DNA of 64,000 bases from positions 1 through 64,000 of the forward strand of contig REEK01000107.1 of NCBI GenBank assembly GCA_007695115.1, given 5' to 3'. A program made the translations under genes and the position numbers. The DNA is from Sphaerobacteraceae bacterium. GTDB taxonomy: Bacteria; Chloroflexota; Chloroflexia; Thermomicrobiales; Thermomicrobiaceae. The notes under the pieces were generated by a model. The model worked only from the letters and a program-made list of their open reading frames with translations, was not told the DNA's origin and did not search any database. Shown here one piece after another: positions 1 through 64,000 of this stretch. How positions within the stretch are numbered: the first letter of the stretch is position 1; every line of letters starts with the position of its first letter.

Positions 1-1
1 G

Positions 2-1654
2 GCGCAGCTGGACATGATCACCGAACGAGAAGCCGATCAGGCTTATGAAGAGCCACTGAACCCGCAACGCCGTGAAGGTCGCCACGATCTGGCCCCACAT
101 TTTGTCAACTACGTTCGCTATGTTCTGGAGCGGGAGTATGGTGCCGAGGCGCTCTTCCGCGGCGGGCTCGAGGTCCACACCACGCTCGACTACGACCTGC
201 AAGTCGAGGCCGAACGGATCGTTCGCGAAGGTGTTGCCGGTCTGGAGCCATGGGATGTCAATAACGGCGCACTGATCGCGATGCTGCCGTGGAGTGGCGA
301 GATCCTGACCATGGTCGGCAGCGCCGATTACTATCGCGAGTCAATCGACGGCATGGTGAACGTCACCACGCGAGAGCGGCAACCTGGTAGCTCGATCAAG
401 CCGTTTACCTATCTGGCTGCCCTGGAAGCTGGCTGGCATCCGGGCACGATGATCTTCGATTACGGCAAGGAGTGGGATACCCCGGCCGCGGATCAGGATG
501 TCTACGCCCCGAGGAACGCCACCCGGCAGTTCTATGGCGCGATCTCCATGCGTGAAGCGCTGGGGAACTCGCTCAACATCCCGGCAGTCCAGGCGCTGGA
601 GCATGCCGGGGTCGAAGAGATGATCAGCCTGGCGCACGATCTCGGGATCCGGACCGGGCTCTGGCGCGGCATGAGTCATTACGGGCTGGCGATATCCCTG
701 GGAGGTGGAGAAGTCTCACTTCTGGAACACACCAACGCGTTCGGAACGCTCGCAAACACGGGCAAGTACGTTCCCCATACGCCGTTTACCGAGATTATCG
801 ATGGTAATGGCGAGGTGCTGTTCGATCTCGAACGGGATACCACGCTCGATCGCGGCCAGCAGGTTGTCCAGGAAGAGCACGCCTATCAGATCACGGACAT
901 CCTGGCCGACAATGATGCGCGCACAATGATCTTCGGCCCCGATTCACCGCTGGTGATTCCCGAGCTGGGTGACCGACCGCTGGCCGCGAAGACCGGTACC
1001 ACGGATGACTCCCGCGATGGCTGGACGATGGGCTACACCACGGAAGTCGTCACGGGTGTGTGGGTCGGTAATACCGATAATCGACCCACCCAGAACCTCG
1101 ATGGCGTTGCCGGAGCCGCGCCGATCTGGCACGACTTTATGGAGATGATCCACACCAATTCGGATTTCGCGGACATTCTGCTCGGCCCGGATGGGCAACA
1201 ACTGGCTGAGGAGTTCCCGCGGCCGGACGATATTGTCGAGGCACCGATCTGCGCCACCACTGGCAAGCAGCCAGTAGGCGGATTCCCGGTCACTGAAGAA
1301 GTTCTCATCGATGGCGGGCCACCCGAACTATCCTGCAACGAGATCGATGACTACGAGCGTGAAGAGTTGATCGCCGCTCTGGCAAATGCTGTGGATAATC
1401 CGGCGTTTACCGAGCGCGGCATCCTTACCCTCCATGAGTACGCCCAGTCTGTCGGTGTTCCATCTCCATTCTTCCAGGAAGAGGAAGAAGAGGAGGAGGA
1501 TGACGCCGAGCCGTCCGATGACGTCACTGAAGACGCTGGTGAAGAACCACCACCTCCACCTCCGGAAGACTCCGAGGGTGACCCGCCTGATCCGCCTGCT
1601 GACGGTGGTGGTGACGGAGGGGGCGAAGCACCACCATCAGACGACGGCGGCTGA
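2..1654 (+). CDS. Class A penicillin-binding protein (PBP1A type), 3' part
   Basis: Peptidoglycan glycosyltransferase/transpeptidase; the open frame runs off the left edge of the window, so the N-terminal anchor and most of the glycosyltransferase domain are missing. The first residues match the end of that domain. The transpeptidase domain shows the three active-site motifs in order: SxxK in PGSSIKPF (serine nucleophile), SLN in GNSLNIPAV, and KTGTT. After the catalytic domain comes a tail of low complexity: a run of Glu/Asp, then Pro and Gly-rich stretches ending at the stop. The enzyme would act outside the membrane on the cell wall. No terminator is obvious before nuoA. Confidence 0.93.
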   Translation, partial: AQLDMITEREADQAYEEPLNPQRREGRHDLAPHFVNYVRYVLEREYGAEALFRGGLEVHTTLDYDLQVEAERIVREGVAGLEPWDVNNGALIAMLPWSGEILTMVGSADYYRESIDGMVNVTTRERQPGSSIKPFTYLAALEAGWHPGTMIFDYGKEWDTPAADQDVYAPRNATRQFYGAISMREALGNSLNIPAVQALEHAGVEEMISLAHDLGIRTGLWRGMSHYGLAISLGGGEVSLLEHTNAFGTLANTGKYVPHTPFTEIIDGNGEVLFDLERDTTLDRGQQVVQEEHAYQITDILADNDARTMIFGPDSPLVIPELGDRPLAAKTGTTDDSRDGWTMGYTTEVVTGVWVGNTDNRPTQNLDGVAGAAPIWHDFMEMIHTNSDFADILLGPDGQQLAEEFPRPDDIVEAPICATTGKQPVGGFPVTEEVLIDGGPPELSCNEIDDYEREELIAALANAVDNPAFTERGILTLHEYAQSVGVPSPFFQEEEEEEEDDAEPSDDVTEDAGEEPPPPPPEDSEGDPPDPPADGGGDGGGEAPPSDDGG

Positions 1655-1786
1655 CGGATTCAATCCTCGTCTGCACGTTGCTCGTGGTGGTGTTATAGTG
1701 AGTCGGCGAGGGCGAAAGAATGGCCCTGCCGAGCCGCGACTATACCGATTTCGACCGTGGGTCCGGGGATCCTCAGAAGTGTGTGA

Positions 1787-1792
1787 TATAGT
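1787..1792 (+). promoter_or_regulatory. Possible -10 box and inverted repeat before nuoA
   Basis: TATAGT lies inside an inverted repeat, TGTGT-N8-ACACA (1782-1799), about 40 bases before the nuoA start. No good -35 box is seen at the right distance. The symmetry could be an operator, but this rests on a short match only. Confidence 0.25.
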
Positions 1793-1839
1793 ACACAATC
1801 GACGGAAAGTCGGGGGCAATCGGGACATGGAGCCTGTTC

Positions 1840-2196
1840 ATGCTTGAGAGTTACGCGGCCATCGGAATGATGATCTCCACCGCATTCTTCATGGGCGGTA
1901 GCCTGTTGTTGCTGGGGTGGCTGATCCGACCGAGCAAGCCGAGCCCGGCCAAGGAACAACCCTACGAAAGTGGCGTTCCCGATGTCCGTCCTCCTCGCGG
2001 GCGCTATACATCCCGGTTCTACATCGTTGCACTCCTGTTCGTGATCTTTGATATCGAAGCAATTTTTCTGTTCCCGTGGGCCGTTGCGTTCGACCAACTG
2101 GCGCTTTATGGCTACATCCAGGTACTGGTATTTATCAGCCTGCTGTTGTTTGGCCTCCTGTATGAATGGAAGAAGGGGGCGCTCGAATGGGCATAG
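1840..2196 (+). CDS. nuoA: NADH-quinone oxidoreductase subunit A
   Basis: Small membrane subunit of complex I, 118 aa, the usual size. It has three hydrophobic segments, and the loop after the first carries the family's conserved YESGVP-like motif, followed by the [12 protein letters not shown] stretch in the second segment. It is first in the operon; a GGAG lies a few bases before the ATG. Its stop overlaps the nuoB start by 10 bases, so the two are likely translationally coupled. Confidence 0.97.
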
Positions 2197-2741
2197 AAGA
2201 CCGGTTCGAGAAGAGCATCCTGACGACGAGCGTCGATTCCGTTTTCAACTGGGCACGCCGCTCGAGCCTCTGGTGGCTGCAGTTTGGCCTGGCCTGCTGC
2301 GCGATCGAGATGATCAGCGCGGCTATGCCCCGGTACGACCTTGCTGAACGATTCGGCATGCTCTACCGTGCGTCACCACGACAGGCAGACCTGATGATCG
2401 TGTCCGGAACCGTGACCAAGAAGATGGCCCCGGTGGTCCGGCAACTCTACGATCAGATGTCCGAGCCGAAGTGGGTGGTCAGCATGGGCAGCTGTGCCAA
2501 CATCGGCGGTCCATTCGATACCTACGCTGTGGTGCAGGGTGTCGATCAGGTTATTCCGGTTGACGTCTACGTACCGGGTTGTCCGCCGGTGCCGGAAGCA
2601 CTCTATTTCGGCATTCTCGAACTTCAGAACAAAGTCATCAAGTACGACACCATCGCCAAGAAGCAGGGGCCAGACGAGGCTGAGGCGTATCGTGAGGAAT
2701 CACGTGCCGAAGCTCAGGCCGAGCTGGGGCCGCGCCGGTAA
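2187..2741 (+). CDS. nuoB: NADH-quinone oxidoreductase subunit B
   Basis: Connecting subunit that holds the terminal 4Fe-4S cluster N2, which passes electrons to quinone. The cysteine ligands are visible: the vicinal pair in ACCAIEM, the single Cys in GSCANIGG and the one in PGCPP. The ATG at 2187 is chosen over one at 2166 because a GAAGGGGG stretch lies just upstream and the product then begins like other NuoB proteins. The start sits inside the end of nuoA. The C-terminal 30 residues are charged and probably disordered. Confidence 0.97.
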
Positions 2742-2814
2742 GACCACCGGCCTTGCGTTCGTCGATTGATTCTGCTGATGGGAACGATCGGTTCCCCATA
2801 AGTGAGACGGGTAG

Positions 2815-3429
2815 ATGGCTGAAGAAGAGCACACCGGAGGTCCTGCGGATTCTCCGGGGCGTCGAATCTGGGATACCGGATACTGGGGACCGACGGTTCC
2901 CGAGGAGCATCCGGCTATTCAGGCGGTTCGAGAGAAATTCCCTGAAGCCTACGTCGATGCGGTGAATTTCCGCGATGAGATGACGCTTCGTGTGGAGCGG
3001 CCAGCTTTGCGAGAGGTGGTCGGATATCTGCGCGACGATCCGTCGCTCCGGTACAACCTGCTCAGCGATCTGACCGCCGTAGACATGCTTCGCCTGCGGG
3101 ATAACCCGCGCTTCGACGTTGTGGTTCAGCTCTATTCGATACCGCGACGTCAGCGTTTGCGCGTCAAGGCCGGATTCAACGATGGAGATCCGGTACCGTC
3201 GATGGTTCCGCTGTTTCAGGGTGCCAACTGGCTCGAGCGCGAAGCGTATGACATGTTCGGTATCGTTTTCGAAGGTCATCCTGATCTGCGGCGAATGTTG
3301 CTGCCGGATGACTGGGACGAGGGCCATCCGCTGCGGAAGGATTATCCGCTGCGAGGCTATCGCGAGTATGTGCAGCCGGGATTCGAGAACCCGGCGCCAC
3401 GAGTCCGTTCACGGTTCCGGAGGCCCTAG
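2815..3429 (+). CDS. nuoC: NADH-quinone oxidoreductase subunit C
   Basis: Peripheral 30-kDa-type subunit of complex I, 204 aa. The family signature is present near residues 140-185: a [12 protein letters not shown] motif followed by RRMLLPDDW and HPLRKDYPL. The N-terminal 30 residues are variable. It is separate from nuoD rather than fused as in enterobacteria, and nuoD starts 6 bases after its stop. It would dock with NuoB and NuoD in the connecting arm. Confidence 0.97.
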
Positions 3430-3435
3430 CACATC

Positions 3436-4668
3436 ATGTCGCTTGAGATTACTCAGGGAACACCAGTCGAAATAAGCGAAGAACGAGCGCTCACTGATAG
3501 CCGCCGGCAAATGGTGCTCAATATGGGGCCACAGCACCCCAGCACCCACGGGGTTATGCGGGTCGTCCTGACACTGGAAGGCGAGACGATCGTCGATTGT
3601 GATCCGGTGCTCGGCTATTTGCATCGCGGAGTTGAGAAGCTTGGCGAGACGCATCGCTATTCTCAGTTCGTACCCTGGACCGACCGGACCGACTACGTTG
3701 CTGCGCCATCCAATAATCTCGGGTATATTCTCGCGGTCGAGAAGCTATGCGGCATCGAAGCGCCGGAACGTGCTACTTACTGGCGCATGATTATGGGCGA
3801 ACTCGCCCGGCTGGCGTCACATCTGGTCTGGCTGGGAACTCACGCGCTGGACATCGGCGCGCTCTCCATGTCGCTCTACTGTTTCCGCGAGCGCGAGCTC
3901 ATTCTGGACATTTTCGAGACGTTCTGCGGTGCCCGGCTGACCACCAACATGATGGAGATGGGCGGGTTCTCTCGCCCGATCCCTGAACAGTTGCCGGGAA
4001 TGGTTCGGGATTTCTGCAATGTCTTCCCGAAGATGCAGGCAGAATACGAGACGTTGCTGTCGTCGAACCCGATCTGGCTCTCGCGAACGCGTGGAGTCGG
4101 CGTCATCGAACCAGAGGCGGCGATCTCCTACAGTCTGACTGGTGCCTGCCTGCGAGGCTCCGGCATCAACTATGATGTCCGCAAGGCCACGCCGTATCTG
4201 TACTACGATCGCATGGAGTTCGAGGTTCCGCTGGGCACCCGCGGGGATGTCTATGACAGGTATCTCGTCCGAATGGAAGAGATGCGACAGTCGATCAGCA
4301 TCATCGAGCAGTGCATGGAGCAGATGCCGACCGATGGCCCGCTGGCTCTCACTGAATCGCCATACGTCATTCCAGAGCATGACAACGTGATGAAGACCGC
4401 CGAAGATATGCAGCGGCACTTCATCTGGGTCATCAAGGGCTTCTCCCCGCCAAAGGGTGAGGTCTATCAGGCAATCGAACATTCCAAGGGTGAACTTGGC
4501 TATTACCTTGTGAGCGATGGGACGCCGATTCCGTACCGGGTGCGGCTGAGAACGCCAGACTTCGTCAACCTGCAATCGTTGCCATATATGGCGCAGGGTG
4601 CCGCTCTGGCAGACGTGGTGGCCTTGATCGGAACGATCGATATCGTGCTGGGGTCGGTAGATCGCTAA
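3436..4668 (+). CDS. nuoD: NADH-quinone oxidoreductase subunit D
   Basis: 49-kDa subunit that lines the quinone site with NuoB; 410 aa, normal for the family. Near the start is the NMGPQHPSTHGV motif whose His and neighbours face quinone, and later LGYLHRGVEK and RTPDFVNLQ stretches typical of the family. It follows nuoC by 6 bases. In most 14-gene nuo operons nuoE, F and G follow; here the next gene is nuoH after a 233-base gap. Confidence 0.97.
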   Translation: MSLEITQGTPVEISEERALTDSRRQMVLNMGPQHPSTHGVMRVVLTLEGETIVDCDPVLGYLHRGVEKLGETHRYSQFVPWTDRTDYVAAPSNNLGYILAVEKLCGIEAPERATYWRMIMGELARLASHLVWLGTHALDIGALSMSLYCFRERELILDIFETFCGARLTTNMMEMGGFSRPIPEQLPGMVRDFCNVFPKMQAEYETLLSSNPIWLSRTRGVGVIEPEAAISYSLTGACLRGSGINYDVRKATPYLYYDRMEFEVPLGTRGDVYDRYLVRMEEMRQSISIIEQCMEQMPTDGPLALTESPYVIPEHDNVMKTAEDMQRHFIWVIKGFSPPKGEVYQAIEHSKGELGYYLVSDGTPIPYRVRLRTPDFVNLQSLPYMAQGAALADVVALIGTIDIVLGSVDR

Positions 4669-4901
4669 CCGATCCAGAAAATCAGCCGTTCACCGGGCGT
4701 CGAGTGTCGAGATGCGGTAAAGTTCCGCCCGGGGAATACGGAGCGCGGCGGCGCTCCGTTATCGTGTGACCGAAAGCGCGTCGACTCCTGGGGAGTCACA
4801 TCAGACGATTGAATATGCAGAGACCGGCGCGGACTCTGCTCGAAACAGCACAGACCTGGTGAGGTCGATGCTGGTGGGGTACTTGAGGTAGGGGCGCAAG
4901 C
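4669..4901 (+). other. Gap between nuoD and nuoH with two hairpins
   Basis: No gene fits in these 233 bases. They contain two short perfect hairpins, GGAGCG/CGCTCC at 4739-4756 and GACTCC/GGAGTC near 4789-4803. Neither is followed by a T run, so they are not good terminators; mRNA processing or partial attenuation is possible. This is where nuoE, F and G stand in many operons. Confidence 0.5.
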
Positions 4902-5924
4902 GTGGACGCAAACCTGTTGTCCAGTTACATCTTCGCGGTTATCGTCCTCAACGTGTTGCTGGGCCTGATGGCCTACATGACCTATATCGAACGCAAAGTC
5001 ATGGCAGCCATGCAGGATCGCATTGGTCCCAATCGCACCGGCCCAGTCGGGCTCCTTCAGCCGATCGCTGATGGCCTGAAGCTCCTGGTCAAAGAAGACA
5101 TTATCCCGAAGCATGCCGACCGGCGGATCTTCCTGCTGGCTCCGCTGCTCTCGTTCGTGCTTGCACCGGTAGCCGCAGCGGTCATTCCGTTCGGTGATTC
5201 GATCACGGTGTTCGGCCATGAAGTCAACCTCTACGTTGCTGATATCAACGTTGCGGTGCTCTATTTCCTGGCAATCGGCTCGATGGGTGTCTTCGGAATC
5301 ATCCTTGGTGGTTATGCCTCGGCAAACCGGTATTCGTTGCTGGGGGGTCTTCGGGCCGCCGCGCAGGTGATCAGCTATGAGATTATTCTGGGATTGTCAC
5401 TGATCGGTGTGATCATTCTCTCGGGCTCGTTGAGCCTGGTGGAAATCGTCAACCAGCAGAGTGAAACGCTGACCATCGGTCCGCTGCAGTTGCCGAACTG
5501 GTTCATTCTCAGTCAGCCGCTGGCGTTTATTATCTTCCTGATTGCGGCCGTCGCTGAAACGAACCGGGCGCCGTTCGACCTTCCGGAGGCCGAGACCGAG
5601 CTCATCGGCGGCTTCCATACCGAGTACTCCGGCTTCCGTTTCTCCTTCTTCTTCCTGGCCGAGTACATCAGCATGATCGTTATCTCGCTGTTTGCGGCAA
5701 CGATATTCCTCGGCGGCACCGACGGCCCGATTCAGGATGGCGTCTGGTGGCTGGCGCTGAAGGCCTGCATCTTCCTCTTCTTCTACATCTGGCTTCGCAC
5801 CACTGTGCCGCGCTTCCGCTACGACCAGTTGATGGGTCTGGCCTGGAAGGTTCTGTTGCCGCTGGTTCTGATCAATATCCTGCTGACCGGATTCATCCGG
5901 CTGTGGGGACTGGGGATGCTGTAG
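4902..5924 (+). CDS. nuoH: NADH-quinone oxidoreductase subunit H
   Basis: Membrane subunit that completes the quinone tunnel; 340 aa with about eight hydrophobic segments. The motifs YIERKVMAAMQDRIGPN and PFDLPEAETELIGGFHTEYS are diagnostic. The start is GTG, supported by GAGGTAGGGG seven bases upstream. nuoI normally follows nuoH, but here nuoJ starts 27 bases after the stop. Confidence 0.97.
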   Translation: MDANLLSSYIFAVIVLNVLLGLMAYMTYIERKVMAAMQDRIGPNRTGPVGLLQPIADGLKLLVKEDIIPKHADRRIFLLAPLLSFVLAPVAAAVIPFGDSITVFGHEVNLYVADINVAVLYFLAIGSMGVFGIILGGYASANRYSLLGGLRAAAQVISYEIILGLSLIGVIILSGSLSLVEIVNQQSETLTIGPLQLPNWFILSQPLAFIIFLIAAVAETNRAPFDLPEAETELIGGFHTEYSGFRFSFFFLAEYISMIVISLFAATIFLGGTDGPIQDGVWWLALKACIFLFFYIWLRTTVPRFRYDQLMGLAWKVLLPLVLINILLTGFIRLWGLGML

Positions 5925-5951
5925 TGGTGAAAGGCGAAACGGCAACGGTTC

Positions 5952-6671
5952 ATGGCCGCTGAAGTATTGATCTTCAACTTACTGTCTGCTGTCGCGATTG
6001 TCTCCGCTGTGGCGATGATCACGATGAGAAACCCGGTACACAGCGCGATTGCGCTGGTGCTGACGTTCGTGAACGTGGCGGCGATCTTTATCATGCTGCG
6101 TGCGGAGTTTCTCGCAGCCGTCCAGATCATCGTCTACACGGGCGCCGTGCTGGTATTGATCCTGTTCGTGCTGATGCTTGTGAATCCGGACGATTTGCCG
6201 GAATTCCATAGTGGTAAGCCGATGCAGAACGTCTTCGGGTTCGGTGTCGGACTGATTCTGTTAGCCGAAATCTCGGTGGCGATTCTTACCCGTACCGTGG
6301 TCGCTGAGCCGGGGCCCTGGAACGAAGAGGGCGTAGCTGCCGCTGGCGGAAATATTCAGGTGATCGGTCAGCTTCTTTACTCCGGGTACGTGCTTCCGAT
6401 TCAGGCGACTGCGCTGGTTCTGCTGGCCGCTACGATAGGCGCGCTGTTCCTCGGCCGTCCTGATGAAGACCAGGAGCCGTCACCGAAACGACGAACCGTG
6501 GCGACGATCTCGCTGGCACACACTCGAGGTGCAGACGATGACTTGATTCCGGCGCTCCGGGCCGCCAACATCAAGCGAGAGGCTGGCGACCGGGATCTGA
6601 TCATGGCGCGAGATGCTGATGAGTTCACGACTTCAGCTGAGGAAGAAGAGAAGAAGGGGCAGTCCGAGTGA
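5952..6671 (+). CDS. nuoJ: NADH-quinone oxidoreductase subunit J
   Basis: Membrane subunit of the proton-pumping arm. Five hydrophobic segments occupy the first 170 residues, with the family-typical MRNPVHSAIALV and YTGAVLVLILFV segments. At 239 aa it is longer than many NuoJ proteins because of a charged cytoplasmic C-terminal tail of about 65 residues, rich in Arg, Asp and Glu. Its stop overlaps the GTG start of nuoK by 4 bases (GTGA). Confidence 0.96.
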   Translation: MAAEVLIFNLLSAVAIVSAVAMITMRNPVHSAIALVLTFVNVAAIFIMLRAEFLAAVQIIVYTGAVLVLILFVLMLVNPDDLPEFHSGKPMQNVFGFGVGLILLAEISVAILTRTVVAEPGPWNEEGVAAAGGNIQVIGQLLYSGYVLPIQATALVLLAATIGALFLGRPDEDQEPSPKRRTVATISLAHTRGADDDLIPALRAANIKREAGDRDLIMARDADEFTTSAEEEEKKGQSE

Positions 6672-6976
6672 ACGAGTTGATGCCAGAACAGTTCATGTTC
6701 CTGAGCGCAGCGCTGTTCATTATTGGGATGGTCGGCGTGCTGACCCGCCGCAACGTGCTCGTGATCTTCATGTGTGTCGAGCTGATGCTGGCCTCGGTGA
6801 ACATCGCATTCGTCGGATTCGCCTGGGAGTTCAGCCAGATGACCGGTCAGATATTCGCGCTCTTCGTGATTGCAATCGCCGCGGCTGAGGCCGTTATCGG
6901 GCTCGGCATTATCATGGCACTGACGCGCCAGCGCGATACCGTTGACATCAACGAAGTCCGCGAGCTGAGACAGTAA
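6668..6976 (+). CDS. nuoK: NADH-quinone oxidoreductase subunit K
   Basis: Small three-helix subunit of complex I, 102 aa, standard length. The second and third helices carry the conserved glutamates (CVELMLASVN and AAAEAVIGLG) that belong to the proton path. It begins with GTG overlapping the nuoJ stop, so translation is probably coupled. Confidence 0.97.
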   Translation: MNELMPEQFMFLSAALFIIGMVGVLTRRNVLVIFMCVELMLASVNIAFVGFAWEFSQMTGQIFALFVIAIAAAEAVIGLGIIMALTRQRDTVDINEVRELRQ

Positions 6977-7034
6977 TGGTGTCAGTCGTGGATCGTATGT
7001 GGGGGAACCGGGACGCAATGGGGAGTCGCAACTG

Positions 7035-8927
7035 ATGTCCAGTTGGCTTTTTCTGATACCGCTCCTGCCGCTCGCGGCAGCGGTGATCAACTTTATCCTT
7101 GGGCGCTGGTTCCTCCAGCACGCGTCGCAGTGGCTTGCGACCCTGGCGGTCGCCGGATCCTTCATTCTGAGTATTCCGGTGTTTCTGGAGATCGTGTCTG
7201 ACGAGCAGGCGATCTCCCAGCACCTCTACACCTGGATCCCGGCTGGCGACTTCGATATCCCGGTGACGCTGTTCGTCGATCAGCTCACCGCCACAATGTT
7301 GCTGGTGGTGACGGGTGTTGGCCTGCTGGTCCACATCTACTCGATTGGCTATATGCACGGGGACCCGGGGATCTACCGGTTCTTTTCCTACCTGCCGTTG
7401 TTCGTCTTCTCGATGCTCATGCTGGTCATGGCGAACAACTTCCTGGTGCTCTTCGTCTTCTGGGAAGCGGTGGGACTCTGTTCCTTCCTGCTGATTGGCT
7501 TCTGGTATCGGCGACGTTCGGCGGCGAGTGCGGCCAAGAAGGCGTTCATCGTCAACCGGGTGGGTGACTTCGGCTTCGGCATCGGTATTCTGCTGATTTT
7601 CGTGACCTACGGAACGATCGAGTACGCCGGGGTCTTCGACATGGTCGGCGATGCGAGCCAGACCACGATCACTGTCATCGCGCTCTTGCTGTTCACCGGT
7701 GCGATCGGCAAGTCGGCTCAGCTGCCGCTCTTTGTCTGGCTGCCAGATGCGATGGAAGGCCCGACTCCCGTTTCCGCGTTGATTCACGCCGCGACGATGG
7801 TCACGGCCGGTATCTTCGTACTGGCTCGTGCCTATCCAGTCGTCAGCCAGTCAGCCGACGCCATGATGGTGATTTCGATCGTTGGTATCGCGACGGCGTT
7901 CGTGGCGGCAACGATTGCCGTGACGCAGTACGACATCAAGAAGGTGGTCGCCTACTCTACCGTCAGCCAGCTCGGTTTCATGGCGTTTGCCATCGGCACT
8001 GGAGCCTGGATTGCCGCGATCTTCCACCTGGTTACCCATGCGTTCTTCAAAGGTCTGCTCTTCCTCGGTGCTGGCAGTGTCATTCACGGCATGCACGAAG
8101 AGCAGGACATGCGCAAAATGGGTGGTCTGAAAAAGTACATGCCGATCACCTACTGGACGTTCCTGATCGGTGCTGCGGCTAATGCCGGCATCATCCCGCT
8201 GGCCGGGTTCTGGAGTAAGGACGAGATCATCCTCGGTACCTGGCTCTATGATCACACGGTGATTATGGTGATTGCATTCATCACTGCCTTCTTTACCTCG
8301 TTGTACATGTTCCGGGCAGTCTTCATGACATTCCATGGCGAGGAACGGTTCAATCCGGACGAAGTGCATCCGCATGAATCACCGCGAATCATGACGATTC
8401 CGTTGATCGTTCTGGCCGTGTTTGCGGCGACGATCGGATTCATCGGATTCCCGCCAGAAGATGGCTGGTTCCATCACTTCCTGATCAACGCGTTCCCGGG
8501 ACTCACACTGCCTGATGTTGCCTGGAGCACCATCTTCATATTTGCCGGTATCTCTACGTTGATCGCGCTGAGCGGCCTGTTCATCCAGTACATGGCCTAC
8601 GTCAAGAAGTCGATCAGTCCGGCAGGTATCGCAGGGTTGCTCGGGCCACTGTACAAACTGGCCGCCAACCGCTGGTACCTCGATGAGATCTACGATGTGC
8701 TGATCGTGCGGCCGCTGGTGGCGTTCTCGATGTTCCTGTGGCGATTCGTCGATGCACAGGTTATCGATGGCACGGTCAACGGGGTGGCAACGCTGGTGAC
8801 GTATACCAGCCAGCAGTGGCGAAAGGCTCAGACGGGTCTGATTGCCAACTATGTCTTTGCGATTGCGCTCGGTGCGATCATCATCATCGGCGCGTTCATG
8901 ATCTTTGGAAGTAACCTGTTTCAGTAA
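7035..8927 (+). CDS. nuoL: NADH-quinone oxidoreductase subunit L
   Basis: Antiporter-like proton-pumping subunit at the tip of the membrane arm, 630 aa with 14 or more hydrophobic segments and the long C-terminal lateral helix region. The FWEAVGLCSFLLIGFWY and LIHAATMVTAGIF motifs are typical, as is HAFFKGLLFLGAGSVIH. The ATG at 7035 is preferred over a GTG at 6999 because GGGGAG lies about ten bases before it and the product then starts at the first membrane helix. Confidence 0.96.
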   Translation: MSSWLFLIPLLPLAAAVINFILGRWFLQHASQWLATLAVAGSFILSIPVFLEIVSDEQAISQHLYTWIPAGDFDIPVTLFVDQLTATMLLVVTGVGLLVHIYSIGYMHGDPGIYRFFSYLPLFVFSMLMLVMANNFLVLFVFWEAVGLCSFLLIGFWYRRRSAASAAKKAFIVNRVGDFGFGIGILLIFVTYGTIEYAGVFDMVGDASQTTITVIALLLFTGAIGKSAQLPLFVWLPDAMEGPTPVSALIHAATMVTAGIFVLARAYPVVSQSADAMMVISIVGIATAFVAATIAVTQYDIKKVVAYSTVSQLGFMAFAIGTGAWIAAIFHLVTHAFFKGLLFLGAGSVIHGMHEEQDMRKMGGLKKYMPITYWTFLIGAAANAGIIPLAGFWSKDEIILGTWLYDHTVIMVIAFITAFFTSLYMFRAVFMTFHGEERFNPDEVHPHESPRIMTIPLIVLAVFAATIGFIGFPPEDGWFHHFLINAFPGLTLPDVAWSTIFIFAGISTLIALSGLFIQYMAYVKKSISPAGIAGLLGPLYKLAANRWYLDEIYDVLIVRPLVAFSMFLWRFVDAQVIDGTVNGVATLVTYTSQQWRKAQTGLIANYVFAIALGAIIIIGAFMIFGSNLFQ

Positions 8928-8978
8928 GGCGCGCAGGGGCGTGCTGATACCGATTCGTCGGTAAAGGGAGTACACCTT

Positions 8979-10568
8979 TTGGACTCGTTACCGATTCTCA
9001 GTCTGATGACCTACAGCCCGCTGGTGGGTGCGCTTATCATCCTTTTCTGGGTGAATGCACCGGCCAATGCGGTTCGCTGGATCGCGCTCATTGCAGCGTC
9101 GGTCTCGCTGGTGTTCTCGCTCATCATGCTGGCGATGTTCGACCGCAGCGATAGCGGGATGCAACTGCAAGAGACGTTCCGGTGGTTGCCGGATGTCGGT
9201 ATCGAGTATTACCTCGGTGTAGACGGCATCAGTGTTCCGCTGGTCATCCTGACGACGATGTTGGTGGTGATCGCCATCCTCGCGTCATGGGACGCCATTC
9301 AGCACCGTGTGCGTGAGTACATGATCGTGATGCTGTTGCTGGCAACCGGTATGATCGGCGTCTTCGTCAGTCTCAACCTCTTCCTCTTCTACATCTTCTG
9401 GGAGGTTGTGCTGATCCCGATGGCGCTGATGATCGGTATCTGGGGAAGCGCCAATCGGATCTACGCCGCGGTGAAGTTCTTCCTGTACACGCTAGCCGGC
9501 AGTCTCCTGATGCTCGTGGCGATTGTTGCCACCTATCAGAGCTACTTCGAGCAGACCGGGGAACGCACACTCAGCGTTCTGCAGCTGTCGCAGGGTGACT
9601 ACGGCACGAACTTCCAGATGTGGGTCTTCCTGGCGTTCTTCTTTGCCTTTGCGATCAAGATTCCGCTCTGGCCGTTCCACACCTGGTTGCCGGACGCTCA
9701 CGTCGAGGCTCCCACCGCAGGTTCGGTGCTGCTAGCCGGCGTGCTGCTCAAGATGGGCGGCTATGGCCTGATGCGGTTCAACCTGCCGATGTTCCCGGAT
9801 GCCGCCGAGGCGTTCGCCCCGTTGATCATCGTGCTTTCGGTGATCGCCATCATCTACGGCGCGCTCGTGGCACTGGTGCAGACCGATCTCAAGAAATTGA
9901 TCGCCTACTCATCGGTGAGCCATATGGGCTTCGTCACGCTCGGTATCTTCGCCTTCAACGCGCAGGGAATGTACGGCGCGATGATCGTGATGATCTCGCA
10001 CGGTCTGGTGACCGGCGCACTCTTCCTTCTGGTCGGCGTTGTCTACCATCGGGCACATACCCGGGCGATCGAGAAGTTCGGCGGTCTTGCCACGAATATG
10101 CCGATCTACGCCTCATTCTTTGGTCTGTTCATGTTCGCGTCGCTCGGATTGCCGGGACTCAGCGGGTTCGTTGGAGAATTCCTGGCGATCCTGGCCGCAT
10201 TCCGTGAGTACCCGATTGCCGGCATCATATCGATGGCGGTGGTGGTGTTGTCTGCCTGGTACATGATGTGGATGTTCCAGCGAGTGGTCTGGCAGCGCGC
10301 CCCGGGCGAGCCACCGGATCATGATGATCCCGAGCTCAAGCTCGCGGGTAGCGAAGCGCCACCGAAGGTCGCAGGTGGTTCCGGGGATCATCATCATGAA
10401 GATGTCGATCCGCGCACACTGTCTGATGTCAACGCTAAAGAGATCCTGACGCTGGTACCGCTGGCGCTTCTCACGATCTGGATTGGCGTGCATCCAGGGC
10501 CGTTCATGGAGTTGATGCAGCCCGCCCTGGAAGCATTGCTCGAGCCGTTCGGCGGTTCGGGATTCTGA
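8979..10568 (+). CDS. nuoM: NADH-quinone oxidoreductase subunit M
   Basis: Second antiporter-like proton-pumping subunit, 529 aa. It has the conserved GVDGISVPL segment, FWEVVLIPMALMIGIWG and the WPFHTWLPDAHVEAPT motif. The start codon is TTG at 8979, supported by AAAGGGAG eight bases upstream. A loop near residues 440-480 is unusually rich in His, Asp and Glu, with two short His clusters, before the last helix. Confidence 0.96.
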   Translation: MDSLPILSLMTYSPLVGALIILFWVNAPANAVRWIALIAASVSLVFSLIMLAMFDRSDSGMQLQETFRWLPDVGIEYYLGVDGISVPLVILTTMLVVIAILASWDAIQHRVREYMIVMLLLATGMIGVFVSLNLFLFYIFWEVVLIPMALMIGIWGSANRIYAAVKFFLYTLAGSLLMLVAIVATYQSYFEQTGERTLSVLQLSQGDYGTNFQMWVFLAFFFAFAIKIPLWPFHTWLPDAHVEAPTAGSVLLAGVLLKMGGYGLMRFNLPMFPDAAEAFAPLIIVLSVIAIIYGALVALVQTDLKKLIAYSSVSHMGFVTLGIFAFNAQGMYGAMIVMISHGLVTGALFLLVGVVYHRAHTRAIEKFGGLATNMPIYASFFGLFMFASLGLPGLSGFVGEFLAILAAFREYPIAGIISMAVVVLSAWYMMWMFQRVVWQRAPGEPPDHDDPELKLAGSEAPPKVAGGSGDHHHEDVDPRTLSDVNAKEILTLVPLALLTIWIGVHPGPFMELMQPALEALLEPFGGSGF

Positions 10569-10636
10569 TAATGATGTCACGTCCGAATTTGCTCGATGTC
10601 GGGCAAATGACTTCGGCAGGGACGAAGGAGTAACGA

Positions 10637-12127
10637 GTGCCACTGGAACTTGTGCATCCGGATTGGGGATTGATCGTTCCCCAGCTGATCATAGTTGGAA
10701 CGATCATCGCAATCCTCACCGCAGACCTGATCCTTCCACGCGATAAGCAGGGGGCCGTCTCCTGGATCGCGATGGTTGGTCTGGTGGCGTCCCTGGCATC
10801 GCTTCTGACCATCGACTGGACTGCCGGCGACACGACATTCAACGAGATGTTCCGGGCTGATTCGTTCAGTCTGTTCATCAACATCGTGGTGCTGGCTGCC
10901 GGTGTTCTGGCGGTGATGATCTCGTCATCCTATGTCCAGTCGCTCGAAGAGCGCGGCACGATGCCGATGCCGGAATACCTTGTTCTAGTTATGTTCTCGA
11001 TTCTCGGGGCGATGATCGTTGGTGCATCGGGTGACTTGCTGATTCTGTTCATCGGTATCGAGATGGGATCGCTGGCGACATACGTCCTGACCGGCTTCGC
11101 TCGTCGCCGCATGACATCGCTCGAAGGTGCCCTCAAGTACTTCCTGCTCGGTTCGTTCTCTAGCGCGATCCTCGTCTTCGGTATGGCCTGGATCTATGGC
11201 ACCACCGGGACGACCTCCATTCCGGAGATTTCCCAGCAGGTCGGCACGATCATGAGCGGGGAGCAGTTCCCGGAACCGGCCCTGTTGCTGGCGTTGCTGC
11301 TGGTAGCTATTGGTCTGGCGTTCAAGATCGCAGCTGTGCCGTTCCACATGTGGACACCAGACGCCTACCAGGGCGCGCCGACTCCGGTCAGTGCCTACAT
11401 GTCGGTGGTTCCCAAGGTGGCTGGATTCGCGGCACTGGTCCGGGTCCTTGCTGAAGGTCTTGGCCCGCTGAGCGACACATGGCTGCTGTTGATCGCGATT
11501 CTGGCGATCATCACAATGTTCTACGGAAACGTCGTTGCGATCTCGCAGCGTGACGTCAAGCGTATGCTGGCGTACTCCTCGATCGGACATACCGGCTACA
11601 TTCTGGTCGGTCTGGCCGCCTACAGTAACGATGTACCGATCGACATGAGCATCGGAAGTGTGCTCTTCTACCTGTTTGCCTATACCTTCATGAATATCGG
11701 TGCGTTTGCGGTTGTCACCTGGTTGCAGCATCGCGGGCAGGGTGTCGACCTCGACTCGTTCAACGGTCTGGGAGTTCGCAGCCCACTGACGGCGCTGGCA
11801 ATGACCGTATTCATGTTCTCGTTGATGGGCGTCCCGCCGTTGATCGGCTTCTATGCCAAATATTATGTGATTCTGGCAGCCATCGAGGCGGAGATGATCT
11901 GGCTGGCCGTGGCAGTGGTGCTCGCCAGTGCGGTCTCCGCGTTCTTCTACCTGCGAGTCGTAGTGGCAATGTACTTCAATAACCCTGAGGGCGAGTGGCG
12001 ACCACAGGCAACTCCGCTGCTTGGTCTGGGATTGCTGATCATGGCCGTTGGCACCGTCGCACTCGGCTTCTTCTCCGGTCCAGTGCTCGATCTGGCGATG
12101 AACTGGGTGGACGCTTTCGAGGTCTAG
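10637..12127 (+). CDS. nuoN: NADH-quinone oxidoreductase subunit N
   Basis: Third antiporter-like subunit, 496 aa with about 14 hydrophobic segments. Family signatures include [30 protein letters not shown] and [11 protein letters not shown]. The start is GTG at 10637, with AAGGAG six bases upstream. It ends the operon; no T-rich hairpin is seen before pdxH 48 bases later, so some read-through is possible. Confidence 0.97.
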
Positions 12128-12174
12128 ATTCCGAGCCTGGTCGCAACCTTACATCTGCATACTGACCTGAATGG

Positions 12175-12825
12175 ATGATTGCCATGGATACTCGTCGAGA
12201 CGATTCCAATCAGACGCAAGACCGTCATCTCGATATCGGCGAACTCGATCCTGATCCATTCGTTGAGTTTCAGACGTGGTTCAGCGGCGCCCGTGAGGCC
12301 GGAATTCCTGACGCCAACGCGATGATCCTTGCTACGGCGACGGCAGACGGGGTGCCATCGGCACGAACGGTACTGCTGAAAGGGACCGATGAGACCGGTC
12401 TGGTCTTCTTCACAAACTATGAAAGTCACAAAGGTCGGGAACTGTCCGAGAACCCGCGAGCTGCGGTCGTCTTCTACTGGCAGCCACTGGGACAGCAGGT
12501 GCGCGTTGCCGGGACAGTCGAACGTGTCTCTCAGGAGGAGTCGTTCGCCTATTTCAGCTCCCGTCACCGAGGAAGCCGGCTCGGGGCCTGGGCTTCACGG
12601 CAGAGCGAACCGCTGGAGACTCGCCAGGAGCTGCTCTCCCGTGTTGAAGAGATAGATCAGCGTTATCCTGGGGATGACGTACCGTTGCCACCTCACTGGG
12701 GCGGATTCCGGATTCTGCCGCAGATGTTCGAGTTCTGGGAAAGCCGCGAAAGCCGGCTGCACGACCGATTCCGCTACACCCGGCAGGCAGACGGTAGCTG
12801 GACGATTCAGCGTCTGCAACCCTGA
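12175..12825 (+). CDS. pdxH: Pyridoxamine/pyridoxine 5'-phosphate oxidase
   Basis: FMN enzyme that oxidises pyridoxine or pyridoxamine phosphate to pyridoxal phosphate (PLP). The 216-residue length fits. Visible family motifs are the ARTVLLKG FMN/substrate segment, FFTNYESHKGRELSENP, and the C-terminal WGGFRILPQMFEFW with RLHDRF close to the end. An internal ATG at 12184 is an alternative start. Its product would serve PLP enzymes such as the aminotransferase at 15574-16758. Confidence 0.95.
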   Translation: MIAMDTRRDDSNQTQDRHLDIGELDPDPFVEFQTWFSGAREAGIPDANAMILATATADGVPSARTVLLKGTDETGLVFFTNYESHKGRELSENPRAAVVFYWQPLGQQVRVAGTVERVSQEESFAYFSSRHRGSRLGAWASRQSEPLETRQELLSRVEEIDQRYPGDDVPLPPHWGGFRILPQMFEFWESRESRLHDRFRYTRQADGSWTIQRLQP

Positions 12826-12931
12826 AATAAGCCTCACTCCCACCACTTGTTACACAGGATAGAATCGAGTTGGAAACGCAGAGTTGCCAGCCTGATTTTC
12901 TGCCATGCCGGAAATGTTCGAGGGAGAATCC

Positions 12932-13288
12932 ATGCCAAATCTGACGATCGCCTTCGGGATCATGCTGATACTTACCGGTATTATCGCCTGGGTTGGAACC
13001 GGCCAGGAGAGCTTGACGTCGCTATTGCCGACAATTGCCGGGATTCCGATCGCGATAGCCGGAATGATCGCCGTCAATCCAGCTCGCCGGCGGATCGGCC
13101 TCTATGTTGCGGCAGGACTGGTTGCGATTCTGGCGCTCGGAACATTGCGCGGTGTTGGCATTCTGCTGGGTGGCGATGCGAGTACCGCATCGATCATCAA
13201 CACGGCGCTCTTTGTCCTGTCCGTCGGATACCTCGTCGTGTTCGTCTATCGCCTGAAGCTGAGCAACACCGATCGTGATCTCGCCTGA
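12932..13288 (+). CDS. Small integral membrane protein, unknown function
   Basis: 118-residue protein of which nearly all is hydrophobic, with about four predicted membrane segments and a short charged C-terminus. I recognise no family. The start at 12932 is chosen because AGGGAGA lies five bases before it; an in-frame ATG at 12905 lacks such a site. It lies between pdxH and a secreted glycosidase on the same strand. Confidence 0.7.
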   Translation: MPNLTIAFGIMLILTGIIAWVGTGQESLTSLLPTIAGIPIAIAGMIAVNPARRRIGLYVAAGLVAILALGTLRGVGILLGGDASTASIINTALFVLSVGYLVVFVYRLKLSNTDRDLA

Positions 13289-13336
13289 ACTTGGAGTGGG
13301 CATCGCGATGCCCGAGCGCCGGTTGGGGAATTCATA

Positions 13337-15046
13337 ATGAAGTCGTTTCGCCGCTTTCGCTTTCTCGTTACGTCACTGGTTCTGTTTGCGTTGCTCGTCC
13401 CTGCGTCCGTGGCGGTGGCTGAGGATGACGACGACGCGGTCAACAACCCGAATGTTTATGGAATCGCCGCACATGCCTGGTGGCTCGATCCTGAAGTCTA
13501 TGGCGATCAGCTCTTCCCAGCGCTCGATGATCTCGACGTAACATCGGTTCGGATAGGGATCGACTGGAAGCGCTTTGAACCTGAGCCGGGCGAGTTCGAT
13601 TGGGCAATGTATGATCGCGTCTTCAGTGAACTGGCTCGCCGGAACATCGAGATCATCGCGAACTTCAACACCATCCCGTACTGGGCATCGGTTGACCAGG
13701 AAGGCTGCGCGATCGAGGAGCGTGAGATCTACGATTGTGAGCTAGACTCGGAGTTGTATCCGGAGTTCGAGAACGCAATCGAACAGGCCGTCACGCGATA
13801 TGCGTGGATCGACAAATGGGAGTTCTGGAATGAGCCCGAGATGTGGACTCATTTTCGAGAACTGACGTATCTCGAGTATCTGCGAACGTTCTATGATTTG
13901 GCTAAGGAGATCAATCCAGAGATCGATGTCGCTGCCAGCACGCTCGCTGGACCCGATTACATCGGGTGGCTCTATAGTGTGAGTCATGACTGGTACGGCG
14001 AGGGCAATGCACCGTGGGATGTGGTCGCCTATCACCCATATGGAGAGCATTTTGCGGACGCTGCGGCACGCGACGACGTCGATGCACTCAATTACACAGG
14101 CATACGTGAACTGCGAGATCTGATGATCGAGTATGGGGATGAGCCCAGGCTCTGGATTACCGAGTATGGCTGGTTTGGTGATCATGAGGCATCTGGCGTA
14201 GCACTGACCCAGGCGCTCGACTGGTTGAAGCGCCAGCCCTATATCGAGCACGCCCATCTCCACATGTTGCATGACTGGCATGAAGGGCCAGATCATGAGG
14301 ATCGCGGCCTGATGGCAATGGTTCCCGACGAGCACGGGAACGAGGTTCTGGACGAGAACACGCAATTCACTCCAAAAAAGCCGTTCTACAACACGTTCCG
14401 CGACTACCCGAGGGACGGAACGAGGCCATTTCCCGAGCGCGAAGGTGTTCGTTACTTCTCAGCAACTGGCCACACAGCGTCTGGTCGCTTCCTGGACTAC
14501 TGGGAGCGCAGAGGCGACTACCGGACGATCGGCCTGCCGCTGACCCGGCCCTACCCGAAGGAGCAGGCGGACGGTTCATGGCTCCTGGTGCAGGATTTCG
14601 AGCGCGTTCGTATGGAATACCACCCGGACCTGCAGGGGACCGAGTGGGAAGTCCTGGGGACGCTGATCGGACGTGACATAACTGCTGGCCGTGAAGACGA
14701 AGAGCCGTTCCGCGCGCTGGACGAGTGCGAAGCAGACGCGAGCCGAGACTGCTTCAGCGAGACTGGACATTCGCTGGCCTATGGATTCCGGGATTTCTGG
14801 ATCGAGCACGGTGGACTGGCCCGGTTCGGGTTCCCGATCTCCGAGGAATTCTCAGAGATGAACCCGGACACTGGCCAGATGCACACGGTGCAGTATTTCG
14901 AGCGTGCCCGGTTCGAGTATCACCCGGATCTGGCAGGGACGCCCTTCGAAGTTCAGCTTGGTCTGCTGATCCGGGACGACATCGAGGCGCAGGGGTGGAT
15001 TCCGCCGGATTCTCCGCGGAACCCGACCTGGCGGCTGTTCGAGTAG
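13337..15046 (+). CDS. Secreted clan GH-A-like glycosidase with paired C-terminal repeats
   Basis: 569-residue exported protein. A signal peptide (residues 1-28, basic start, hydrophobic core, cut near AVAED) leads into a TIM-barrel glycosidase domain. Glu166 in FWNEPEMW is the likely acid/base and Glu276 in WITEYGW the likely nucleophile, the arrangement of GH39/GH5-like enzymes. Residues about 370-445 and 462-560 are two copies of one module, each with a (S/T)GH...F..(Y/F)W start, a G(L/F)P motif and a FER(V/A)R(M/F)EYHPDL core. The module resembles LGFP-type cell-wall repeats, which would hold the enzyme at the surface. The substrate cannot be told from sequence alone. Confidence 0.8.
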   Translation: MKSFRRFRFLVTSLVLFALLVPASVAVAEDDDDAVNNPNVYGIAAHAWWLDPEVYGDQLFPALDDLDVTSVRIGIDWKRFEPEPGEFDWAMYDRVFSELARRNIEIIANFNTIPYWASVDQEGCAIEEREIYDCELDSELYPEFENAIEQAVTRYAWIDKWEFWNEPEMWTHFRELTYLEYLRTFYDLAKEINPEIDVAASTLAGPDYIGWLYSVSHDWYGEGNAPWDVVAYHPYGEHFADAAARDDVDALNYTGIRELRDLMIEYGDEPRLWITEYGWFGDHEASGVALTQALDWLKRQPYIEHAHLHMLHDWHEGPDHEDRGLMAMVPDEHGNEVLDENTQFTPKKPFYNTFRDYPRDGTRPFPEREGVRYFSATGHTASGRFLDYWERRGDYRTIGLPLTRPYPKEQADGSWLLVQDFERVRMEYHPDLQGTEWEVLGTLIGRDITAGREDEEPFRALDECEADASRDCFSETGHSLAYGFRDFWIEHGGLARFGFPISEEFSEMNPDTGQMHTVQYFERARFEYHPDLAGTPFEVQLGLLIRDDIEAQGWIPPDSPRNPTWRLFE

Positions 15047-15065
15047 GCTACTGCGGAAGGAAACT

Positions 15066-15314
15066 GTGCTCGGGACCGAGAGCCAACGCGCTATCCTGTG
15101 GTCTCTGTACCTCTGGATTCTGGGCGGAGCGATGATTCTGGCCGCTTCACCTATAAGCGAGTCATGGCTCGAACTGGGAATCATGACAATCACTGGAATT
15201 GTCGTGTTCAGTCTGGGGATATACACGTTTCGGGAGCGCCGATTTCACCCAGTGGCCCAGACAGTGGTAGTCACTGTGCTTGGAATTTTCTCGCTGTTGC
15301 TGTTTCTGGTCTAG
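15066..15314 (+). CDS. Small membrane protein, unknown function
   Basis: 82-residue protein with three predicted membrane segments and a short basic loop (FRERRF) before the last. It starts with GTG, with GGAAGG a few bases upstream, only 19 bases after the glycosidase stop, so it is probably co-transcribed with it. No family recognised. Confidence 0.55.
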   Translation: MLGTESQRAILWSLYLWILGGAMILAASPISESWLELGIMTITGIVVFSLGIYTFRERRFHPVAQTVVVTVLGIFSLLLFLV

Positions 15315-15352
15315 AGCAGGTTTCATATTTACTGTCGGTAGCTGGGCAGCGG

Positions 15353-15470
15353 AGCCTGCACTGAGCTTGCCGAACGTGTCTGCCCCGGATCCACTGATGT
15401 GTTCGCTGGGTATTCGGTCGCTGTTCAGGGCCACACGGAGAGCCTGCCCTGAGCGAAGCCGAACGGGTGG
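15353..15470 (+). repeat. Two direct copies of a short dispersed motif
   Basis: Near-identical 27-30 base motifs at 15353-15380 and 15441-15470 share AGCCTGC-CTGAGC-CCGAACG-GT with small differences. The core CTGAGCTTG-CGAA also occurs at 53104-53118. They occupy the gap between two convergent genes, suggesting remnants of a dispersed palindromic element. No gene is seen here. Confidence 0.55.
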
Positions 15471-15573
15471 CCGACTTCCGGTCGTCAACTCAAATGAGAA
15501 CCGCTCTGAGGCGCGACCCTCCCCCGAATTCGGGAGAGGATCGAGAGAAGCCGGAATCACGCGACGGGGCTCG

Positions 15574-16758
15574 TTACAGTATCCGTTTCAGGGCCGCTCC
15601 CAATCGGGCGATGCCTTCTTCGTATTGATGCATTGGCAGGGTGGTGAACCCGAGGCGGAACGACGGACTGATGCGCCCATCGACGTAGAAGATCTGACCG
15701 GGCAGATAGATTGCCCCATCCTTCGCGATATCGAAGAGGATCTTGTAGCTGTCCGCTCCATCGGGCAGCGTCACCCAGACGAAGAATCCACCGCCTGGAG
15801 ACGTCCACGTTGTGCCCTCCGGCATGTGTTGCTCCAGCGAGGCGTTCAGGAGCTTCATGCGTTCGGCGTAATCGGCACGTGCCTTCATCAGGTGGCCATC
15901 CAGCCAGCCGTGACTGGTGGCTTCCACAACCATGCGCTGCACGATGCGGTCGCTGGAAATATCCGATGCCTCTTTGGCGTCGATCAGACGCTGGAGAATC
16001 GCCTCTGGAGCGCACATCCAGCCCATCCGGATCGCCGGGACGATCGTCTTGGAGAACGTGCCCAGGTAGATGACGTCCTCACTGTCAGCACGCATTGGCG
16101 GGGAACCGTGCTCGCCGAACCAGAGCTCACCGTATGGGTCGTCTTCCACGAACGGCACGTTGTATCGATCGGCAATCTCAAGTAGTTCCTGACGTCGACC
16201 AGGAGCGATCGTCACACCGGTCGGGTTGTGGTTTGTCGGGATGGAGTAAATGAACTTCGGCCGGTGGGCAGCCTTGAGCGCCGTCTCCAGTGACTCCGGG
16301 ATCATCCCGTCGAGATCCATCTCGATCGACTGGTACTGCGCCTGATACATGTCGAAGACCTGCAATGCCCCGAAATAGGTCGGTGCTTCAACGAGGACCG
16401 TATCGCCGGGATCGAGCAGCAAACGGCTTAGCAGGTCCAGTCCCTGCTGGGCACCATTTGTTACCAGAATCTGGTCGGCAGATACATCGACGTTGCGCTG
16501 CTTCATTCGTTCCGAGATGCGTTCGCGCAATGGGGCGTAGCCCTCAGTATCGCCGTAGTACATCGTCTCGTTGGTGACATCCCAGGCACGGTAATTGGCC
16601 TCCCGCAGATGGTCGATGGGAAGGAATTCGGGTGAGGGGGTGCCGCCAGCGAAGAAAATAGGGTCGGGATGCACGAAGAGTTCGTCCAGAGGAAGGTTGA
16701 ACGAGCCGTGAATCGATTTCGTGCGCTCTGCCGTTTTCTCGTGCCAGCGAATCCCCAC
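15574..16758 (-). CDS. PLP-dependent aminotransferase, class I/II (LysN/AraT-like)
   Basis: 394-residue fold-type I aminotransferase. The PLP lysine is in FSKTIVPAIRMGW, the pattern of the 2-aminoadipate/aromatic aminotransferase group and of MocR C-terminal domains; there is no N-terminal GntR domain here. Other motifs are YGDTEGYAPLRE near residue 70 and NPTGVTI, the cofactor-ring loop. The amino donor cannot be told from sequence. It is the last gene of a minus-strand set with alaX and the DUF1801 gene. Confidence 0.88.
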   Translation of the reverse strand: MGIRWHEKTAERTKSIHGSFNLPLDELFVHPDPIFFAGGTPSPEFLPIDHLREANYRAWDVTNETMYYGDTEGYAPLRERISERMKQRNVDVSADQILVTNGAQQGLDLLSRLLLDPGDTVLVEAPTYFGALQVFDMYQAQYQSIEMDLDGMIPESLETALKAAHRPKFIYSIPTNHNPTGVTIAPGRRQELLEIADRYNVPFVEDDPYGELWFGEHGSPPMRADSEDVIYLGTFSKTIVPAIRMGWMCAPEAILQRLIDAKEASDISSDRIVQRMVVEATSHGWLDGHLMKARADYAERMKLLNASLEQHMPEGTTWTSPGGGFFVWVTLPDGADSYKILFDIAKDGAIYLPGQIFYVDGRISPSFRLGFTTLPMHQYEEGIARLGAALKRIL

Positions 16759-16836
16759 AATGGGTTCCTTTCCGTGTCTGTGACAACCACCAGATCAGCC
16801 GTTCGATCATTATTGATCGGCTTCGGGTGATGCACT

Positions 16837-17559
16837 TCAGAGATCGACAATCTCGATCTCCAGTCGCTTGTTTGCCTTGCCCTTGCTTCTGGTTCCGACG
16901 ATCTTCAACCCTCCAATCTCGATGGTGTTCTTCACATGCGTGCCACCATCTGCCTGAATATCGAGACCCTCGATCTCAACGACCCGGACCTCAGTGATGT
17001 GTTCCGGCAGCAAATTGATCTTGGTGCGAATCAGATCGGGTATCTGGAACGCTTCCTCCCTGGGAAGTGTTTTCCAGGAGACGGCCCGTCGTTCGCCAAT
17101 GACGTCGTTGCACCGACCTTCGATGTGCTGAATACGCTCTTCGCTCAGGTCTTCGAGTTCGAAATCCATCCGGGCGCGCTCGGGTCCCATATTGCCGCCA
17201 GTGACTTGCGCCCCGAAATCCTTCCACACCACGCCACAGAGCACATGCATCGCGGTGTGGGTGCGCATCAGCCGATAGCGAGTGTCCCAGTCGATGCTTC
17301 CCTGCACGCGGGCACCGGTCTCCGGGAACTGGCTGCCGTCAGCCAGCACGTGGACGATCTTGCCGTCGACTCGCTTCATCCCGGTCACGTTTACGTCGCC
17401 AGTTGGAGTAGTAAGCGACCCGGTGTCGACTGGCTGACCGCCGCCGCCAGGGTAGAAGGCGGTACGGTCGAGCACCACGCCGGTGTTCTCCACGATATCA
17501 GTCACAGTGGCGTCAAACGTCTTGATCTCGGGATCGTCGAGGTAGAGGAGTTTAGTCAT
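16837..17559 (-). CDS. Alanyl-tRNA editing protein, AlaX type
   Basis: 240-residue free-standing editing domain that would hydrolyse mischarged seryl- or glycyl-tRNA(Ala). It has the N-terminal FYPGGGGQP motif of the medium AlaX group, the zinc pair HTAMH, and near the C-terminus DGGTHVKNT. In alanyl-tRNA synthetase and many AlaX proteins that last motif is CGGTH, so one zinc ligand is Asp here. It starts 20 bases after the DUF1801 stop on the same strand, which supports co-transcription. Confidence 0.88.
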   Translation of the reverse strand: MTKLLYLDDPEIKTFDATVTDIVENTGVVLDRTAFYPGGGGQPVDTGSLTTPTGDVNVTGMKRVDGKIVHVLADGSQFPETGARVQGSIDWDTRYRLMRTHTAMHVLCGVVWKDFGAQVTGGNMGPERARMDFELEDLSEERIQHIEGRCNDVIGERRAVSWKTLPREEAFQIPDLIRTKINLLPEHITEVRVVEIEGLDIQADGGTHVKNTIEIGGLKIVGTRSKGKANKRLEIEIVDL

Positions 17560-17578
17560 CTCATCTCTCTCGTTTAGA

Positions 17579-18043
17579 CTACCGTTTCACTCGTTGTGCT
17601 TTCGCTTCGTTCTGATGATGGTGCAGTGCCGCGAGATAGCCATCGACCGAGAACATGCCGGCGGCCTCCCGGATCAGATCCAGCGGAACGTTCTCGAGCT
17701 TCTTGAATCGCACGCAACTCTTGCCCATATCCGGTTTGTGGCCAAGTTTCGCATATTCGGCCTGAAACCACTCAGCGAGCTCAGCATCGGCGTAGATTGC
17801 CATCATGTACAGCGAGACATAGTTCTTCTGCGACGCGAGCGAGATGTACATCGTCGGATGACCATTGTAGGTGTCTGGAAACCGTTCCAGTGGAACCACC
17901 CACGACATCATGCCGAAATCGATAATCTCCTCGAACCCGTCCTGAATGCTATCGCGTACCGCGCTCCGGATTGCGCCGACCAGTTCCCGACGAGTTGGAT
18001 CGAGGCTCGAAACATAGTCGTCCGGCGTCTGAACATCGCTCAT
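17579..18043 (-). CDS. DUF1801 (YdhG-like) protein
   Basis: 154-residue protein with the DUF1801 pattern: an N-terminal DYVSSLDPTRRELV helix, the IDFGMMSWVVP strand, MYISLASQKNYVSLYMM and a C-terminal KSCVRFKKLENVPL stretch. The biochemical role of the family is not known to me. It is first in a minus-strand group with alaX and the aminotransferase. Confidence 0.8.
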   Translation of the reverse strand: MSDVQTPDDYVSSLDPTRRELVGAIRSAVRDSIQDGFEEIIDFGMMSWVVPLERFPDTYNGHPTMYISLASQKNYVSLYMMAIYADAELAEWFQAEYAKLGHKPDMGKSCVRFKKLENVPLDLIREAAGMFSVDGYLAALHHHQNEAKAQRVKR

Positions 18044-18333
18044 TCGTGTTTTTCCGGCAACGGATAGTGACGGATCAGGCCTGCGCTATTCATCGGTTTT
18101 CCCTGCCAGATCAAGCCAAACGCAGCAATCCGCACACGGGGAACCATAAAACGGTTATGATTACTCGTTAACGATAGCTGTCGCTGCGATCGCAGCAAGG
18201 CAGTTCTCCCATTTCTATAGCTGCCCGACAACCGCGCACGGCTGCGAGTCACCGGATTGACCGCTTGATCGTTCGCCTGCCAGTCGTCGGTGTCGGTTGA
18301 TCAAGAACGCAAGTATAAGGAGGCACGCGCCAG
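18044..18333. other. Intergenic region between divergent DUF1801 and RNase J genes
   Basis: These 290 bases must contain promoters for both directions. A perfect inverted repeat GCTGCGATCGCAGC lies near 18183-18196. No convincing -35/-10 pair or small gene is seen. Confidence 0.4.
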
Positions 18334-19998
18334 ATGGCGAAACCGAGAGTACGAATTATCTCACTCGGTGGGGTCGGCGAGGTTGGAAAGAACCTTACGA
18401 TCATCGAGTATCGAAACGACATGATCATGGTCGATGCGGGAACCAAGTTCCCCGAAGACGAGATGCGTGGCATCGATCTCATTATCCCTGACATTTCCTA
18501 TGTTGTGGAGCGAGCGAACAAGTTCCGCGGTATTCTCATCACCCACGGTCACGAGGACCACATTGGGGGACTTCCGTTTCTGCTTCCCCAGTTGAAGAAG
18601 ATTGCTCCGGTTCCGATTTACGGGTCGGCGCTGGCCATTGCAATGATCCGCGCCAAACTCGAAGAGATGGGCGTCGTAGATCTGGCTGATCTGCGCGTGG
18701 TCGAGCCACGCACTCAGTACGATATCTGTAAGCAGTTTACTGCTGAGTTCATCTCGATGACGCACAGTATCCCATTTGCCAACGCAGTCGGTATCAAGAC
18801 CGATCTGGGCTGGATTATGCACACCGGCGACTTCAAGTTCGATCCAACTCCACCGCTGGGACCACCCAGTGATGAAGCGCGGCTCCGCGAGATCGGCGAT
18901 GAAGGTGTCCTTGTGTTGCTGTCTGATGCGGTGCGTGTGGAACGTGAGGGTCACACGCCATCCGAAGCTGTGGTCAGTGAGACCCTGTACCGGGTGATCG
19001 GCGAGGCTGAGGGTCGGGTTGTTCTGACCACGTTTGCGTCGAACATCACCCGTATCGACCAGACGATCAGGGCCGCTGCTCGTCATGGGCGAAAAGTCGC
19101 GGTGACTGGCCGTAGCATGGAGCAGAGCACGCGAGTATCGACTGAGCTTGGCTATCTGGAACCGCCAGAAGACACGATGGTCGACATCGATGTGGCAATG
19201 AAGATGCCACGCGAGAAGGTTCTGCTGATCACGACGGGTAGTCAGGGCGAGGCCTCAGCAGCGCTGGCACGGATTGCTTCCGGCGAGCATCATCAGATTC
19301 GACTCGCCAAGGGTGACACAGTGATCCTCTCGGCCACACCGATCCCCGGCAACGAGGAATCGGTCTACCAGACGATCGACCTGCTCTACCGCCGTGGATT
19401 CAAAGTGATCTACTCGGCGCTGGAGCCGACGATCCATGTCTCCGGACACGGTAGCCAGGACGAGCTGAAGCTGATGCTCCGTCTGGTTCGGCCGAAGTTT
19501 GTGATCCCGATTCACGGCGAATACCGCCACCTGCGGCTCTACGAAGAACTGGCTGTCGGTATGGGCTACAAGTCCGAGCATGTCATGATGCCGGAACTTG
19601 GCCATGTACTGACCTTCGGGCCGCATGATTGCCGGCAGGATGGCACCGTGAAGAGCGGTGCGGTTCTGGTGGACATCATCAGCAAGAACCAGGTTCTGCT
19701 GCGTCACCGTGATGAGGTCGCCTCGAGCGGGGTCATCATTGCGACGCTGATCGTGGATCGCGAGAGCGGTGACCTGATTGCTGGACCGGATCTGAGTGCG
19801 CACGGATTGAACGGCCAGATCGACGACAAGGCGCTCAAGCGAGCCCAGGAGTCGCTGACCAACTTCCTCAAGAAGCGCAGCAAGGGTGGCTTCAGCCATG
19901 GCTACCTGGTGAGCCGGACGAAGAACGTCCTCTCCCGGGAGATCCACCGGCAGACCCAGATCAGACCGTTGATTCTTCCAGTTATCAGCGAGCTCTAA
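18334..19998 (+). CDS. rnj: Ribonuclease J
   Basis: Metallo-beta-lactamase/beta-CASP nuclease with endo- and 5'-3' exonuclease activity in mRNA decay; 554 aa, normal length. The zinc motif THGHEDHIGG is intact, followed by the HTGDFKFDPTP metal ligand and the VSGHGSQDELKLML and IPIHGEYRHL motifs near residues 370-395. The segment usually written SDSTN reads SDAVR here but keeps its Asp. AAGGAGG lies ten bases before the ATG. A strong terminator follows. Confidence 0.95.
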   Translation: MAKPRVRIISLGGVGEVGKNLTIIEYRNDMIMVDAGTKFPEDEMRGIDLIIPDISYVVERANKFRGILITHGHEDHIGGLPFLLPQLKKIAPVPIYGSALAIAMIRAKLEEMGVVDLADLRVVEPRTQYDICKQFTAEFISMTHSIPFANAVGIKTDLGWIMHTGDFKFDPTPPLGPPSDEARLREIGDEGVLVLLSDAVRVEREGHTPSEAVVSETLYRVIGEAEGRVVLTTFASNITRIDQTIRAAARHGRKVAVTGRSMEQSTRVSTELGYLEPPEDTMVDIDVAMKMPREKVLLITTGSQGEASAALARIASGEHHQIRLAKGDTVILSATPIPGNEESVYQTIDLLYRRGFKVIYSALEPTIHVSGHGSQDELKLMLRLVRPKFVIPIHGEYRHLRLYEELAVGMGYKSEHVMMPELGHVLTFGPHDCRQDGTVKSGAVLVDIISKNQVLLRHRDEVASSGVIIATLIVDRESGDLIAGPDLSAHGLNGQIDDKALKRAQESLTNFLKKRSKGGFSHGYLVSRTKNVLSREIHRQTQIRPLILPVISEL

Positions 19999-20039
19999 TC
20001 CGGCTTATAGCCTGAATCACTTCCGACGATAGAGATTGC

Positions 20040-20070
20040 AAACGGGCGCACATCATTTGTGCGCCCGTTT
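20040..20070 (+). terminator. Intrinsic terminator after RNase J
   Basis: An 11-bp perfect stem (AACGGGCGCAC with GTGCGCCCGTT) and a 7-base loop end in TTT, 42 bases after the stop codon. Confidence 0.85.
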
Positions 20071-20141
20071 CTCCAACTATCCATGTCCACTCTCCCGGAG
20101 TTGGAAGAAGGGGTCAGGGTATGTGGGCCTGAACTGGTCAC

Positions 20142-20222
20142 CGGTAGAACGGGCAGCTCCGTCTGCCCCTGCCAATCAGACCGTTACGCTGGGCGGGGCG
20201 ACACGGAGGTCGCCGTCTACCG
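20142..20222 (+). repeat. Cloverleaf repeat with complementary loops, copy A
   Basis: 81-bp structured element with a second copy at 38502-38584. Closing stem: CGGTAGA (20142-20148) with TCTACCG (20216-20222). Arm 1: GGGCAG, loop CTCCGT (20157-20162), CTGCCC. Arm 3: GGCGAC, loop ACGGAG (20203-20208), GTCGCC. The two loops are exact reverse complements and could form a kissing interaction. A central arm pairs GCC (20171-20173) with GGC (20192-20194). It lies between convergent genes and supplies the stop codon of the minus-strand gene. Confidence 0.75.
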
Positions 20223-20561
20223 AAACATTCCCGTCAATACCGCTGCCGTAATCACCACAGCCACGATGAGCGCGCCGATGACGGTACCGCGGGTGGCTCC
20301 GAGACGCTTCTTCAGTGGGAACATGAGTCCCAGCGCCGGGATGGTGAGCAGACCGAAGAGAATGTGATGCCACGGTGCGGCGGTCGGATTCCGAAAGAGC
20401 AGAATGATTCCGAGGACGACCTGAATGGTCAGCAATCCGTGAGCGATGCCAGAGACCCAGGCAGGTATGCCGCCGCGATTAGCCAGCACGGCAGCAAAGA
20501 TCGCCACTGCGATGTAAATCACTACCAGAAATTCCCCGAGACTTCCGTGCGCTGTCAGCAT
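20217..20561 (-). CDS. Four-helix membrane protein, unknown function
   Basis: 114-residue hydrophobic protein with four predicted membrane helices. A His-rich turn (PWHHILFG) after helix two and an early AHG motif resemble small haem-binding or terminal-oxidase accessory proteins, but that is only an impression. GGGAGGG lies about ten bases before the ATG. It begins 45 bases after the stop of the minus-strand gene at 20606-21301, so the two may form an operon. Its stop codon lies inside a structured repeat. Confidence 0.65.
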   Translation of the reverse strand: MLTAHGSLGEFLVVIYIAVAIFAAVLANRGGIPAWVSGIAHGLLTIQVVLGIILLFRNPTAAPWHHILFGLLTIPALGLMFPLKKRLGATRGTVIGALIVAVVITAAVLTGMFR

Positions 20562-20605
20562 CTGGCGAGATCCCTCCCCGTGAATTCAATTCAATCCCGA
20601 GGTCA

Positions 20606-21301
20606 TTACAGCACAGTTCTGGCGGGCGCACGACGGGATTGTTCTGTGTTCAGGCGGTGAGCGATCTGTCGGAGTCGTCGTTTTGGCGCAATGATCGACC
20701 GCTTCTGGATCGGCAGCCCTGCGAGGAACCAGGCCGAGGCGGTGAGAATCAGGAGCGTGGCGGCGACGAGCGATACGGGCCAGGTGATGACGCGTTTCGG
20801 GTGCCAGAGTGGCGCTCCCCCCGTGGCCAGATCGCGCAACAGATGTGAACCAACCCCGAGGGAGACGGCCAGCCAGAGGCGCTTCCCGGGTGCAATACGT
20901 TCCACCAGCCAGGCGAGTCCGATCATCGCCGCGACCGAGTGCGTCGGCGGGCGACTCGGCATTGTCATCCAGCTGTTGACCTCGAGCGACCGCGCAGCCA
21001 GCACATGATCGAGATCAAGGGTGATTGCACTGCCAATCGCGACGAGCCCGAACTCCCGCTTGTACTCGGTGTTTGGCAGCACCGGAAGGGTGACGGCACA
21101 GGCGGTTCCGAAGTGGCAGGCCATGTCGAGCATTCCGTGTCGTGTCGTGCCGCGTTGCTGATTCTTCCAGCTGCGATGAAAAATGGACGTGACCAGAAGC
21201 GCCAGCGCTGAGCCGGCGATGGAACGTGGATGAATGAGACGACGCGGAGACCTCACGCTGGACCGACCATCCTTGTTGGAGAACGCACAGCAGACCTTCA
21301 C
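20606..21301 (-). CDS. Membrane metal-dependent hydrolase, YdjM/DUF457 family
   Basis: Up to 231 residues with about five hydrophobic segments and the conserved polar residues of the YdjM family: the LDLDH acidic motif, the PPTHS motif and the GVGSHLLRDLATGGAPLWHP stretch near residues 150-170, predicted metal ligands in the membrane. The substrate of the family is unknown to me. The start is unsure: GTG at 21301 has no good ribosome site, and ATG codons at 21133 and 21124 are alternatives that would remove a basic N-terminal extension. Confidence 0.75.
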   Translation of the reverse strand: MKVCCAFSNKDGRSSVRSPRRLIHPRSIAGSALALLVTSIFHRSWKNQQRGTTRHGMLDMACHFGTACAVTLPVLPNTEYKREFGLVAIGSAITLDLDHVLAARSLEVNSWMTMPSRPPTHSVAAMIGLAWLVERIAPGKRLWLAVSLGVGSHLLRDLATGGAPLWHPKRVITWPVSLVAATLLILTASAWFLAGLPIQKRSIIAPKRRLRQIAHRLNTEQSRRAPARTVL

Positions 21302-21472
21302 TCAGTTTAATCGGTTTGCTCAAAGAACGTCAGGGCTGTCTGATGGAGATCTGGTCCCGAATCGCTAGCTGACGGCATGTATTCGACTTAAGTGGTAAAA
21401 CCTGTGTCGGACAGTGTGCCGGTTCACGCCGGGACATTCAATTATGCTGCAACGAAGTGCTGGGAGCGATGG

Positions 21473-22579
21473 ATGGGTCTCGAACTGGTAATCATGGGGC
21501 TGCCACAGAGCGGGAAAACGACTGTTTTCAACGCACTGACGCAGGCGACTGCGGAAACTGGCGGGTATTCGTCGGGTGAGGACGAGCCGAACCTGGCTAC
21601 CGTCAAGGTCCCGGATGAACGGCTGGACATCCTCAACGATATGTTCAAGCCGAAGCGAACCGTTCCCGCTGAGGTGCAGTATTACGATGTCGCCGGCCTC
21701 ACGAAAGGTGTCTCCGAACAGGGGATGAGTGGTCGTCTCCTCGGCTATCTTAGCCAGGCTGCGGCGCTGGTTCACGTTGTCCGGGCGTTCGAAGATGATT
21801 CGGTGGCGCACCCGGAGGAATCGATCGACCCGATGCGCGACATCGAGACCTTGCGTATGGAGCTGACATTCTCCGATCTCGGGTTGATCGAACGACGCCG
21901 GGCGCGAATCAAGGATCAGATCAACAAATTGCGTGGTTCCGAACGGGATAATACCGAGCGTGAAGGCGTCATTCTTGAGCAGTTGCAGGAGACGCTCGAG
22001 AACGGTGGCTGGGTACGCGATGTCCAGCTCACTCCCGAAGATAGCCGTTTGATCCGCGGATTCGGCTTCCTGACCGAGAAACCGATGCTGATCCTGCTGA
22101 ACGTCGACGAGAATCAGCTCGGTGGACAAGCCGACGAGATGATCGCCAAAGCGCAGGAAGACTTCGGGCGTGAAGGCGTGGTGATCGACGCGCTGGCCGG
22201 GAAGATCGAAGCGGAGATCGCTCAGCTCGATACCGAGGACGCCGAGATGTTCCTCTCCGATATCGGGATCAAGCAGGTCAGCCGGGAACGAGTGATTCGC
22301 CTGTCCTACGATCTGCTCGGATTGATGTCATTCTTCACTGTCGGTGAAGATGAGAACAGGGCCTGGACGATTCGCCGGGGTACGCCAGCGGTCGAGGCCG
22401 CGGGTGAGATTCATTCCGATATTCAGCGCGGATTCATCCGGGCAGAGATCGTCGGCTACAACGATCTGATCGAAGCCAATGGCTGGGCCGAGGCGAGAAA
22501 GGCCGGAGCGCTCCGCCGTGAAGGCAAAACCTACGTCATGCAGGATGGCGACGTTGTGCATTTCCTCTTCAACGTGTAG
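21473..22579 (+). CDS. ychF: Ribosome-binding ATPase YchF (Obg/OLA1 family)
   Basis: 368-residue P-loop NTPase. The P-loop is GLPQSGKTT (residues 9-17), G3 is DVAGL, and the base-recognition motif is NVDE rather than NKxD, the change linked to ATP preference in YchF/OLA1. The C-terminal TGS domain ends with the family's VMQDGDVVHFLFNV sequence. The ATG at 21473 is used because homologues begin exactly there and GGGAG lies upstream; an in-frame upstream start at 21392 would add 27 unmatched residues. Confidence 0.95.
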   Translation: MGLELVIMGLPQSGKTTVFNALTQATAETGGYSSGEDEPNLATVKVPDERLDILNDMFKPKRTVPAEVQYYDVAGLTKGVSEQGMSGRLLGYLSQAAALVHVVRAFEDDSVAHPEESIDPMRDIETLRMELTFSDLGLIERRRARIKDQINKLRGSERDNTEREGVILEQLQETLENGGWVRDVQLTPEDSRLIRGFGFLTEKPMLILLNVDENQLGGQADEMIAKAQEDFGREGVVIDALAGKIEAEIAQLDTEDAEMFLSDIGIKQVSRERVIRLSYDLLGLMSFFTVGEDENRAWTIRRGTPAVEAAGEIHSDIQRGFIRAEIVGYNDLIEANGWAEARKAGALRREGKTYVMQDGDVVHFLFNV

Positions 22580-22623
22580 CCGGGAACGCGCTGGTTCCAC
22601 TGTTTCACCGCTGAGCGACCAGG

Positions 22624-25095
22624 GTGCTGGTCGTGCAGGCTAGTGTTGACCTGACGCCGCGGAGCGAGGGTCTGCTCTCCCTGCCAGTGATTCTGATTGC
22701 CTTGCTGGTTCTGGCGATCGCCGGATGGTGGGTCGCCAGCCGCCGGGAGGCATATCCGGAGTACCTCCCGCGATTCCTGGTGGTTCTCGGGCTTCTCGCC
22801 GGAAATGTGCTCTTCTTCTGGCGGCCACTGTTTACTGGTGCTCACATTCCGATGGGCGGCGGTGACCTCAGTTCCTTCTTCTTCACGCTGCACGCCTATT
22901 CAGCCGATCGAATAACCAGCGGAGAGTTGCCGCTCTGGAACCCGCACTTGCATGGCGGAATGCCACATCTCGGTAATTTCCAGGCAGCGGTCCTCTATCC
23001 ACCGAATCTGATCGCCTATCTTATTGCTCAGCCGTTCTCCTACTCGGCAATGGAGCTGCTGGCGATTCTGCACTATCTGATCGCCTCGGCCGGGGTCTAT
23101 CTGCTGCTCCGCTGGCTGGGTGCCGGGAGAATCGGCGCAGTAGCGGGCGGGTTGCTGTTCGCCTACGGCGGGTTTTTCGTGGCCCATCTCGGACACTATT
23201 CGATGATCTCCGCAGCAGCATGGCTTCCGTGGCTGTTCTGGGCGACCGGGCGACTCATCGACCGACCGACATGGCCTGGTGCAGCGCTACTGGCCATGTT
23301 GACGTTCCTGATGGCGAGCGGCGGTCATCAGCAGACGCTGTTGTTCGGGCTGGTGGGGATGGGGCTCTGGTGGGTCTTCCTGATGGGATCCCGGGCCGGG
23401 TTCCGGATTCCCGGCGTTGGTTCCGAAGAGATACCCGTCGACAACTCGGCGGCGTTTCGGTCGATCAGGAACCGTTCGGGGATGCTCGCGCTAATCCGGT
23501 TTGGTGGTGGAATCGGTGCCGGACTTCTGCTGGCCGCTCCGATGATTATCCCGTCGCTCCAACTGGCGCAACGTTCGGTTCGCGCCACCCTCAGCATCGA
23601 GCAAGCGAGTGAGTTCAGCGTGCAGCCGGTCGCGCTGCTCCAGCTGATTCTGCCCACCGTCTACGGACGCAACCCGAACGACTTCTGGGGTGTGTTCTCC
23701 AGTGGCGAGATCTGGGGCTACATGGGCGTCACAACGCTCGTGGTCGCCGTGTTGGGTGTTGTGCTGCGACCGAGTGCTACCCGGATCTTCTTCGCGATTC
23801 TCGGTCTGCTGGCGGTTGTGTACGCGGTTGGCCCTGCGGCACCTCTGCACGGCTGGTTCTATCAGTTCGTTCCGGGGTTCGATCTGGTGCGGGCACCGGC
23901 ACGCGCCTATATCTTCATGAACCTGTCGGTGGCGATCCTGGCCGGATTGGCGATTTCGGATCTCTCCGGGCGGCTGTCAACCGTTTCGTTGAACCCTGCT
24001 CCACTTCTGGCTCGCACCAATCGGGTTCTGGTGGTGATCATCGGGGTCACCGGCTTGCTGATTCTGCCGTTCTTCTACACGCAAATTCTTGGCGTGAACG
24101 ATCCGCCAAACCGTCCGGTGATCACGGTCGACAACCTCTGGATGATGCTGTTGTACCTGACGCTTCTGGCGGCAGCTCTCTGGTTGATCCAGCGTGGGTT
24201 GGTGCGTGGGGCGATCGTCGGACTGGTCCTGCTCAGTATTCTGGTGCTTGATCTATTCTCTGCCACGATGCCGTTCAATCCGACGGGGCAGGATCTGACC
24301 GCGGGCTACCGGGATTCAGAGATCACAGAAGTGCTGCAGGATGAATGGCAGGAGAATGGGCCGTTCCGGCTCGACGTCCGTCATGAGGGCCTCATGCCGA
24401 ACTTCGGGATGCTCGACGAGCTACACGTTGCCCGCGGGGTGTTCGATCCGATGCAACCAGCGGCCTATACTAATCTGGCAAACGCTCTCTCGGGCGACAG
24501 CAGTAACCCGGGTTACGATGCGCTGAACATCCATTTCGTTGTCCAGCCCGGAGATTCGGAGTCGAGACCTCAGGGATTCGAGCTGATCATGGAGAGTGCT
24601 TCCGGAAATCAGCTGTGGGGCCGTGAAGATCCACTGCCGAGGGCATGGTTCGTGTCCGATGCGACAGAGCTCGATTCCGAATTGCATCTCGATCTGTTCC
24701 AGCAGGGTGATGTGGATCCGTCGGAGACCGTGCTGCTCGACGAATCCCCGGTAGATGTCGATGGTTCGGCCAGTGGAGATGTCGAGATCGTCAGCTATTC
24801 ACCGGAAAGCATCGAGCTGTCAGTGGATGTTGATGGAGCGGGTTATGTAGTTCTTTCCGAGGGTAGCTACCCCGGTTGGAGTGCCACGGCTGACGGCGAT
24901 GATCTCCCGCTTCTGCAGGCAAACAGTGGGATCCGGGCGTTCCCGGTCGATGATTCGGTGTCTGAGGTTGTGGTCAGCTATCAGGGGCGTCTGGAGCTGC
25001 TGAGCGCGTTCGGCTCGCTCGTGGGTTTCCTGCTTATCGTTGGGGCGATGGTTGGTCCGCGGTTCTGGCGACGTCGGGGCCGAACTGCCGGTTGA
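22624..25095 (+). CDS. YfhO-family membrane protein, putative glycosyltransferase
   Basis: 823-residue polytopic protein. About 12 helices fill residues 15-570, and a soluble domain fills residues 580-790 before a last helix near the C-terminus. The early loop GGGDLSSFFFTLHAYSADRI and GELPLWNPHLHGG are typical of YfhO proteins, which belong to the GT-C-like superfamily and are thought to decorate wall polymers with sugars from lipid carriers. The start is GTG. It follows ychF by 44 bases on the same strand. The sugar and the acceptor are unknown. Confidence 0.82.
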   Translation: MLVVQASVDLTPRSEGLLSLPVILIALLVLAIAGWWVASRREAYPEYLPRFLVVLGLLAGNVLFFWRPLFTGAHIPMGGGDLSSFFFTLHAYSADRITSGELPLWNPHLHGGMPHLGNFQAAVLYPPNLIAYLIAQPFSYSAMELLAILHYLIASAGVYLLLRWLGAGRIGAVAGGLLFAYGGFFVAHLGHYSMISAAAWLPWLFWATGRLIDRPTWPGAALLAMLTFLMASGGHQQTLLFGLVGMGLWWVFLMGSRAGFRIPGVGSEEIPVDNSAAFRSIRNRSGMLALIRFGGGIGAGLLLAAPMIIPSLQLAQRSVRATLSIEQASEFSVQPVALLQLILPTVYGRNPNDFWGVFSSGEIWGYMGVTTLVVAVLGVVLRPSATRIFFAILGLLAVVYAVGPAAPLHGWFYQFVPGFDLVRAPARAYIFMNLSVAILAGLAISDLSGRLSTVSLNPAPLLARTNRVLVVIIGVTGLLILPFFYTQILGVNDPPNRPVITVDNLWMMLLYLTLLAAALWLIQRGLVRGAIVGLVLLSILVLDLFSATMPFNPTGQDLTAGYRDSEITEVLQDEWQENGPFRLDVRHEGLMPNFGMLDELHVARGVFDPMQPAAYTNLANALSGDSSNPGYDALNIHFVVQPGDSESRPQGFELIMESASGNQLWGREDPLPRAWFVSDATELDSELHLDLFQQGDVDPSETVLLDESPVDVDGSASGDVEIVSYSPESIELSVDVDGAGYVVLSEGSYPGWSATADGDDLPLLQANSGIRAFPVDDSVSEVVVSYQGRLELLSAFGSLVGFLLIVGAMVGPRFWRRRGRTAG

Positions 25096-25126
25096 CGCAA
25101 TCGGCTCCCGGAGAGGGAGCCGGAGA

Positions 25127-27274
25127 TCACGCCGCGCGTTCGATGCTGAAACGCTCGGCGAACCGCTCGAGAACTCGATCAGTTCGTGATGGTTTACGCG
25201 TCTTCTTTTCGTCATCATCGTCGTCGCTGTTCTCGACGCGATCATCACTATCCCGGGTCTTCGTGTCGTCGTCATCGTCCTTGTCGGATGATCCTGACCC
25301 GTTGGTTTTCTTTGCTTCTTTTTCGCCCTGGAGCTCAGCTTCGTCTGACTCTTCATCTTCAATTGCATCATCGTCGTCCTCGACGGTGGCATCCTCATCG
25401 TCAGACGGATTCGAGCCAGCTGAATTCAGTTCGGCGTCGTTATCGTCATCGTCATCATCGGATGAGCGGGACCCGCTATCGTCCCGATCCGAAGCGTCGT
25501 CGTCATCATTTGCTGCATCATCGTCGTCATTGCTGGCGTTCGAATCATTCTGTTCAGACGAGGATGAACCGTTGAGGTCTGCGACCTCGTCGTCGTCGCT
25601 GGCATCGTCAGTTGAGCTATTCTCGCTGGCGACGCGCGAGTCCGAGTCGTCACGTTCACTGTCTGCGTCGTCATCATCAGACGATTGCGGATCGGCTGAT
25701 TCATCATCGTCATCGTTCTGGCCCTGACCGGAAGCGGGCGGATCATCGTCGTCGGATGATCCGTTGCCCTGGCCTTCACCGTTGCCAGAACCCTGATTGC
25801 CATTGCCATTGCCATTCCCGTTGCCGGAGCCCTGTCCCGGGTTGTCTCCAGAGTTGCCCGGAGCTTCGGAATCGTCATTGTTCTGATCACCGTTGCCTGG
25901 CGGCTCAGTCGGGACCGGTTCCGGTTCCGGCGTTGCCGTCGGATCTGGCTCGACCTGCGGCACCGGTGTCGGAGTTGGCGGAGGCGGAGGCGGCGGTGGC
26001 GCAGCAGGTTGCTGCGTTTGTGCCGTCGTACCCTCTGTTTCCTCATTCATCTCATCATCGGTGGCTGGCCGGTTCGGAGCCGGGCGGTTGATACGCTCGT
26101 CCGATTCTGAAGGCACATCGACCACAACTTCTCCACGAACCCGGGAGCCGTTTTCGTAGACCGAATAGGGTGGGTCAGGAGGACCACCCGGTGATGCTTG
26201 CTCGGGAACAATTGGTTCGGAGGTCACAACGGGCTCGGGCTCAGAAGGTGCCTCGCTGACCTCAGCTTGATCATCGCTCGATTCCGCCGCGGTCGGTGAC
26301 GTGCCGAAGTCCAGCACCGCCAGAGACGTTGCACCAGCAATCGCCACAACGATCAGCGCAATCGACGCTGCCGCCCAGGCCAGACGCTGCAACGGGAAAC
26401 GGGATTCCGGTGATTCCGGGATCGGCACGGTGACTGGACGACGCACCGGCAAATGCGTGCGCGCGATCAGCAGCGCCTGTCGCATCTCTTCGGCGGATTC
26501 GAACCGATCGTTCGGATCTTTCTCCAGTGCTTTGAGAACGATTGCCTCGACCTGCGCTGGGATGGATGGATTGGTCCGCCGGGGTCGGGGTACCGGGTCG
26601 TTGATGTGCTGGAGGAGAACCTGTTGCGGATCGTCGCTTCGAAAAGGGAGTCGACCAGTGAGCATTTCATAGAGGATGACGCCTGCCGCATAGATGTCTG
26701 ACGCAGGTGTTCCCGGCAGGCCCTGTGCTTGCTCGGGCGCCATGTACGCTGCGGATCCGGCCGTGGTCCCGTCTGCGGGCCCATCATGCTCGGTCAGCAC
26801 CTGTGCAATGCCAAAGTCGGTCAGCTTTATGGTGCCGAACTCATTGACCATGATGTTCTGTGGTTTGATGTCGCGATGGATGATGCCTTGAGCGTGAATC
26901 GCCGACAGCCCATCAAGGAGCTCTGCGGTAACGTCGAGTGCTCGTTCCGGGGTAATGCGGCGGGACGAAACGATTTCCTGCTTCAGGGAATCGCCGTCAA
27001 CCCACTCCATAATCAGGAACGGGATGCCATTTTCTTCGCCAGCATCATAGATGGCCACGATGTTTGGATGACTGACCGCTGCCGCGATGCGGGCTTCACC
27101 CAGGAACTCCTGCGTGCTTTCTTCCGGGTCTGTATCAGTGGTATGGAGAAGCTTGACCGCAACGTAGCGCTCCAGCGCTCCATCGGTTCCGAGCCACGTT
27201 TCTGCGTATGAGCCTGCCGCAAGCTGTCGGATCAGACTGTAGCGGTTGGCGAGTGGATGCTGTCCAGGTGTCAT
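25127..27274 (-). CDS. Transmembrane Ser/Thr protein kinase with long acidic exported tail
   Basis: 715 residues. The PknB-type kinase domain covers about 12-270: Gly loop near 20, Lys41, HRDIKPQN at 133-140, DFG at 153-155 and APE at 179-181, all intact. One membrane helix lies at about 298-320. The remaining 395 residues would face outside and contain no recognised sensor domain: first Pro/Thr/Glu-rich linkers, then Gly-Asn repeats (about 25790-25830), then a very long Ser-Asp run, ending in a basic stretch near TRKPSRTDR. PASTA repeats, usual in wall-sensing kinases, are absent. It is divergent from the sirtuin gene. Confidence 0.9.
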   Translation of the reverse strand: MTPGQHPLANRYSLIRQLAAGSYAETWLGTDGALERYVAVKLLHTTDTDPEESTQEFLGEARIAAAVSHPNIVAIYDAGEENGIPFLIMEWVDGDSLKQEIVSSRRITPERALDVTAELLDGLSAIHAQGIIHRDIKPQNIMVNEFGTIKLTDFGIAQVLTEHDGPADGTTAGSAAYMAPEQAQGLPGTPASDIYAAGVILYEMLTGRLPFRSDDPQQVLLQHINDPVPRPRRTNPSIPAQVEAIVLKALEKDPNDRFESAEEMRQALLIARTHLPVRRPVTVPIPESPESRFPLQRLAWAAASIALIVVAIAGATSLAVLDFGTSPTAAESSDDQAEVSEAPSEPEPVVTSEPIVPEQASPGGPPDPPYSVYENGSRVRGEVVVDVPSESDERINRPAPNRPATDDEMNEETEGTTAQTQQPAAPPPPPPPPTPTPVPQVEPDPTATPEPEPVPTEPPGNGDQNNDDSEAPGNSGDNPGQGSGNGNGNGNGNQGSGNGEGQGNGSSDDDDPPASGQGQNDDDDESADPQSSDDDDADSERDDSDSRVASENSSTDDASDDDEVADLNGSSSSEQNDSNASNDDDDAANDDDDASDRDDSGSRSSDDDDDDNDAELNSAGSNPSDDEDATVEDDDDAIEDEESDEAELQGEKEAKKTNGSGSSDKDDDDDTKTRDSDDRVENSDDDDDEKKTRKPSRTDRVLERFAERFSIERAA

Positions 27275-27485
27275 ATTGCCCCACGCAAACAGTTGAGAGT
27301 AGATCAGGTATCAAAAAGCGATTTGGAAGTTGTGAACCTGTCGATTCAAGCCCTTCACCAGCATAAGGAGAATGCATGAGTTGTGCCAGCATCTTCAGCG
27401 TACCCGAGCACGTCCCGGATGGATAGAATTGAATCATCTGCCGGGCAAGTGTACGCCAATGATACACGAAATCGGGAGCTGTTAA

Positions 27486-28268
27486 TTGCTGGAAGCTTCA
27501 CTGGAATTTGATCACCGTCTGGAACTCGATCGAGTTGCGCAAACGATGCTGGCTCAACGGCCAGTGATTGCGTTTACCGGTGCGGGAATCTCCACCGAGT
27601 CCGGTATTCCGGACTTTCGCGGGCCGAGCGGTCTCTGGAAACGAACGGCACCGACCGGGTTTCGTGACTTTCTTCGGGATCCGGAAATACGAGCCCGCTA
27701 CTGGGAGCGGCGCCGTGAGCGATACCCGGAACTGGCTTCCAAGCATCCGAACGTCGGTCACCAGTCGTTGAACGAGATGATTCGGGCGAACCTGCTCGAT
27801 CTGGTGATTACCCAGAACATCGATGGTCTGCACCAGAAGTCAGGCGTGGCCGATGACCGCATAATCGAGCTCCACGGGAACTCGCACCAGATTCGCTGTC
27901 TGGACTGTCGAACGCTCTTCCCGGCGGATACGAACGAAATCCCCCTTGATGTGCTGGTCCCTGACTGCCCGCGATGTGGAGGCATCATCAAAGAGGCAAC
28001 GATCTCGTTCGGGGAGCCGCTGATTGAAGAAGATTTGCGACGATCGCTTCGCGTGGCCGAGGAATCGGGCATGGTGATCGTGGTTGGTTCGTCACTAACC
28101 GTCAATCCGGCTTCGCGGGTTCCGCTGGTAGCGGCCCGACATGGTGCGACCCTGGCGATCATCAATAATGAAGAGACGCCGCTGGATCGTTATGCTGAAC
28201 ACATCATCCGCGCGCCGGCCGGGGCGTCGCTCAGTTACCTGACGCGACAGGTAATGGCCGGATCCTGA
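27486..28268 (+). CDS. NAD-dependent protein deacylase, sirtuin (CobB type)
   Basis: 260-residue sirtuin that would remove acyl groups from lysines using NAD. Motifs in order: FTGAGISTESGIPDFRG (NAD site), TQNIDGLH, the catalytic His in ELHGN, zinc cysteines CLDC and CPRC, and VVGSSLTVNPASRVP. The start appears to be TTG at 27486, with GGGAG upstream. It is divergent from the kinase and ends in a strong hairpin. Confidence 0.93.
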   Translation: MLEASLEFDHRLELDRVAQTMLAQRPVIAFTGAGISTESGIPDFRGPSGLWKRTAPTGFRDFLRDPEIRARYWERRRERYPELASKHPNVGHQSLNEMIRANLLDLVITQNIDGLHQKSGVADDRIIELHGNSHQIRCLDCRTLFPADTNEIPLDVLVPDCPRCGGIIKEATISFGEPLIEEDLRRSLRVAEESGMVIVVGSSLTVNPASRVPLVAARHGATLAIINNEETPLDRYAEHIIRAPAGASLSYLTRQVMAGS

Positions 28269-28306
28269 CATCCTTACGGGATCAGAGAGCCGCGTGTTTA
28301 ACAGAA

Positions 28307-28330
28307 ACAGGGCCACATATGTGGCCCTGT
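28307..28330. terminator. Bidirectional terminator between sirtuin gene and rpsD
   Basis: The perfect hairpin CAGGGCCAC-ATAT-GTGGCCCTG lies between two convergent genes. It is T-rich on the minus-strand exit side (TGTTTCTGTT), so it best serves rpsD, but it could stop both. Confidence 0.8.
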
Positions 28331-28371
28331 TGATCGTCATATTGACATGACGTTGACGTGTGCGTGTCTGA

Positions 28372-28983
28372 TTACCGGGCGTAGAACGCGATGATCTGGT
28401 CGACATCGACCGGAATCGTGAACTCTTCCGGGTTTGGCGCGCTGACCATACGTCCGGATGGGCCGTTGCCCTCGCGGGACAGCCAGGACGGAACCCGGTT
28501 GCCGGTTTCTTCCAGCGCTTCAATGACTGCCGGGATCTCGTGGGCCTTCGCACGCAGCTTGACGGTGTCGCCAGGCTTGACCCGATACGAGGGAATGGAA
28601 ACTCGCTTATCGTTCACCAGCACATGGCCGTGATTGACGAGCTGGCGAGCCATCGGGCTGGTCGGCGTGAAGCCGAGCCGGTAGACGACGTTGTCGAGCC
28701 GGGACTCGAGCAGCTTCAGCAGCGCTTCACCAGTTGGATCGGTCGATTTCTGGGCATCGGCGAAGGTGTTGCGGAACTGCTTCTCGAGCATGCCGAAAAA
28801 TCGCTTCAGCTTCTGCTTCTCGCGAAGCTGTCGGCCATACTCACTGATCCGGCGCTGCGGCATGCGGCGGCGACCACCCGGCTGCACGTTCAGGCGACGT
28901 TCCAGTGATCGGGATCGGGTCCCGGTCAGGTTGACGCCTTCACGCCTCGAAAGTTTGTGTTTGGAACCTGTATAGCGTGCCAT
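28372..28983 (-). CDS. rpsD: Ribosomal protein S4
   Basis: 203-residue S4 protein that nucleates 30S assembly on 16S rRNA. It starts MARYTGSKHKLSRREG, as the family does, and has the S4 RNA-binding domain near residues 92-155 (SRLDNVVYRLGF, ARQLVNHGHVLVN). AAGGAGGAG is next to the ATG. The short family form lacks the N-terminal zinc CxxC motif. It stands alone, away from the S13-S11-rpoA cluster where rpsD often lies; its leader may carry an attenuator. Confidence 0.96.
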   Translation of the reverse strand: MARYTGSKHKLSRREGVNLTGTRSRSLERRLNVQPGGRRRMPQRRISEYGRQLREKQKLKRFFGMLEKQFRNTFADAQKSTDPTGEALLKLLESRLDNVVYRLGFTPTSPMARQLVNHGHVLVNDKRVSIPSYRVKPGDTVKLRAKAHEIPAVIEALEETGNRVPSWLSREGNGPSGRMVSAPNPEEFTIPVDVDQIIAFYAR

Positions 28984-29041
28984 GCTCCTCCTTGGGGCCT
29001 GCTGAATCGTTGAATTCTGGTTAGTGATCCGAGTTCTACCT

Positions 29042-29064
29042 GAAAAACCCCGCCGGTCGGCGGG
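29042..29064 (-). terminator. Hairpin with T run ahead of rpsD (possible attenuator)
   Basis: On the minus strand CCCGCC and GGCGGG pair around a short loop and run straight into TTTTT. It lies 59 bases before rpsD and downstream of a candidate promoter at 29100-29128. It is therefore either an attenuator in the rpsD leader or the terminator of the upstream lipoprotein gene. Confidence 0.65.
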
Positions 29065-29099
29065 CATGCAGCCGCGCATGATCAATCTCGATCGCGCTC

Positions 29100-29128
29100 A
29101 TTATTCCATAAAAGGTGGATTCGGCCAA
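29100..29128 (-). promoter_or_regulatory. Candidate rpsD promoter
   Basis: On the minus strand TTGGCC, a 17-base spacer and AATAAT resemble a sigma-70 promoter. The start site would be near 29093, leaving a leader of about 110 bases that contains the terminator hairpin at 29042-29064. Confidence 0.45.
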
Positions 29129-29156
29129 CACATGCGGAGGAGAAGAGGACTGATGA

Positions 29157-29190
29157 TGAGTGGGTGGGCCATCTTCGGCCCACCCATGGT
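29157..29190. terminator. Hairpin after the lipoprotein gene
   Basis: A 10-bp stem (TGGGTGGGCC with GGCCCACCCA) lies 12 bases past the lipoprotein stop codon. It has no T run on the minus strand, so it is a weak terminator or an mRNA-end stabiliser. Confidence 0.45.
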
Positions 29191-29201
29191 CGTTTTGTGG
29201 A

Positions 29202-31030
29202 TCAGGCTTCTTCTTCCAGCCAGACGTTCCAGTAGGGAACACCCCGCTGAAGCTGTTCGGTGAATCCGCCTACCTGTCGTGACCAGACAGAGATGACACT
29301 GGAGTCACCCGTCTTGACCGCCGGCACTGTTTCATAAGCGCGAGCCTGCAACTGTTCCCAGATTTCCATTCGTGTGTCGAAATCTGGCTCGCTCATCAGT
29401 TCGTCGGCGAGTTCCAGTGCCTGCTCATCACTCCACCAGCCAGCATAGATGTTCATCTGACCGATGAACGTGATCTGGCTCGGATCCGGCACGAACCCGT
29501 GGCCGGTGACGAAGATATCCCAGACGTCGGGATCGTCACGCATCTGGAGAATGGTGGACCAGTCGTAGATCTGGAAGTCGACCTCGAAGCCGGCGTCTTC
29601 CATCTGCTGGACGGCGATGACGGCTGCGTTGTACATGTAAGAGTATTCCTGCGTTGCCAGGAAGCGAACCGGGGTGCCGTCGTAGCCGGCCTCTTCGAGT
29701 AGTTCGGCGGCCAGTTCCGGATCGGCCATATCGTAGTTCTCTTCACCAACCATCGAGTGCCACGGAGTTGGCTCCATCATGAAGCTCGGGTCGAGCTGCA
29801 CGAAATCGCCGCCACCCCGGGATGCCTGCATGATCGGCATGTGATCCAGACAGGCCTGGAATGCCTGGCGAATCTGCAAGTTCTCCATGAGAGGAGAGCG
29901 CCAGTTGATGAAGAAGACATCCCAGTTGCTGGGTGGGAGGATCTCCACTCGCAGATTCTCATCGTCCGCCAGCAGATCGTACTGGTCATTGCTGAGATCC
30001 ATCACGAGGTGGAAATCGCCGGCCTGCATCCCGTTGACCCGGGAGCTCTCATCCGGCACTGGAATGAACTCGATCTCGTCGACGTAGGCGTATTTGGTGC
30101 CGCCATAACCGTCGATCCCGCCCTCAAGGGTCGAGTAGTCGTCGAATCGCTCCAGCAGGATGTGCACGTCGGCCGTGTGCTCGACGAACTGGTACGGTCC
30201 CGTGCCGACATACTCGGTCAATGGATCGAGTCCGGCTTCTTCAATAATTTCGGTGGGATAGATCACGCACGCCTGGGTATTGGAGCAGAGTGCCACCAGG
30301 ATAGTGCCGTAAGGGATGCTGGTGACCCACTCGATCTCATAATCGTTGACGATGTTGAGCTCTTCGGTGACTTCCATGATGTTGCCACCGACGCCGCTGA
30401 TCTCACCCCAGCGCTCGATCGAGGCAACGACGTCTTCGGCGGTCATCTCGTCGCCGTTGTGGAACATGACGCCCTCGCGCAAGTGGAAGGTGTGAACTGT
30501 TCCATCATCACTGACGGTGTACTCCTCAGCCAGCATGGGGATAGGCTCATAGTTGCTGTCGTAGGAGAACAGTGGCTCGGCCCAGCAGAAGCTGATCTGG
30601 GCGGTGATTCCAGCGGTGGTCTGGTGAATGTCGAGTGTTGCTGGTTCACCAATGGTGGCGACCCGCAGTGTCCCGCCGTACTGTCCCTCACCATCGTGGT
30701 CTGGGTCGTCGACGGTATCGTCATCCTCGACATCGTCCATCTCTTCGTCATCGTCATCGTCTTCGGGCTCATCGGCGTCATCCATGACGTCGGGATCTTC
30801 TTCGTCGTCTTCGTCATCGCTTTCCGGTTCTTCAGCCGGATCCGGGGTGTCATCCGAGTCGTCGTCAGTGGCTGCTACTTCATCATCGTCGGTTTCGCAG
30901 GCTGCCAGCAGAGCAGCGATTGCCGGCGCGCTCAGGCCCAGACGGCAGATCGTTTCAACAGTGTGCGTCGGCTGAAGGTGCTTGAATTTACGGCACGCAG
31001 CTGTGCCTCAAGCGTGTGGTCACGCTCCAT
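29202..31030 (-). pseudogene. Tat-exported lipoprotein, solute-binding family 5, with apparent frameshift
   Basis: ABC-transporter substrate-binding protein of the peptide/nickel family. ATG at 31030 follows GGGGAG and encodes a twin-arginine signal (SRRTLLKRSA), but this frame meets a stop at 30932-30934. The next frame continues with RLGLSAPAIAALLAAC, a lipobox, then an acidic linker and the whole binding domain to 29202. Restoring one base in the CC at 30944-30946 joins the frames into about 609 residues. A homopolymer error is as likely as a real mutation. Binding-domain motifs include the LREGVMFHNGDEMTAEDV stretch typical of the family. No permease or ATPase genes are adjacent. Confidence 0.8.
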
Positions 31031-31147
31031 GGAGTCTCCCCTTTCGAACTTCTCTGGTAGATGAAACAGTGGAGCAGGATAGTCCGGCAATATGTGCCAA
31101 TAAATGCGCACACTCGCGTTTGCGATATCTTTACTCCTTGTAGCATC

Positions 31148-31176
31148 ACACTACGACCTGCCGTGCAGCCTGTCAA
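31148..31176 (-). promoter_or_regulatory. Promoter for the Tat lipoprotein gene
   Basis: On the minus strand TTGACA (31171-31176), a 17-base spacer and TAGTGT (31148-31153) form a good sigma-70 match, about 120 bases before the ATG at 31030. Confidence 0.6.
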
Positions 31177-31348
31177 CCTTTGTATCACCTGGTGAAACAA
31201 TGCAGTCAGGCAAAGAGTTTTGCCGGTATTCTGACGTCCGGGCGAGACCGCAATCGCCTGACGTATACTCGCAATGCGTGAGCGCAATCGCTGTGGTATC
31301 CGTGTGACGCATCGCTGGATAGATTCCTGGAACCGGAGTGGTGTATCA

Positions 31349-32035
31349 GTGAGTAGTTCCTCGAACTGGAAGCCCGGACTTGTCCTTTTCGACCTTGATG
31401 ACACGCTCTGTGATCATGATGGTTCACTGCGTGTCCGGCTCTCGGCCTCGTTCGCCGCAGCCTTCAATGGAGACCCGCCGAATCATCTCCACGAGATTGT
31501 CGAGCATTCGATCGACGTCTCGGTGTTCGGTACGGATCACTTCTCTGATGTATTGCGTCCGCATGGAGTGACTGACGACGGGCTGATTCAGGCCGCAGCG
31601 GATGTCTACGTCGCGGATCGGTATCGAGGGCTGGAGCTGTTCCCGGAAGCGGTCGATGTGGTGAAGCAGATCGCACAGCAGGCTGATGTCGGCATGATTA
31701 CCAACGGACCGAGTGACATCCAGCGCGGCAAGATCGATCTGCTCGGAATCGAACCACTGTTTCCATTTATCCTTGTTTCTGAAGAGGTCGACATCTGGAA
31801 GCCGGATCCCCGGATTTTCCATCGAGCCATGGAGCTCGGCAATGCGACACCAGAAGAGACTGTCTACATTGGAGATAATCCCGGACACGATGTGGCAGGA
31901 GCGAAGGCGGCGGGAATCACCAGCGTCTGGATGAACCGGCGTGGTGCCGATTGGCCCGGTGGTGATCGACCAGATCACGAGATCACTGACTTGCGTCAGG
32001 TTCTGGAGATCTTTGCGTTCGATCGTATCGCGTAG
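31349..32035 (+). CDS. HAD-superfamily hydrolase, subfamily IA
   Basis: About 228 residues. HAD motif I is LFDLDDTLCDH with the nucleophile Asp and acid/base Asp, motif II is ITNGPSD, motif III the Lys in WKPDPRIF, and motif IV GDNPGHDVAGAKAAG. It probably dephosphorylates a small metabolite; the substrate is not predictable. GTG at 31349 with GGAG ten bases upstream puts the start just before motif I; ATG at 31274 is an alternative without a ribosome site. It is divergent from the lipoprotein gene. Confidence 0.87.
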   Translation: MSSSSNWKPGLVLFDLDDTLCDHDGSLRVRLSASFAAAFNGDPPNHLHEIVEHSIDVSVFGTDHFSDVLRPHGVTDDGLIQAAADVYVADRYRGLELFPEAVDVVKQIAQQADVGMITNGPSDIQRGKIDLLGIEPLFPFILVSEEVDIWKPDPRIFHRAMELGNATPEETVYIGDNPGHDVAGAKAAGITSVWMNRRGADWPGGDRPDHEITDLRQVLEIFAFDRIA

Positions 32036-32153
32036 TGACATTCCGTCATGTTTGTTGAATCAGGAGTTCTGTATACAATTTGCGGGTCGTATGCGTGACG
32101 TACCCGTTCCTGCTACGCTCTGGTTCGATCAAGATTGAAAGCGATTTAACTGA

Positions 32154-33419
32154 ATGAATCCTTTGCGCCCCGCCGGGATCATCATTGGCCTGGCACTCAT
32201 TCTCGGTGTCTTCATTATCGGAATCGGCATCTTCGCCACACAGTCAGATGATGACGACGATGCGCCGTCGACCCCTGTTCCCGAAGTCGCGACATCAGAT
32301 GACTCCGAAGCTGAAGCCCCAGTCGGAGAAAGCGACGCGACGGCCCCAGACGAAACCCCGGAAGTGACTGTGGATCCGGAGGAGGCGGCAGCTCCTGACG
32401 ATGAAGATGACCAGACAATGCCAGAAGCAGACGACGAGTCTGAAGCAGAAGAACCCGACTCGCCGCCGGCTGAACCACTGACTGAGGAAGAGCTTCAGCA
32501 GTATCAGCCGAACGAACTGGGTCAGATCATGGTGCTGATGTACCATCGCATCGAAGCCGAGGACAATCCAGAAGATGTCTGGACACGAACTCCGGACCAG
32601 TTTCGTGGTGATCTGCAATGGCTGTACGACAACGATTTCTACATCATCCCGATCCGCGATTACATCCGCAATGAAATCAACGCTCCTGCCGGCAAGCGAC
32701 CAGTGGTTCTAACGTTCGATGACGGCACGGTAGGGCAGTTTCGGATGGTCGAACAGGACGACGGCACGATGGCGATCGATCCGGATTCGGCAATCGGTAT
32801 CCTCGAGGATTTCTTCAATCGGTATGATGATTTCGGCCGGGGTGGTCTTTTCGCGATCTTGCCGCTGGCGCCCTTTGCCTGGCCGGATGCCGAGGATCAG
32901 CGCCAATTCGCCGAGGAGAAGCTCAACTGGCTGGTCGACAACGGCTATGAGTTGGGTAACCACACTGTTGGGCACATCAATATGCGTGATGTCTCTGATG
33001 AGGAGATCAAATCGGAGCTTGCCAGAGCCGAAGATATGATGGCGGAGTATGTCCCTGACGTTGAAGTCTCGGTGCTGGCAGTGCCGTTTGGCGTATATCC
33101 CGAGGGTGGGGATACGTCGATTTTCGAAGGATGGGAATACGAAGGTAGACAGTATGAGCTCGAAGGCGCGTTGATGGTCGGGGCCGAGCCTGCTCCGTCT
33201 CCGGTACATGTCGATTTCGATCCGATGTGGATCCCCAGAATCAACAGTGACGATGAGCAGCTCGGACGCTGGTTTAGTTTCGTCGAAGAGAACCCCGGTA
33301 TAATGTATGTCAGTGACGGGAATCCCGATACGATCACGATTCCTGCAGACGTTCACCCCTGGCTGGTTGATACACTCGATGAGACGAAGACCGAGGGGAA
33401 AGAAGTTATTCGTTACTGA
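32154..33419 (+). CDS. Membrane-anchored polysaccharide deacetylase
   Basis: 421 residues. An N-terminal membrane helix (about 8-28) is followed by about 90 residues of acidic, Pro-rich linker and then a NodB-like carbohydrate esterase domain. Catalytic motifs are VLTFDDGT (Asp pair), GNHTVGH (metal histidines) and VPFGVYPEG. The enzyme would deacetylate peptidoglycan or a surface polysaccharide outside the cell. The motif-1 loop contains an insert of about 25 residues before the next helix. Next downstream is ispH. Confidence 0.87.
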   Translation: MNPLRPAGIIIGLALILGVFIIGIGIFATQSDDDDDAPSTPVPEVATSDDSEAEAPVGESDATAPDETPEVTVDPEEAAAPDDEDDQTMPEADDESEAEEPDSPPAEPLTEEELQQYQPNELGQIMVLMYHRIEAEDNPEDVWTRTPDQFRGDLQWLYDNDFYIIPIRDYIRNEINAPAGKRPVVLTFDDGTVGQFRMVEQDDGTMAIDPDSAIGILEDFFNRYDDFGRGGLFAILPLAPFAWPDAEDQRQFAEEKLNWLVDNGYELGNHTVGHINMRDVSDEEIKSELARAEDMMAEYVPDVEVSVLAVPFGVYPEGGDTSIFEGWEYEGRQYELEGALMVGAEPAPSPVHVDFDPMWIPRINSDDEQLGRWFSFVEENPGIMYVSDGNPDTITIPADVHPWLVDTLDETKTEGKEVIRY

Positions 33420-33468
33420 TAGCGATCGAAACACGCACGCGCCCAAAGGCCCGATAGGAGGCGAAAGC

Positions 33469-34431
33469 TTGTCGACAGACACACGACGCATCATTATGGC
33501 GGACGAGCTGGGGTATTGCTGGGGAGTGCGCCGGGCCCTGGACATCATCGAAAAAGCTGGCAAACCCGAGGATCCGGTGGCAACCGTTGGCGATGTGATT
33601 CACAATCCACAGGTTGTCGATCGACTGCGATCCCAGGGTGTTCAGACGGCGGAGACCATCGACGAAGCTGCTACTCGCGGCTTCAAGCGAATTGCGATCA
33701 CCGCGCATGGCGCAGGCCCGGAGCGGGCCGAAGAGGCCAAAGCTCGCGGTATGGAACTGATCGATACCACCTGCCCACTGGTGACCAAGGTGCAGCGCCT
33801 GGCTCAGAAACTCGTCAAACAGGGGTATTACATCGTCGTCTATGGCGATCATTACCATCCGGAAGTTCGCGGCATCATTAGCTGGTCCGGAACCACCCGG
33901 GCTGTCGCTGCCAAGAAAGTGGAAGATCTCCCCTGGAACGCTCAGCGTGGCGCCTCCGGTGAAGGTGTCGAAGCCCCACCTCGCAAGGTTGCCGTGATGA
34001 GTCAGACCACCAAGATGGTGGAGGAGTTCCTTGGCTTTACCCGTGAGCTGACCGATATGGTTGCCCGCGAAGGTGGCGAGATCCGGATCTGCAACACGAT
34101 CTGTGAGCCGACATATGAGCGGCAGAACGCGTTGAAGCGACTTGCCAGCCAGGTCGATATGATTCTGGCGATCGGTGGCAAGAAGAGCTCGAACACTGCG
34201 CGACTGGCAGAAGTCGGCCGGGCATTCGGTGTCGAGAGCTACCACGTGGAGTCAGGCGACGAGATCGACGCCAACTGGCTGGGATCAGTCGAGAACGTCG
34301 GCGTTACTGCTGGCGCATCGACCCCCGACGACGTGATCCAGGAGATTGTCGATCGACTGGTATCGTTTGGATTCGAGCCACCGGCTCAGGGCATCAAACC
34401 AGTTGACCTCGAAGAGGTTCCAAGTTACTAG
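33469..34431 (+). CDS. ispH: 4-hydroxy-3-methylbut-2-enyl diphosphate reductase
   Basis: Last enzyme of the MEP isoprenoid pathway; reduces HMBPP to IPP and DMAPP with a 4Fe-4S cluster. The three cluster cysteines are visible in GYCWGVRRA, DTTCPLV and TICEPTYERQ. About 320 residues from a TTG start at 33469, supported by AGGAGG seven bases upstream; the longer in-frame reading back to 33307 overlaps the previous gene. A short Gly-rich insert after residue 150 is a local variation. Confidence 0.93.
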   Translation: MSTDTRRIIMADELGYCWGVRRALDIIEKAGKPEDPVATVGDVIHNPQVVDRLRSQGVQTAETIDEAATRGFKRIAITAHGAGPERAEEAKARGMELIDTTCPLVTKVQRLAQKLVKQGYYIVVYGDHYHPEVRGIISWSGTTRAVAAKKVEDLPWNAQRGASGEGVEAPPRKVAVMSQTTKMVEEFLGFTRELTDMVAREGGEIRICNTICEPTYERQNALKRLASQVDMILAIGGKKSSNTARLAEVGRAFGVESYHVESGDEIDANWLGSVENVGVTAGASTPDDVIQEIVDRLVSFGFEPPAQGIKPVDLEEVPSY

Positions 34432-34470
34432 GCTGGTTCGCCAATGGCCGGTTGAACGAGACGTTATGAT

Positions 34471-34503
34471 AAACGGGGCGGTTGCCGAGACCGCCCCGTT
34501 TGT
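34471..34503 (+). terminator. Intrinsic terminator after ispH
   Basis: AAACGGGGCGGT and ACCGCCCCGTTT form a 12-bp perfect stem with a 7-base loop, 39 bases after the ispH stop. Confidence 0.85.
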
Positions 34504-34508
34504 ATGTG

Positions 34509-35258
34509 ATGAAGCTGCGAACTTTCCGACCGGGTAAGCAGAATGGGCGCTCGATGAAGAGATCACAGAAACCGCAGGAACTCGTATCGTCATCCGTGCT
34601 TCCGGCCCTTGCCGTTTTCGGGGCACTCTATGTGATTCTGGCGGCAGTCATCAAACGCTGGCCATCGACCAGAACCGACGTGCATGTCACGCGCACGTTG
34701 CAGTCAAAACATCATCCGGTGCTCGAAAGCTTCATGACGTTCGTGAGCTGGTTCGGCTTTCGCCCGCAGAGCCTGCTACTGCCGCTCAGTGTGGTGTATG
34801 CCTTCTGGCGCTCCGGGCGGAGGCTGGAGTCGGTGCTGCTGATCGCTGCCTGGTTCAGCAGCATGATGAGTTTCCTGACCAAGCAAGTGATACGGCGCCC
34901 TCGTCCTGATGCCAGCGTGGTTCGGGTAGTGGTGGCGAAGACGCGCGATTCGAGCTTCCCAAGCGGACACGTGGTTCACTATGTGACCTTCTGGGGCATG
35001 GTCGCCTACCTTCTGGCATTTCGCTCGCCCTGGCGGGGGTTCCGCTGGATCGCCGGAGCCGTGATGGCGCCGATTATTGCGCTGGTAGGTCCGTCGCGTA
35101 TCTATCTGGGACATCACTGGTTTACCGATGTGCTCGGATCGTACTTGCTGGGGACAGCGTATCTCTCCGGCTTGATCGAGATCCACTCCCGTCTCGGTGT
35201 CAACCAGAACACCGAGCCCGATGGCTGGATGTCCGGAGCATCGCATTGGCTGCGCTGA
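34509..35258 (+). CDS. PAP2-family membrane phosphatase
   Basis: About 249 residues with six predicted helices. The three phosphatase motifs are intact: KQVIRRPRP, SFPSGH and SRIYLGHHWFTDVLGS (KxxxxxxRP, PSGH, SRxxxxxHxxxD). It would dephosphorylate a lipid phosphate such as undecaprenyl diphosphate or phosphatidate. Starts at 34509 and 34554 are both possible; one at 34482 lies within the upstream terminator and is rejected. It overlaps the next gene by 13 bases. Confidence 0.87.
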   Translation: MKLRTFRPGKQNGRSMKRSQKPQELVSSSVLPALAVFGALYVILAAVIKRWPSTRTDVHVTRTLQSKHHPVLESFMTFVSWFGFRPQSLLLPLSVVYAFWRSGRRLESVLLIAAWFSSMMSFLTKQVIRRPRPDASVVRVVVAKTRDSSFPSGHVVHYVTFWGMVAYLLAFRSPWRGFRWIAGAVMAPIIALVGPSRIYLGHHWFTDVLGSYLLGTAYLSGLIEIHSRLGVNQNTEPDGWMSGASHWLR

Positions 35259-35998
35259 TCATCGCTCACCGGGGTGGGACTCCACATCTGGGGGAGAACT
35301 CCCGGGAGGCGTTTGCCTCGGGGCTGGATAGCGGTGCCGATATGCTGGAGATGGATGTCCAGCGCAGCGCAGATGGGCACCTGGTGGTCATTCACGACAA
35401 CGAGGTGGCCATCGAGGACAGGGTTCTGAGGCCAGTCGAATCGATGCCCCTTAGCGAGTTGCGGCAGTGCGTTTCCGGGTTGTTGACGCTGGATGAGTAT
35501 CTCGAAACCTTCGGCACCCGTATGCAGACCAATGTCGACCTCAAACAGGCCGGTGACGAGATGGCGATTGTCCGCTCACTCAGGCGGCATGGCCTGACCG
35601 AGCGCGTTCTCGTCTCCAGCCGCATTGCATCGTCCCTCAGACAGGTAAAGTTTCTGGCTCCGGAGGCACGGATCGGTCTCTCTCGGGGCCAGGTGGTTCC
35701 CTGGCTGGGACGGGAGCCACATTCCACGATTGCCGAGCATTTGCTGCGTCCAACGCTACCGGTGCAGTTGCTGGTGCAGGGCTCCTACGCGCTGGCCGAT
35801 TCATTCATGCTGAACTATCGGCTGATCAGACCGTGGCTGGTCGATTTTCTGCACCGGCGTAACTATCGGGTCTTCTGCTGGACGGTGAATGATGCGGAAA
35901 CATTCCGGTATCTGCAGCAGGCCGGGGTGGATGGCATCGCCACCGACTACCCGGCCCAGATGATCGCCACGCCTGACCAGCAGAGCCACGCCCACTGA
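35246..35998 (+). CDS. Glycerophosphodiester phosphodiesterase
   Basis: 250-residue GDPD TIM barrel, releasing glycerol phosphate from glycerophosphodiesters. The catalytic pattern AHRGG, GENSREAF, EMDVQRSADGHLVVIHD is clear, and VDLKQ and the C-terminal GVDGIATDYP also fit. No signal peptide is seen. The start is TTG at 35246 inside the end of the PAP2 gene, implying coupling and a shared role in lipid turnover. Confidence 0.9.
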   Translation: MAALIIAHRGGTPHLGENSREAFASGLDSGADMLEMDVQRSADGHLVVIHDNEVAIEDRVLRPVESMPLSELRQCVSGLLTLDEYLETFGTRMQTNVDLKQAGDEMAIVRSLRRHGLTERVLVSSRIASSLRQVKFLAPEARIGLSRGQVVPWLGREPHSTIAEHLLRPTLPVQLLVQGSYALADSFMLNYRLIRPWLVDFLHRRNYRVFCWTVNDAETFRYLQQAGVDGIATDYPAQMIATPDQQSHAH

Positions 35999-36016
35999 TT
36001 TCACGGCGAATCGCAC

Positions 36017-36049
36017 AAAAAGGTGGACGGGCGTGGGTGGCGCCCGTCC
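36017..36049 (-). terminator. Intrinsic terminator for the M20 peptidase gene
   Basis: GGACGGGCG and CGCCCGTCC form a 9-bp stem that on the minus strand runs into CCTTTTT. It lies between two convergent genes. Confidence 0.8.
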
Positions 36050-36163
36050 GGGGTGGTGGTATTGGTAGCCCAGTTCCGTAATAAGGGGTGGTACCGGGCC
36101 GCCACACGATGTGGGTTAATTCACTAAAGCAATACCTGTACCACGATCAACGCTGAACCTGCC

Positions 36164-37540
36164 CTACGACTTCTTCAACGTACTTAGCGCCAGCGCGATG
36201 TGATACTTCGTCCGCAGGATCAGTGTCTCGATCCCGAGTGACTCATTGATGTTGTGAGCGCCACTGAGTGACGGGTCATCATCCGGATGAGAGGGGGTGA
36301 AGCCGTAGATGGTGTTCCCCAGCGGTCGAACCAGTCGGGAGTCGGTGAACCCGACCGTCAGACCGGGCAGGAAGGTGATGTCGTCGTTGCCGAGTGCCGC
36401 ACGGGTCGCCTCTTCGACATTGCTGCGGAATGGCGAATCGAACGATGAGGCGTTTGAGATCGATGTCTCGTGGACATGGAACGTCACGCCGTCGATGCCT
36501 TCGGCAATTTTCGCCGCCTGCGCCTCGACGTATGCCTTGTCCTGACTCGGGAGCGAGCGAACATCGCAGACGATCGTGCAATTCTCGGCCACGCTGTTCG
36601 ATTTCACCCCGGCGTTCATCATCGATGCCACGAGGGTCATCCGGGAGCATGCACGGAGTTTGGAGGCCAGACTGTAGTTGCTCTTGCCGACCCGCTCCAG
36701 AATCTCTTCGAGATTATCGACGGTCACTTCTTCATCCAGACCGGCGAGTTTGTCGAGATGGCCGAAGATTTCGGCTTCGACGGAGACTTCCGGCTCATAG
36801 TTTTCGATCCGACGAATCAGCTCCTGCGCTTTGTAGATCGCGTTGTCTGCTCGCCACGGCTGCGATGCGTGGAATCCCTTGCCGGCGATGTGGAAGTGCA
36901 TCTCCAGCCGGCCCTTTTCTCCGGTGGCGATCTCATAGATCATCCCGGCAGCCCCGTGGGTTGGGTCGCCGCCACCCTCGTTGACGGCGTAGTCCGCCTT
37001 GAGCGTTTCCGGGTGATTTTCAACCTGCCAGCCAAAGCCATACACTCCGCCGGTCTCTTCGTCCGCGCAGGTCGCGAAGGTCAGGCGACCGTCAAGCTCC
37101 ACGCCAGCTCGCTTGAGAAGGATCAGCGCCATTGCCTGCGATGCGACGGTGCCCTTCATGTCGGCTGCGCCACGGCCATAGATCCGGTTGTCGTGAATCT
37201 CCGCGCCAAAGGGCGGATAGGTCCACTGTGATTCATCCTCGACGGGAACCACATCGGTGTGCGACATCAGCAGCAGGCTAGGGCTGGCGTCCTTCTTGTC
37301 CTTGTCATAGTTGGCGATCAGATTTCCCCGGTTTGGTCTGGGCTTGTAGATATCGGCTTCGATGCCATCCTTCGCCAGCTTTGCCTGAATCAGCTCCGCA
37401 GCCGGGAGTTCGTCTCCACTGTCTGGATCACCGAAGCTGACCGACGGCACCCGAACGATCTCCTGGCAGAGCTCGACGATTTCATCGTGCGCAGCATCCA
37501 CTGCGTCCATCATCTGTTTCATTAGCGCCTGATCAGCCAT
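36164..37540 (-). CDS. M20-family metallopeptidase/deacylase
   Basis: 458-residue zinc hydrolase related to ArgE, DapE and carboxypeptidase G2. Motifs: LMSHTDVVP (metal His), GRGAADMKG (bridging Asp), CADEETGG (general-base Glu pair) and, at the end, SGAHNINESLGIE with the last zinc ligand. The dimerisation domain occupies the middle third. The substrate is not predictable. GAGGAG lies upstream of the ATG. It stands alone on the minus strand. Confidence 0.9.
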   Translation of the reverse strand: MADQALMKQMMDAVDAAHDEIVELCQEIVRVPSVSFGDPDSGDELPAAELIQAKLAKDGIEADIYKPRPNRGNLIANYDKDKKDASPSLLLMSHTDVVPVEDESQWTYPPFGAEIHDNRIYGRGAADMKGTVASQAMALILLKRAGVELDGRLTFATCADEETGGVYGFGWQVENHPETLKADYAVNEGGGDPTHGAAGMIYEIATGEKGRLEMHFHIAGKGFHASQPWRADNAIYKAQELIRRIENYEPEVSVEAEIFGHLDKLAGLDEEVTVDNLEEILERVGKSNYSLASKLRACSRMTLVASMMNAGVKSNSVAENCTIVCDVRSLPSQDKAYVEAQAAKIAEGIDGVTFHVHETSISNASSFDSPFRSNVEEATRAALGNDDITFLPGLTVGFTDSRLVRPLGNTIYGFTPSHPDDDPSLSGAHNINESLGIETLILRTKYHIALALSTLKKS

Positions 37541-37761
37541 CTGAATCTCCTCACGGGTAAGGCCAATTGCCGTGGTTTCGTTGTCGGCTCAATGATCGTC
37601 ATGCTAACGGGAATGCTCCATTCTGGCAACGTACTGGCCAGCGCTCGATGACTGGTCCCTGAGCCGCGGCATGACGTTTGCGCAAGACGCGCCAAGCATT
37701 GCTTCTGGAAGATCGCCGATATACGCAAAGCAATGATTAAGGGAATCTGAAAGGAACTGAA

Positions 37762-38403
37762 ATGACCGCTAGCTCACTTCGTGAATTGTTCGCCCCCGAA
37801 GTAGATACTATCGAACGGGCTGATCCGGCTTCGCACGCCAAACGACGGATGGATACGAACGAGACTCGCTCACTCCTGGTTGTCGAAGGTGATCAGCTTG
37901 TCGGCATCATCAAGCGCAATGATCTGCTGCACGGATCCGATGACGACTATGAGCGGCCAGTTGGCGAGTTCATGCAACCGAACGTGCCGAGTGTTACGGA
38001 GAATCACTCGATCGAAGAAGCACATGCCGCTCTGGGTGGTGACATCAACATTGAACAGGTTCCGGTACTGGACGCAGAGGGTCGCCTGATAGGGGTTATC
38101 AATCGCAGCGATTTGAATGCCGCGCACGAGGCAGTGGGTGGTGACGAGCCAGCGCCGCCTGCCATGGAGCTCGAAGATGGTATGACCGTCAAAGATTCGG
38201 ACGGCTCCAAGCTGGGCGAGCTGAAAGAGGCTACGTTCACTGCGACGGGCGACGTGGAGTTCTTCACGGTTGAACACGGCATGATCTTCAAGAATCGCAA
38301 GCGTCTGCCGGGAGACGTGATCCAGGGAGTGCAAGACGGCGAACTGGTGCTGGCGATTTCCTCAATGGAATTCGGCATGATCAAGGACCTGGGCGAAGAA
38401 TAA
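37762..38403 (+). CDS. Tandem CBS-domain protein with PRC-barrel-like C-terminus
   Basis: 213 residues. Two CBS domains cover about 8-60 and 66-125 and would bind an adenine nucleotide as a Bateman pair. Residues about 137-210 form a beta-rich unit starting GMTVKDSDGSKLGEL that looks like a PRC barrel. No enzyme domain is attached, so it is probably a regulator acting on a partner. A strong terminator follows. Confidence 0.82.
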   Translation: MTASSLRELFAPEVDTIERADPASHAKRRMDTNETRSLLVVEGDQLVGIIKRNDLLHGSDDDYERPVGEFMQPNVPSVTENHSIEEAHAALGGDINIEQVPVLDAEGRLIGVINRSDLNAAHEAVGGDEPAPPAMELEDGMTVKDSDGSKLGELKEATFTATGDVEFFTVEHGMIFKNRKRLPGDVIQGVQDGELVLAISSMEFGMIKDLGEE

Positions 38404-38437
38404 CTCCCGGTCCTCATTCACTCCACTCCTTCTCAGA

Positions 38438-38461
38438 CGGCCCCGGCATTTGCCGGGGCCG
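38438..38461 (+). terminator. Intrinsic terminator after the CBS gene
   Basis: CGGCCCCGGCA and TGCCGGGGCCG form an 11-bp perfect stem with a 2-base loop, followed by a partly T-rich stretch, 34 bases after the stop. Confidence 0.8.
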
Positions 38462-38501
38462 CACTGCTTTGCTTCCTGTGTTGTAAGAAATGGTGAGCGT
38501 C

Positions 38502-38584
38502 TGGTAGTTCGGGCAGCTCCGTCTGCCCACGTCCCAGCAGACCGGTTCGCGGGACGGGGCGACACGGAGGTCGCTGGACTACCG
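38502..38584 (+). repeat. Cloverleaf repeat with complementary loops, copy B
   Basis: 83-bp partner of the element at 20142-20222. Closing stem GGTAGT (38503-38508) with ACTACC (38578-38583); arm 1 GGGCAG, loop CTCCGT, CTGCCC; central arm GTCCC (38531-38535) with GGGAC (38551-38555); arm 3 GGCGAC, loop ACGGAG, GTCGCT. Compared with copy A, an A-T pair became T-A in the closing stem and a C-G pair became T-A in the central arm, both preserving pairing. It also lies between convergent genes. Confidence 0.75.
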
Positions 38585-38631
38585 CTCGTCGCCGATGAGA
38601 ATCGACACAAGCGTGCACGGGGTCAACAGGG

Positions 38632-39336
38632 TCAGTCTGAGGCTCTCCCAGAGGTTCCGAAGGCGGCCTGATATTCAGCCTCGCTGCCTACCCACGTTTC
38701 GCCGTCTTCGTAGAATTCCTTCTTCCAGATCGGGACGATCTCTTTGATCCGGTCGATCGCATAGCGGCAAGCATCGAAGGCGTCACCACGGTGGGCGGAG
38801 GCAACGGCGATTGCCACGCTGGCTTCCCCGACGCTGAGATGTCCCATCCGGTGGAGGATAGCTGTAGCTTCGATCTCCCAGCGTTCCTGGATTTCAACGC
38901 CGATCTGCTGAAGCATCTTTTCGGCAGCTGGTGGATACGCTTCATAATCCAGGCTCTTCACTGCCCGACCACGTGCGTTATCGCGCACGGTGCCGACGAA
39001 GGTGACGATCGCCCCCGTTCCGGGAGAGGCAACCATCGCCGTGACATCTGCTTCTGATACCGGTGTCTCGGTGACTTGAAATCGCTTCACTTCTCCGCCG
39101 GATACCGGCGGGATCAGGGCGATCTCATCGCCTTCCTGTACGGCGTAGGAGGGTTCGGCGTATTCCTCGTTAACCATGAAAAGGAGCGATGGCCGAAGCC
39201 GCTGGATCTGGGGATGCTCGCTGGCGATCCCGGAAAACACATCGTCCAGGGTCTCCCCCGGAGAGGCTTCACGGGTTTCCTGCGACTGACCAATCAGCTC
39301 CCGGACGACGGCGAAATAGAGCAGTCTGATGCGCAA
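38632..39336 (-). CDS. Fused molybdopterin synthase (MoaD-MoaE)
   Basis: About 234 residues joining both subunits of molybdopterin synthase, which puts the dithiolene sulfurs on cyclic pyranopterin phosphate. Residues 1-81 are a ubiquitin-like MoaD ending ALIPPVSGG. MoaE follows, with RMGHLSVGEASV, HRGDAFDACRYAID and the Lys pair in IWKKE. The Gly-Gly must be freed to carry the thiocarboxylate, so cleavage after about Gly81 is expected, as known for mycobacterial MoaX. TTG at 39336 with GGGAG upstream is used; longer frames would run into the tRNA gene. Confidence 0.9.
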   Translation of the reverse strand: MRIRLLYFAVVRELIGQSQETREASPGETLDDVFSGIASEHPQIQRLRPSLLFMVNEEYAEPSYAVQEGDEIALIPPVSGGEVKRFQVTETPVSEADVTAMVASPGTGAIVTFVGTVRDNARGRAVKSLDYEAYPPAAEKMLQQIGVEIQERWEIEATAILHRMGHLSVGEASVAIAVASAHRGDAFDACRYAIDRIKEIVPIWKKEFYEDGETWVGSEAEYQAAFGTSGRASD

Positions 39337-39375
39337 GGTAGTCTCCCGTTGATTACGTGAAGGGTGAAGAGATAG

Positions 39376-39448
39376 TGCCCCCGGCAGGACTCGAACCTGC
39401 GACATGCGGCTTAGAAGGCCGCCGTTCTATCCCCTGAACTACGGGGGC
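39376..39448 (-). tRNA. tRNA-Arg (UCU)
   Basis: 73-base cloverleaf with a 7-bp acceptor stem GCCCCCG/CGGGGGC. The anticodon arm GCGGC-CTTCTAA-GCCGC gives anticodon TCT, which reads AGA. The T arm has GGTTCGAGTCC. No CCA is encoded. A TACAAT box lies upstream at 39497-39502 on the minus strand. Confidence 0.97.
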
Positions 39449-39527
39449 AAGCCAGTGAACTCGCCAGGATTGAGCGATTCAGGCGTTCACCCCCGAATTG
39501 TACATGACCCTTCATTCCGAAATGCCA

Positions 39528-41720
39528 TCAGTGAGTGATTTGCGGTGCGGTCTCATCGATATCCGGGATCAGCGGAAGGCAGAATGTAAATGTCGTTGAC
39601 TTGCCTGGTGTAGAAGAGACAGAGATCGAGCCGCCATGCTGTTCGATAATCTGCCTGGTGATGTAGAGCCCCAGCCCGGTACCGCTGATTCCTCTTGAGG
39701 CCGCAGCTCCCCGTTGAAACGGTTGAAACAGTCGTGCCTGCTCCTCGTCGGAGATCCCGACCCCCTGATCCTCAATCCTGACCGTTGCATCGCGTTCATC
39801 TGCCTGAATGGAGACCTTGATTGGCCCGCCATCAGGGGAGTATTTCAAGGCATTTGACAGCAGATTCGAAAACACCTGATCGAGTCGCAAAGGATCCCAC
39901 TGTCCACGAACTGGCCCGCTGGCATGGACGATCATCTCGTGGTTCGGGCGACGTTCGATCGCGTCATCGAACCGTTCAGCGACCTGCTGAGCCAGTTCAA
40001 CCAGGTCAGTATTGGGAGTCAGATTCAGGTCAAGACGCCCGCGCTGCATGCGAGACACATCGAGGATGTCGGACACAAGCAACTCGAGTCGCGTGACCTG
40101 GGTAAAGAGCCGCTCTCTCGTTGTGATAATGCGTTCGTGCTCCCACTCAGGTTTGTTGAGATACCGCTCCAGAACCTGAATATACCCTTTGATGACGGTC
40201 AACGGTGTCTTCAACTCGTGAGAGACCAGGGAGACGAACTCTTCTCGTGCCCGGGCTGCTTCCTGAGCTTCGTGGTAGAGATGCGCGTTGTCGATGCTGA
40301 CCGCGGCCCGGTGGGTCACCTCGGATGCCAGATGAAGATCATCCTCAGTATAGCGACGACCAGAGTCTGACATGCCGAAGGTCACTACACCGAACGCCCG
40401 ACCGCGGGCGACCAGCGGTACCAGCATGACCGAGGTTGGATTGAGCTGGCGGGCGAGCTCCAGATGTTCCGGGCTCCGGGCCATTTTCTGCAGCATCTCG
40501 TCGGTGACGATTGAGTGGAGCTGGGGGCGTCCATCCTGCAGCGCCCGGGTCAATGGGTGGGAATCGTCACCGTGCGGCAGAAATCCGCGCTCACGGATCG
40601 ATTCCAGAATCACTTGTTTCTCCGGGTTTCGATGCGCCAGTGCCAGCCGATTGATGTTGCCATTTGGTTCCAGCGTGTTGATCGAACACCAGTCCGCCTG
40701 TTTGGGAATGATCAGACGCATCAGCTTCGCCAGCGTGGTCTCGTATTCGAGCGATGTTGCCAGAGCCTCGCTTACCTCGGAGAGGAACTGGAAGCGCTCT
40801 TTGGTTCGCTCTGCCTCTTGTCTGGCTGCCTGCTCCAGCGCCAGCTGAAATGCCTGAGCTTCGCTCGCCTTGCGTTCAGTGACGTCCTGAGCAGTTCCCA
40901 CCATGCTGATCAGATCTCCCTCCTCGTTGACGGTGATCGCTCCCTGGCTGTAGATGAGCCTGACGATGCCATCGGGGCGAACAATCCGGTGCTCCAACTC
41001 GAAGGACGATCGTCGCTCCAGCGCCTCGCTGATGGTCTGTGAGACCCGATCACGATCGGCAGGATGAATGTAGAGAACGTAGTCGGCGTAGCTCATGGGG
41101 TCATCAGAAGGCTCAACGCCGAACAGGCGATACAGCTCGTAGGACCAGGTGATTTCGTCAGTGAGCACATCCCAGCGCCAGCTCCCGAGTTTGGCAACGC
41201 GCTGCGCTTCGGCCAGCAGTAACTGATTGGTGCGGAGCTCATTAGCTAACCGGGTGTGCTGGGTGATGTCGCGAATCGTGACGAGGAGAAAGGACTGCTC
41301 TGAAATCGTGACCGATCTGGTCTCAATCTCCGCGTTGAGAACGGCGCCACTTCGGGTGATCACGTTGAATCTGGCCGACGCTGCGGCGGAGTATGGTGCT
41401 GACTGCGTGGCGCGGTACCGGATGAACTCCAGCAACTGTTCGCGAGCCTGATCATGTACAAGCTCATCGATTCTGGTGCCCCGAAGCTCCTCTGGCGTCC
41501 AACCAAGAAGATCCTCTGCGCGCTGATTCATTTCGACTATGTGATGCCCGGGGTCGAGCATGATGACCGAATCTGATATCGCGTTCAATACCTGAAGCGT
41601 ATTGGACAAATCATGGTCCTGGGGTTGACGTGTCACGTTCAAGAGTACTCCGATTTCCGACGAGTCGCATCGGTCTGTCTCGTGTGCCACCTTGTTCGAA
41701 GTCACTGCAGAATCTAGCAC
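39528..41720 (-). CDS. Hybrid-input sensor histidine kinase (PAS-PAS-GAF-HisKA-HATPase)
   Basis: Up to 730 residues, cytosolic. PAS domains lie at about 38-153 and 175-283, GAF at about 315-480, then a dimerisation domain with phospho-acceptor His501 in SHELKTPL. The ATPase domain has N-box NLLSNALKYS, DQGVGI and GTGLGLYI. No membrane segment is seen. The start is uncertain: GTG at 41720, or GTG at 41636 with CGGAGT upstream. It is the last gene of the minus-strand signalling block and starts 125 bases after the GGDEF-EAL gene. Confidence 0.92.
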   Translation of the reverse strand: MLDSAVTSNKVAHETDRCDSSEIGVLLNVTRQPQDHDLSNTLQVLNAISDSVIMLDPGHHIVEMNQRAEDLLGWTPEELRGTRIDELVHDQAREQLLEFIRYRATQSAPYSAAASARFNVITRSGAVLNAEIETRSVTISEQSFLLVTIRDITQHTRLANELRTNQLLLAEAQRVAKLGSWRWDVLTDEITWSYELYRLFGVEPSDDPMSYADYVLYIHPADRDRVSQTISEALERRSSFELEHRIVRPDGIVRLIYSQGAITVNEEGDLISMVGTAQDVTERKASEAQAFQLALEQAARQEAERTKERFQFLSEVSEALATSLEYETTLAKLMRLIIPKQADWCSINTLEPNGNINRLALAHRNPEKQVILESIRERGFLPHGDDSHPLTRALQDGRPQLHSIVTDEMLQKMARSPEHLELARQLNPTSVMLVPLVARGRAFGVVTFGMSDSGRRYTEDDLHLASEVTHRAAVSIDNAHLYHEAQEAARAREEFVSLVSHELKTPLTVIKGYIQVLERYLNKPEWEHERIITTRERLFTQVTRLELLVSDILDVSRMQRGRLDLNLTPNTDLVELAQQVAERFDDAIERRPNHEMIVHASGPVRGQWDPLRLDQVFSNLLSNALKYSPDGGPIKVSIQADERDATVRIEDQGVGISDEEQARLFQPFQRGAAASRGISGTGLGLYITRQIIEQHGGSISVSSTPGKSTTFTFCLPLIPDIDETAPQITH

Positions 41721-41845
41721 GTTTCGTGTGCCCGGTGAGCATCGGACGTTATCGACAAGATCTGTATTGTCACTGAGATTGTACTGATTCGTCCAATGCG
41801 GGCGTACCTCGAGGTCATAAACAGGGCAGGCTGCGAGCGTTCTGA

Positions 41846-44350
41846 CTACTCCTGCGAAGCAGCCGCAATCTCGTGAAAGTACGCGGAGATGTCACTCAGC
41901 GGAACCGGGAATCCGAGCAGATACCCCTGAGCCAGATCGATGGTTACGCTTTTCGCGAGCTCAAATTGCTCAGGGGCTTCGATCCCTTCGGCCACGGTCC
42001 GGATTCCCAGGTCTGATGCGAGGGAGCTGATCGATCGAAGGATCGCGTTAGAGTACTGAAGGTCGCCGTCGGTTGCGATGATCGATCGATCAAGTTTGAG
42101 GAAATCTACGGGGATTTTCTGGAGAATGGCAAACGTTGAATAGCCTACGCCGAAATCATCGATCGCGATCCTTACTCCGAGTTTGCTCAGCGCCTTGACC
42201 GCGGCAACAGGCTCAGGATTTCCGGACGCCAGCGCCCGTTCGGTAACCTCGACCACCAGGTTGTAGGCACTGAGCTTGTGATGGGCGAGTAGCCGTTTGA
42301 TTCTGTCTACAAGGGTTGGAGACGCCAACTCGCGTTGATCGAGATTTACCGTGACGCTGGGAAGGCGGTAGCCATAGCGGTCAGCGATTTCTCGCCAGTC
42401 TGCGAGCGCAGCGATTGACTCCTGCAGTACGAAGTCTCCGATTTCTTCCATGAGCTCGGCTTCGATCGCCACGTCGAGGAAATACCCTGGCCCGACCAGT
42501 CCGTGCACTGGGTGCTGCCAGCGAACGAGTGCTTCGCCAGCAGCGAAGCGGTTGGTTCCGATCTCAATAATGGGTTGAAAGTAGACACGGAATTCGCGAT
42601 TGATCAGTGCCTTGCGAAGCTCGTTTTCCAGGGTTAGCCGGTTGACAGCCATCAGATGATGCTCAGTATCGAAGATCTCATATTGCCCGCGGCCCCGGTT
42701 CTTTGCGCGATACATGGCGGTGTCCGCGTCGCGGACGATAGCTTCCGGACTCTCGTAGCGTGCGCTATTCAACACGATACCGATTCCCGCGGTGGCGGAA
42801 ATCGAGTGATCACCGATGGAGAACGAATCCTGCAGTGCTCGTTGCAGGCGGCGGGCAACCCGAGCAGCATCATAGGGAGTGCCAATGTCTTCAACGAGAA
42901 TGCCGAAATCGTCTCCCCCGAGTCTGGCGAGTGTATCGCTCGGCTCCAGGATACTCGCGATCCGGTTTGCGACTTCGATCAGCAGCTGGTCCCCTGCGCT
43001 ATGTCCCAGCCCGTCGTTGACGATCTTGAACTGATCTAGGTCGAGCATGAAAACGCCGAATACGAAGTCCGGATTCCGGGTGGAATGTGCCAGGGCCTGA
43101 GCAATCCGCTCGCCGAACATGACACGATTCGGCCGGCCGGTCAGGCGATCATGGAGGGCATCATGAATGATCTGTTGTTCATACTGTTTTCGCAGCGTGA
43201 TGTCTGACTGAGTGGATACGTGATGGCTGATGGCGCCGTGTTGATCGCGTACCGGCGCGATGTTCAACAGCATGTCGAAGGATTCGCCGCTCCGACGCTG
43301 GCCGGCTGTTTCCCCGTGGAACGCTTCTCCCTTACGAATCGCCCGATTAATCTGATTGACCGTGACCGGATCGGTTTCCGGGCCCATGAGAAGCATCGCC
43401 TTGCGGCCGTCGACATCTGTCGCCTGATATCCGGTTAGATCGGTGAATGCGCGATTGGCAAAGACAATCTCCGGGGCCTTCTGCTGATCGAGCCGGGTGC
43501 TGATGATGATCGATTCGTTTGCCTGATCGATCGCCGTTCGCAGCAACTCGAGCCGTTCCTCCTGCTGACGACGTGCGGTAACGTCAGTTTGCAGGCCGAC
43601 AAAGTGGGTGAGTTGCCCGTCCTTGCTGAACACCGGTGAGATAAAAATCTGATTCCAGAACGCGGTGCCATCTTTACGGTAGTTGAGAATTTCAAGGGCG
43701 ATATCTTCGTGATTTTTGATGCCTTCACGCATTCGTTCCACTGCGGTCTTGTCGGTCTCAGGCCCTTGAAGAAACCGGCAGTTGTGGCCAACGATCTCAT
43801 CAAGATCGTATCCAGTGATCCTGAGGAAAGCCGGATTGGCGAATGTGATCGGAAAGCCCTGAATCTGGGCGTCTACCAGCACCATTCCCTGACCGAGTTG
43901 AGCGATTGCCGCATCCAGTACATGGCGTTCATCGCGCTCCTGGCGCAAATGCCCGCCGAGTCGCACCCGTTCCACGGCGTAGGTGATTGACCGGCTGAGC
44001 AGGATCGGATTGATGTCATCTTTGACGAGGTAGTCTTGAGCGCCACCACGCACTGCGTTGATTCCGATGGACTCACTTTCGAGGCCCGTCAGCACGACAA
44101 CCGGGACGTCGGGTCTGATATCCATGCATCGATTCAGCGTTTCCAGCCCATCACTATCGTCGAGGTGCAGGTCGAGCAGAATCAGATCGCAATGGGTCTG
44201 AAGGTCTAAACTGGCAAGTTCCTGAATGGATGACAGGTGCCGGAGCTCGAAGCTGCTACCTGGTGGCACATCTTTGAGGTACTCTCGAATGAGCCGCGCA
44301 TCACCCGGGTTATCCTCCACCAGCCAGACAGTCAGCGGTAGCGCGGACAT
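41846..44350 (-). CDS. REC-LOV-PAS-GGDEF-EAL protein, putative blue-light c-di-GMP regulator
   Basis: 834 residues. A receiver domain (about 5-125, phospho-acceptor Asp60) is followed by a LOV domain at about 145-260 with the full flavin signature: GHNCRFLQG with adduct Cys191, Asn223, Asn233 and Gln254. A second, LOV-like PAS at about 275-390 lacks the cysteine. The GGDEF domain reads GGDDF at 478-482, so cyclase activity is doubtful. The EAL domain looks active: Glu606 in EALVRW, Asn669, Glu701, Asp731-Asp732, Lys752, Glu788, Gln808. Net c-di-GMP breakdown under light and phosphorelay control is inferred. It starts 2 bases after the regulator stop. Confidence 0.93.
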   Translation of the reverse strand: MSALPLTVWLVEDNPGDARLIREYLKDVPPGSSFELRHLSSIQELASLDLQTHCDLILLDLHLDDSDGLETLNRCMDIRPDVPVVVLTGLESESIGINAVRGGAQDYLVKDDINPILLSRSITYAVERVRLGGHLRQERDERHVLDAAIAQLGQGMVLVDAQIQGFPITFANPAFLRITGYDLDEIVGHNCRFLQGPETDKTAVERMREGIKNHEDIALEILNYRKDGTAFWNQIFISPVFSKDGQLTHFVGLQTDVTARRQQEERLELLRTAIDQANESIIISTRLDQQKAPEIVFANRAFTDLTGYQATDVDGRKAMLLMGPETDPVTVNQINRAIRKGEAFHGETAGQRRSGESFDMLLNIAPVRDQHGAISHHVSTQSDITLRKQYEQQIIHDALHDRLTGRPNRVMFGERIAQALAHSTRNPDFVFGVFMLDLDQFKIVNDGLGHSAGDQLLIEVANRIASILEPSDTLARLGGDDFGILVEDIGTPYDAARVARRLQRALQDSFSIGDHSISATAGIGIVLNSARYESPEAIVRDADTAMYRAKNRGRGQYEIFDTEHHLMAVNRLTLENELRKALINREFRVYFQPIIEIGTNRFAAGEALVRWQHPVHGLVGPGYFLDVAIEAELMEEIGDFVLQESIAALADWREIADRYGYRLPSVTVNLDQRELASPTLVDRIKRLLAHHKLSAYNLVVEVTERALASGNPEPVAAVKALSKLGVRIAIDDFGVGYSTFAILQKIPVDFLKLDRSIIATDGDLQYSNAILRSISSLASDLGIRTVAEGIEAPEQFELAKSVTIDLAQGYLLGFPVPLSDISAYFHEIAAASQE

Positions 44351-44352
44351 GA

Positions 44353-44796
44353 CTATTCCTCCGGGAGCAGAACAGTAGCGATCCAGAAGGACTCGATCTG
44401 GCTCACCGCATTCAGGAAATCATCGAGATCCATCGGTTTCTGCACGTAGGCGTTGGCATGTTCTCGATAACTTGCGGCGATGTCTTCGGGCTCACCTGAT
44501 GTCGAAAACATGACAATCGGAATTGAACCGACTCCGGCATCCTGCTTGGTCTCTGCCAGGACATCCAGACCACTGGTCTGATCGATATGCAGATCCATCA
44601 GGATAAGATCTGGCCGATGATGGCTCCGGCCGGCTTTCCGGATTTCCTCAAAAGCCGTGGCTCCGTCATTGACAACCGTGAGCTGGGTATTGAACCCGGA
44701 TTCGGTCAGCGCTTCGCGAACCAGCCGAACATCTGCCGGATTATCTTCGACAATCAGGATCTCGAACGGACGTTTTCGGACACTATCGCGGTTCAT
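44353..44796 (-). CDS. Single-domain response regulator, Rcp1-like
   Basis: 147-residue receiver domain with no output domain. It has the acidic pocket in VEDNPAD, phospho-acceptor Asp in LILMDLHID, Thr/Ser switch in MFSTSGEP and Lys in YVQKPMD. This form typically pairs with phytochrome-like kinases. Its ATG overlaps the kinase stop by 4 bases, so the kinase at 44793-45911 is the probable partner. It could act as a phosphate shuttle to the receiver of the GGDEF-EAL protein. Confidence 0.93.
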   Translation of the reverse strand: MNRDSVRKRPFEILIVEDNPADVRLVREALTESGFNTQLTVVNDGATAFEEIRKAGRSHHRPDLILMDLHIDQTSGLDVLAETKQDAGVGSIPIVMFSTSGEPEDIAASYREHANAYVQKPMDLDDFLNAVSQIESFWIATVLLPEE

Positions 44797-45911
44797 ATGC
44801 GATCTCCCTGTCGTCTGTCAGGTAGCGTAACGTAGAAGACCGCACCGTGTCCCGGCTCGGACTCGGCCCAGATGCGGCCACCGTGCCCATGGATAATTTT
44901 GCGAGCTACGGCAAGCCCGGTTCCTGTTCCTCTGACCTTCTCGCTTCTTCGCCCGCGAGCGAATGGTACGAAGATTCGGTTGAGATCATCACCATCAATG
45001 CCCGGGCCGTTATCCCGAACTTCGATTTTCCAGATGTCGAGCAGTCGTTCGGCATCGATCTGAATGGTCGGAGCCGCAGTTCCTCGATACTTCAGGGAGT
45101 TCTCAATGAGGTTCTGGAACACACGTCGCAACTGAGAACGATCCCCGTCCACCGTGGGTAGTTCAGATACGGAGATGCTTGCCTTCTCATCCTTGATCAT
45201 CAACGCCAGGTCTGACTGAACCTCCGCGAGTACGTCGTTGAGATTGACCGGCTGCAAATCAATGGCTTCTGAGCCGAAACGAGCCACATGCAGGAGATCG
45301 CGAATCATGGTCGACATGCGCTCTGCCCCGTCAACCACGTAGTCGAGAAATTCAGCGCCATCTTCGTCCAGATGATCACGGTAACGTCTGTTGAGCAATT
45401 TGGCATAGCTGCCGATCATGCGAAGTGGCTCGCGCAGGTCGTGCGAGGCGATGCGCGCGAAACTTTCGAGTTCAGCGTTGGAGCGTTCGAGTTCGAGTGC
45501 GTGGGCTTTCAGTTGCATCTGAAGAGCCCGCGTGGCTGTCACATTGCGGTTGATCGAAAGGATGTGATCCGGTATATCGCCCAGACCATCCCGCTTGATC
45601 TGCCTGCTCTCCATGATCAGCAACGCACCGGTTCTGTCCCGGTGGTGAAGTTCACCTGCCCAGATGGCGTCAGAATGATCAGTGACGGTATGTTCTGTGT
45701 CGCTTGTATCCCACTGGATCAACGAAAGTGACTGCCCGAGCATTTGATCTCGTGACCAGCCGTAGATGCGTTCGGCACCCTGGTTCCAGTAGAGGATTGT
45801 TCCGGTGGAATCAAAGGCAAGCACAGCGTCATGAATCAGATCGAGCAAATCCTGACACAGGCCTGCTCCATCAAACATCTGGAGCTCACGCCGTTGGCGG
45901 TCTGCCGACAT
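44793..45911 (-). CDS. PAS-domain sensor histidine kinase, phytochrome-kinase type core
   Basis: 372 residues. A PAS domain (about 18-130) leads to a dimerisation domain of the ELESFARIASHDLREPLR type with His157, as seen in kinases that serve Rcp1-like regulators. The ATPase domain has NLIENSLKYRG, DNGPGID and GTGTGLAVARKI. No bilin-binding GAF/PHY domains are present, so the PAS is the only visible sensor. GGGAGA lies before the ATG. First gene of the signalling operon. Confidence 0.92.
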   Translation of the reverse strand: MSADRQRRELQMFDGAGLCQDLLDLIHDAVLAFDSTGTILYWNQGAERIYGWSRDQMLGQSLSLIQWDTSDTEHTVTDHSDAIWAGELHHRDRTGALLIMESRQIKRDGLGDIPDHILSINRNVTATRALQMQLKAHALELERSNAELESFARIASHDLREPLRMIGSYAKLLNRRYRDHLDEDGAEFLDYVVDGAERMSTMIRDLLHVARFGSEAIDLQPVNLNDVLAEVQSDLALMIKDEKASISVSELPTVDGDRSQLRRVFQNLIENSLKYRGTAAPTIQIDAERLLDIWKIEVRDNGPGIDGDDLNRIFVPFARGRRSEKVRGTGTGLAVARKIIHGHGGRIWAESEPGHGAVFYVTLPDRRQGDRI

Positions 45912-46238
45912 TGGTTGTTTCTCCCAATTGAATGGACGGTCTTGAACCAGACCCCATTGCCGGTCCGTCCAGTGCTAATTGGCAATGGCCGCAGCCTGCC
46001 CTCGATGATCGTTCGCCGAGCCGGGGTGCGTCACAAGAATGCAAGTTGGTGATGACGCATATCTGCAGCTTCTCAGAACCGACTTACGGAACGTACCGAC
46101 TCACCAGACAGGGAATAGCGTATCTTGCAAAATACTGCTAGCCAGTGTACACGCGAACCGGCCATGTCGAAAGGGAGAATCAAGTACTGGATTTCTGCGA
46201 TTCTGTACTGGCAGAAGGGCCGCCTGCCCTGACCTGCC

Positions 46239-46268
46239 TTGACAGGTGCGCTGTCCGACTGTTAGATT
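46239..46268 (+). promoter_or_regulatory. Promoter of the leu operon
   Basis: TTGACA (46239-46244), an 18-base spacer and TAGATT (46263-46268) fit a sigma-70 promoter. Transcription would start near 46275, just before the T-box leader. Confidence 0.6.
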
Positions 46269-46274
46269 CATTTT

Positions 46275-46516
46275 CAAGAAGATGCGTTGACGGGAAGTAG
46301 TAGCGGAATTTTCGACCAAGCGAACCGGGGTGTGGTGTGAGCCCGGTGTCGGTAAAGATCGTGAACTCGTCCCCGAGCAGCCGGAATGAGCATTTGTGTA
46401 GTTCCGGCCGGTTCGCGCCCGATATCGCGCTCCGAGTGGATGAGCCAGAGAGCGTCATCAACGAGGGTGGTACCGCGGGTATTCTGATCCCGTCCCTTTT
46501 CCGGGACGGGTTTTTT
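46275..46516 (+). promoter_or_regulatory. T-box leader controlling leucine biosynthesis genes
   Basis: tRNA-sensing leader. The T-box sequence AGGGTGGTACCGCG is at 46464-46477 and the terminator CCCGTCCC/GGGACGGG plus TTTTTT at 46489-46516. Upstream is a long structured region with an AGTA-type motif near 46290. GAACTC at 46363-46368 offers CTC as a leucine specifier codon. Uncharged tRNA-Leu should stabilise the antiterminator and allow leu transcription. The specifier is a candidate only. Confidence 0.88.
46489..46516 (+). terminator. T-box terminator
   Basis: An 8-bp GC stem (CCCGTCCC with GGGACGGG) and a 6-base loop are followed by six T. It is the OFF-state element of the T-box leader. 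Confidence 0.88.
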
Positions 46517-46663
46517 GCGTTAAGTGAGGCGTAGACAGGGTCATGATTCAGATGGCGTGGCAATCCAGAAGAGCATTAGAGCTTACCGGGCCCCGGATTG
46601 GGGCCACCTGCGGCATGTCTGGAGACTGAACGGCTCGACCCGGTATGAGACGTGTCCGTTGAT

Positions 46664-46693
46664 CGGTCTCCTGACTTTCGGGAGATCGTTTTT
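46664..46693 (+). terminator. Second terminator-like hairpin ahead of leuA
   Basis: CGGTCTCC pairs with GGGAGATCG (one G-T wobble) and runs into TTTTT. It lies 148 bases past the T-box terminator and 58 bases before leuA. No second T-box sequence accompanies it, and no leucine-rich leader peptide is seen between the two. Confidence 0.5.
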
Positions 46694-46750
46694 GTTTGCC
46701 GGGTTACCGCCAGAGATTTGCGGCGACGGCTATATCAGGAGGAATGACGG

Positions 46751-48277
46751 ATGTCTGAGCACGTATATATCTTCGATACAACCATGCGTGACGGAGAACA
46801 ATCTCCCGGCGCGACGATGACCGCCCAGGAGAAGATCGAGGTGGCCAGGCAGCTCTCCAGGATGGGCGTGGACATCATGGAGGCGGGCTTTCCGGCTGCA
46901 TCTCCCGGTGATTTTGACGCCGTCCGCAGTATTGCCGACACCGTCAAAGGGGCGACTGTCTGCGGGCTGGCCCGGACGAACGAGAAAGATATCGATGCTG
47001 CCTATGGCGCGATCAAGACGGCCGAATCTGCCCGGATCCATACATTCATTGCTACCTCACCGGTGCATATGGAGTTCAAGCTTCGCAAAACCCCGGACCA
47101 GGTTGTCGAGCAGGCGGTTGCCGCAGTGAAGCGCGCCAGCGGCTACGTTTCGGATGTTGAGTTCTCAGCCGAGGACGCAACCCGGAGTAACTGGGACTTT
47201 CTCTGCCGGATCTTCGCGGCGGCAATCGATGCTGGAGCCACAACGATCAACATTCCGGATACGGTCGGCTACACCGTTCCCGAGGAGTATGCGCGGATGA
47301 TCACCTATATCCGGGAGAACACCCCGGGTATCGAGAATGTGGTCATTAGTGTCCATTGTCACGATGACCTGGGAATGGCCACCGCGAACACGCTCACCGC
47401 GATCGGCGCTGGAGCCAGACAGGCCGAAGTGACGATCAACGGTATCGGCGAACGCGCCGGCAACACCTCGCTGGAAGAGGTGGTCATGGCGCTGCGCACC
47501 CGGAAAGACTTCTATGATGGCGTCGATACCCGGATCGATAGCAAGCAGCTGGTGAACAGCAGCCGTCTGGTAACCCACGTAACGGGGATGATGGTGCAGC
47601 CGAACAAAGCGATCGTCGGCGTGAACGCGTTCGCCCACGAGGCGGGTATCCATCAGGACGGCATGCTGAAGAACCGGGAAACCTACGAGATCATGACCCC
47701 GGAGTCCGTCGGCTGGGAGCAGACCCGTCTGGTGCTCGGCAAGCATTCCGGACGAGCCGGCTTCAAAGCGCGCATCAAGGAGCTAGGATATACCGATCTT
47801 GGTGACGAGAAGCTCGAAGAGCTCTATCATCGATTCATCGATCTGACGGACCGCAAGAAGGTCGTCACCAATGCTGACCTGACGGCGATCGTCGAAGAAG
47901 ACCTTCAGTACGATCCGGAACTCTTCACCCTTTCGGGATGGCGCGCGCACTCCGGGAGTGATGGACGGGCTGAAGCGTGGGTCAAATTGAACGTTGGCGC
48001 TGAAGAGCGAGAGGCATCAGCTGGTGGAAACGGCCAGATCGACGCGCTGTTCGGGGCGATCGACCGGCTGATCGGGCGAGAGTGCGAACTCGATTCGTTC
48101 CATGTGGATGCGGTTACTCCGGGCGAGGACGCCCAGGGTGCAGTGACGGTACGCGTGAAATTTGGTGATCAGGTCTATAATGGCCGTGGAGTCGCAACAG
48201 ATATTGTCGAAGCGGGAGTTCGTGCCTATCTGATGGCAGTGAATCGCGCAGCAGCAGCAGCGGAGGTGAGCGTCTAA
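46751..48277 (+). CDS. leuA: 2-isopropylmalate synthase
   Basis: First committed step of leucine synthesis: acetyl-CoA plus 2-oxoisovalerate to 2-isopropylmalate. 508 residues. The N-terminal barrel has [12 protein letters not shown] and the metal and substrate segments [12 protein letters not shown] and [23 protein letters not shown] follows. Residues about 390-508 form the leucine-feedback regulatory domain, so allosteric control adds to the T-box. AGGAGG lies eight bases before the ATG. Confidence 0.96.
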
Positions 48278-48279
48278 CC

Positions 48280-49551
48280 ATGGGTATGACCATGACGGAG
48301 AAGATTCTGGCTCGTGCGTCGGGACGAGAAACCGTCGAGCCAGGTGAGATCGTGGAAGTGGCAGTGGATCTGGTGATGACCAACGACATCACCGCGCCGC
48401 TCTCGATCCGGGAGTTCAAGAAGACCGGACTGGAGCGAGTGTTCGATCCGAAGAAGGTCGTCCTGGTGCCGGATCACTTCGTTCCGGCCAAAGACATTAA
48501 ATCGGCCGAGCAGGCGAAGATTATGCGCGAGTTTGCCCATGAGCAGGGCACGATCTACTTCGAGGTCGGGCGAGCCGGGATCGAGCACGTTGTGCTTCCG
48601 GAGAACGGACTGACACTGCCAGGTCAGGTGATCATTGGCGCGGATTCTCACTCCTGCACCTACGGCGCGTTCAACGCGTTCTCAACGGGTATGGGATCCA
48701 CCGACATTGCCGCGGCGATGGCGCTTGGCACCACCTGGGTTCGGGTTCCACCCTCGATCAAGTACGTCTACAAAGGTACGCTGCCGGAAGACATCGGTGG
48801 TAAAGATCTGATTCTGCACACGATCGGCCTGATCGGTGTCGACGGTGCGCTGTCGGCAGCCATGGAATTCACCGGCCCGGTGATCGACAAACTGTCGATC
48901 GATGACCGTATCGAAATGGCCAACATGGCGATCGAAGCCGGTGCCAAGACGGGAATCTTCCCGTTCGACGAACTCACCCGTGAGTGGATGGCGCAGTATT
49001 CCGACAACCCATACGAGCCGGTATTCAGTGATGACGATGCGACCTATCAGGAGGTCATCGAGATCGACGTCACCGACCTGCGGCCGGTTGTTGCGCTGCC
49101 GCATCTTCCATCCAACACCCATGCTGCAGCCGATATTCACGACATGACGATCCAGCAGGTTGTCATCGGTTCATGCACCAATGGCCGCATCAGCGACCTT
49201 CGTGAGGTTGCCGCGATCCTGAAGGGTCAGCAGGTACACCCGGAAATTCGCTGCATCATCATTCCTGGTAGCCAGGAAGTTGCGAAACAGGCGACACGCG
49301 AGGGCCTTACCGACATCTTCCTCGATGCCGGTGCCATCTTTTCCACCTCGACCTGTGGGCCGTGCCTTGGCGGGTACATGGGCGTTCTGGCCGAAGGCGA
49401 GCGCTGTGTCTCGACGACCAACCGGAACTTCCGTGGCCGAATGGGCCATCGAAACGCCGAGATCATCCTGGCTGGGCCGCGTGTAGCTGCCGCCAGCGCG
49501 ATTGCCGGCAAGGTTGCCGATCCACGCGCGTTGCCAGTGGCAGCGATCTAA
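48280..49551 (+). CDS. leuC: 3-isopropylmalate dehydratase large subunit
   Basis: Aconitase-family isomerase with a 4Fe-4S cluster, acting with LeuD. 423 residues, the shorter archaeal/HacA-like form rather than the 466-residue enterobacterial one. Cluster cysteines lie in GSCTNG and STCGPCLGG, and GADSHSCTYGAFNAFSTGMGSTD is the substrate segment. It starts 2 bases after leuA. Confidence 0.95.
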   Translation: MGMTMTEKILARASGRETVEPGEIVEVAVDLVMTNDITAPLSIREFKKTGLERVFDPKKVVLVPDHFVPAKDIKSAEQAKIMREFAHEQGTIYFEVGRAGIEHVVLPENGLTLPGQVIIGADSHSCTYGAFNAFSTGMGSTDIAAAMALGTTWVRVPPSIKYVYKGTLPEDIGGKDLILHTIGLIGVDGALSAAMEFTGPVIDKLSIDDRIEMANMAIEAGAKTGIFPFDELTREWMAQYSDNPYEPVFSDDDATYQEVIEIDVTDLRPVVALPHLPSNTHAAADIHDMTIQQVVIGSCTNGRISDLREVAAILKGQQVHPEIRCIIIPGSQEVAKQATREGLTDIFLDAGAIFSTSTCGPCLGGYMGVLAEGERCVSTTNRNFRGRMGHRNAEIILAGPRVAAASAIAGKVADPRALPVAAI

Positions 49552-49555
49552 TGAA

Positions 49556-49580
49556 AGGGCCGGCAGTAATGCCGGCCAGC
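49556..49580 (+). other. Hairpin between leuC and leuD
   Basis: GGGCCGGCA and TGCCGGCC pair around a small loop just after the leuC stop. It has no T run, so it is more likely an mRNA-processing or stability element than a terminator. Confidence 0.4.
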
Positions 49581-49645
49581 GCCCGCCCATACAACGGTCG
49601 TACATTGGCGTACGACCCCAAAAAGGTTTATCGCGAGGAGAAGAC

Positions 49646-50158
49646 ATGCGGTTTCAAGGTAAGAACTGGAAGTTCCCCGATGACGTCGATACCGACGTAA
49701 TCATCCCGGCTCGTTATCTCATGACCACGGATGCAGACGAGCTCGCTGAGCACGTTATGGAAGATATCGATCCGGGGTTCTCCAAGAAGGTGCAGAAGGG
49801 CGATATCATCGTCGCCGGCAACAACTTTGGCTGTGGATCATCCCGCGAGCACGCTCCGATCGCCATCAAGGCTGCCGGGGTAAGCTGCATCATCGCCAAA
49901 TCATACGCTCGCATCTTCTATCGCAATGCCATCAACATCGGGCTCCCGATCGTGGAATGCCCGGAAGCGGTTGATGATGCCGAGGAAGGCGATGAGTTCG
50001 AGATCGATACGGATGAGGGCTGGGTCCGGAACACACGAACCGGCAAGAGTTATGAAGTCAAGCCGTTCGACCCGTTCATTCAGGACATCATTGCTGCCGG
50101 TGGGCTGATGGAAGCGGTGGCCAAGCGCGTCCGGGAGCAGGGACGGGTTGCCGAATGA
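49646..50158 (+). CDS. leuD: 3-isopropylmalate dehydratase small subunit
   Basis: Partner of LeuC that closes the active site; 170 residues, the short form that matches the LeuC type here. The flexible loop motif NNFGCGSSREHAP and DDVDTDVIIPARYL are diagnostic. ATG at 49646 with GAGGAG upstream; the open frame extends upstream of it but that reading crosses the leuC end. Its stop overlaps leuB by 4 bases. Confidence 0.95.
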   Translation: MRFQGKNWKFPDDVDTDVIIPARYLMTTDADELAEHVMEDIDPGFSKKVQKGDIIVAGNNFGCGSSREHAPIAIKAAGVSCIIAKSYARIFYRNAINIGLPIVECPEAVDDAEEGDEFEIDTDEGWVRNTRTGKSYEVKPFDPFIQDIIAAGGLMEAVAKRVREQGRVAE

Positions 50159-51267
50159 GCCGAACGTTCAAAATTCTGCGATTGCCGGGCGACGGCGTAG
50201 GCCCCGAGGTTCTGGACGAAGCATGCGCGGTGATCGAAGCCGCGGTGGCTGGCACTGATGTCGAGTTCGAATTCGCTGACGGACTAATCGGTGGGGCAGC
50301 TATCGATGCTCACGGATCACCACTCAGCGATGAAGATCTCCAGAAGGCCAGGGATTCGGACGCTGTGTTCCTCGGAGCGGTTGGTGGACCGAAATGGGAC
50401 CATCTCCCCAAAGAGACTCGCCCGGAAGCTGGGTTGCTGGGACTCCGTAAAGCGCTCGAACTGTTCGCCAACCTGCGGCCAGTCAAGGTGTTCGATGCTC
50501 TGGCGGGAGCGTCTCCGCTCAAGGACGACATTGTTGCCGGAGCGGATCTGATGGTTGTGCGGGAACTGACCGGCGGGCTCTACTTCGGTCAGCCGTCCGA
50601 GCGACGCACTGATCCGTCCGGTCGCTCGGCGATCGACACGCTGCCGTACCATGAGATCGAGATCGAGCGAATTGTCGATCTGGCCTGCAAGATCGCACGC
50701 CAGCGACGTGGCAAAGTGACCAGTGTTGACAAAGCCAATGTGCTGAACTCATCGCAGCTCTGGCGCGAGGTCGCCACCGAGGTTGCAGCCCGATACGAGG
50801 ACATCGAGTTCGAGCATGCACTGGTCGATTCCTGCGCGATGGCGCTGATCAGTCGCCCGAAGAGCTTCGACGTTATGGTGATGGAGAACCTGTTCGGAGA
50901 CATTCTGAGTGATGAGGCAGCAGTGCTGGCCGGATCGCTCGGTATGCTTCCGTCGGCCAGTCTCAATGGCAAGGCCCCGACACGGCCAGGCTCGCCAGCC
51001 AGTATGTTCGGAATGTACGAGCCGGTCCACGGTACTGCGCCAGACATCGCCGGTCAGGGCAAGGCGAACCCGATTGGAGCCACGTTGAGCGCTTCGATGA
51101 TGCTGCGTTTCTCGTTCGGGCTTGATGAGCAGGCCGATGCGATCGATGCTGCCGTAGCTCAGACGCTGAACGACGGAATCCGAACCGGCGACATCGCCAA
51201 GGCAGGTACGCCGCCCGTCTCGACAGCCGAACTGGGTGCCGCGATTCGCGAGCGATTGGCCGGATAG
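50155..51267 (+). CDS. leuB: 3-isopropylmalate dehydrogenase
   Basis: NAD-dependent oxidative decarboxylase that gives 4-methyl-2-oxopentanoate. 370 residues. Motifs: LPGDGVGPEV at the start, GAVGGPKW, RELTGGLYFG, VDSCAMALISRP, NLFGDILSDEAAVLAGSLGMLPSASL and the NAD-binding EPVHGTAPDIAGQGKANP. ATG overlaps the leuD stop (ATGA). Last gene of the operon. Confidence 0.96.
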   Translation: MSRTFKILRLPGDGVGPEVLDEACAVIEAAVAGTDVEFEFADGLIGGAAIDAHGSPLSDEDLQKARDSDAVFLGAVGGPKWDHLPKETRPEAGLLGLRKALELFANLRPVKVFDALAGASPLKDDIVAGADLMVVRELTGGLYFGQPSERRTDPSGRSAIDTLPYHEIEIERIVDLACKIARQRRGKVTSVDKANVLNSSQLWREVATEVAARYEDIEFEHALVDSCAMALISRPKSFDVMVMENLFGDILSDEAAVLAGSLGMLPSASLNGKAPTRPGSPASMFGMYEPVHGTAPDIAGQGKANPIGATLSASMMLRFSFGLDEQADAIDAAVAQTLNDGIRTGDIAKAGTPPVSTAELGAAIRERLAG

Positions 51268-51321
51268 ACCGGCTGGTCCGTCGATTGCGACAGCATTGTT
51301 ATGGATTCGTTGCAGAGAGGG

Positions 51322-51349
51322 TTGACACCGTCTCTGTGTTGCGTATCAT
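51322..51349 (+). promoter_or_regulatory. Promoter for the IscA-like gene
   Basis: TTGACA (51322-51327), a 16-base spacer and TATCAT (51344-51349) make a strong sigma-70 match, 75 bases before the ATG. Confidence 0.7.
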
Positions 51350-51423
51350 TTGATAAAGGTTTCGGTTTACAAATGACCGGAATGTTGAGATCCTGAGTAC
51401 CGGGCGAACTGGAGGAATCACGT

Positions 51424-51810
51424 ATGGTTAGCACAGCACCACAGCAAGTGGTTACGCTGACGGAAGAAGCCATGAAGCAGCTCAAGAGCTTTATGGAAGA
51501 GCAGGGAACTCCGGAAGGCAAGCTTCGCGTTTTTGTATCGCCTGGTGGATGTTCTGGCCTCGAGTACGGTATGTCGATCGAAGATGAAGTCGACGAAGAC
51601 GACTTCGTGTTCCATCATGATGGAGTTGATGTAATCGTTGACTCCTTCAGCTCGATGTACATCGAAGGCTCGGAGATTGACTACGTCAACAGCCTGATGG
51701 GTGGCGGCTTTACCGTTCGCAACCCGAACGCTGTCACTGGCTGTGCTTGTGGGCATAGCTTCGACACTGGTGAGAACTCCGGAACCCAGCAGGGCTGCGG
51801 CTGCGGATAG
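51424..51810 (+). CDS. Iron-sulfur assembly A-type carrier (IscA/ErpA-like)
   Basis: 128-residue HesB-family protein that carries or delivers Fe-S clusters. The three conserved cysteines are in PGGCSGLEYG and, near the end, CACG, giving C-x(n)-C-x-C. Unlike most members it has a further tail of about 20 residues that ends GCGCG, adding two more cysteines. GGAGG lies before the ATG, and it has its own promoter. It could serve the Fe-S enzymes LeuC, IspH or complex I; the target is not known. Confidence 0.9.
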   Translation: MVSTAPQQVVTLTEEAMKQLKSFMEEQGTPEGKLRVFVSPGGCSGLEYGMSIEDEVDEDDFVFHHDGVDVIVDSFSSMYIEGSEIDYVNSLMGGGFTVRNPNAVTGCACGHSFDTGENSGTQQGCGCG

Positions 51811-51847
51811 CCGTACCGCTCCCGGCTCCAGATGCACGACGATTCAG

Positions 51848-51875
51848 CCCGGGAGGCAACAGCCTTCCGGGTTTC
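51848..51875 (+). terminator. Intrinsic terminator after the IscA-like gene
   Basis: CCCGGGAGGC and GCCTTCCGGG form a 10-bp stem with one wobble and a 4-base loop, then GTTTCG, 38 bases after the stop. Confidence 0.7.
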
Positions 51876-51947
51876 GTCTATGCCGAAGAACCAGGGGCGG
51901 TGCAGGTGGTAGAATCGGTCTCGCGCTTCTGTGCGCCCTGCGAACTC

Positions 51948-52029
51948 GGGGGAATGTCGGAATTGGCAGACGAGCGTGATTTAGGATCACGTGCCGCAAG
52001 GCGTGAGGGTTCGAGTCCCTCTTCCCCCA
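51948..52029 (+). tRNA. tRNA-Leu (UAG)
   Basis: 82-base cloverleaf with the long variable arm of class II tRNAs. Acceptor GGGGGAA/TTCCCCC; anticodon arm CGTGA-TTTAGGA-TCACG gives TAG; variable arm TGCCGCAAGGCG; T arm GGTTCGAGTCC. No CCA is encoded. A TAGAAT box stands at 51910-51915. Confidence 0.97.
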
Positions 52030-52042
52030 CTCCCGTAATCAC

Positions 52043-52261
52043 CTACCTGGAGCTTCTTCCTTCGATATCCGCGCGCTTCTGCGTGTACTCAGCCTTGCTG
52101 ATGTCACCGCGGGCGTAGCGCTCATCGAGAATTCCTCGGGCATTATTGCCTGAATCTGACCAGCGCGGTGAGAACAGAAACCTGAGCACGCCAACCCCGA
52201 CGATCACCCAGAATGTGATGAAGATCGCTCCCCAGATGAACCCTTCAATCGTCATACGCAT
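52043..52261 (-). CDS. SHOCT-domain membrane mini-protein 1
   Basis: About 72 residues: one N-terminal membrane helix, then a SHOCT-type C-terminus (ILDERYARGDISKAEYTQKRADIE). SHOCT domains are short and are thought to mediate oligomerisation. GAAAGAGGGC lies before ATG 52261. Two similar proteins lie at 52638-52841 and 55932-56153. Confidence 0.75.
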   Translation of the reverse strand: MRMTIEGFIWGAIFITFWVIVGVGVLRFLFSPRWSDSGNNARGILDERYARGDISKAEYTQKRADIEGRSSR

Positions 52262-52408
52262 GCCCTCTTTCAAGCGTAGTTCCGTCGCAGTGTGCTAAGC
52301 GAACTCGATTAGCCAGTTGGTTTGAAGATCGACGAACCAGATGACGTGATAAACAGACATAGTTTTGATAGAAATAGGTTCAGTCTTTCGCGAAGAGAGG
52401 AATATGCC

Positions 52409-52627
52409 GTGGCACCAACACCCGATATCCGACCGGTTGGAGATCTCCCGAACGAGATCGGGAAAACCGCTGCGCGAGAGCTCTCACACAACGGCATCGA
52501 CAGTCTCCAGAAGGTATCCGAGCATTCGACGAAAGAGCTTCTTGCCATCCACGGAGTTGGCCCCAAAGCGGTCGCGATTCTCGGTGAGGCGCTGACCGCC
52601 AGGGGACTCGATTTCAAGGCACCGTGA
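52409..52627 (+). CDS. Small helix-hairpin-helix protein
   Basis: About 72 residues with LPNEIGKTAARELSHNGI followed by LLAIHGVGPKAVAILGEAL, a helix-hairpin-helix fold like the RNA polymerase alpha C-terminal domain or Rad51 N-terminal domain. DNA or protein binding is inferred. GTG at 52409 with GAGAGG upstream is preferred; the in-frame ATG at 52322 adds 29 residues that do not fit the fold. Confidence 0.65.
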   Translation: MAPTPDIRPVGDLPNEIGKTAARELSHNGIDSLQKVSEHSTKELLAIHGVGPKAVAILGEALTARGLDFKAP

Positions 52628-52637
52628 ACTGCACCAG

Positions 52638-52841
52638 TCACGATTCGAGATTGCTCCGTATCTGTCGGTATTCGTTTTCGCTCAACTCTCCACGCGCGTA
52701 GCGTTCTGCTGCGATTTCATGGGCCTTACCGGAGCGCTTCTGACGAAGCAGGTTGATCAACGCGTAGGGAACCCAGATCATCACCATTGCGATGATCGCG
52801 CACGCGACGAGGCCAAACAGCATACCGCCGATGTCATCCAT
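52638..52841 (-). CDS. SHOCT-domain membrane mini-protein 2
   Basis: 67 residues: one membrane helix (about 8-30), a basic turn, then AAERYARGELSENEYRQIRSNLE, the SHOCT pattern. It is convergent with the helix-hairpin-helix gene (10 bases apart) and similar in layout to the proteins at 52043-52261 and 55932-56153. Confidence 0.75.
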   Translation of the reverse strand: MDDIGGMLFGLVACAIIAMVMIWVPYALINLLRQKRSGKAHEIAAERYARGELSENEYRQIRSNLES

Positions 52842-52975
52842 GATGAAGCAAGTTCCTGTTCTATCCTTCTCGGGCTTACGTACTATGGATCGCCTCTATA
52901 CTACTAGACGAGTGACGGTGGTGAAAAGTAATGCGTGGAGTGACGTCTTTGCGTTACCCTGAGGTTCTCCTGCAC

Positions 52976-53070
52976 GCCGTGCTGAGTTCTCTCTCGTTTG
53001 CATGGGAACTGGTCCCGGAAGCACTAGTCATGGGACGCACGAGATCTTTCGACTCCGCTCAAGATAACGT
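52976..53070 (+). repeat. Long imperfect hairpin element, copy 1 of a tandem pair
   Basis: The 70 bases from 53001 match 53134-53203 at 67 positions, a period of 133. The left arm is shorter here than in copy 2. Inside, GTCCC and GGGAC around GAAGCACTAG pair locally. The stretch 52842-53433 holds no gene I can support; it consists of these repeats and the terminator of the next gene. Confidence 0.7.
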
Positions 53071-53096
53071 TCGGGGGATGGCCGACCCTGCCCCAA

Positions 53097-53202
53097 CGTC
53101 ATGCTGAGCTTGTCGAAGCATCTCTCCCGTCTGCATGGGAATTGGTCCCGGAAGCACTAGTCACGGGACGCAAGAGATCTTTCGACTCCGCTCAAGATAA
53201 CG
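53097..53202 (+). repeat. Long imperfect hairpin element, copy 2
   Basis: The left arm (CGTCATGCTGAGCTTGTCGA and on to ATCTCT, 53097-53125) is an imperfect reverse complement of the right arm (AGAGATCTTTCGACTCCGCT, 53173-53192, continuing to 53202). A stem GTCCCG/CGGGAC lies in between. The left-arm core recurs near 15360. This looks like a dispersed palindromic, non-coding element. Confidence 0.7.
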
Positions 53203-53374
53203 TGGGGGAAGGGCTAAAGATGACCGCTATATTTGACATAGGAGCGTCACGGTGGGTGCTCGAACGGGTAGCGGGACAAAGCGACCTGGGCTGGCGGATC
53301 CGATGGAGCAGACACATTCGGCTTCGCTCATTTCAGCCCCGTAATGCCCGGCGCCCCGGAGAGGCGCATGAATG

Positions 53375-53406
53375 CAGACAACCCGGCCATCTGGCCGGGT
53401 TGTCTG
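53375..53406. terminator. Terminator of the LysM/transglycosylase gene
   Basis: A 15-bp perfect stem, CAGACAACCCGGCCA with TGGCCGGGTTGTCTG, has a 2-base loop and lies 28 bases past the minus-strand stop. The exit on the plus strand is T-rich (TTTC), on the minus strand less so. Confidence 0.7.
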
Positions 53407-53433
53407 TTTCGAATCGATTGATGCGTGCGGACG

Positions 53434-55314
53434 CTATCGCCAGCTTGGCGGGCTGCCGTTGGAAGCGATGTAGTTGCGAATCTCGAGAATCCGGTCGACA
53501 TACTGGCGGCCTGTGGCGGTAATCCCGTGGTTCTGAACCGTGGCTGGACCCATGTAATAGGCGGCCAGACCGCGTTCCACATCGCCGAACTGATCGATCC
53601 GGTGCGCCAGATAGGCGGTACCTGCCTCGATGTTGTCGGCAGTGCTGCCCCGTACATCGAGATTGCGACTGACCAGGTTGTTGTTGATCCAGGTCGCGGT
53701 GCCAGGCATTACCTGCATGACGCCGATCGCTCCGGCGGAACTGACCGTACTCTGGTTCCAGCCGCTCTCACGCCAGGCAACCGCCTTGATGAGATTCGGA
53801 TCGACCCCGTACTGATTCGCGTAGTACTCCAACTGGGCTTCGATTCCGGATGGCGGGCCTGACGCCTGAGGTGGCTCAGGTGCAGCCGTCGGTTCCGGTT
53901 CCGGCGTAGCTGTTGGAGCAGGCTGCGGTGTCGCCGTTGGTTCGGGCTCTGGTTCCGGCTCAGGCGCGGGAGTCGGATCAGGTTGTGGCTGCGGCGTTGC
54001 CGTCGGTTCGGGCTCAGACGCTGGCTCCGGAGCGGTAGTCGGTTCTGGCTGTGGTGTCGGATCTGGTGCGGGCTCTGGTTCCGGCTCGATGTCTGGTTCT
54101 GGCGCCAGCTGCGCTTCGACACCCTCCGGAAGATACAGCTCATCGCCTGGCTGAATGATGTTCGCATCACCCAGTCCATTAAGTGATGCCAGTTCCTCTA
54201 CGGTGACATCGTGGCGCGATGCGATCTCGGCCAGCGTATCGCCGGGTTCAACGACGATCGTGTCGCCAACCCCGTTGAAGCTTGCCGATTCATCATCGCT
54301 CGGCCCTGGCTCTGGCTCTGGCGCGGGTTCGCTCTCCTGAACCGGTTGTTCTGCCGTCGTGGCAGCAGCCGTTTCAGTTGACGAATCTGCCGTCCCACTG
54401 TCAGCCGTCGTCGACGAAGTTTCAGCCGTGGCTGTCGACGACGTGGTAGCTGTCGTCGAGGTGGAGCCTGATTCGGTCATCATCTCTGCGTTTGGTGGGG
54501 TACCGCCCGGAATGGTCAACACCTGACCGGGCTGGAGCATATCCGGATCGGTAATCTGGTTGGGCTCATAATTGATAATCGCGGTGGTGCTGACGCCAAA
54601 CGTGGTTGCCAGGCTGTTCAGCGTATCGCCGGCTTCAACCTGGATCATCACGCCATCGATCGGCAGGATCAGCAGTTCCTGTCCCGGGAGAATGAAATCC
54701 GGGTTGGGGAGATCGTTGTTCCAGACGACGGTCATCGTCTGAAGCCCGAAATCCTGGGCGATATGGCGAACCCAGTCGCCTCGCTCAACCGTATAGATGA
54801 ATGGCTCGGTACGATCGGTATTTGTGCCGGACGCGGACAGTCGAGCTTCGGACTCCGCGTCATTGACCAGCTCGAAGAGTTGCGGCTCCTGCTCAGCGAT
54901 TGCAGTTCGCACGTTCGATGAATCGCTGGGATCACTGGAGCTCTGTGACTGTGCGATGGTGTTCTGGGTGTTCTGAACGATGCCAGCGGAGCTCACCGCG
55001 GCAACAGTCAGCGCCATCATCGCAGGTTTGCTGTACCTTGCCATCAACTCCTGCGCAGTTGGCGGAGCCTTCCGCTGAATGATCGTTGGCGGAAGTTCGC
55101 CGGGTTGCCCCGGGGTCCAGTACGCAGGGGTACCATCTGGAGAATCACCGAGCAGCGAAGGGCCGCGAAACGCGACAGGTGTGGCGTCGTTATCGAGGTC
55201 GGCGAGTTTCTGTTCGACGTCTGTTGGAACGGGACTATCAGGATGCCAGCCGAAGCGCTGGCTTTCTGAATCCTTGCGGGGCTGCCGCTCGGCAGAATCG
55301 TGATCGTGGGTCAT
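53434..55314 (-). CDS. LysM-repeat lytic transglycosylase
   Basis: About 626 residues. A cytosolic N-terminus of about 90 residues, one membrane or uncleaved signal helix (MMALTVAAVSSAGIV), then two LysM domains (starting YTVERGDW and IQVEAGDTL), a Thr/Ser-rich stretch, a third LysM (VVEPGDTLAEIASRHDVTVE), a long Pro-Glu/Pro-Thr spacer, and a C-terminal SLT domain with catalytic Glu in WRESGWNQ and AIGVMQVMPGTA. It cleaves peptidoglycan glycan strands, held to the wall by LysM. ATG at 55314 is preferred because GAGGAGGAG lies just upstream. Confidence 0.9.
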   Translation of the reverse strand: MTHDHDSAERQPRKDSESQRFGWHPDSPVPTDVEQKLADLDNDATPVAFRGPSLLGDSPDGTPAYWTPGQPGELPPTIIQRKAPPTAQELMARYSKPAMMALTVAAVSSAGIVQNTQNTIAQSQSSSDPSDSSNVRTAIAEQEPQLFELVNDAESEARLSASGTNTDRTEPFIYTVERGDWVRHIAQDFGLQTMTVVWNNDLPNPDFILPGQELLILPIDGVMIQVEAGDTLNSLATTFGVSTTAIINYEPNQITDPDMLQPGQVLTIPGGTPPNAEMMTESGSTSTTATTSSTATAETSSTTADSGTADSSTETAAATTAEQPVQESEPAPEPEPGPSDDESASFNGVGDTIVVEPGDTLAEIASRHDVTVEELASLNGLGDANIIQPGDELYLPEGVEAQLAPEPDIEPEPEPAPDPTPQPEPTTAPEPASEPEPTATPQPQPDPTPAPEPEPEPEPTATPQPAPTATPEPEPTAAPEPPQASGPPSGIEAQLEYYANQYGVDPNLIKAVAWRESGWNQSTVSSAGAIGVMQVMPGTATWINNNLVSRNLDVRGSTADNIEAGTAYLAHRIDQFGDVERGLAAYYMGPATVQNHGITATGRQYVDRILEIRNYIASNGSPPSWR

Positions 55315-55623
55315 GTTTCTCCTCCTCAGAGTCCCGGACACCGGATGGTAGACGTAAACGGTAACGGCGTGCGGGTTGGCCTGCGGGCTGCAAGCCGTCA
55401 GGACTCCATCGGTGCGAATAGTAACACCGGCGCCGTGCGGTCTACCAGTTATGTCTTTCTGTCAAGCGCGTGATCATACACGGCCAGCGCAAAACACCCG
55501 TATCGGGCTGTCACGAGCCTGCAACGATTCTACCGTACGTACGCGTGCATGTGTTGCGGATAACCGTTCAATATGGACATATATCTGCAGAAAATCTGTC
55601 GTTCTCAAGGAGAGGGGCCATCG
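55315..55623. other. Intergenic region, divergent promoters expected
   Basis: About 310 bases between the transglycosylase gene and the small gene at 55624. A palindromic TACGTACG lies near 55535, and an A/T-rich stretch (CAATATGGACATATATC) near 55569-55585 could hold a -10 box. No gene is supported. Confidence 0.35.
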
Positions 55624-55896
55624 ATGCACAAGAACAACCACTCTGGTTCATTCCATAACGCCCCGACGGTACGCCGGGATCTGAGGGTTATCGGCGATCG
55701 AGTGGTTCGATTGGAAACGCGACAGCTCTCCGAGACAACCTGGAGCGCGATCGGGATCGTGTCCCCAAGAATTCCAACTGGCAAGTATCTGAGCAGGCCG
55801 GTGGAAGTCAGAGCAACTGGTCGGACAGAATCTGAGGCGCTTGATTCGCTGAAACATCGCGTTGAGGGTATGGATCACGCGACAGACCAGTTGTGA
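55624..55896 (+). CDS. Hypothetical protein
   Basis: 90 residues, soluble, no recognised family. Alternating strand-like segments (RDLRVIGDRVVRLETRQL, SRPVEVRATGRTESEALDSL) suggest a small alpha-beta fold; the last 25 residues form a likely helix. The ATG at 55624 has AAGGAGAGG upstream. It is followed 35 bases later by a SHOCT gene on the same strand. Confidence 0.6.
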   Translation: MHKNNHSGSFHNAPTVRRDLRVIGDRVVRLETRQLSETTWSAIGIVSPRIPTGKYLSRPVEVRATGRTESEALDSLKHRVEGMDHATDQL

Positions 55897-55931
55897 CCAG
55901 CACTTGACCGAGCACAGAGGAGGGGTCACCG

Positions 55932-56153
55932 TTGGGCGGACTGGAGCTAGGCATCATCGCGCTGATCGTCTTTGCGCTGATGGTGCCGGTTGCTCTGTTG
56001 ACGGTCCTGATCCTCAGATTACGTGCGCTACTGTCGATCAGGAACCATGAGAAGTCTCCGCTTGCCATTCTTCAGAGGCGCTTCGCACGAGGCGAGATTG
56101 ATGAAGAAGAGTACCTGCGGCGAAAGCGGATTCTGGAATCGTCTGATTCCTGA
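55932..56153 (+). CDS. SHOCT-domain membrane mini-protein 3
   Basis: 73 residues: a membrane helix (about 5-28), a basic linker, then LQRRFARGEIDEEEYLRRKRILE, the SHOCT pattern. The start is TTG at 55932 with GAGGAGGGG just upstream. Third protein of this layout within 4.1 kb. Confidence 0.75.
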   Translation: MGGLELGIIALIVFALMVPVALLTVLILRLRALLSIRNHEKSPLAILQRRFARGEIDEEEYLRRKRILESSDS

Positions 56154-56196
56154 TACGATTTCGCTAGATTAGCTGGCGGTAGCGGGAGACACGAAC

Positions 56197-57585
56197 ATGC
56201 AGCATGAAAACGGGCAACGTCTGCGCGACATAGCGCTGGCCACTGACCTCTATCAGATGACGATGGGCGCCAGTTATCATGCCCTGGAGATGAACGACCT
56301 CGCGACCTTCAGCCTGATGGTTCGCAAGCCTCCGGCGAATCGATCCTTCATGGTGGTAGCTGGTATTCAGGAAGCGCTCGATCGCCTCGCCGATCTCAGA
56401 TTCGATGATGAGGTGCTGGAGTATCTGCGCTCGACCGGTCAGATTCGCGCTGACTTCATCGACGCCCTTGCCAATTTTCGGTTCAGGGGCGATGTCTGGG
56501 CGGTTCCGGAGGGCCGGATCGTTTTCCCGGACGAGCCGATCATCGAGGTGCAGGCGCCGATTATTCAGGCACAGCTGGCAGAGACGCTGGTCATCAATTC
56601 GCTTCATTACGCGATGACGGTAGCAAGCAAGGCGGCCCGTTGCCGGATTGCGGCCGGGGATGCCTCGCTGCTCGAGTTCGGATTGCGTCGCATCGCCGGG
56701 ATCGAGGCGGGTCTGATCGCCGCGCGATCCGCGTACATCGCCGGGTTCAATGCAACCAGCAATCTGCTGGCGGGCCAGCAGTACGATATGCCTGTGGCAG
56801 GGACCGTTGCCCACTCCTTCGTCGAATCTCGACCCTCAGAGCTGGATGCCTTCCGGGTGTTCCGGGATACATTTCCCGGGCCGGTGACGCTGCTGATCGA
56901 TACCTACGACACGATTCGCGGCGCCGAGCACGCGATCGAGGTCGCCAGAGAGGCAGAAGCGATGGGTACCCGGGTTGGAGCGGTCCGCCTCGATAGCGGG
57001 GATATCGGCGAGTTGAGCGTCAAAGTCCGGAGGATGCTCGATGATGCCGGACTGACCGGCGTGCGCATCATCGCCAGTGGAGGTCTCGACGAGTATTCGA
57101 TCAACGAGCTCGTCGCTGCCGGAGCGCCAATCGACAGCTACGGGGTTGGCACACAGATCGGCAATTCGGTCGACGCTCCGACACTCGACATGGCCTACAA
57201 GCTCGTAGAGTACGCCGGACAGGGCCGACTCAAACTCAGCACCGGGAAGATTTCGCTGGTCGGGCCGAAACAGGTCTGGCGGGCCACCGATCGCGATGGC
57301 ACGCCGCAGCGCGACGTGATCGCCACCCGCGATGAGCCGTGGCCCGGAAATCTCTGGGAGCCGCTGCTTCAGCCGGTAATGCGATCGGGGAGGCAGATGG
57401 TGCATAGTTCGTTGCTCGAGGCCCGGGAGACCTTCTCTCGAGAGTTGAAGCGGATGCCGGCCGAACTTCGGAGAATCGATCGAGTGGCCGAATACCCGGT
57501 GACTCGATCGAATGTGTTGAACCGCCGCCAGGATGCAGCGGTTCAACAGGTGCGTCATCGTGAGTCGGGCGAGGCTCTGGAGTAG
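56197..57585 (+). CDS. pncB: Nicotinate phosphoribosyltransferase
   Basis: NAD salvage enzyme joining nicotinate and PRPP to nicotinate mononucleotide. 462 residues. It begins with the TDLYQMTMG signature; later FGLRRI, GTVAHSFVES (His phosphorylated in homologues), LIDTYDT, VRLDSGD and SYGVGTQIGNSVDAPTLDMAYKLVE are conserved. CGGGAG lies before the ATG. It converges with ppdK, 4 bases apart. Its product feeds NAD used by the sirtuin and dehydrogenases. Confidence 0.94.
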   Translation: MQHENGQRLRDIALATDLYQMTMGASYHALEMNDLATFSLMVRKPPANRSFMVVAGIQEALDRLADLRFDDEVLEYLRSTGQIRADFIDALANFRFRGDVWAVPEGRIVFPDEPIIEVQAPIIQAQLAETLVINSLHYAMTVASKAARCRIAAGDASLLEFGLRRIAGIEAGLIAARSAYIAGFNATSNLLAGQQYDMPVAGTVAHSFVESRPSELDAFRVFRDTFPGPVTLLIDTYDTIRGAEHAIEVAREAEAMGTRVGAVRLDSGDIGELSVKVRRMLDDAGLTGVRIIASGGLDEYSINELVAAGAPIDSYGVGTQIGNSVDAPTLDMAYKLVEYAGQGRLKLSTGKISLVGPKQVWRATDRDGTPQRDVIATRDEPWPGNLWEPLLQPVMRSGRQMVHSSLLEARETFSRELKRMPAELRRIDRVAEYPVTRSNVLNRRQDAAVQQVRHRESGEALE

Positions 57586-57589
57586 CCAG

Positions 57590-60223
57590 CTACCGATCTC
57601 GCTCGTGCTCTCCAGCGGCTGCCTGGGCTGCGGCCAGTCGGGCGATCGGCACCCGGAAGGGTGACGCGCTTACGTAGTCCAGCTTCAGGTTGTGACAGAA
57701 GGCGACGCTGGATGGCTCCCCGCCATGCTCGCCACAGATTCCTACCTTCAGGTCGGGTTTTGTCTTGCGGCCAAGATCGGTCCCGATCTCCACGAGGCGT
57801 CCGACGCCCTTCTGATCCAGAACCTGGAACGGATCATCGTCGTAGATCGCCTTGTCGACGTAGATGTGCAGGAATCGGGCGGCGTCATCGCGGCTCAGCC
57901 CGTAGGTCGTCTGGGTGAGATCATTGGTGCCGAAACTGAAGAAATCGGCTTCGGCTGCGATCTCGTCAGCGGTCAGGCATGCCCGGGGCAGTTCGATCAT
58001 GGTTCCCACGGAATAGGTGACGCGAAATTCGTTCTCGGAGAAGAAGAGTTCGGCAACCCGATCGACAACCTCGCGCTGTCGTCGCAGTTCGCGAACGTCA
58101 CTCACCAGCGGAATCATGATCTCCGGGTGGACGGTAATTCCCTCTCGAGCGCAATCCATGGCCGCTCCGAAGATTGCCCGTGCCTGCATCTCGGTAATTT
58201 CTGGATCGGTGACTCCCAGCCGGCAACCCCGGTGACCGAGCATCGGATTCGATTCTTCGAGAGCAGTGATCTTGGTGACTAGGTCCTTCTCGGAGATGTT
58301 CATGTCTCCGGCAAGTTCGGCGATTCCTTCAGGAGTGTTCGGCAGGAACTCATGCAGGGGTGGATCGAGCGTCCGGATCGTCACCGGATAGCCGTCCATC
58401 GCCCGGAAAATGCCCGCAAAATCTTCTCGCTGCATCGGTTCCAGTTTCCTGAGGGCGGCGATCCGTTCCTCTTGCGTGGAGGCGACGATCATCTCCCGCA
58501 TTGCCCAGATGCGCTCGCCAGCAAAGAACATGTGCTCGGTGCGGCACAGACCAATTCCTTCGGCACCGAGTTCACGGGCTTTTATGGCATCGTCCGGCGT
58601 GTCAGCATTGGCCCGGACTCCGAGCGTTCGAATCTGGTCAGTCCAGCTGAGCAGGCGGGAGAGATCATCGCTCATCTCGGGTTCGATTGTAGGAACTCTG
58701 CCGAGCATGATCTCACCGCTGGCACCGTCCAGGGTGATGTATTCACCCTTCCTCACGGTCACGCCACCCGTCCGGAGTTCCTGCTTCTCGTAGTCGACGG
58801 TCAGCGAGGTGGCGCCAACGACACACGGCTTGCCGACCCCGCGGGCTACCACGGCTGCGTGAGAGGTCATCCCGCCGCGACCCGTGAGAACGGCCTGAGC
58901 TGCCAGCATGCCGTGGAAGTCGTCCGGTGATGTCTCCATGCGGACCAGAATCACCACTTCGCCATCGTCCGCCATCTCTTTCGCCTCGTCGGCATCGAAA
59001 ACGACCTTGCCGGACGCTGCGCCGGGACTTGCCGGCAGCCCGGTAGCAAAGACATTCTTCTCTGCGTCCGCGTCGATCCGGGGATGCAGGAGTTGATCAA
59101 GTTGATCCGGCTCGACGCGCTGCACCGCTTCCGTCTGGTCGATCAATCCTTCGTCGACCATGTCGATGGCGATCTTCACCGCGGCGGCGCCGGTTCGCTT
59201 ACCGGTGCGCGTCTGGAGCATGTAGAGCTGGCCGTTCTGGACCGTGAACTCCAGATCCTGCATATCCCGGTAGTGTTCCTCGAGCCGATCGGCAATTCCC
59301 TGAAGCTGCTCGTACGCTGTTGCGATAGACGGAACCTCGCTCATCCCGGCGATTGGTTGCGGGTCACGAACGCCGGCGACGACATCTTCGCCCTGGGCGT
59401 TGGTCAGGAATTCACCGAAGATTTTCTTCTCGCCCGTGCTTGGGTTCCGGGTGAAGGCAACGCCGGTGGCGCAGTCGTCACCCATATTGCCGTAGACCAT
59501 CGTTTGAATATTGACGGCAGTCCCGAGATTGTGAGGAATGCCGTGGTGGTTGCGGTAGTCGGTGGCCCGGCGGTTGTTCCAGGAATCGAAGACCGCGGTG
59601 ATGGCTTTGTTGAGCTGTTCCCGTGGATCATTCGGGAATGGTTCGCCGGCCTGATCCAGCACGATCTGCTTGTAGTCACGCACCACGCTCTGCAAGTGCT
59701 CGGCGGTCAGTTCGTAATCGTTATTCACCCGGGCTTTGCGTTTGTGGTTGTCCAGAACGTCCTCGAAGGCTTCGTCGTCCAGCCCGAGAACTACGTGCGC
59801 GAACATATGAATCAGTCGGCGATAGCAGTCATAGGCAAACCGTGGGTCAGCCTCTCTTGCCAGCCCCTCGACTGACTCATCGGTGAGTCCGAGGTTGAGA
59901 ATCGTATCCATCATTCCGGGCATCGAGAATCGGGCACCGGAGCGAACCGAGACCAGTAGCGGCGTTTCTGAAGCGCCGAACGAGCGGCCAAGCTCGGCCT
60001 CGAGCTTCGACATCGCGGCTTCGGTCTGCTCCCAGAGGCCATCCGGATAGGCACGGTCGAGTTCGATGTAGGTGTTGCAGGCATCGGTGGTAATGGTGAA
60101 TCCGGGCGGGACGGGAAGTCCGGCGTTGGTCATCTCGGCGAGGTTCGCGCCTTTGCCGCCCAGCAAGTTGCGTTGATCGGCGCTTCCTTCGTTGAATAGA
60201 TACACCCACTTCGAATCGCTCAT
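57590..60223 (-). CDS. ppdK: Pyruvate, phosphate dikinase
   Basis: Interconverts pyruvate, ATP and phosphate with phosphoenolpyruvate, AMP and pyrophosphate. 877 residues, normal. The N-terminal ATP-grasp domain starts with LGGKGANLAEM; the swivelling phosphohistidine domain has GGMTSHAAVVARGVGKPCVVG; the C-terminal PEP barrel ends with VGICGEHGGEPSSVAF. AGGAGG lies before the ATG. It starts 58 bases after the helicase gene on the same strand. Confidence 0.96.
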   Translation of the reverse strand: MSDSKWVYLFNEGSADQRNLLGGKGANLAEMTNAGLPVPPGFTITTDACNTYIELDRAYPDGLWEQTEAAMSKLEAELGRSFGASETPLLVSVRSGARFSMPGMMDTILNLGLTDESVEGLAREADPRFAYDCYRRLIHMFAHVVLGLDDEAFEDVLDNHKRKARVNNDYELTAEHLQSVVRDYKQIVLDQAGEPFPNDPREQLNKAITAVFDSWNNRRATDYRNHHGIPHNLGTAVNIQTMVYGNMGDDCATGVAFTRNPSTGEKKIFGEFLTNAQGEDVVAGVRDPQPIAGMSEVPSIATAYEQLQGIADRLEEHYRDMQDLEFTVQNGQLYMLQTRTGKRTGAAAVKIAIDMVDEGLIDQTEAVQRVEPDQLDQLLHPRIDADAEKNVFATGLPASPGAASGKVVFDADEAKEMADDGEVVILVRMETSPDDFHGMLAAQAVLTGRGGMTSHAAVVARGVGKPCVVGATSLTVDYEKQELRTGGVTVRKGEYITLDGASGEIMLGRVPTIEPEMSDDLSRLLSWTDQIRTLGVRANADTPDDAIKARELGAEGIGLCRTEHMFFAGERIWAMREMIVASTQEERIAALRKLEPMQREDFAGIFRAMDGYPVTIRTLDPPLHEFLPNTPEGIAELAGDMNISEKDLVTKITALEESNPMLGHRGCRLGVTDPEITEMQARAIFGAAMDCAREGITVHPEIMIPLVSDVRELRRQREVVDRVAELFFSENEFRVTYSVGTMIELPRACLTADEIAAEADFFSFGTNDLTQTTYGLSRDDAARFLHIYVDKAIYDDDPFQVLDQKGVGRLVEIGTDLGRKTKPDLKVGICGEHGGEPSSVAFCHNLKLDYVSASPFRVPIARLAAAQAAAGEHERDR

Positions 60224-60281
60224 TGTGCTGCCCTCCTGATTGATTCGTCCGAACTCCGGATTACTCGAGCAGAGTGCCTGC

Positions 60282-62534
60282 TCAATCGACCGTGAGGTTG
60301 GCCAGACTGGCTACCAGTCGTTTCTGGCCATGACGTTTGAACTCCACGGTGACCTCCTGATCACCATGTCGGTCTCTTACCTCAGTTACCGTTCCATCGC
60401 CAAACCGATTGTGGAATACACGCTGGCCCGGATTGAGTTTGGGAACCTCCACGGGTGGTGCTTCTGGCTGCGGCGTTCCGCGACCGAAGCTTCGCGGGCC
60501 CGGATCTTCCATCGGTGCCCGAGATGCAGTTCGTGAGGCCCGGGATGGTTTCTGGGTCGGCAACTCGAGAAGGTCTGGCGGAATCGACTCGATGAATCGT
60601 GACCGGACCGTGACGTCCGATTGCCCATACATGGCCCGACGGAATGCGTAGGTGATGTAGAGCTTCTGCATGGCCCGGGTGACCCCGACGTAGAACAGGC
60701 GACGCTCTTCTTCGATCTCGTTTTCCGACTGTGCATCGATCGACCGGGCGTGGGGCAGGATTCGTTCTTCAACACCGATCAGAAAGACGACCGGAAACTC
60801 GAGCCCTTTGGCCGCGTGCAGCGTAATGAGCGTGACCTGGTTTTCATCATCGACCAGTGTGTCCTGCCCGGCGACCAGCGCAGATTCTTCGAGAAACGTT
60901 TCCAGAGCAATCTCTTCGCGGAGCTCGTCGTATCCGGTGAGCACACCGCGAAGCTGGAGCAAGTTCTCCCATCGCTCCATCATGTCCGGATCTACGGTTT
61001 CCCGGAATTGAGCGGCGAAACCCGTCTCCTCGATCGCGATATCGAACAATTTTGAGAGATGAACCTGGGTGCTCTGATCGATCAGCTTCATGATCGTCTG
61101 ATGGACGCCGTAGATCAGGTTCGTCGCCCGGTTGTTGATCTCGGGCGGAGGCAGATGAGATTGTCCGGCGGTGGCCTCGATGGCGTCGTAGAGCGAACGC
61201 TGATTGGCGGTGGCCCAGCCGTTGAGCAACTCGAGCGTTCTGGCCCCGATACCTTTGCCAAGGTTCGTGTTGTTCAGAATCCGCTGGAGACTGACACCGT
61301 CCTGCGGGTTAGCGATGATCCGGAGAATGGCCATCGCATCTTTGATCTCTTTGCGCTCGTAGAAGCGGGTGCCGCCAACAATCTGGTACGGCAGTTCGCT
61401 CCGGACAAACGATTCTTCCAGCGCCCGGCTCTGCGCGTTGGTGCGATACATCACCGCGCAATCCTGATAACGGACGTCACCGGTGCCCACGAGTCGTCGG
61501 ATCTCATTGACCACGAACGACGCCTCCTGCGTTTCGTCATAGGCCTCGTGAATCCGGATCTTGTCGCCGGCATCGTTCTCGGTCCGGAGATCGCGCTCGA
61601 TGCGTTGCCGGTTGGCCTTGATGATGCTGTCCGCCGCACCGACGATCGAGCTAGTGGAGCGGTAATTCAGCTCCAGGTGGACCTCGGTGGCGTCCGGGTA
61701 GTCACGCTTGAAATCGAGGATGTTCCGGATATCGGCCTGTCGCCAGCCGTAGATCGACTGATCGGGATCACCGACCACGCAGATGTTCCGGGTGCCGTCA
61801 GAGAGAGCCTTCACTAATCGGTACTGGACGTGGTTGGTGTCCTGATACTCGTCGACCAGCGTGTAGCGATAGAAATCCTGATAGCGGGCCAGCACGTCCG
61901 GGTTCTCGTCGAACAGGCGCATTGTTTCCCCGAGCAGATCGTCGAAATCGAGGGCGCGGTTTCGCCGAAGCGTCTGCTGGTACTGGGGATAGATCCGGGC
62001 GACGATCTCTTCGTAATAGTCGGTCACCGATTCTTCGAACTTCTTCGGAGTGATGAACTTCGACTTGGCCGCCGAAATCCGACTGAGGACCGCTCGTGGC
62101 GAAAATCGTTTGGTGTCAATGTTCTCGGCACTCATCACTCGCCGGATCACGTCCATCTGGTCGCCGTCGTCATAGATAGTGAAACGGGGGTCGACGTCGA
62201 TCATGTGGGCATCGCGTCGGAGAATCCGGACGCAGGTGGCGTGGAAGGTGCCGACCGTCAATTTGTGGGCGTCTTCGGCCCCGACGAGGTGAACCAGGCG
62301 ATCACGCATCTCACGGGCGGCCTTGTTGGTGAATGTCACCGCCAGAATGTTCCACGGTGAGACGCCAGCTTCTTCGATGATGTAGGCCACGCGATGTGTC
62401 AGGACTCGCGTCTTACCCGATCCCGGCCCGGCAACCACCAGCAACGGCCCATCGACCGTAGTAACGGCCTGAATCTGAGCTTCGTTGAGGTCAGCCAGGA
62501 GATCAGGACGTCGAATGTCGGGTTGAGATTGCAC
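60282..62534 (-). CDS. pcrA: UvrD/PcrA-type DNA helicase
   Basis: SF1A 3'-5' helicase, 750 residues, acting in repair and plasmid or replication-fork processing. Motif I AGPGSGKT, motif II VDEYQDTNHVQY, motif III GDPDQSIYGWRQAD, motif IV LNYRST, motif V LHAAKGLEFPVVFL and motif VI FYVGVTRAMQKLYI are all present. The C-terminal tail has a Tudor-like piece (GQRVFHNRFGDGTV) that in PcrA binds RNA polymerase. The start is GTG with AAGGGA upstream. Confidence 0.94.
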   Translation of the reverse strand: MQSQPDIRRPDLLADLNEAQIQAVTTVDGPLLVVAGPGSGKTRVLTHRVAYIIEEAGVSPWNILAVTFTNKAAREMRDRLVHLVGAEDAHKLTVGTFHATCVRILRRDAHMIDVDPRFTIYDDGDQMDVIRRVMSAENIDTKRFSPRAVLSRISAAKSKFITPKKFEESVTDYYEEIVARIYPQYQQTLRRNRALDFDDLLGETMRLFDENPDVLARYQDFYRYTLVDEYQDTNHVQYRLVKALSDGTRNICVVGDPDQSIYGWRQADIRNILDFKRDYPDATEVHLELNYRSTSSIVGAADSIIKANRQRIERDLRTENDAGDKIRIHEAYDETQEASFVVNEIRRLVGTGDVRYQDCAVMYRTNAQSRALEESFVRSELPYQIVGGTRFYERKEIKDAMAILRIIANPQDGVSLQRILNNTNLGKGIGARTLELLNGWATANQRSLYDAIEATAGQSHLPPPEINNRATNLIYGVHQTIMKLIDQSTQVHLSKLFDIAIEETGFAAQFRETVDPDMMERWENLLQLRGVLTGYDELREEIALETFLEESALVAGQDTLVDDENQVTLITLHAAKGLEFPVVFLIGVEERILPHARSIDAQSENEIEEERRLFYVGVTRAMQKLYITYAFRRAMYGQSDVTVRSRFIESIPPDLLELPTQKPSRASRTASRAPMEDPGPRSFGRGTPQPEAPPVEVPKLNPGQRVFHNRFGDGTVTEVRDRHGDQEVTVEFKRHGQKRLVASLANLTVD

Positions 62535-62639
62535 GCGGAAGTCCCTTCACGGTCCAGTCGAATCGCCTGTCGATTCTACCAGCCTCCTTTGTGGTGACCG
62601 GGCTGAGTCAGTGGATCGAGCGCTCAATTTCCGCGAAAG

Positions 62640-62669
62640 TTGACGATCCCGGTCTGCGGTTGCTAGAAT
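62640..62669 (+). promoter_or_regulatory. Promoter of tRNA-Met
   Basis: TTGACG (62640-62645), an 18-base spacer and TAGAAT (62664-62669), 20 bases before the tRNA gene. Confidence 0.7.
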
Positions 62670-62689
62670 CGTTGTCGCGAGCGCATCAG

Positions 62690-62764
62690 GGCGGTGTAGC
62701 TCAGAGGCAGAGCAGGGGACTCATAAGCCCTTGGCCGCAGGTTCGAGTCCTGCCACCGCCACCA
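62690..62764 (+). tRNA. tRNA-Met (CAU), with encoded CCA
   Basis: Acceptor GGCGGTG/CACCGCC, D arm GCTCAGAGGCAGAGC, anticodon loop CTCATAA giving CAT, T arm GCAGGTTCGAGTCCTGC, and CCA at 62762-62764. The anticodon stem GGGGA/GCCCT has one A-G mismatch next to the loop. Elongator Met is most likely; tRNA-Ile2 with a modified C34 cannot be excluded. Confidence 0.93.
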
Positions 62765-62799
62765 CAAGCACATTCAGTCAGGCGACCTGCGGCGATGGA

Positions 62800-63186
62800 T
62801 CAACTTCCACGTCGTTTTTTGTTTTTGTCTTCTTCTCCGGGAAATCTGAAGCGAGGAGATGGCGCGCCGTCTGCCAGCCAGCCACCGAATGACTCGACTG
62901 CCCGGGCGTTTTCGTAATCCGCCAGCACCTCAATCGCCATAGCGCGTGTCGATCCACTGGCCGGTGAGGCGATGACCTGCTCGAGCAACCACTCCTCGAA
63001 TCGGTCCGGGTCAGGATCAGCTTCGATCGCCCCGGAGAGCAGTTCCTGCTTGATGTCCATACCGAGTCGGTCTGCGCCGGTGTCTCGTTTGCGTCGTTTC
63101 CGACGTTCCTCTGAGAGCTCAATCACCTCGAGCGCCTGTCTGCAGTATTCGGCTGGGCGGAGTTCAGGTTGATCTGTCGAGTTCAT
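62800..63186 (-). CDS. Small charged protein coupled to fdhE, unknown function
   Basis: About 128 residues, soluble and helical, with a basic patch (ERRKRRKRD), an acidic stretch (EADPDPDRFEEWLLEQV) and a Lys/Arg-rich end. No family recognised. The ATG at 63186 overlaps the fdhE stop (ATGA); a second in-frame ATG at 63192 is possible. Such tight coupling suggests a role in formate dehydrogenase maturation, which is inference. Confidence 0.65.
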   Translation of the reverse strand: MNSTDQPELRPAEYCRQALEVIELSEERRKRRKRDTGADRLGMDIKQELLSGAIEADPDPDRFEEWLLEQVIASPASGSTRAMAIEVLADYENARAVESFGGWLADGAPSPRFRFPGEEDKNKKRRGS

Positions 63187-64000
63187 CGCCATGGCAACCA
63201 GGATTTGTCACGAGTAACGATGCCCGAAACGCGGATCGAGAAGGAACACCCGGGTTGGGCTGGTCGCGCGTAGCCCTCGTCGCTGGCGGCAAGATCGAGC
63301 TCGATCGATTCGAGGTCGCGCCGCAGCACTTCACCCGGCGAGAACGGTCTCACGGTTGCCAGCACCTTCAGGTAGCCGGAGCACTCCTTGCAGGTCACCA
63401 CCCGCCGGCTCTCGCGTTCTCCTTCAGCGGCCATATAGGCCAGCCGTTCGTGATTATCGTTGCCGCAGAAGACGCAGTACTGATGCCGGGATGGCCACTC
63501 ACTGAAGCAACGTCCGCAGCGCAGATAGATGGACTTTTCCAGGCCCCGTTGTTCAGCGATCGTCGGCCAGGAGCCGCACAGTGGGCAGTAGTTGGAGCGC
63601 CACTCGTTCGTGGAGAAGTTGTCGTGCCAGGACTTATGCAGAGCGTGCATCTGCGGCAGAATCGCGCAGCTGCCAACCGACATCAGCAGAGCCGGAGAGA
63701 GCGACGGATCATCGACGAGGCGATCGAGCGCTTCGAGATCCCACTCGATGACTGCCCGGGCGAATTCCGAGAGATCGATGGACCGGATCGTGTCCGGTAA
63801 CTCGGGCCACTGCTGAGGCAGGCCTGCGGTCTCGATCATCTGTAGCAGGAGTCGTTGAAACGTCGGAATATCGAGGTTGATTACCTGCTCATGCAGAGCC
63901 GGAATCTCTCCGACTGGTTTGCCGAGCGTCAGACCGTCATTTGATCCAGTCCAGGTCTGATCTTCGAAGGATGCGAGCCCGTCACGATAGAGGAGTGCGA
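63183..64000 (-). CDS. fdhE: Formate dehydrogenase accessory protein FdhE, 3' part
   Basis: The frame runs off the right edge of the window, so the N-terminus is missing; at least 271 residues are present. Rubredoxin-like CxxC pairs are visible in order: YCPLCGSWP, LRCGRCFSEW, YCVFCGN and VTCKECSGYL, the FdhE pattern. FdhE binds the formate dehydrogenase catalytic subunit and is needed for an active enzyme before export. The FDH genes would lie outside this window. The fused molybdopterin synthase gene in this window fits with use of a molybdenum enzyme. Confidence 0.9.
   Translation of the reverse strand, partial: ALLYRDGLASFEDQTWTGSNDGLTLGKPVGEIPALHEQVINLDIPTFQRLLLQMIETAGLPQQWPELPDTIRSIDLSEFARAVIEWDLEALDRLVDDPSLSPALLMSVGSCAILPQMHALHKSWHDNFSTNEWRSNYCPLCGSWPTIAEQRGLEKSIYLRCGRCFSEWPSRHQYCVFCGNDNHERLAYMAAEGERESRRVVTCKECSGYLKVLATVRPFSPGEVLRRDLESIELDLAASDEGYARPAQPGCSFSIRVSGIVTRDKSWLPWR

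Follow-up and report, generated by a model that had tools for sequence, protein, structure and literature searches.

Introduction

About 18% of 1390 bacterial LOV proteins bear a GGDEF domain or a GGDEF-EAL pair (PMC4844311). SL2 of Synechococcus elongatus is a LOV-GGDEF-EAL protein with blue-light phosphodiesterase activity (PMC8846402). In this report, we describe an 834-residue protein that resembles SL2 in that a canonical LOV domain feeds a GGDEF-EAL pair. However, SL2 has been described without a receiver, whereas the present protein adds an N-terminal REC domain, a second PAS domain and an operon that also encodes a kinase and a receiver. The oxygen-sensing phosphodiesterase DosP (PRK11359) has the same order of sensor PAS, second PAS, GGDEF and EAL, but its sensor is a heme PAS and it has no REC, where our protein has LOV and REC. 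Against the NCBIfam equivalog model for DosP (PRK11359), the 834-residue protein scores 339.9 bits, below the cut-off of 857.

Two other arrangements are instructive. In Anabaena PCC 7120, CdgK and CdgS constitute an operon of a kinase and a REC-GGDEF protein, and phosphorylation tunes c-di-GMP (PMC9927289). A kinase with a receiver-bearing GGDEF effector is likewise found at our locus, but CdgK-CdgS serves c-di-GMP synthesis and has no LOV, whereas breakdown is predicted for the LOV-bearing protein studied here. Halomonadaceae PAS-LOV-GGDEF-EAL-REC proteins (L005:7271-9802 and L006:449-2998) also unite LOV, receiver and GGDEF-EAL in a single polypeptide; they differ in their C-terminal receiver, their canonical GGDEF and a neighbouring REC-HD-GYP protein instead of a kinase/Rcp1-like pair. 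The present protein is thus distinct from known LOV-GGDEF-EAL proteins in its N-terminal receiver and in the recruitment of LOV into a kinase/Rcp1-like triad.

Results

Gene block and conservation

The window is a 64,000-nucleotide stretch of contig REEK01000107.1 (Sphaerobacteraceae bacterium, GCA_007695115.1), from an organism with kinship to the Thermomicrobiaceae. The features of interest are collected in Table 1. The kinase and receiver genes overlap by 4 nt (ATGA), and a 2-nt gap separates the receiver gene from that of the 834-residue protein. The initial annotation had claimed three abutting or overlapping genes, the last encoding a REC-LOV-PAS-GGDEF-EAL protein. The open reading frames, overlaps and coordinates agree with this description, as does Pfam, which finds REC (residues 8-111), two PAS, GGDEF (398-555) and EAL (576-813) in the 834-residue protein. 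Both kinases give HisKA/HATPase matches, and the downstream one has GAF as well. A terminator scan revealed no minus-strand terminator between the 834-residue protein's gene and the downstream kinase, and a promoter scan gave counts not above those of shuffles. The PAS-PAS-GAF kinase, which may or may not be co-transcribed, is a possible further input.

Table 1. Features of the block, with window coordinates and supporting observations
Feature	Position	Strand	Evidence and residues
PAS histidine kinase, 372 aa	44793..45911	-	ORF list, Pfam, structure matches; H157, N271, ATP-binding G boxes intact
Rcp1-like single-domain receiver, 147 aa	44353..44796	-	E17, D18, D68, S98/T99, K120; Pfam and Rcp1 match
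REC-LOV-PAS-GGDEF-EAL protein, 834 aa	41846..44350	-	ORF, Pfam, model
REC domain of 834-aa protein, aa 1-125	43976..44350	-	E12, D13, D60, T88, K110 present
Canonical LOV of 834-aa protein, aa 151-262	43565..43900	-	N190, C191, R192, Q195, R208, N223, N233, Q254
Second PAS of 834-aa protein, LOV-derived by sequence, aa 272-392	43175..43537	-	A318, G350, M360 replace Cys and both Asn; Q381 kept
Degenerate GGDEF of 834-aa protein, aa 396-560	42671..43165	-	GGDDF; ExxD instead of RxxD; most GTP-contact residues retained
Predicted EAL phosphodiesterase domain of 834-aa protein, aa 572-820	41891..42637	-	E606, N669, E701, D731, D732, K752, E788, Q808
PAS-PAS-GAF histidine kinase, 125 nt downstream of 834-aa gene	39528..41720	-	Same place in both relatives

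The whole block, with the PAS-PAS-GAF kinase, is kept in the same gene order in two congeners, at 90% identity in Thermomicrobiaceae CSSed162cmB_603 (L001) and about 64% in G110, where the gene is split across two contigs with an identical 120-nt end. Between the two closest species, dN/dS is 0.14 overall and 0.18 in LOV; the block is under purifying selection. The anatomy and key residues are conserved across about 36% divergence. The closest congener stems from a soda lake, where the uppermost sediment below a green mat was sampled; the Halomonadaceae locus L006 comes from the same sample series.

Other features of the window were noted. Divergent from the kinase operon, a T-box leader (RF00230, 109 bits; 46278-46500, plus strand) lies upstream of leuA (46751). 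At 38632-39448 (minus strand), a MoaD-MoaE-like fusion ORF is listed with a start that overlaps a tRNA gene (39376-39448); translation probably begins further downstream, beyond the tRNA. The segment 25127-27274 (minus strand) encodes a protein resembling serine/threonine kinases, the C-terminal half of which is very rich in Asp and Ser.

The LOV domain and its repeat

Compared with solved LOV domains, the LOV domain gives a best E value of 2.6e-34, far above chance, and the alignments shown are ungapped. It has the PAS_9 fold and the cysteine of the GxNCRFLQ motif. The four residues that had been proposed for FMN photochemistry (C191, N223, N233 and Q254) are at exactly the positions assigned to them; N223, N233 and Q254 surround the flavin position and are also kept in both relatives. 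By these residues, the predicted LOV domain would bind FMN and form the cysteinyl adduct. LOV changes faster than any other domain between the two closest species (77% identity, versus 93-95% for REC and EAL), but every photochemical residue is retained in all three species despite this rapid change. In the 64% relative, R208, the second phosphate-side Arg, is replaced by Ala, and chromophore affinity may therefore vary. This is the sole canonical LOV found in the genome, and neither PHY nor BLUF domains were found in the genome or in four congeners.

The second PAS domain also matches LOV structures best (8e-19), with Ala, Gly and Met at the positions of the Cys and the two Asn and only the Gln kept. 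When the two domains (43175-43900, minus strand) are compared with each other, a shift of 127 residues aligns them without gaps in each of the three species, at 31-34% identity, versus at most 7-9% at other shifts. By this pattern, the second PAS is a LOV-derived repeat whose photochemistry has been lost. A role as a second photoreceptor is ruled out by the missing Cys and both missing Asn. At the search threshold, no further LOV-like domain was found in the genome.

The output domains and the predicted structure

The EAL domain has the E(A/V)L motif and the metal and catalytic residues, including DDFG and the catalytic Lys, all of which align with those of MorA and MucR; the proposal of an intact catalytic set was thereby borne out. 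We infer that this predicted phosphodiesterase hydrolyzes c-di-GMP. The GGDEF site reads GGDDF, and the RxxD of the I-site is lost (EPSD or ESTD), both in all three species. The RxxD inhibitory site is common in diguanylate cyclases, albeit not universal. GGDDF departs from the [G/A/S]G[D/E]E[F/Y] motif of active diguanylate cyclases, and a canonical cyclase is ruled out on this ground. The genome as a whole contains 11 EAL and 18 GGDEF matches, and no PilZ c-di-GMP receptor domain was found in the genus.

An AlphaFold2 model of the 834-residue protein has a mean pLDDT of 85.5 and a pTM of 0.43. The individual domains of the model are reliable, but their arrangement is not; at this pTM, the model does not predict how the domains are placed or, consequently, how signals are coupled. 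Among full-length folds, DosP matches it best, with an alignment of about 800 columns. By the LadC definition, the helical PAS-GGDEF linker comprises 21 residues, the same length as in the short LadC class (35 minus 14 residues; PMC10396304).

The kinase, the receiver and the triad

The labels "Rcp1-like" for the receiver and "phytochrome-kinase-like" for the kinase core both held. The closest solved relatives of the receiver are Rcp1 (1jlk/1i3c, E 7e-29) and other phytochrome response regulators, e.g. RcpA, and the kinase core is most like 8f71 and bacteriophytochromes. The active-site residues of both proteins are intact. Rcp1-type receivers partner phytochrome-type kinases. Here, the single receiver is of the Rcp1 type, but the kinase's sensor is one plain PAS and not a bilin-binding GAF-PHY module; a phytochrome system proper is ruled out, as no PHY domain was found in the genome.

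From the class, 30 loci with an Rcp1-like receiver were retrieved, three of them from the genus studied. A kinase gene is directly upstream in 27 of the 30, and in 21 a REC protein is also encoded directly downstream. At the studied locus, the kinase, Rcp1-like receiver and REC-output genes are contiguous, in that order and on the same strand. The triads L127-L129, L133 and L145 share these three genes and their order, and the REC domains of L127-L129 and L133 are similar to that of the studied protein (44-46%). The difference lies in the third gene, which outside the genus encodes REC-PAS-GGDEF in four cases, REC-PAS-GGDEF-EAL in one and kinase-containing proteins in most others; in those read, the PAS is without the LOV cysteine. 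An acidobacterial locus comprises kinase, receiver and REC-GGDEF-EAL.

Across 400 genomes from the phylum, only members of this genus were seen to join REC-LOV to GGDEF-EAL. One other REC-LOV chain (L115) is part of a multi-sensor protein. The contig search with the full 834-residue protein was non-exhaustive, and REC-LOV-GGDEF-EAL chains may exist outside the phylum. Of the 188 partial matches that a plasmid search with the REC-LOV pair returned, none reached 80% query coverage, and no paper on "REC-LOV" was found in the literature covered. The best explanation for this distribution is that LOV entered a pre-existing kinase/Rcp1-like receiver/REC-output triad of the class. The component parts are all familiar; what is new is a light sensor inside a widespread three-gene signalling module.

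Discussion

We propose that the 834-residue protein breaks down c-di-GMP as a phosphodiesterase under the control of blue light and of receiver phosphorylation, with GGDDF as an allosteric GTP site, and we give this reading a probability of roughly 0.65. That light and phosphate signals would be integrated on the EAL output can soundly be drawn from the domain content and from the precedents of SL2 and CdgK-CdgS. Blue light would drive formation of a cysteinyl-FMN adduct at C191. As the second input, D60 of the N-terminal receiver may be phosphorylated by the co-encoded kinase, either by direct transfer or with the Rcp1-like receiver as a competitor. The helical linkers and the LOV-derived PAS would carry both signals to the GGDEF-EAL output, and the protein is probably a dimer. 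In this output, GTP most likely serves as an allosteric activator bound by the GGDDF domain, which would not make c-di-GMP. The domains, residues, gene order, conservation and recurrence of the triad are observed; flavin binding, photochemistry, phosphotransfer, net phosphodiesterase activity and the direction of light control enter this proposal as predictions. More tentatively, the protein could be a coincidence detector, in which REC phosphorylation and LOV excitation act on one phosphodiesterase; the non-photochemical PAS of an old kinase/Rcp1-like/REC-output module would have been replaced by a LOV unit, and photochemistry would since have been lost from the second member of a tandem LOV pair.

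An important question is whether the two inputs converge at all. The kinase might signal to the Rcp1-like receiver only, leaving the REC of the 834-residue protein to be regulated elsewhere or to be structural. Two receivers would compete for one kinase, and this receiver and kinase are similar to the Rcp1-type and phytochrome-type proteins that pair with each other. However, the gene order of the triad has been held across families with differing outputs on the REC protein, and the acid pocket of the REC is intact; we therefore regard such a separation as unlikely. The nature of the light input can be questioned as well. LOV-like flavin domains can sense redox, as RmcA does (PMC8846402), and the closest full-length fold is that of an O2 sensor, DosP. 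The LOV domain could accordingly serve mainly for flavin-based redox or oxygen sensing, and the receiver would then be the main switch. This seems improbable to us, as redox sensing would not need the photochemical Cys, which has been retained even as LOV diverged to 63% identity, and the closest congener comes from sediment beneath a green mat.

The third uncertainty concerns the direction of c-di-GMP turnover, and here the literature on GGDDF activity is split. GSU1937, which has GGDDF, is catalytically active, whereas PA3258, a GGDDF-EAL protein, is without a cyclase phenotype and CC3396, with GEDEF-EAL, acts solely as a phosphodiesterase (PMC8835794). A bifunctional enzyme or a net diguanylate cyclase, with an active GGDDF and a regulatory EAL, would be in line with the first of these and with the retention of most GTP-contact residues. 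Yet the I-site is lost, the EAL domain is fully intact, and the GTP-contact VND is VNE in the 64% relative; we thus hold a cyclase to be quite improbable. A phosphodiesterase with an allosteric GGDEF is more likely.

The proposed light- and phosphate-gated phosphodiesterase would offer a natural single-chain test of how phosphorylation and light signals combine on one c-di-GMP enzyme, and its LOV-free sister triads would provide a built-in control for the splicing of a photosensor into a two-component module. For the organism itself, no LOV, PHY or BLUF photoreceptor other than this protein was found in the genome.
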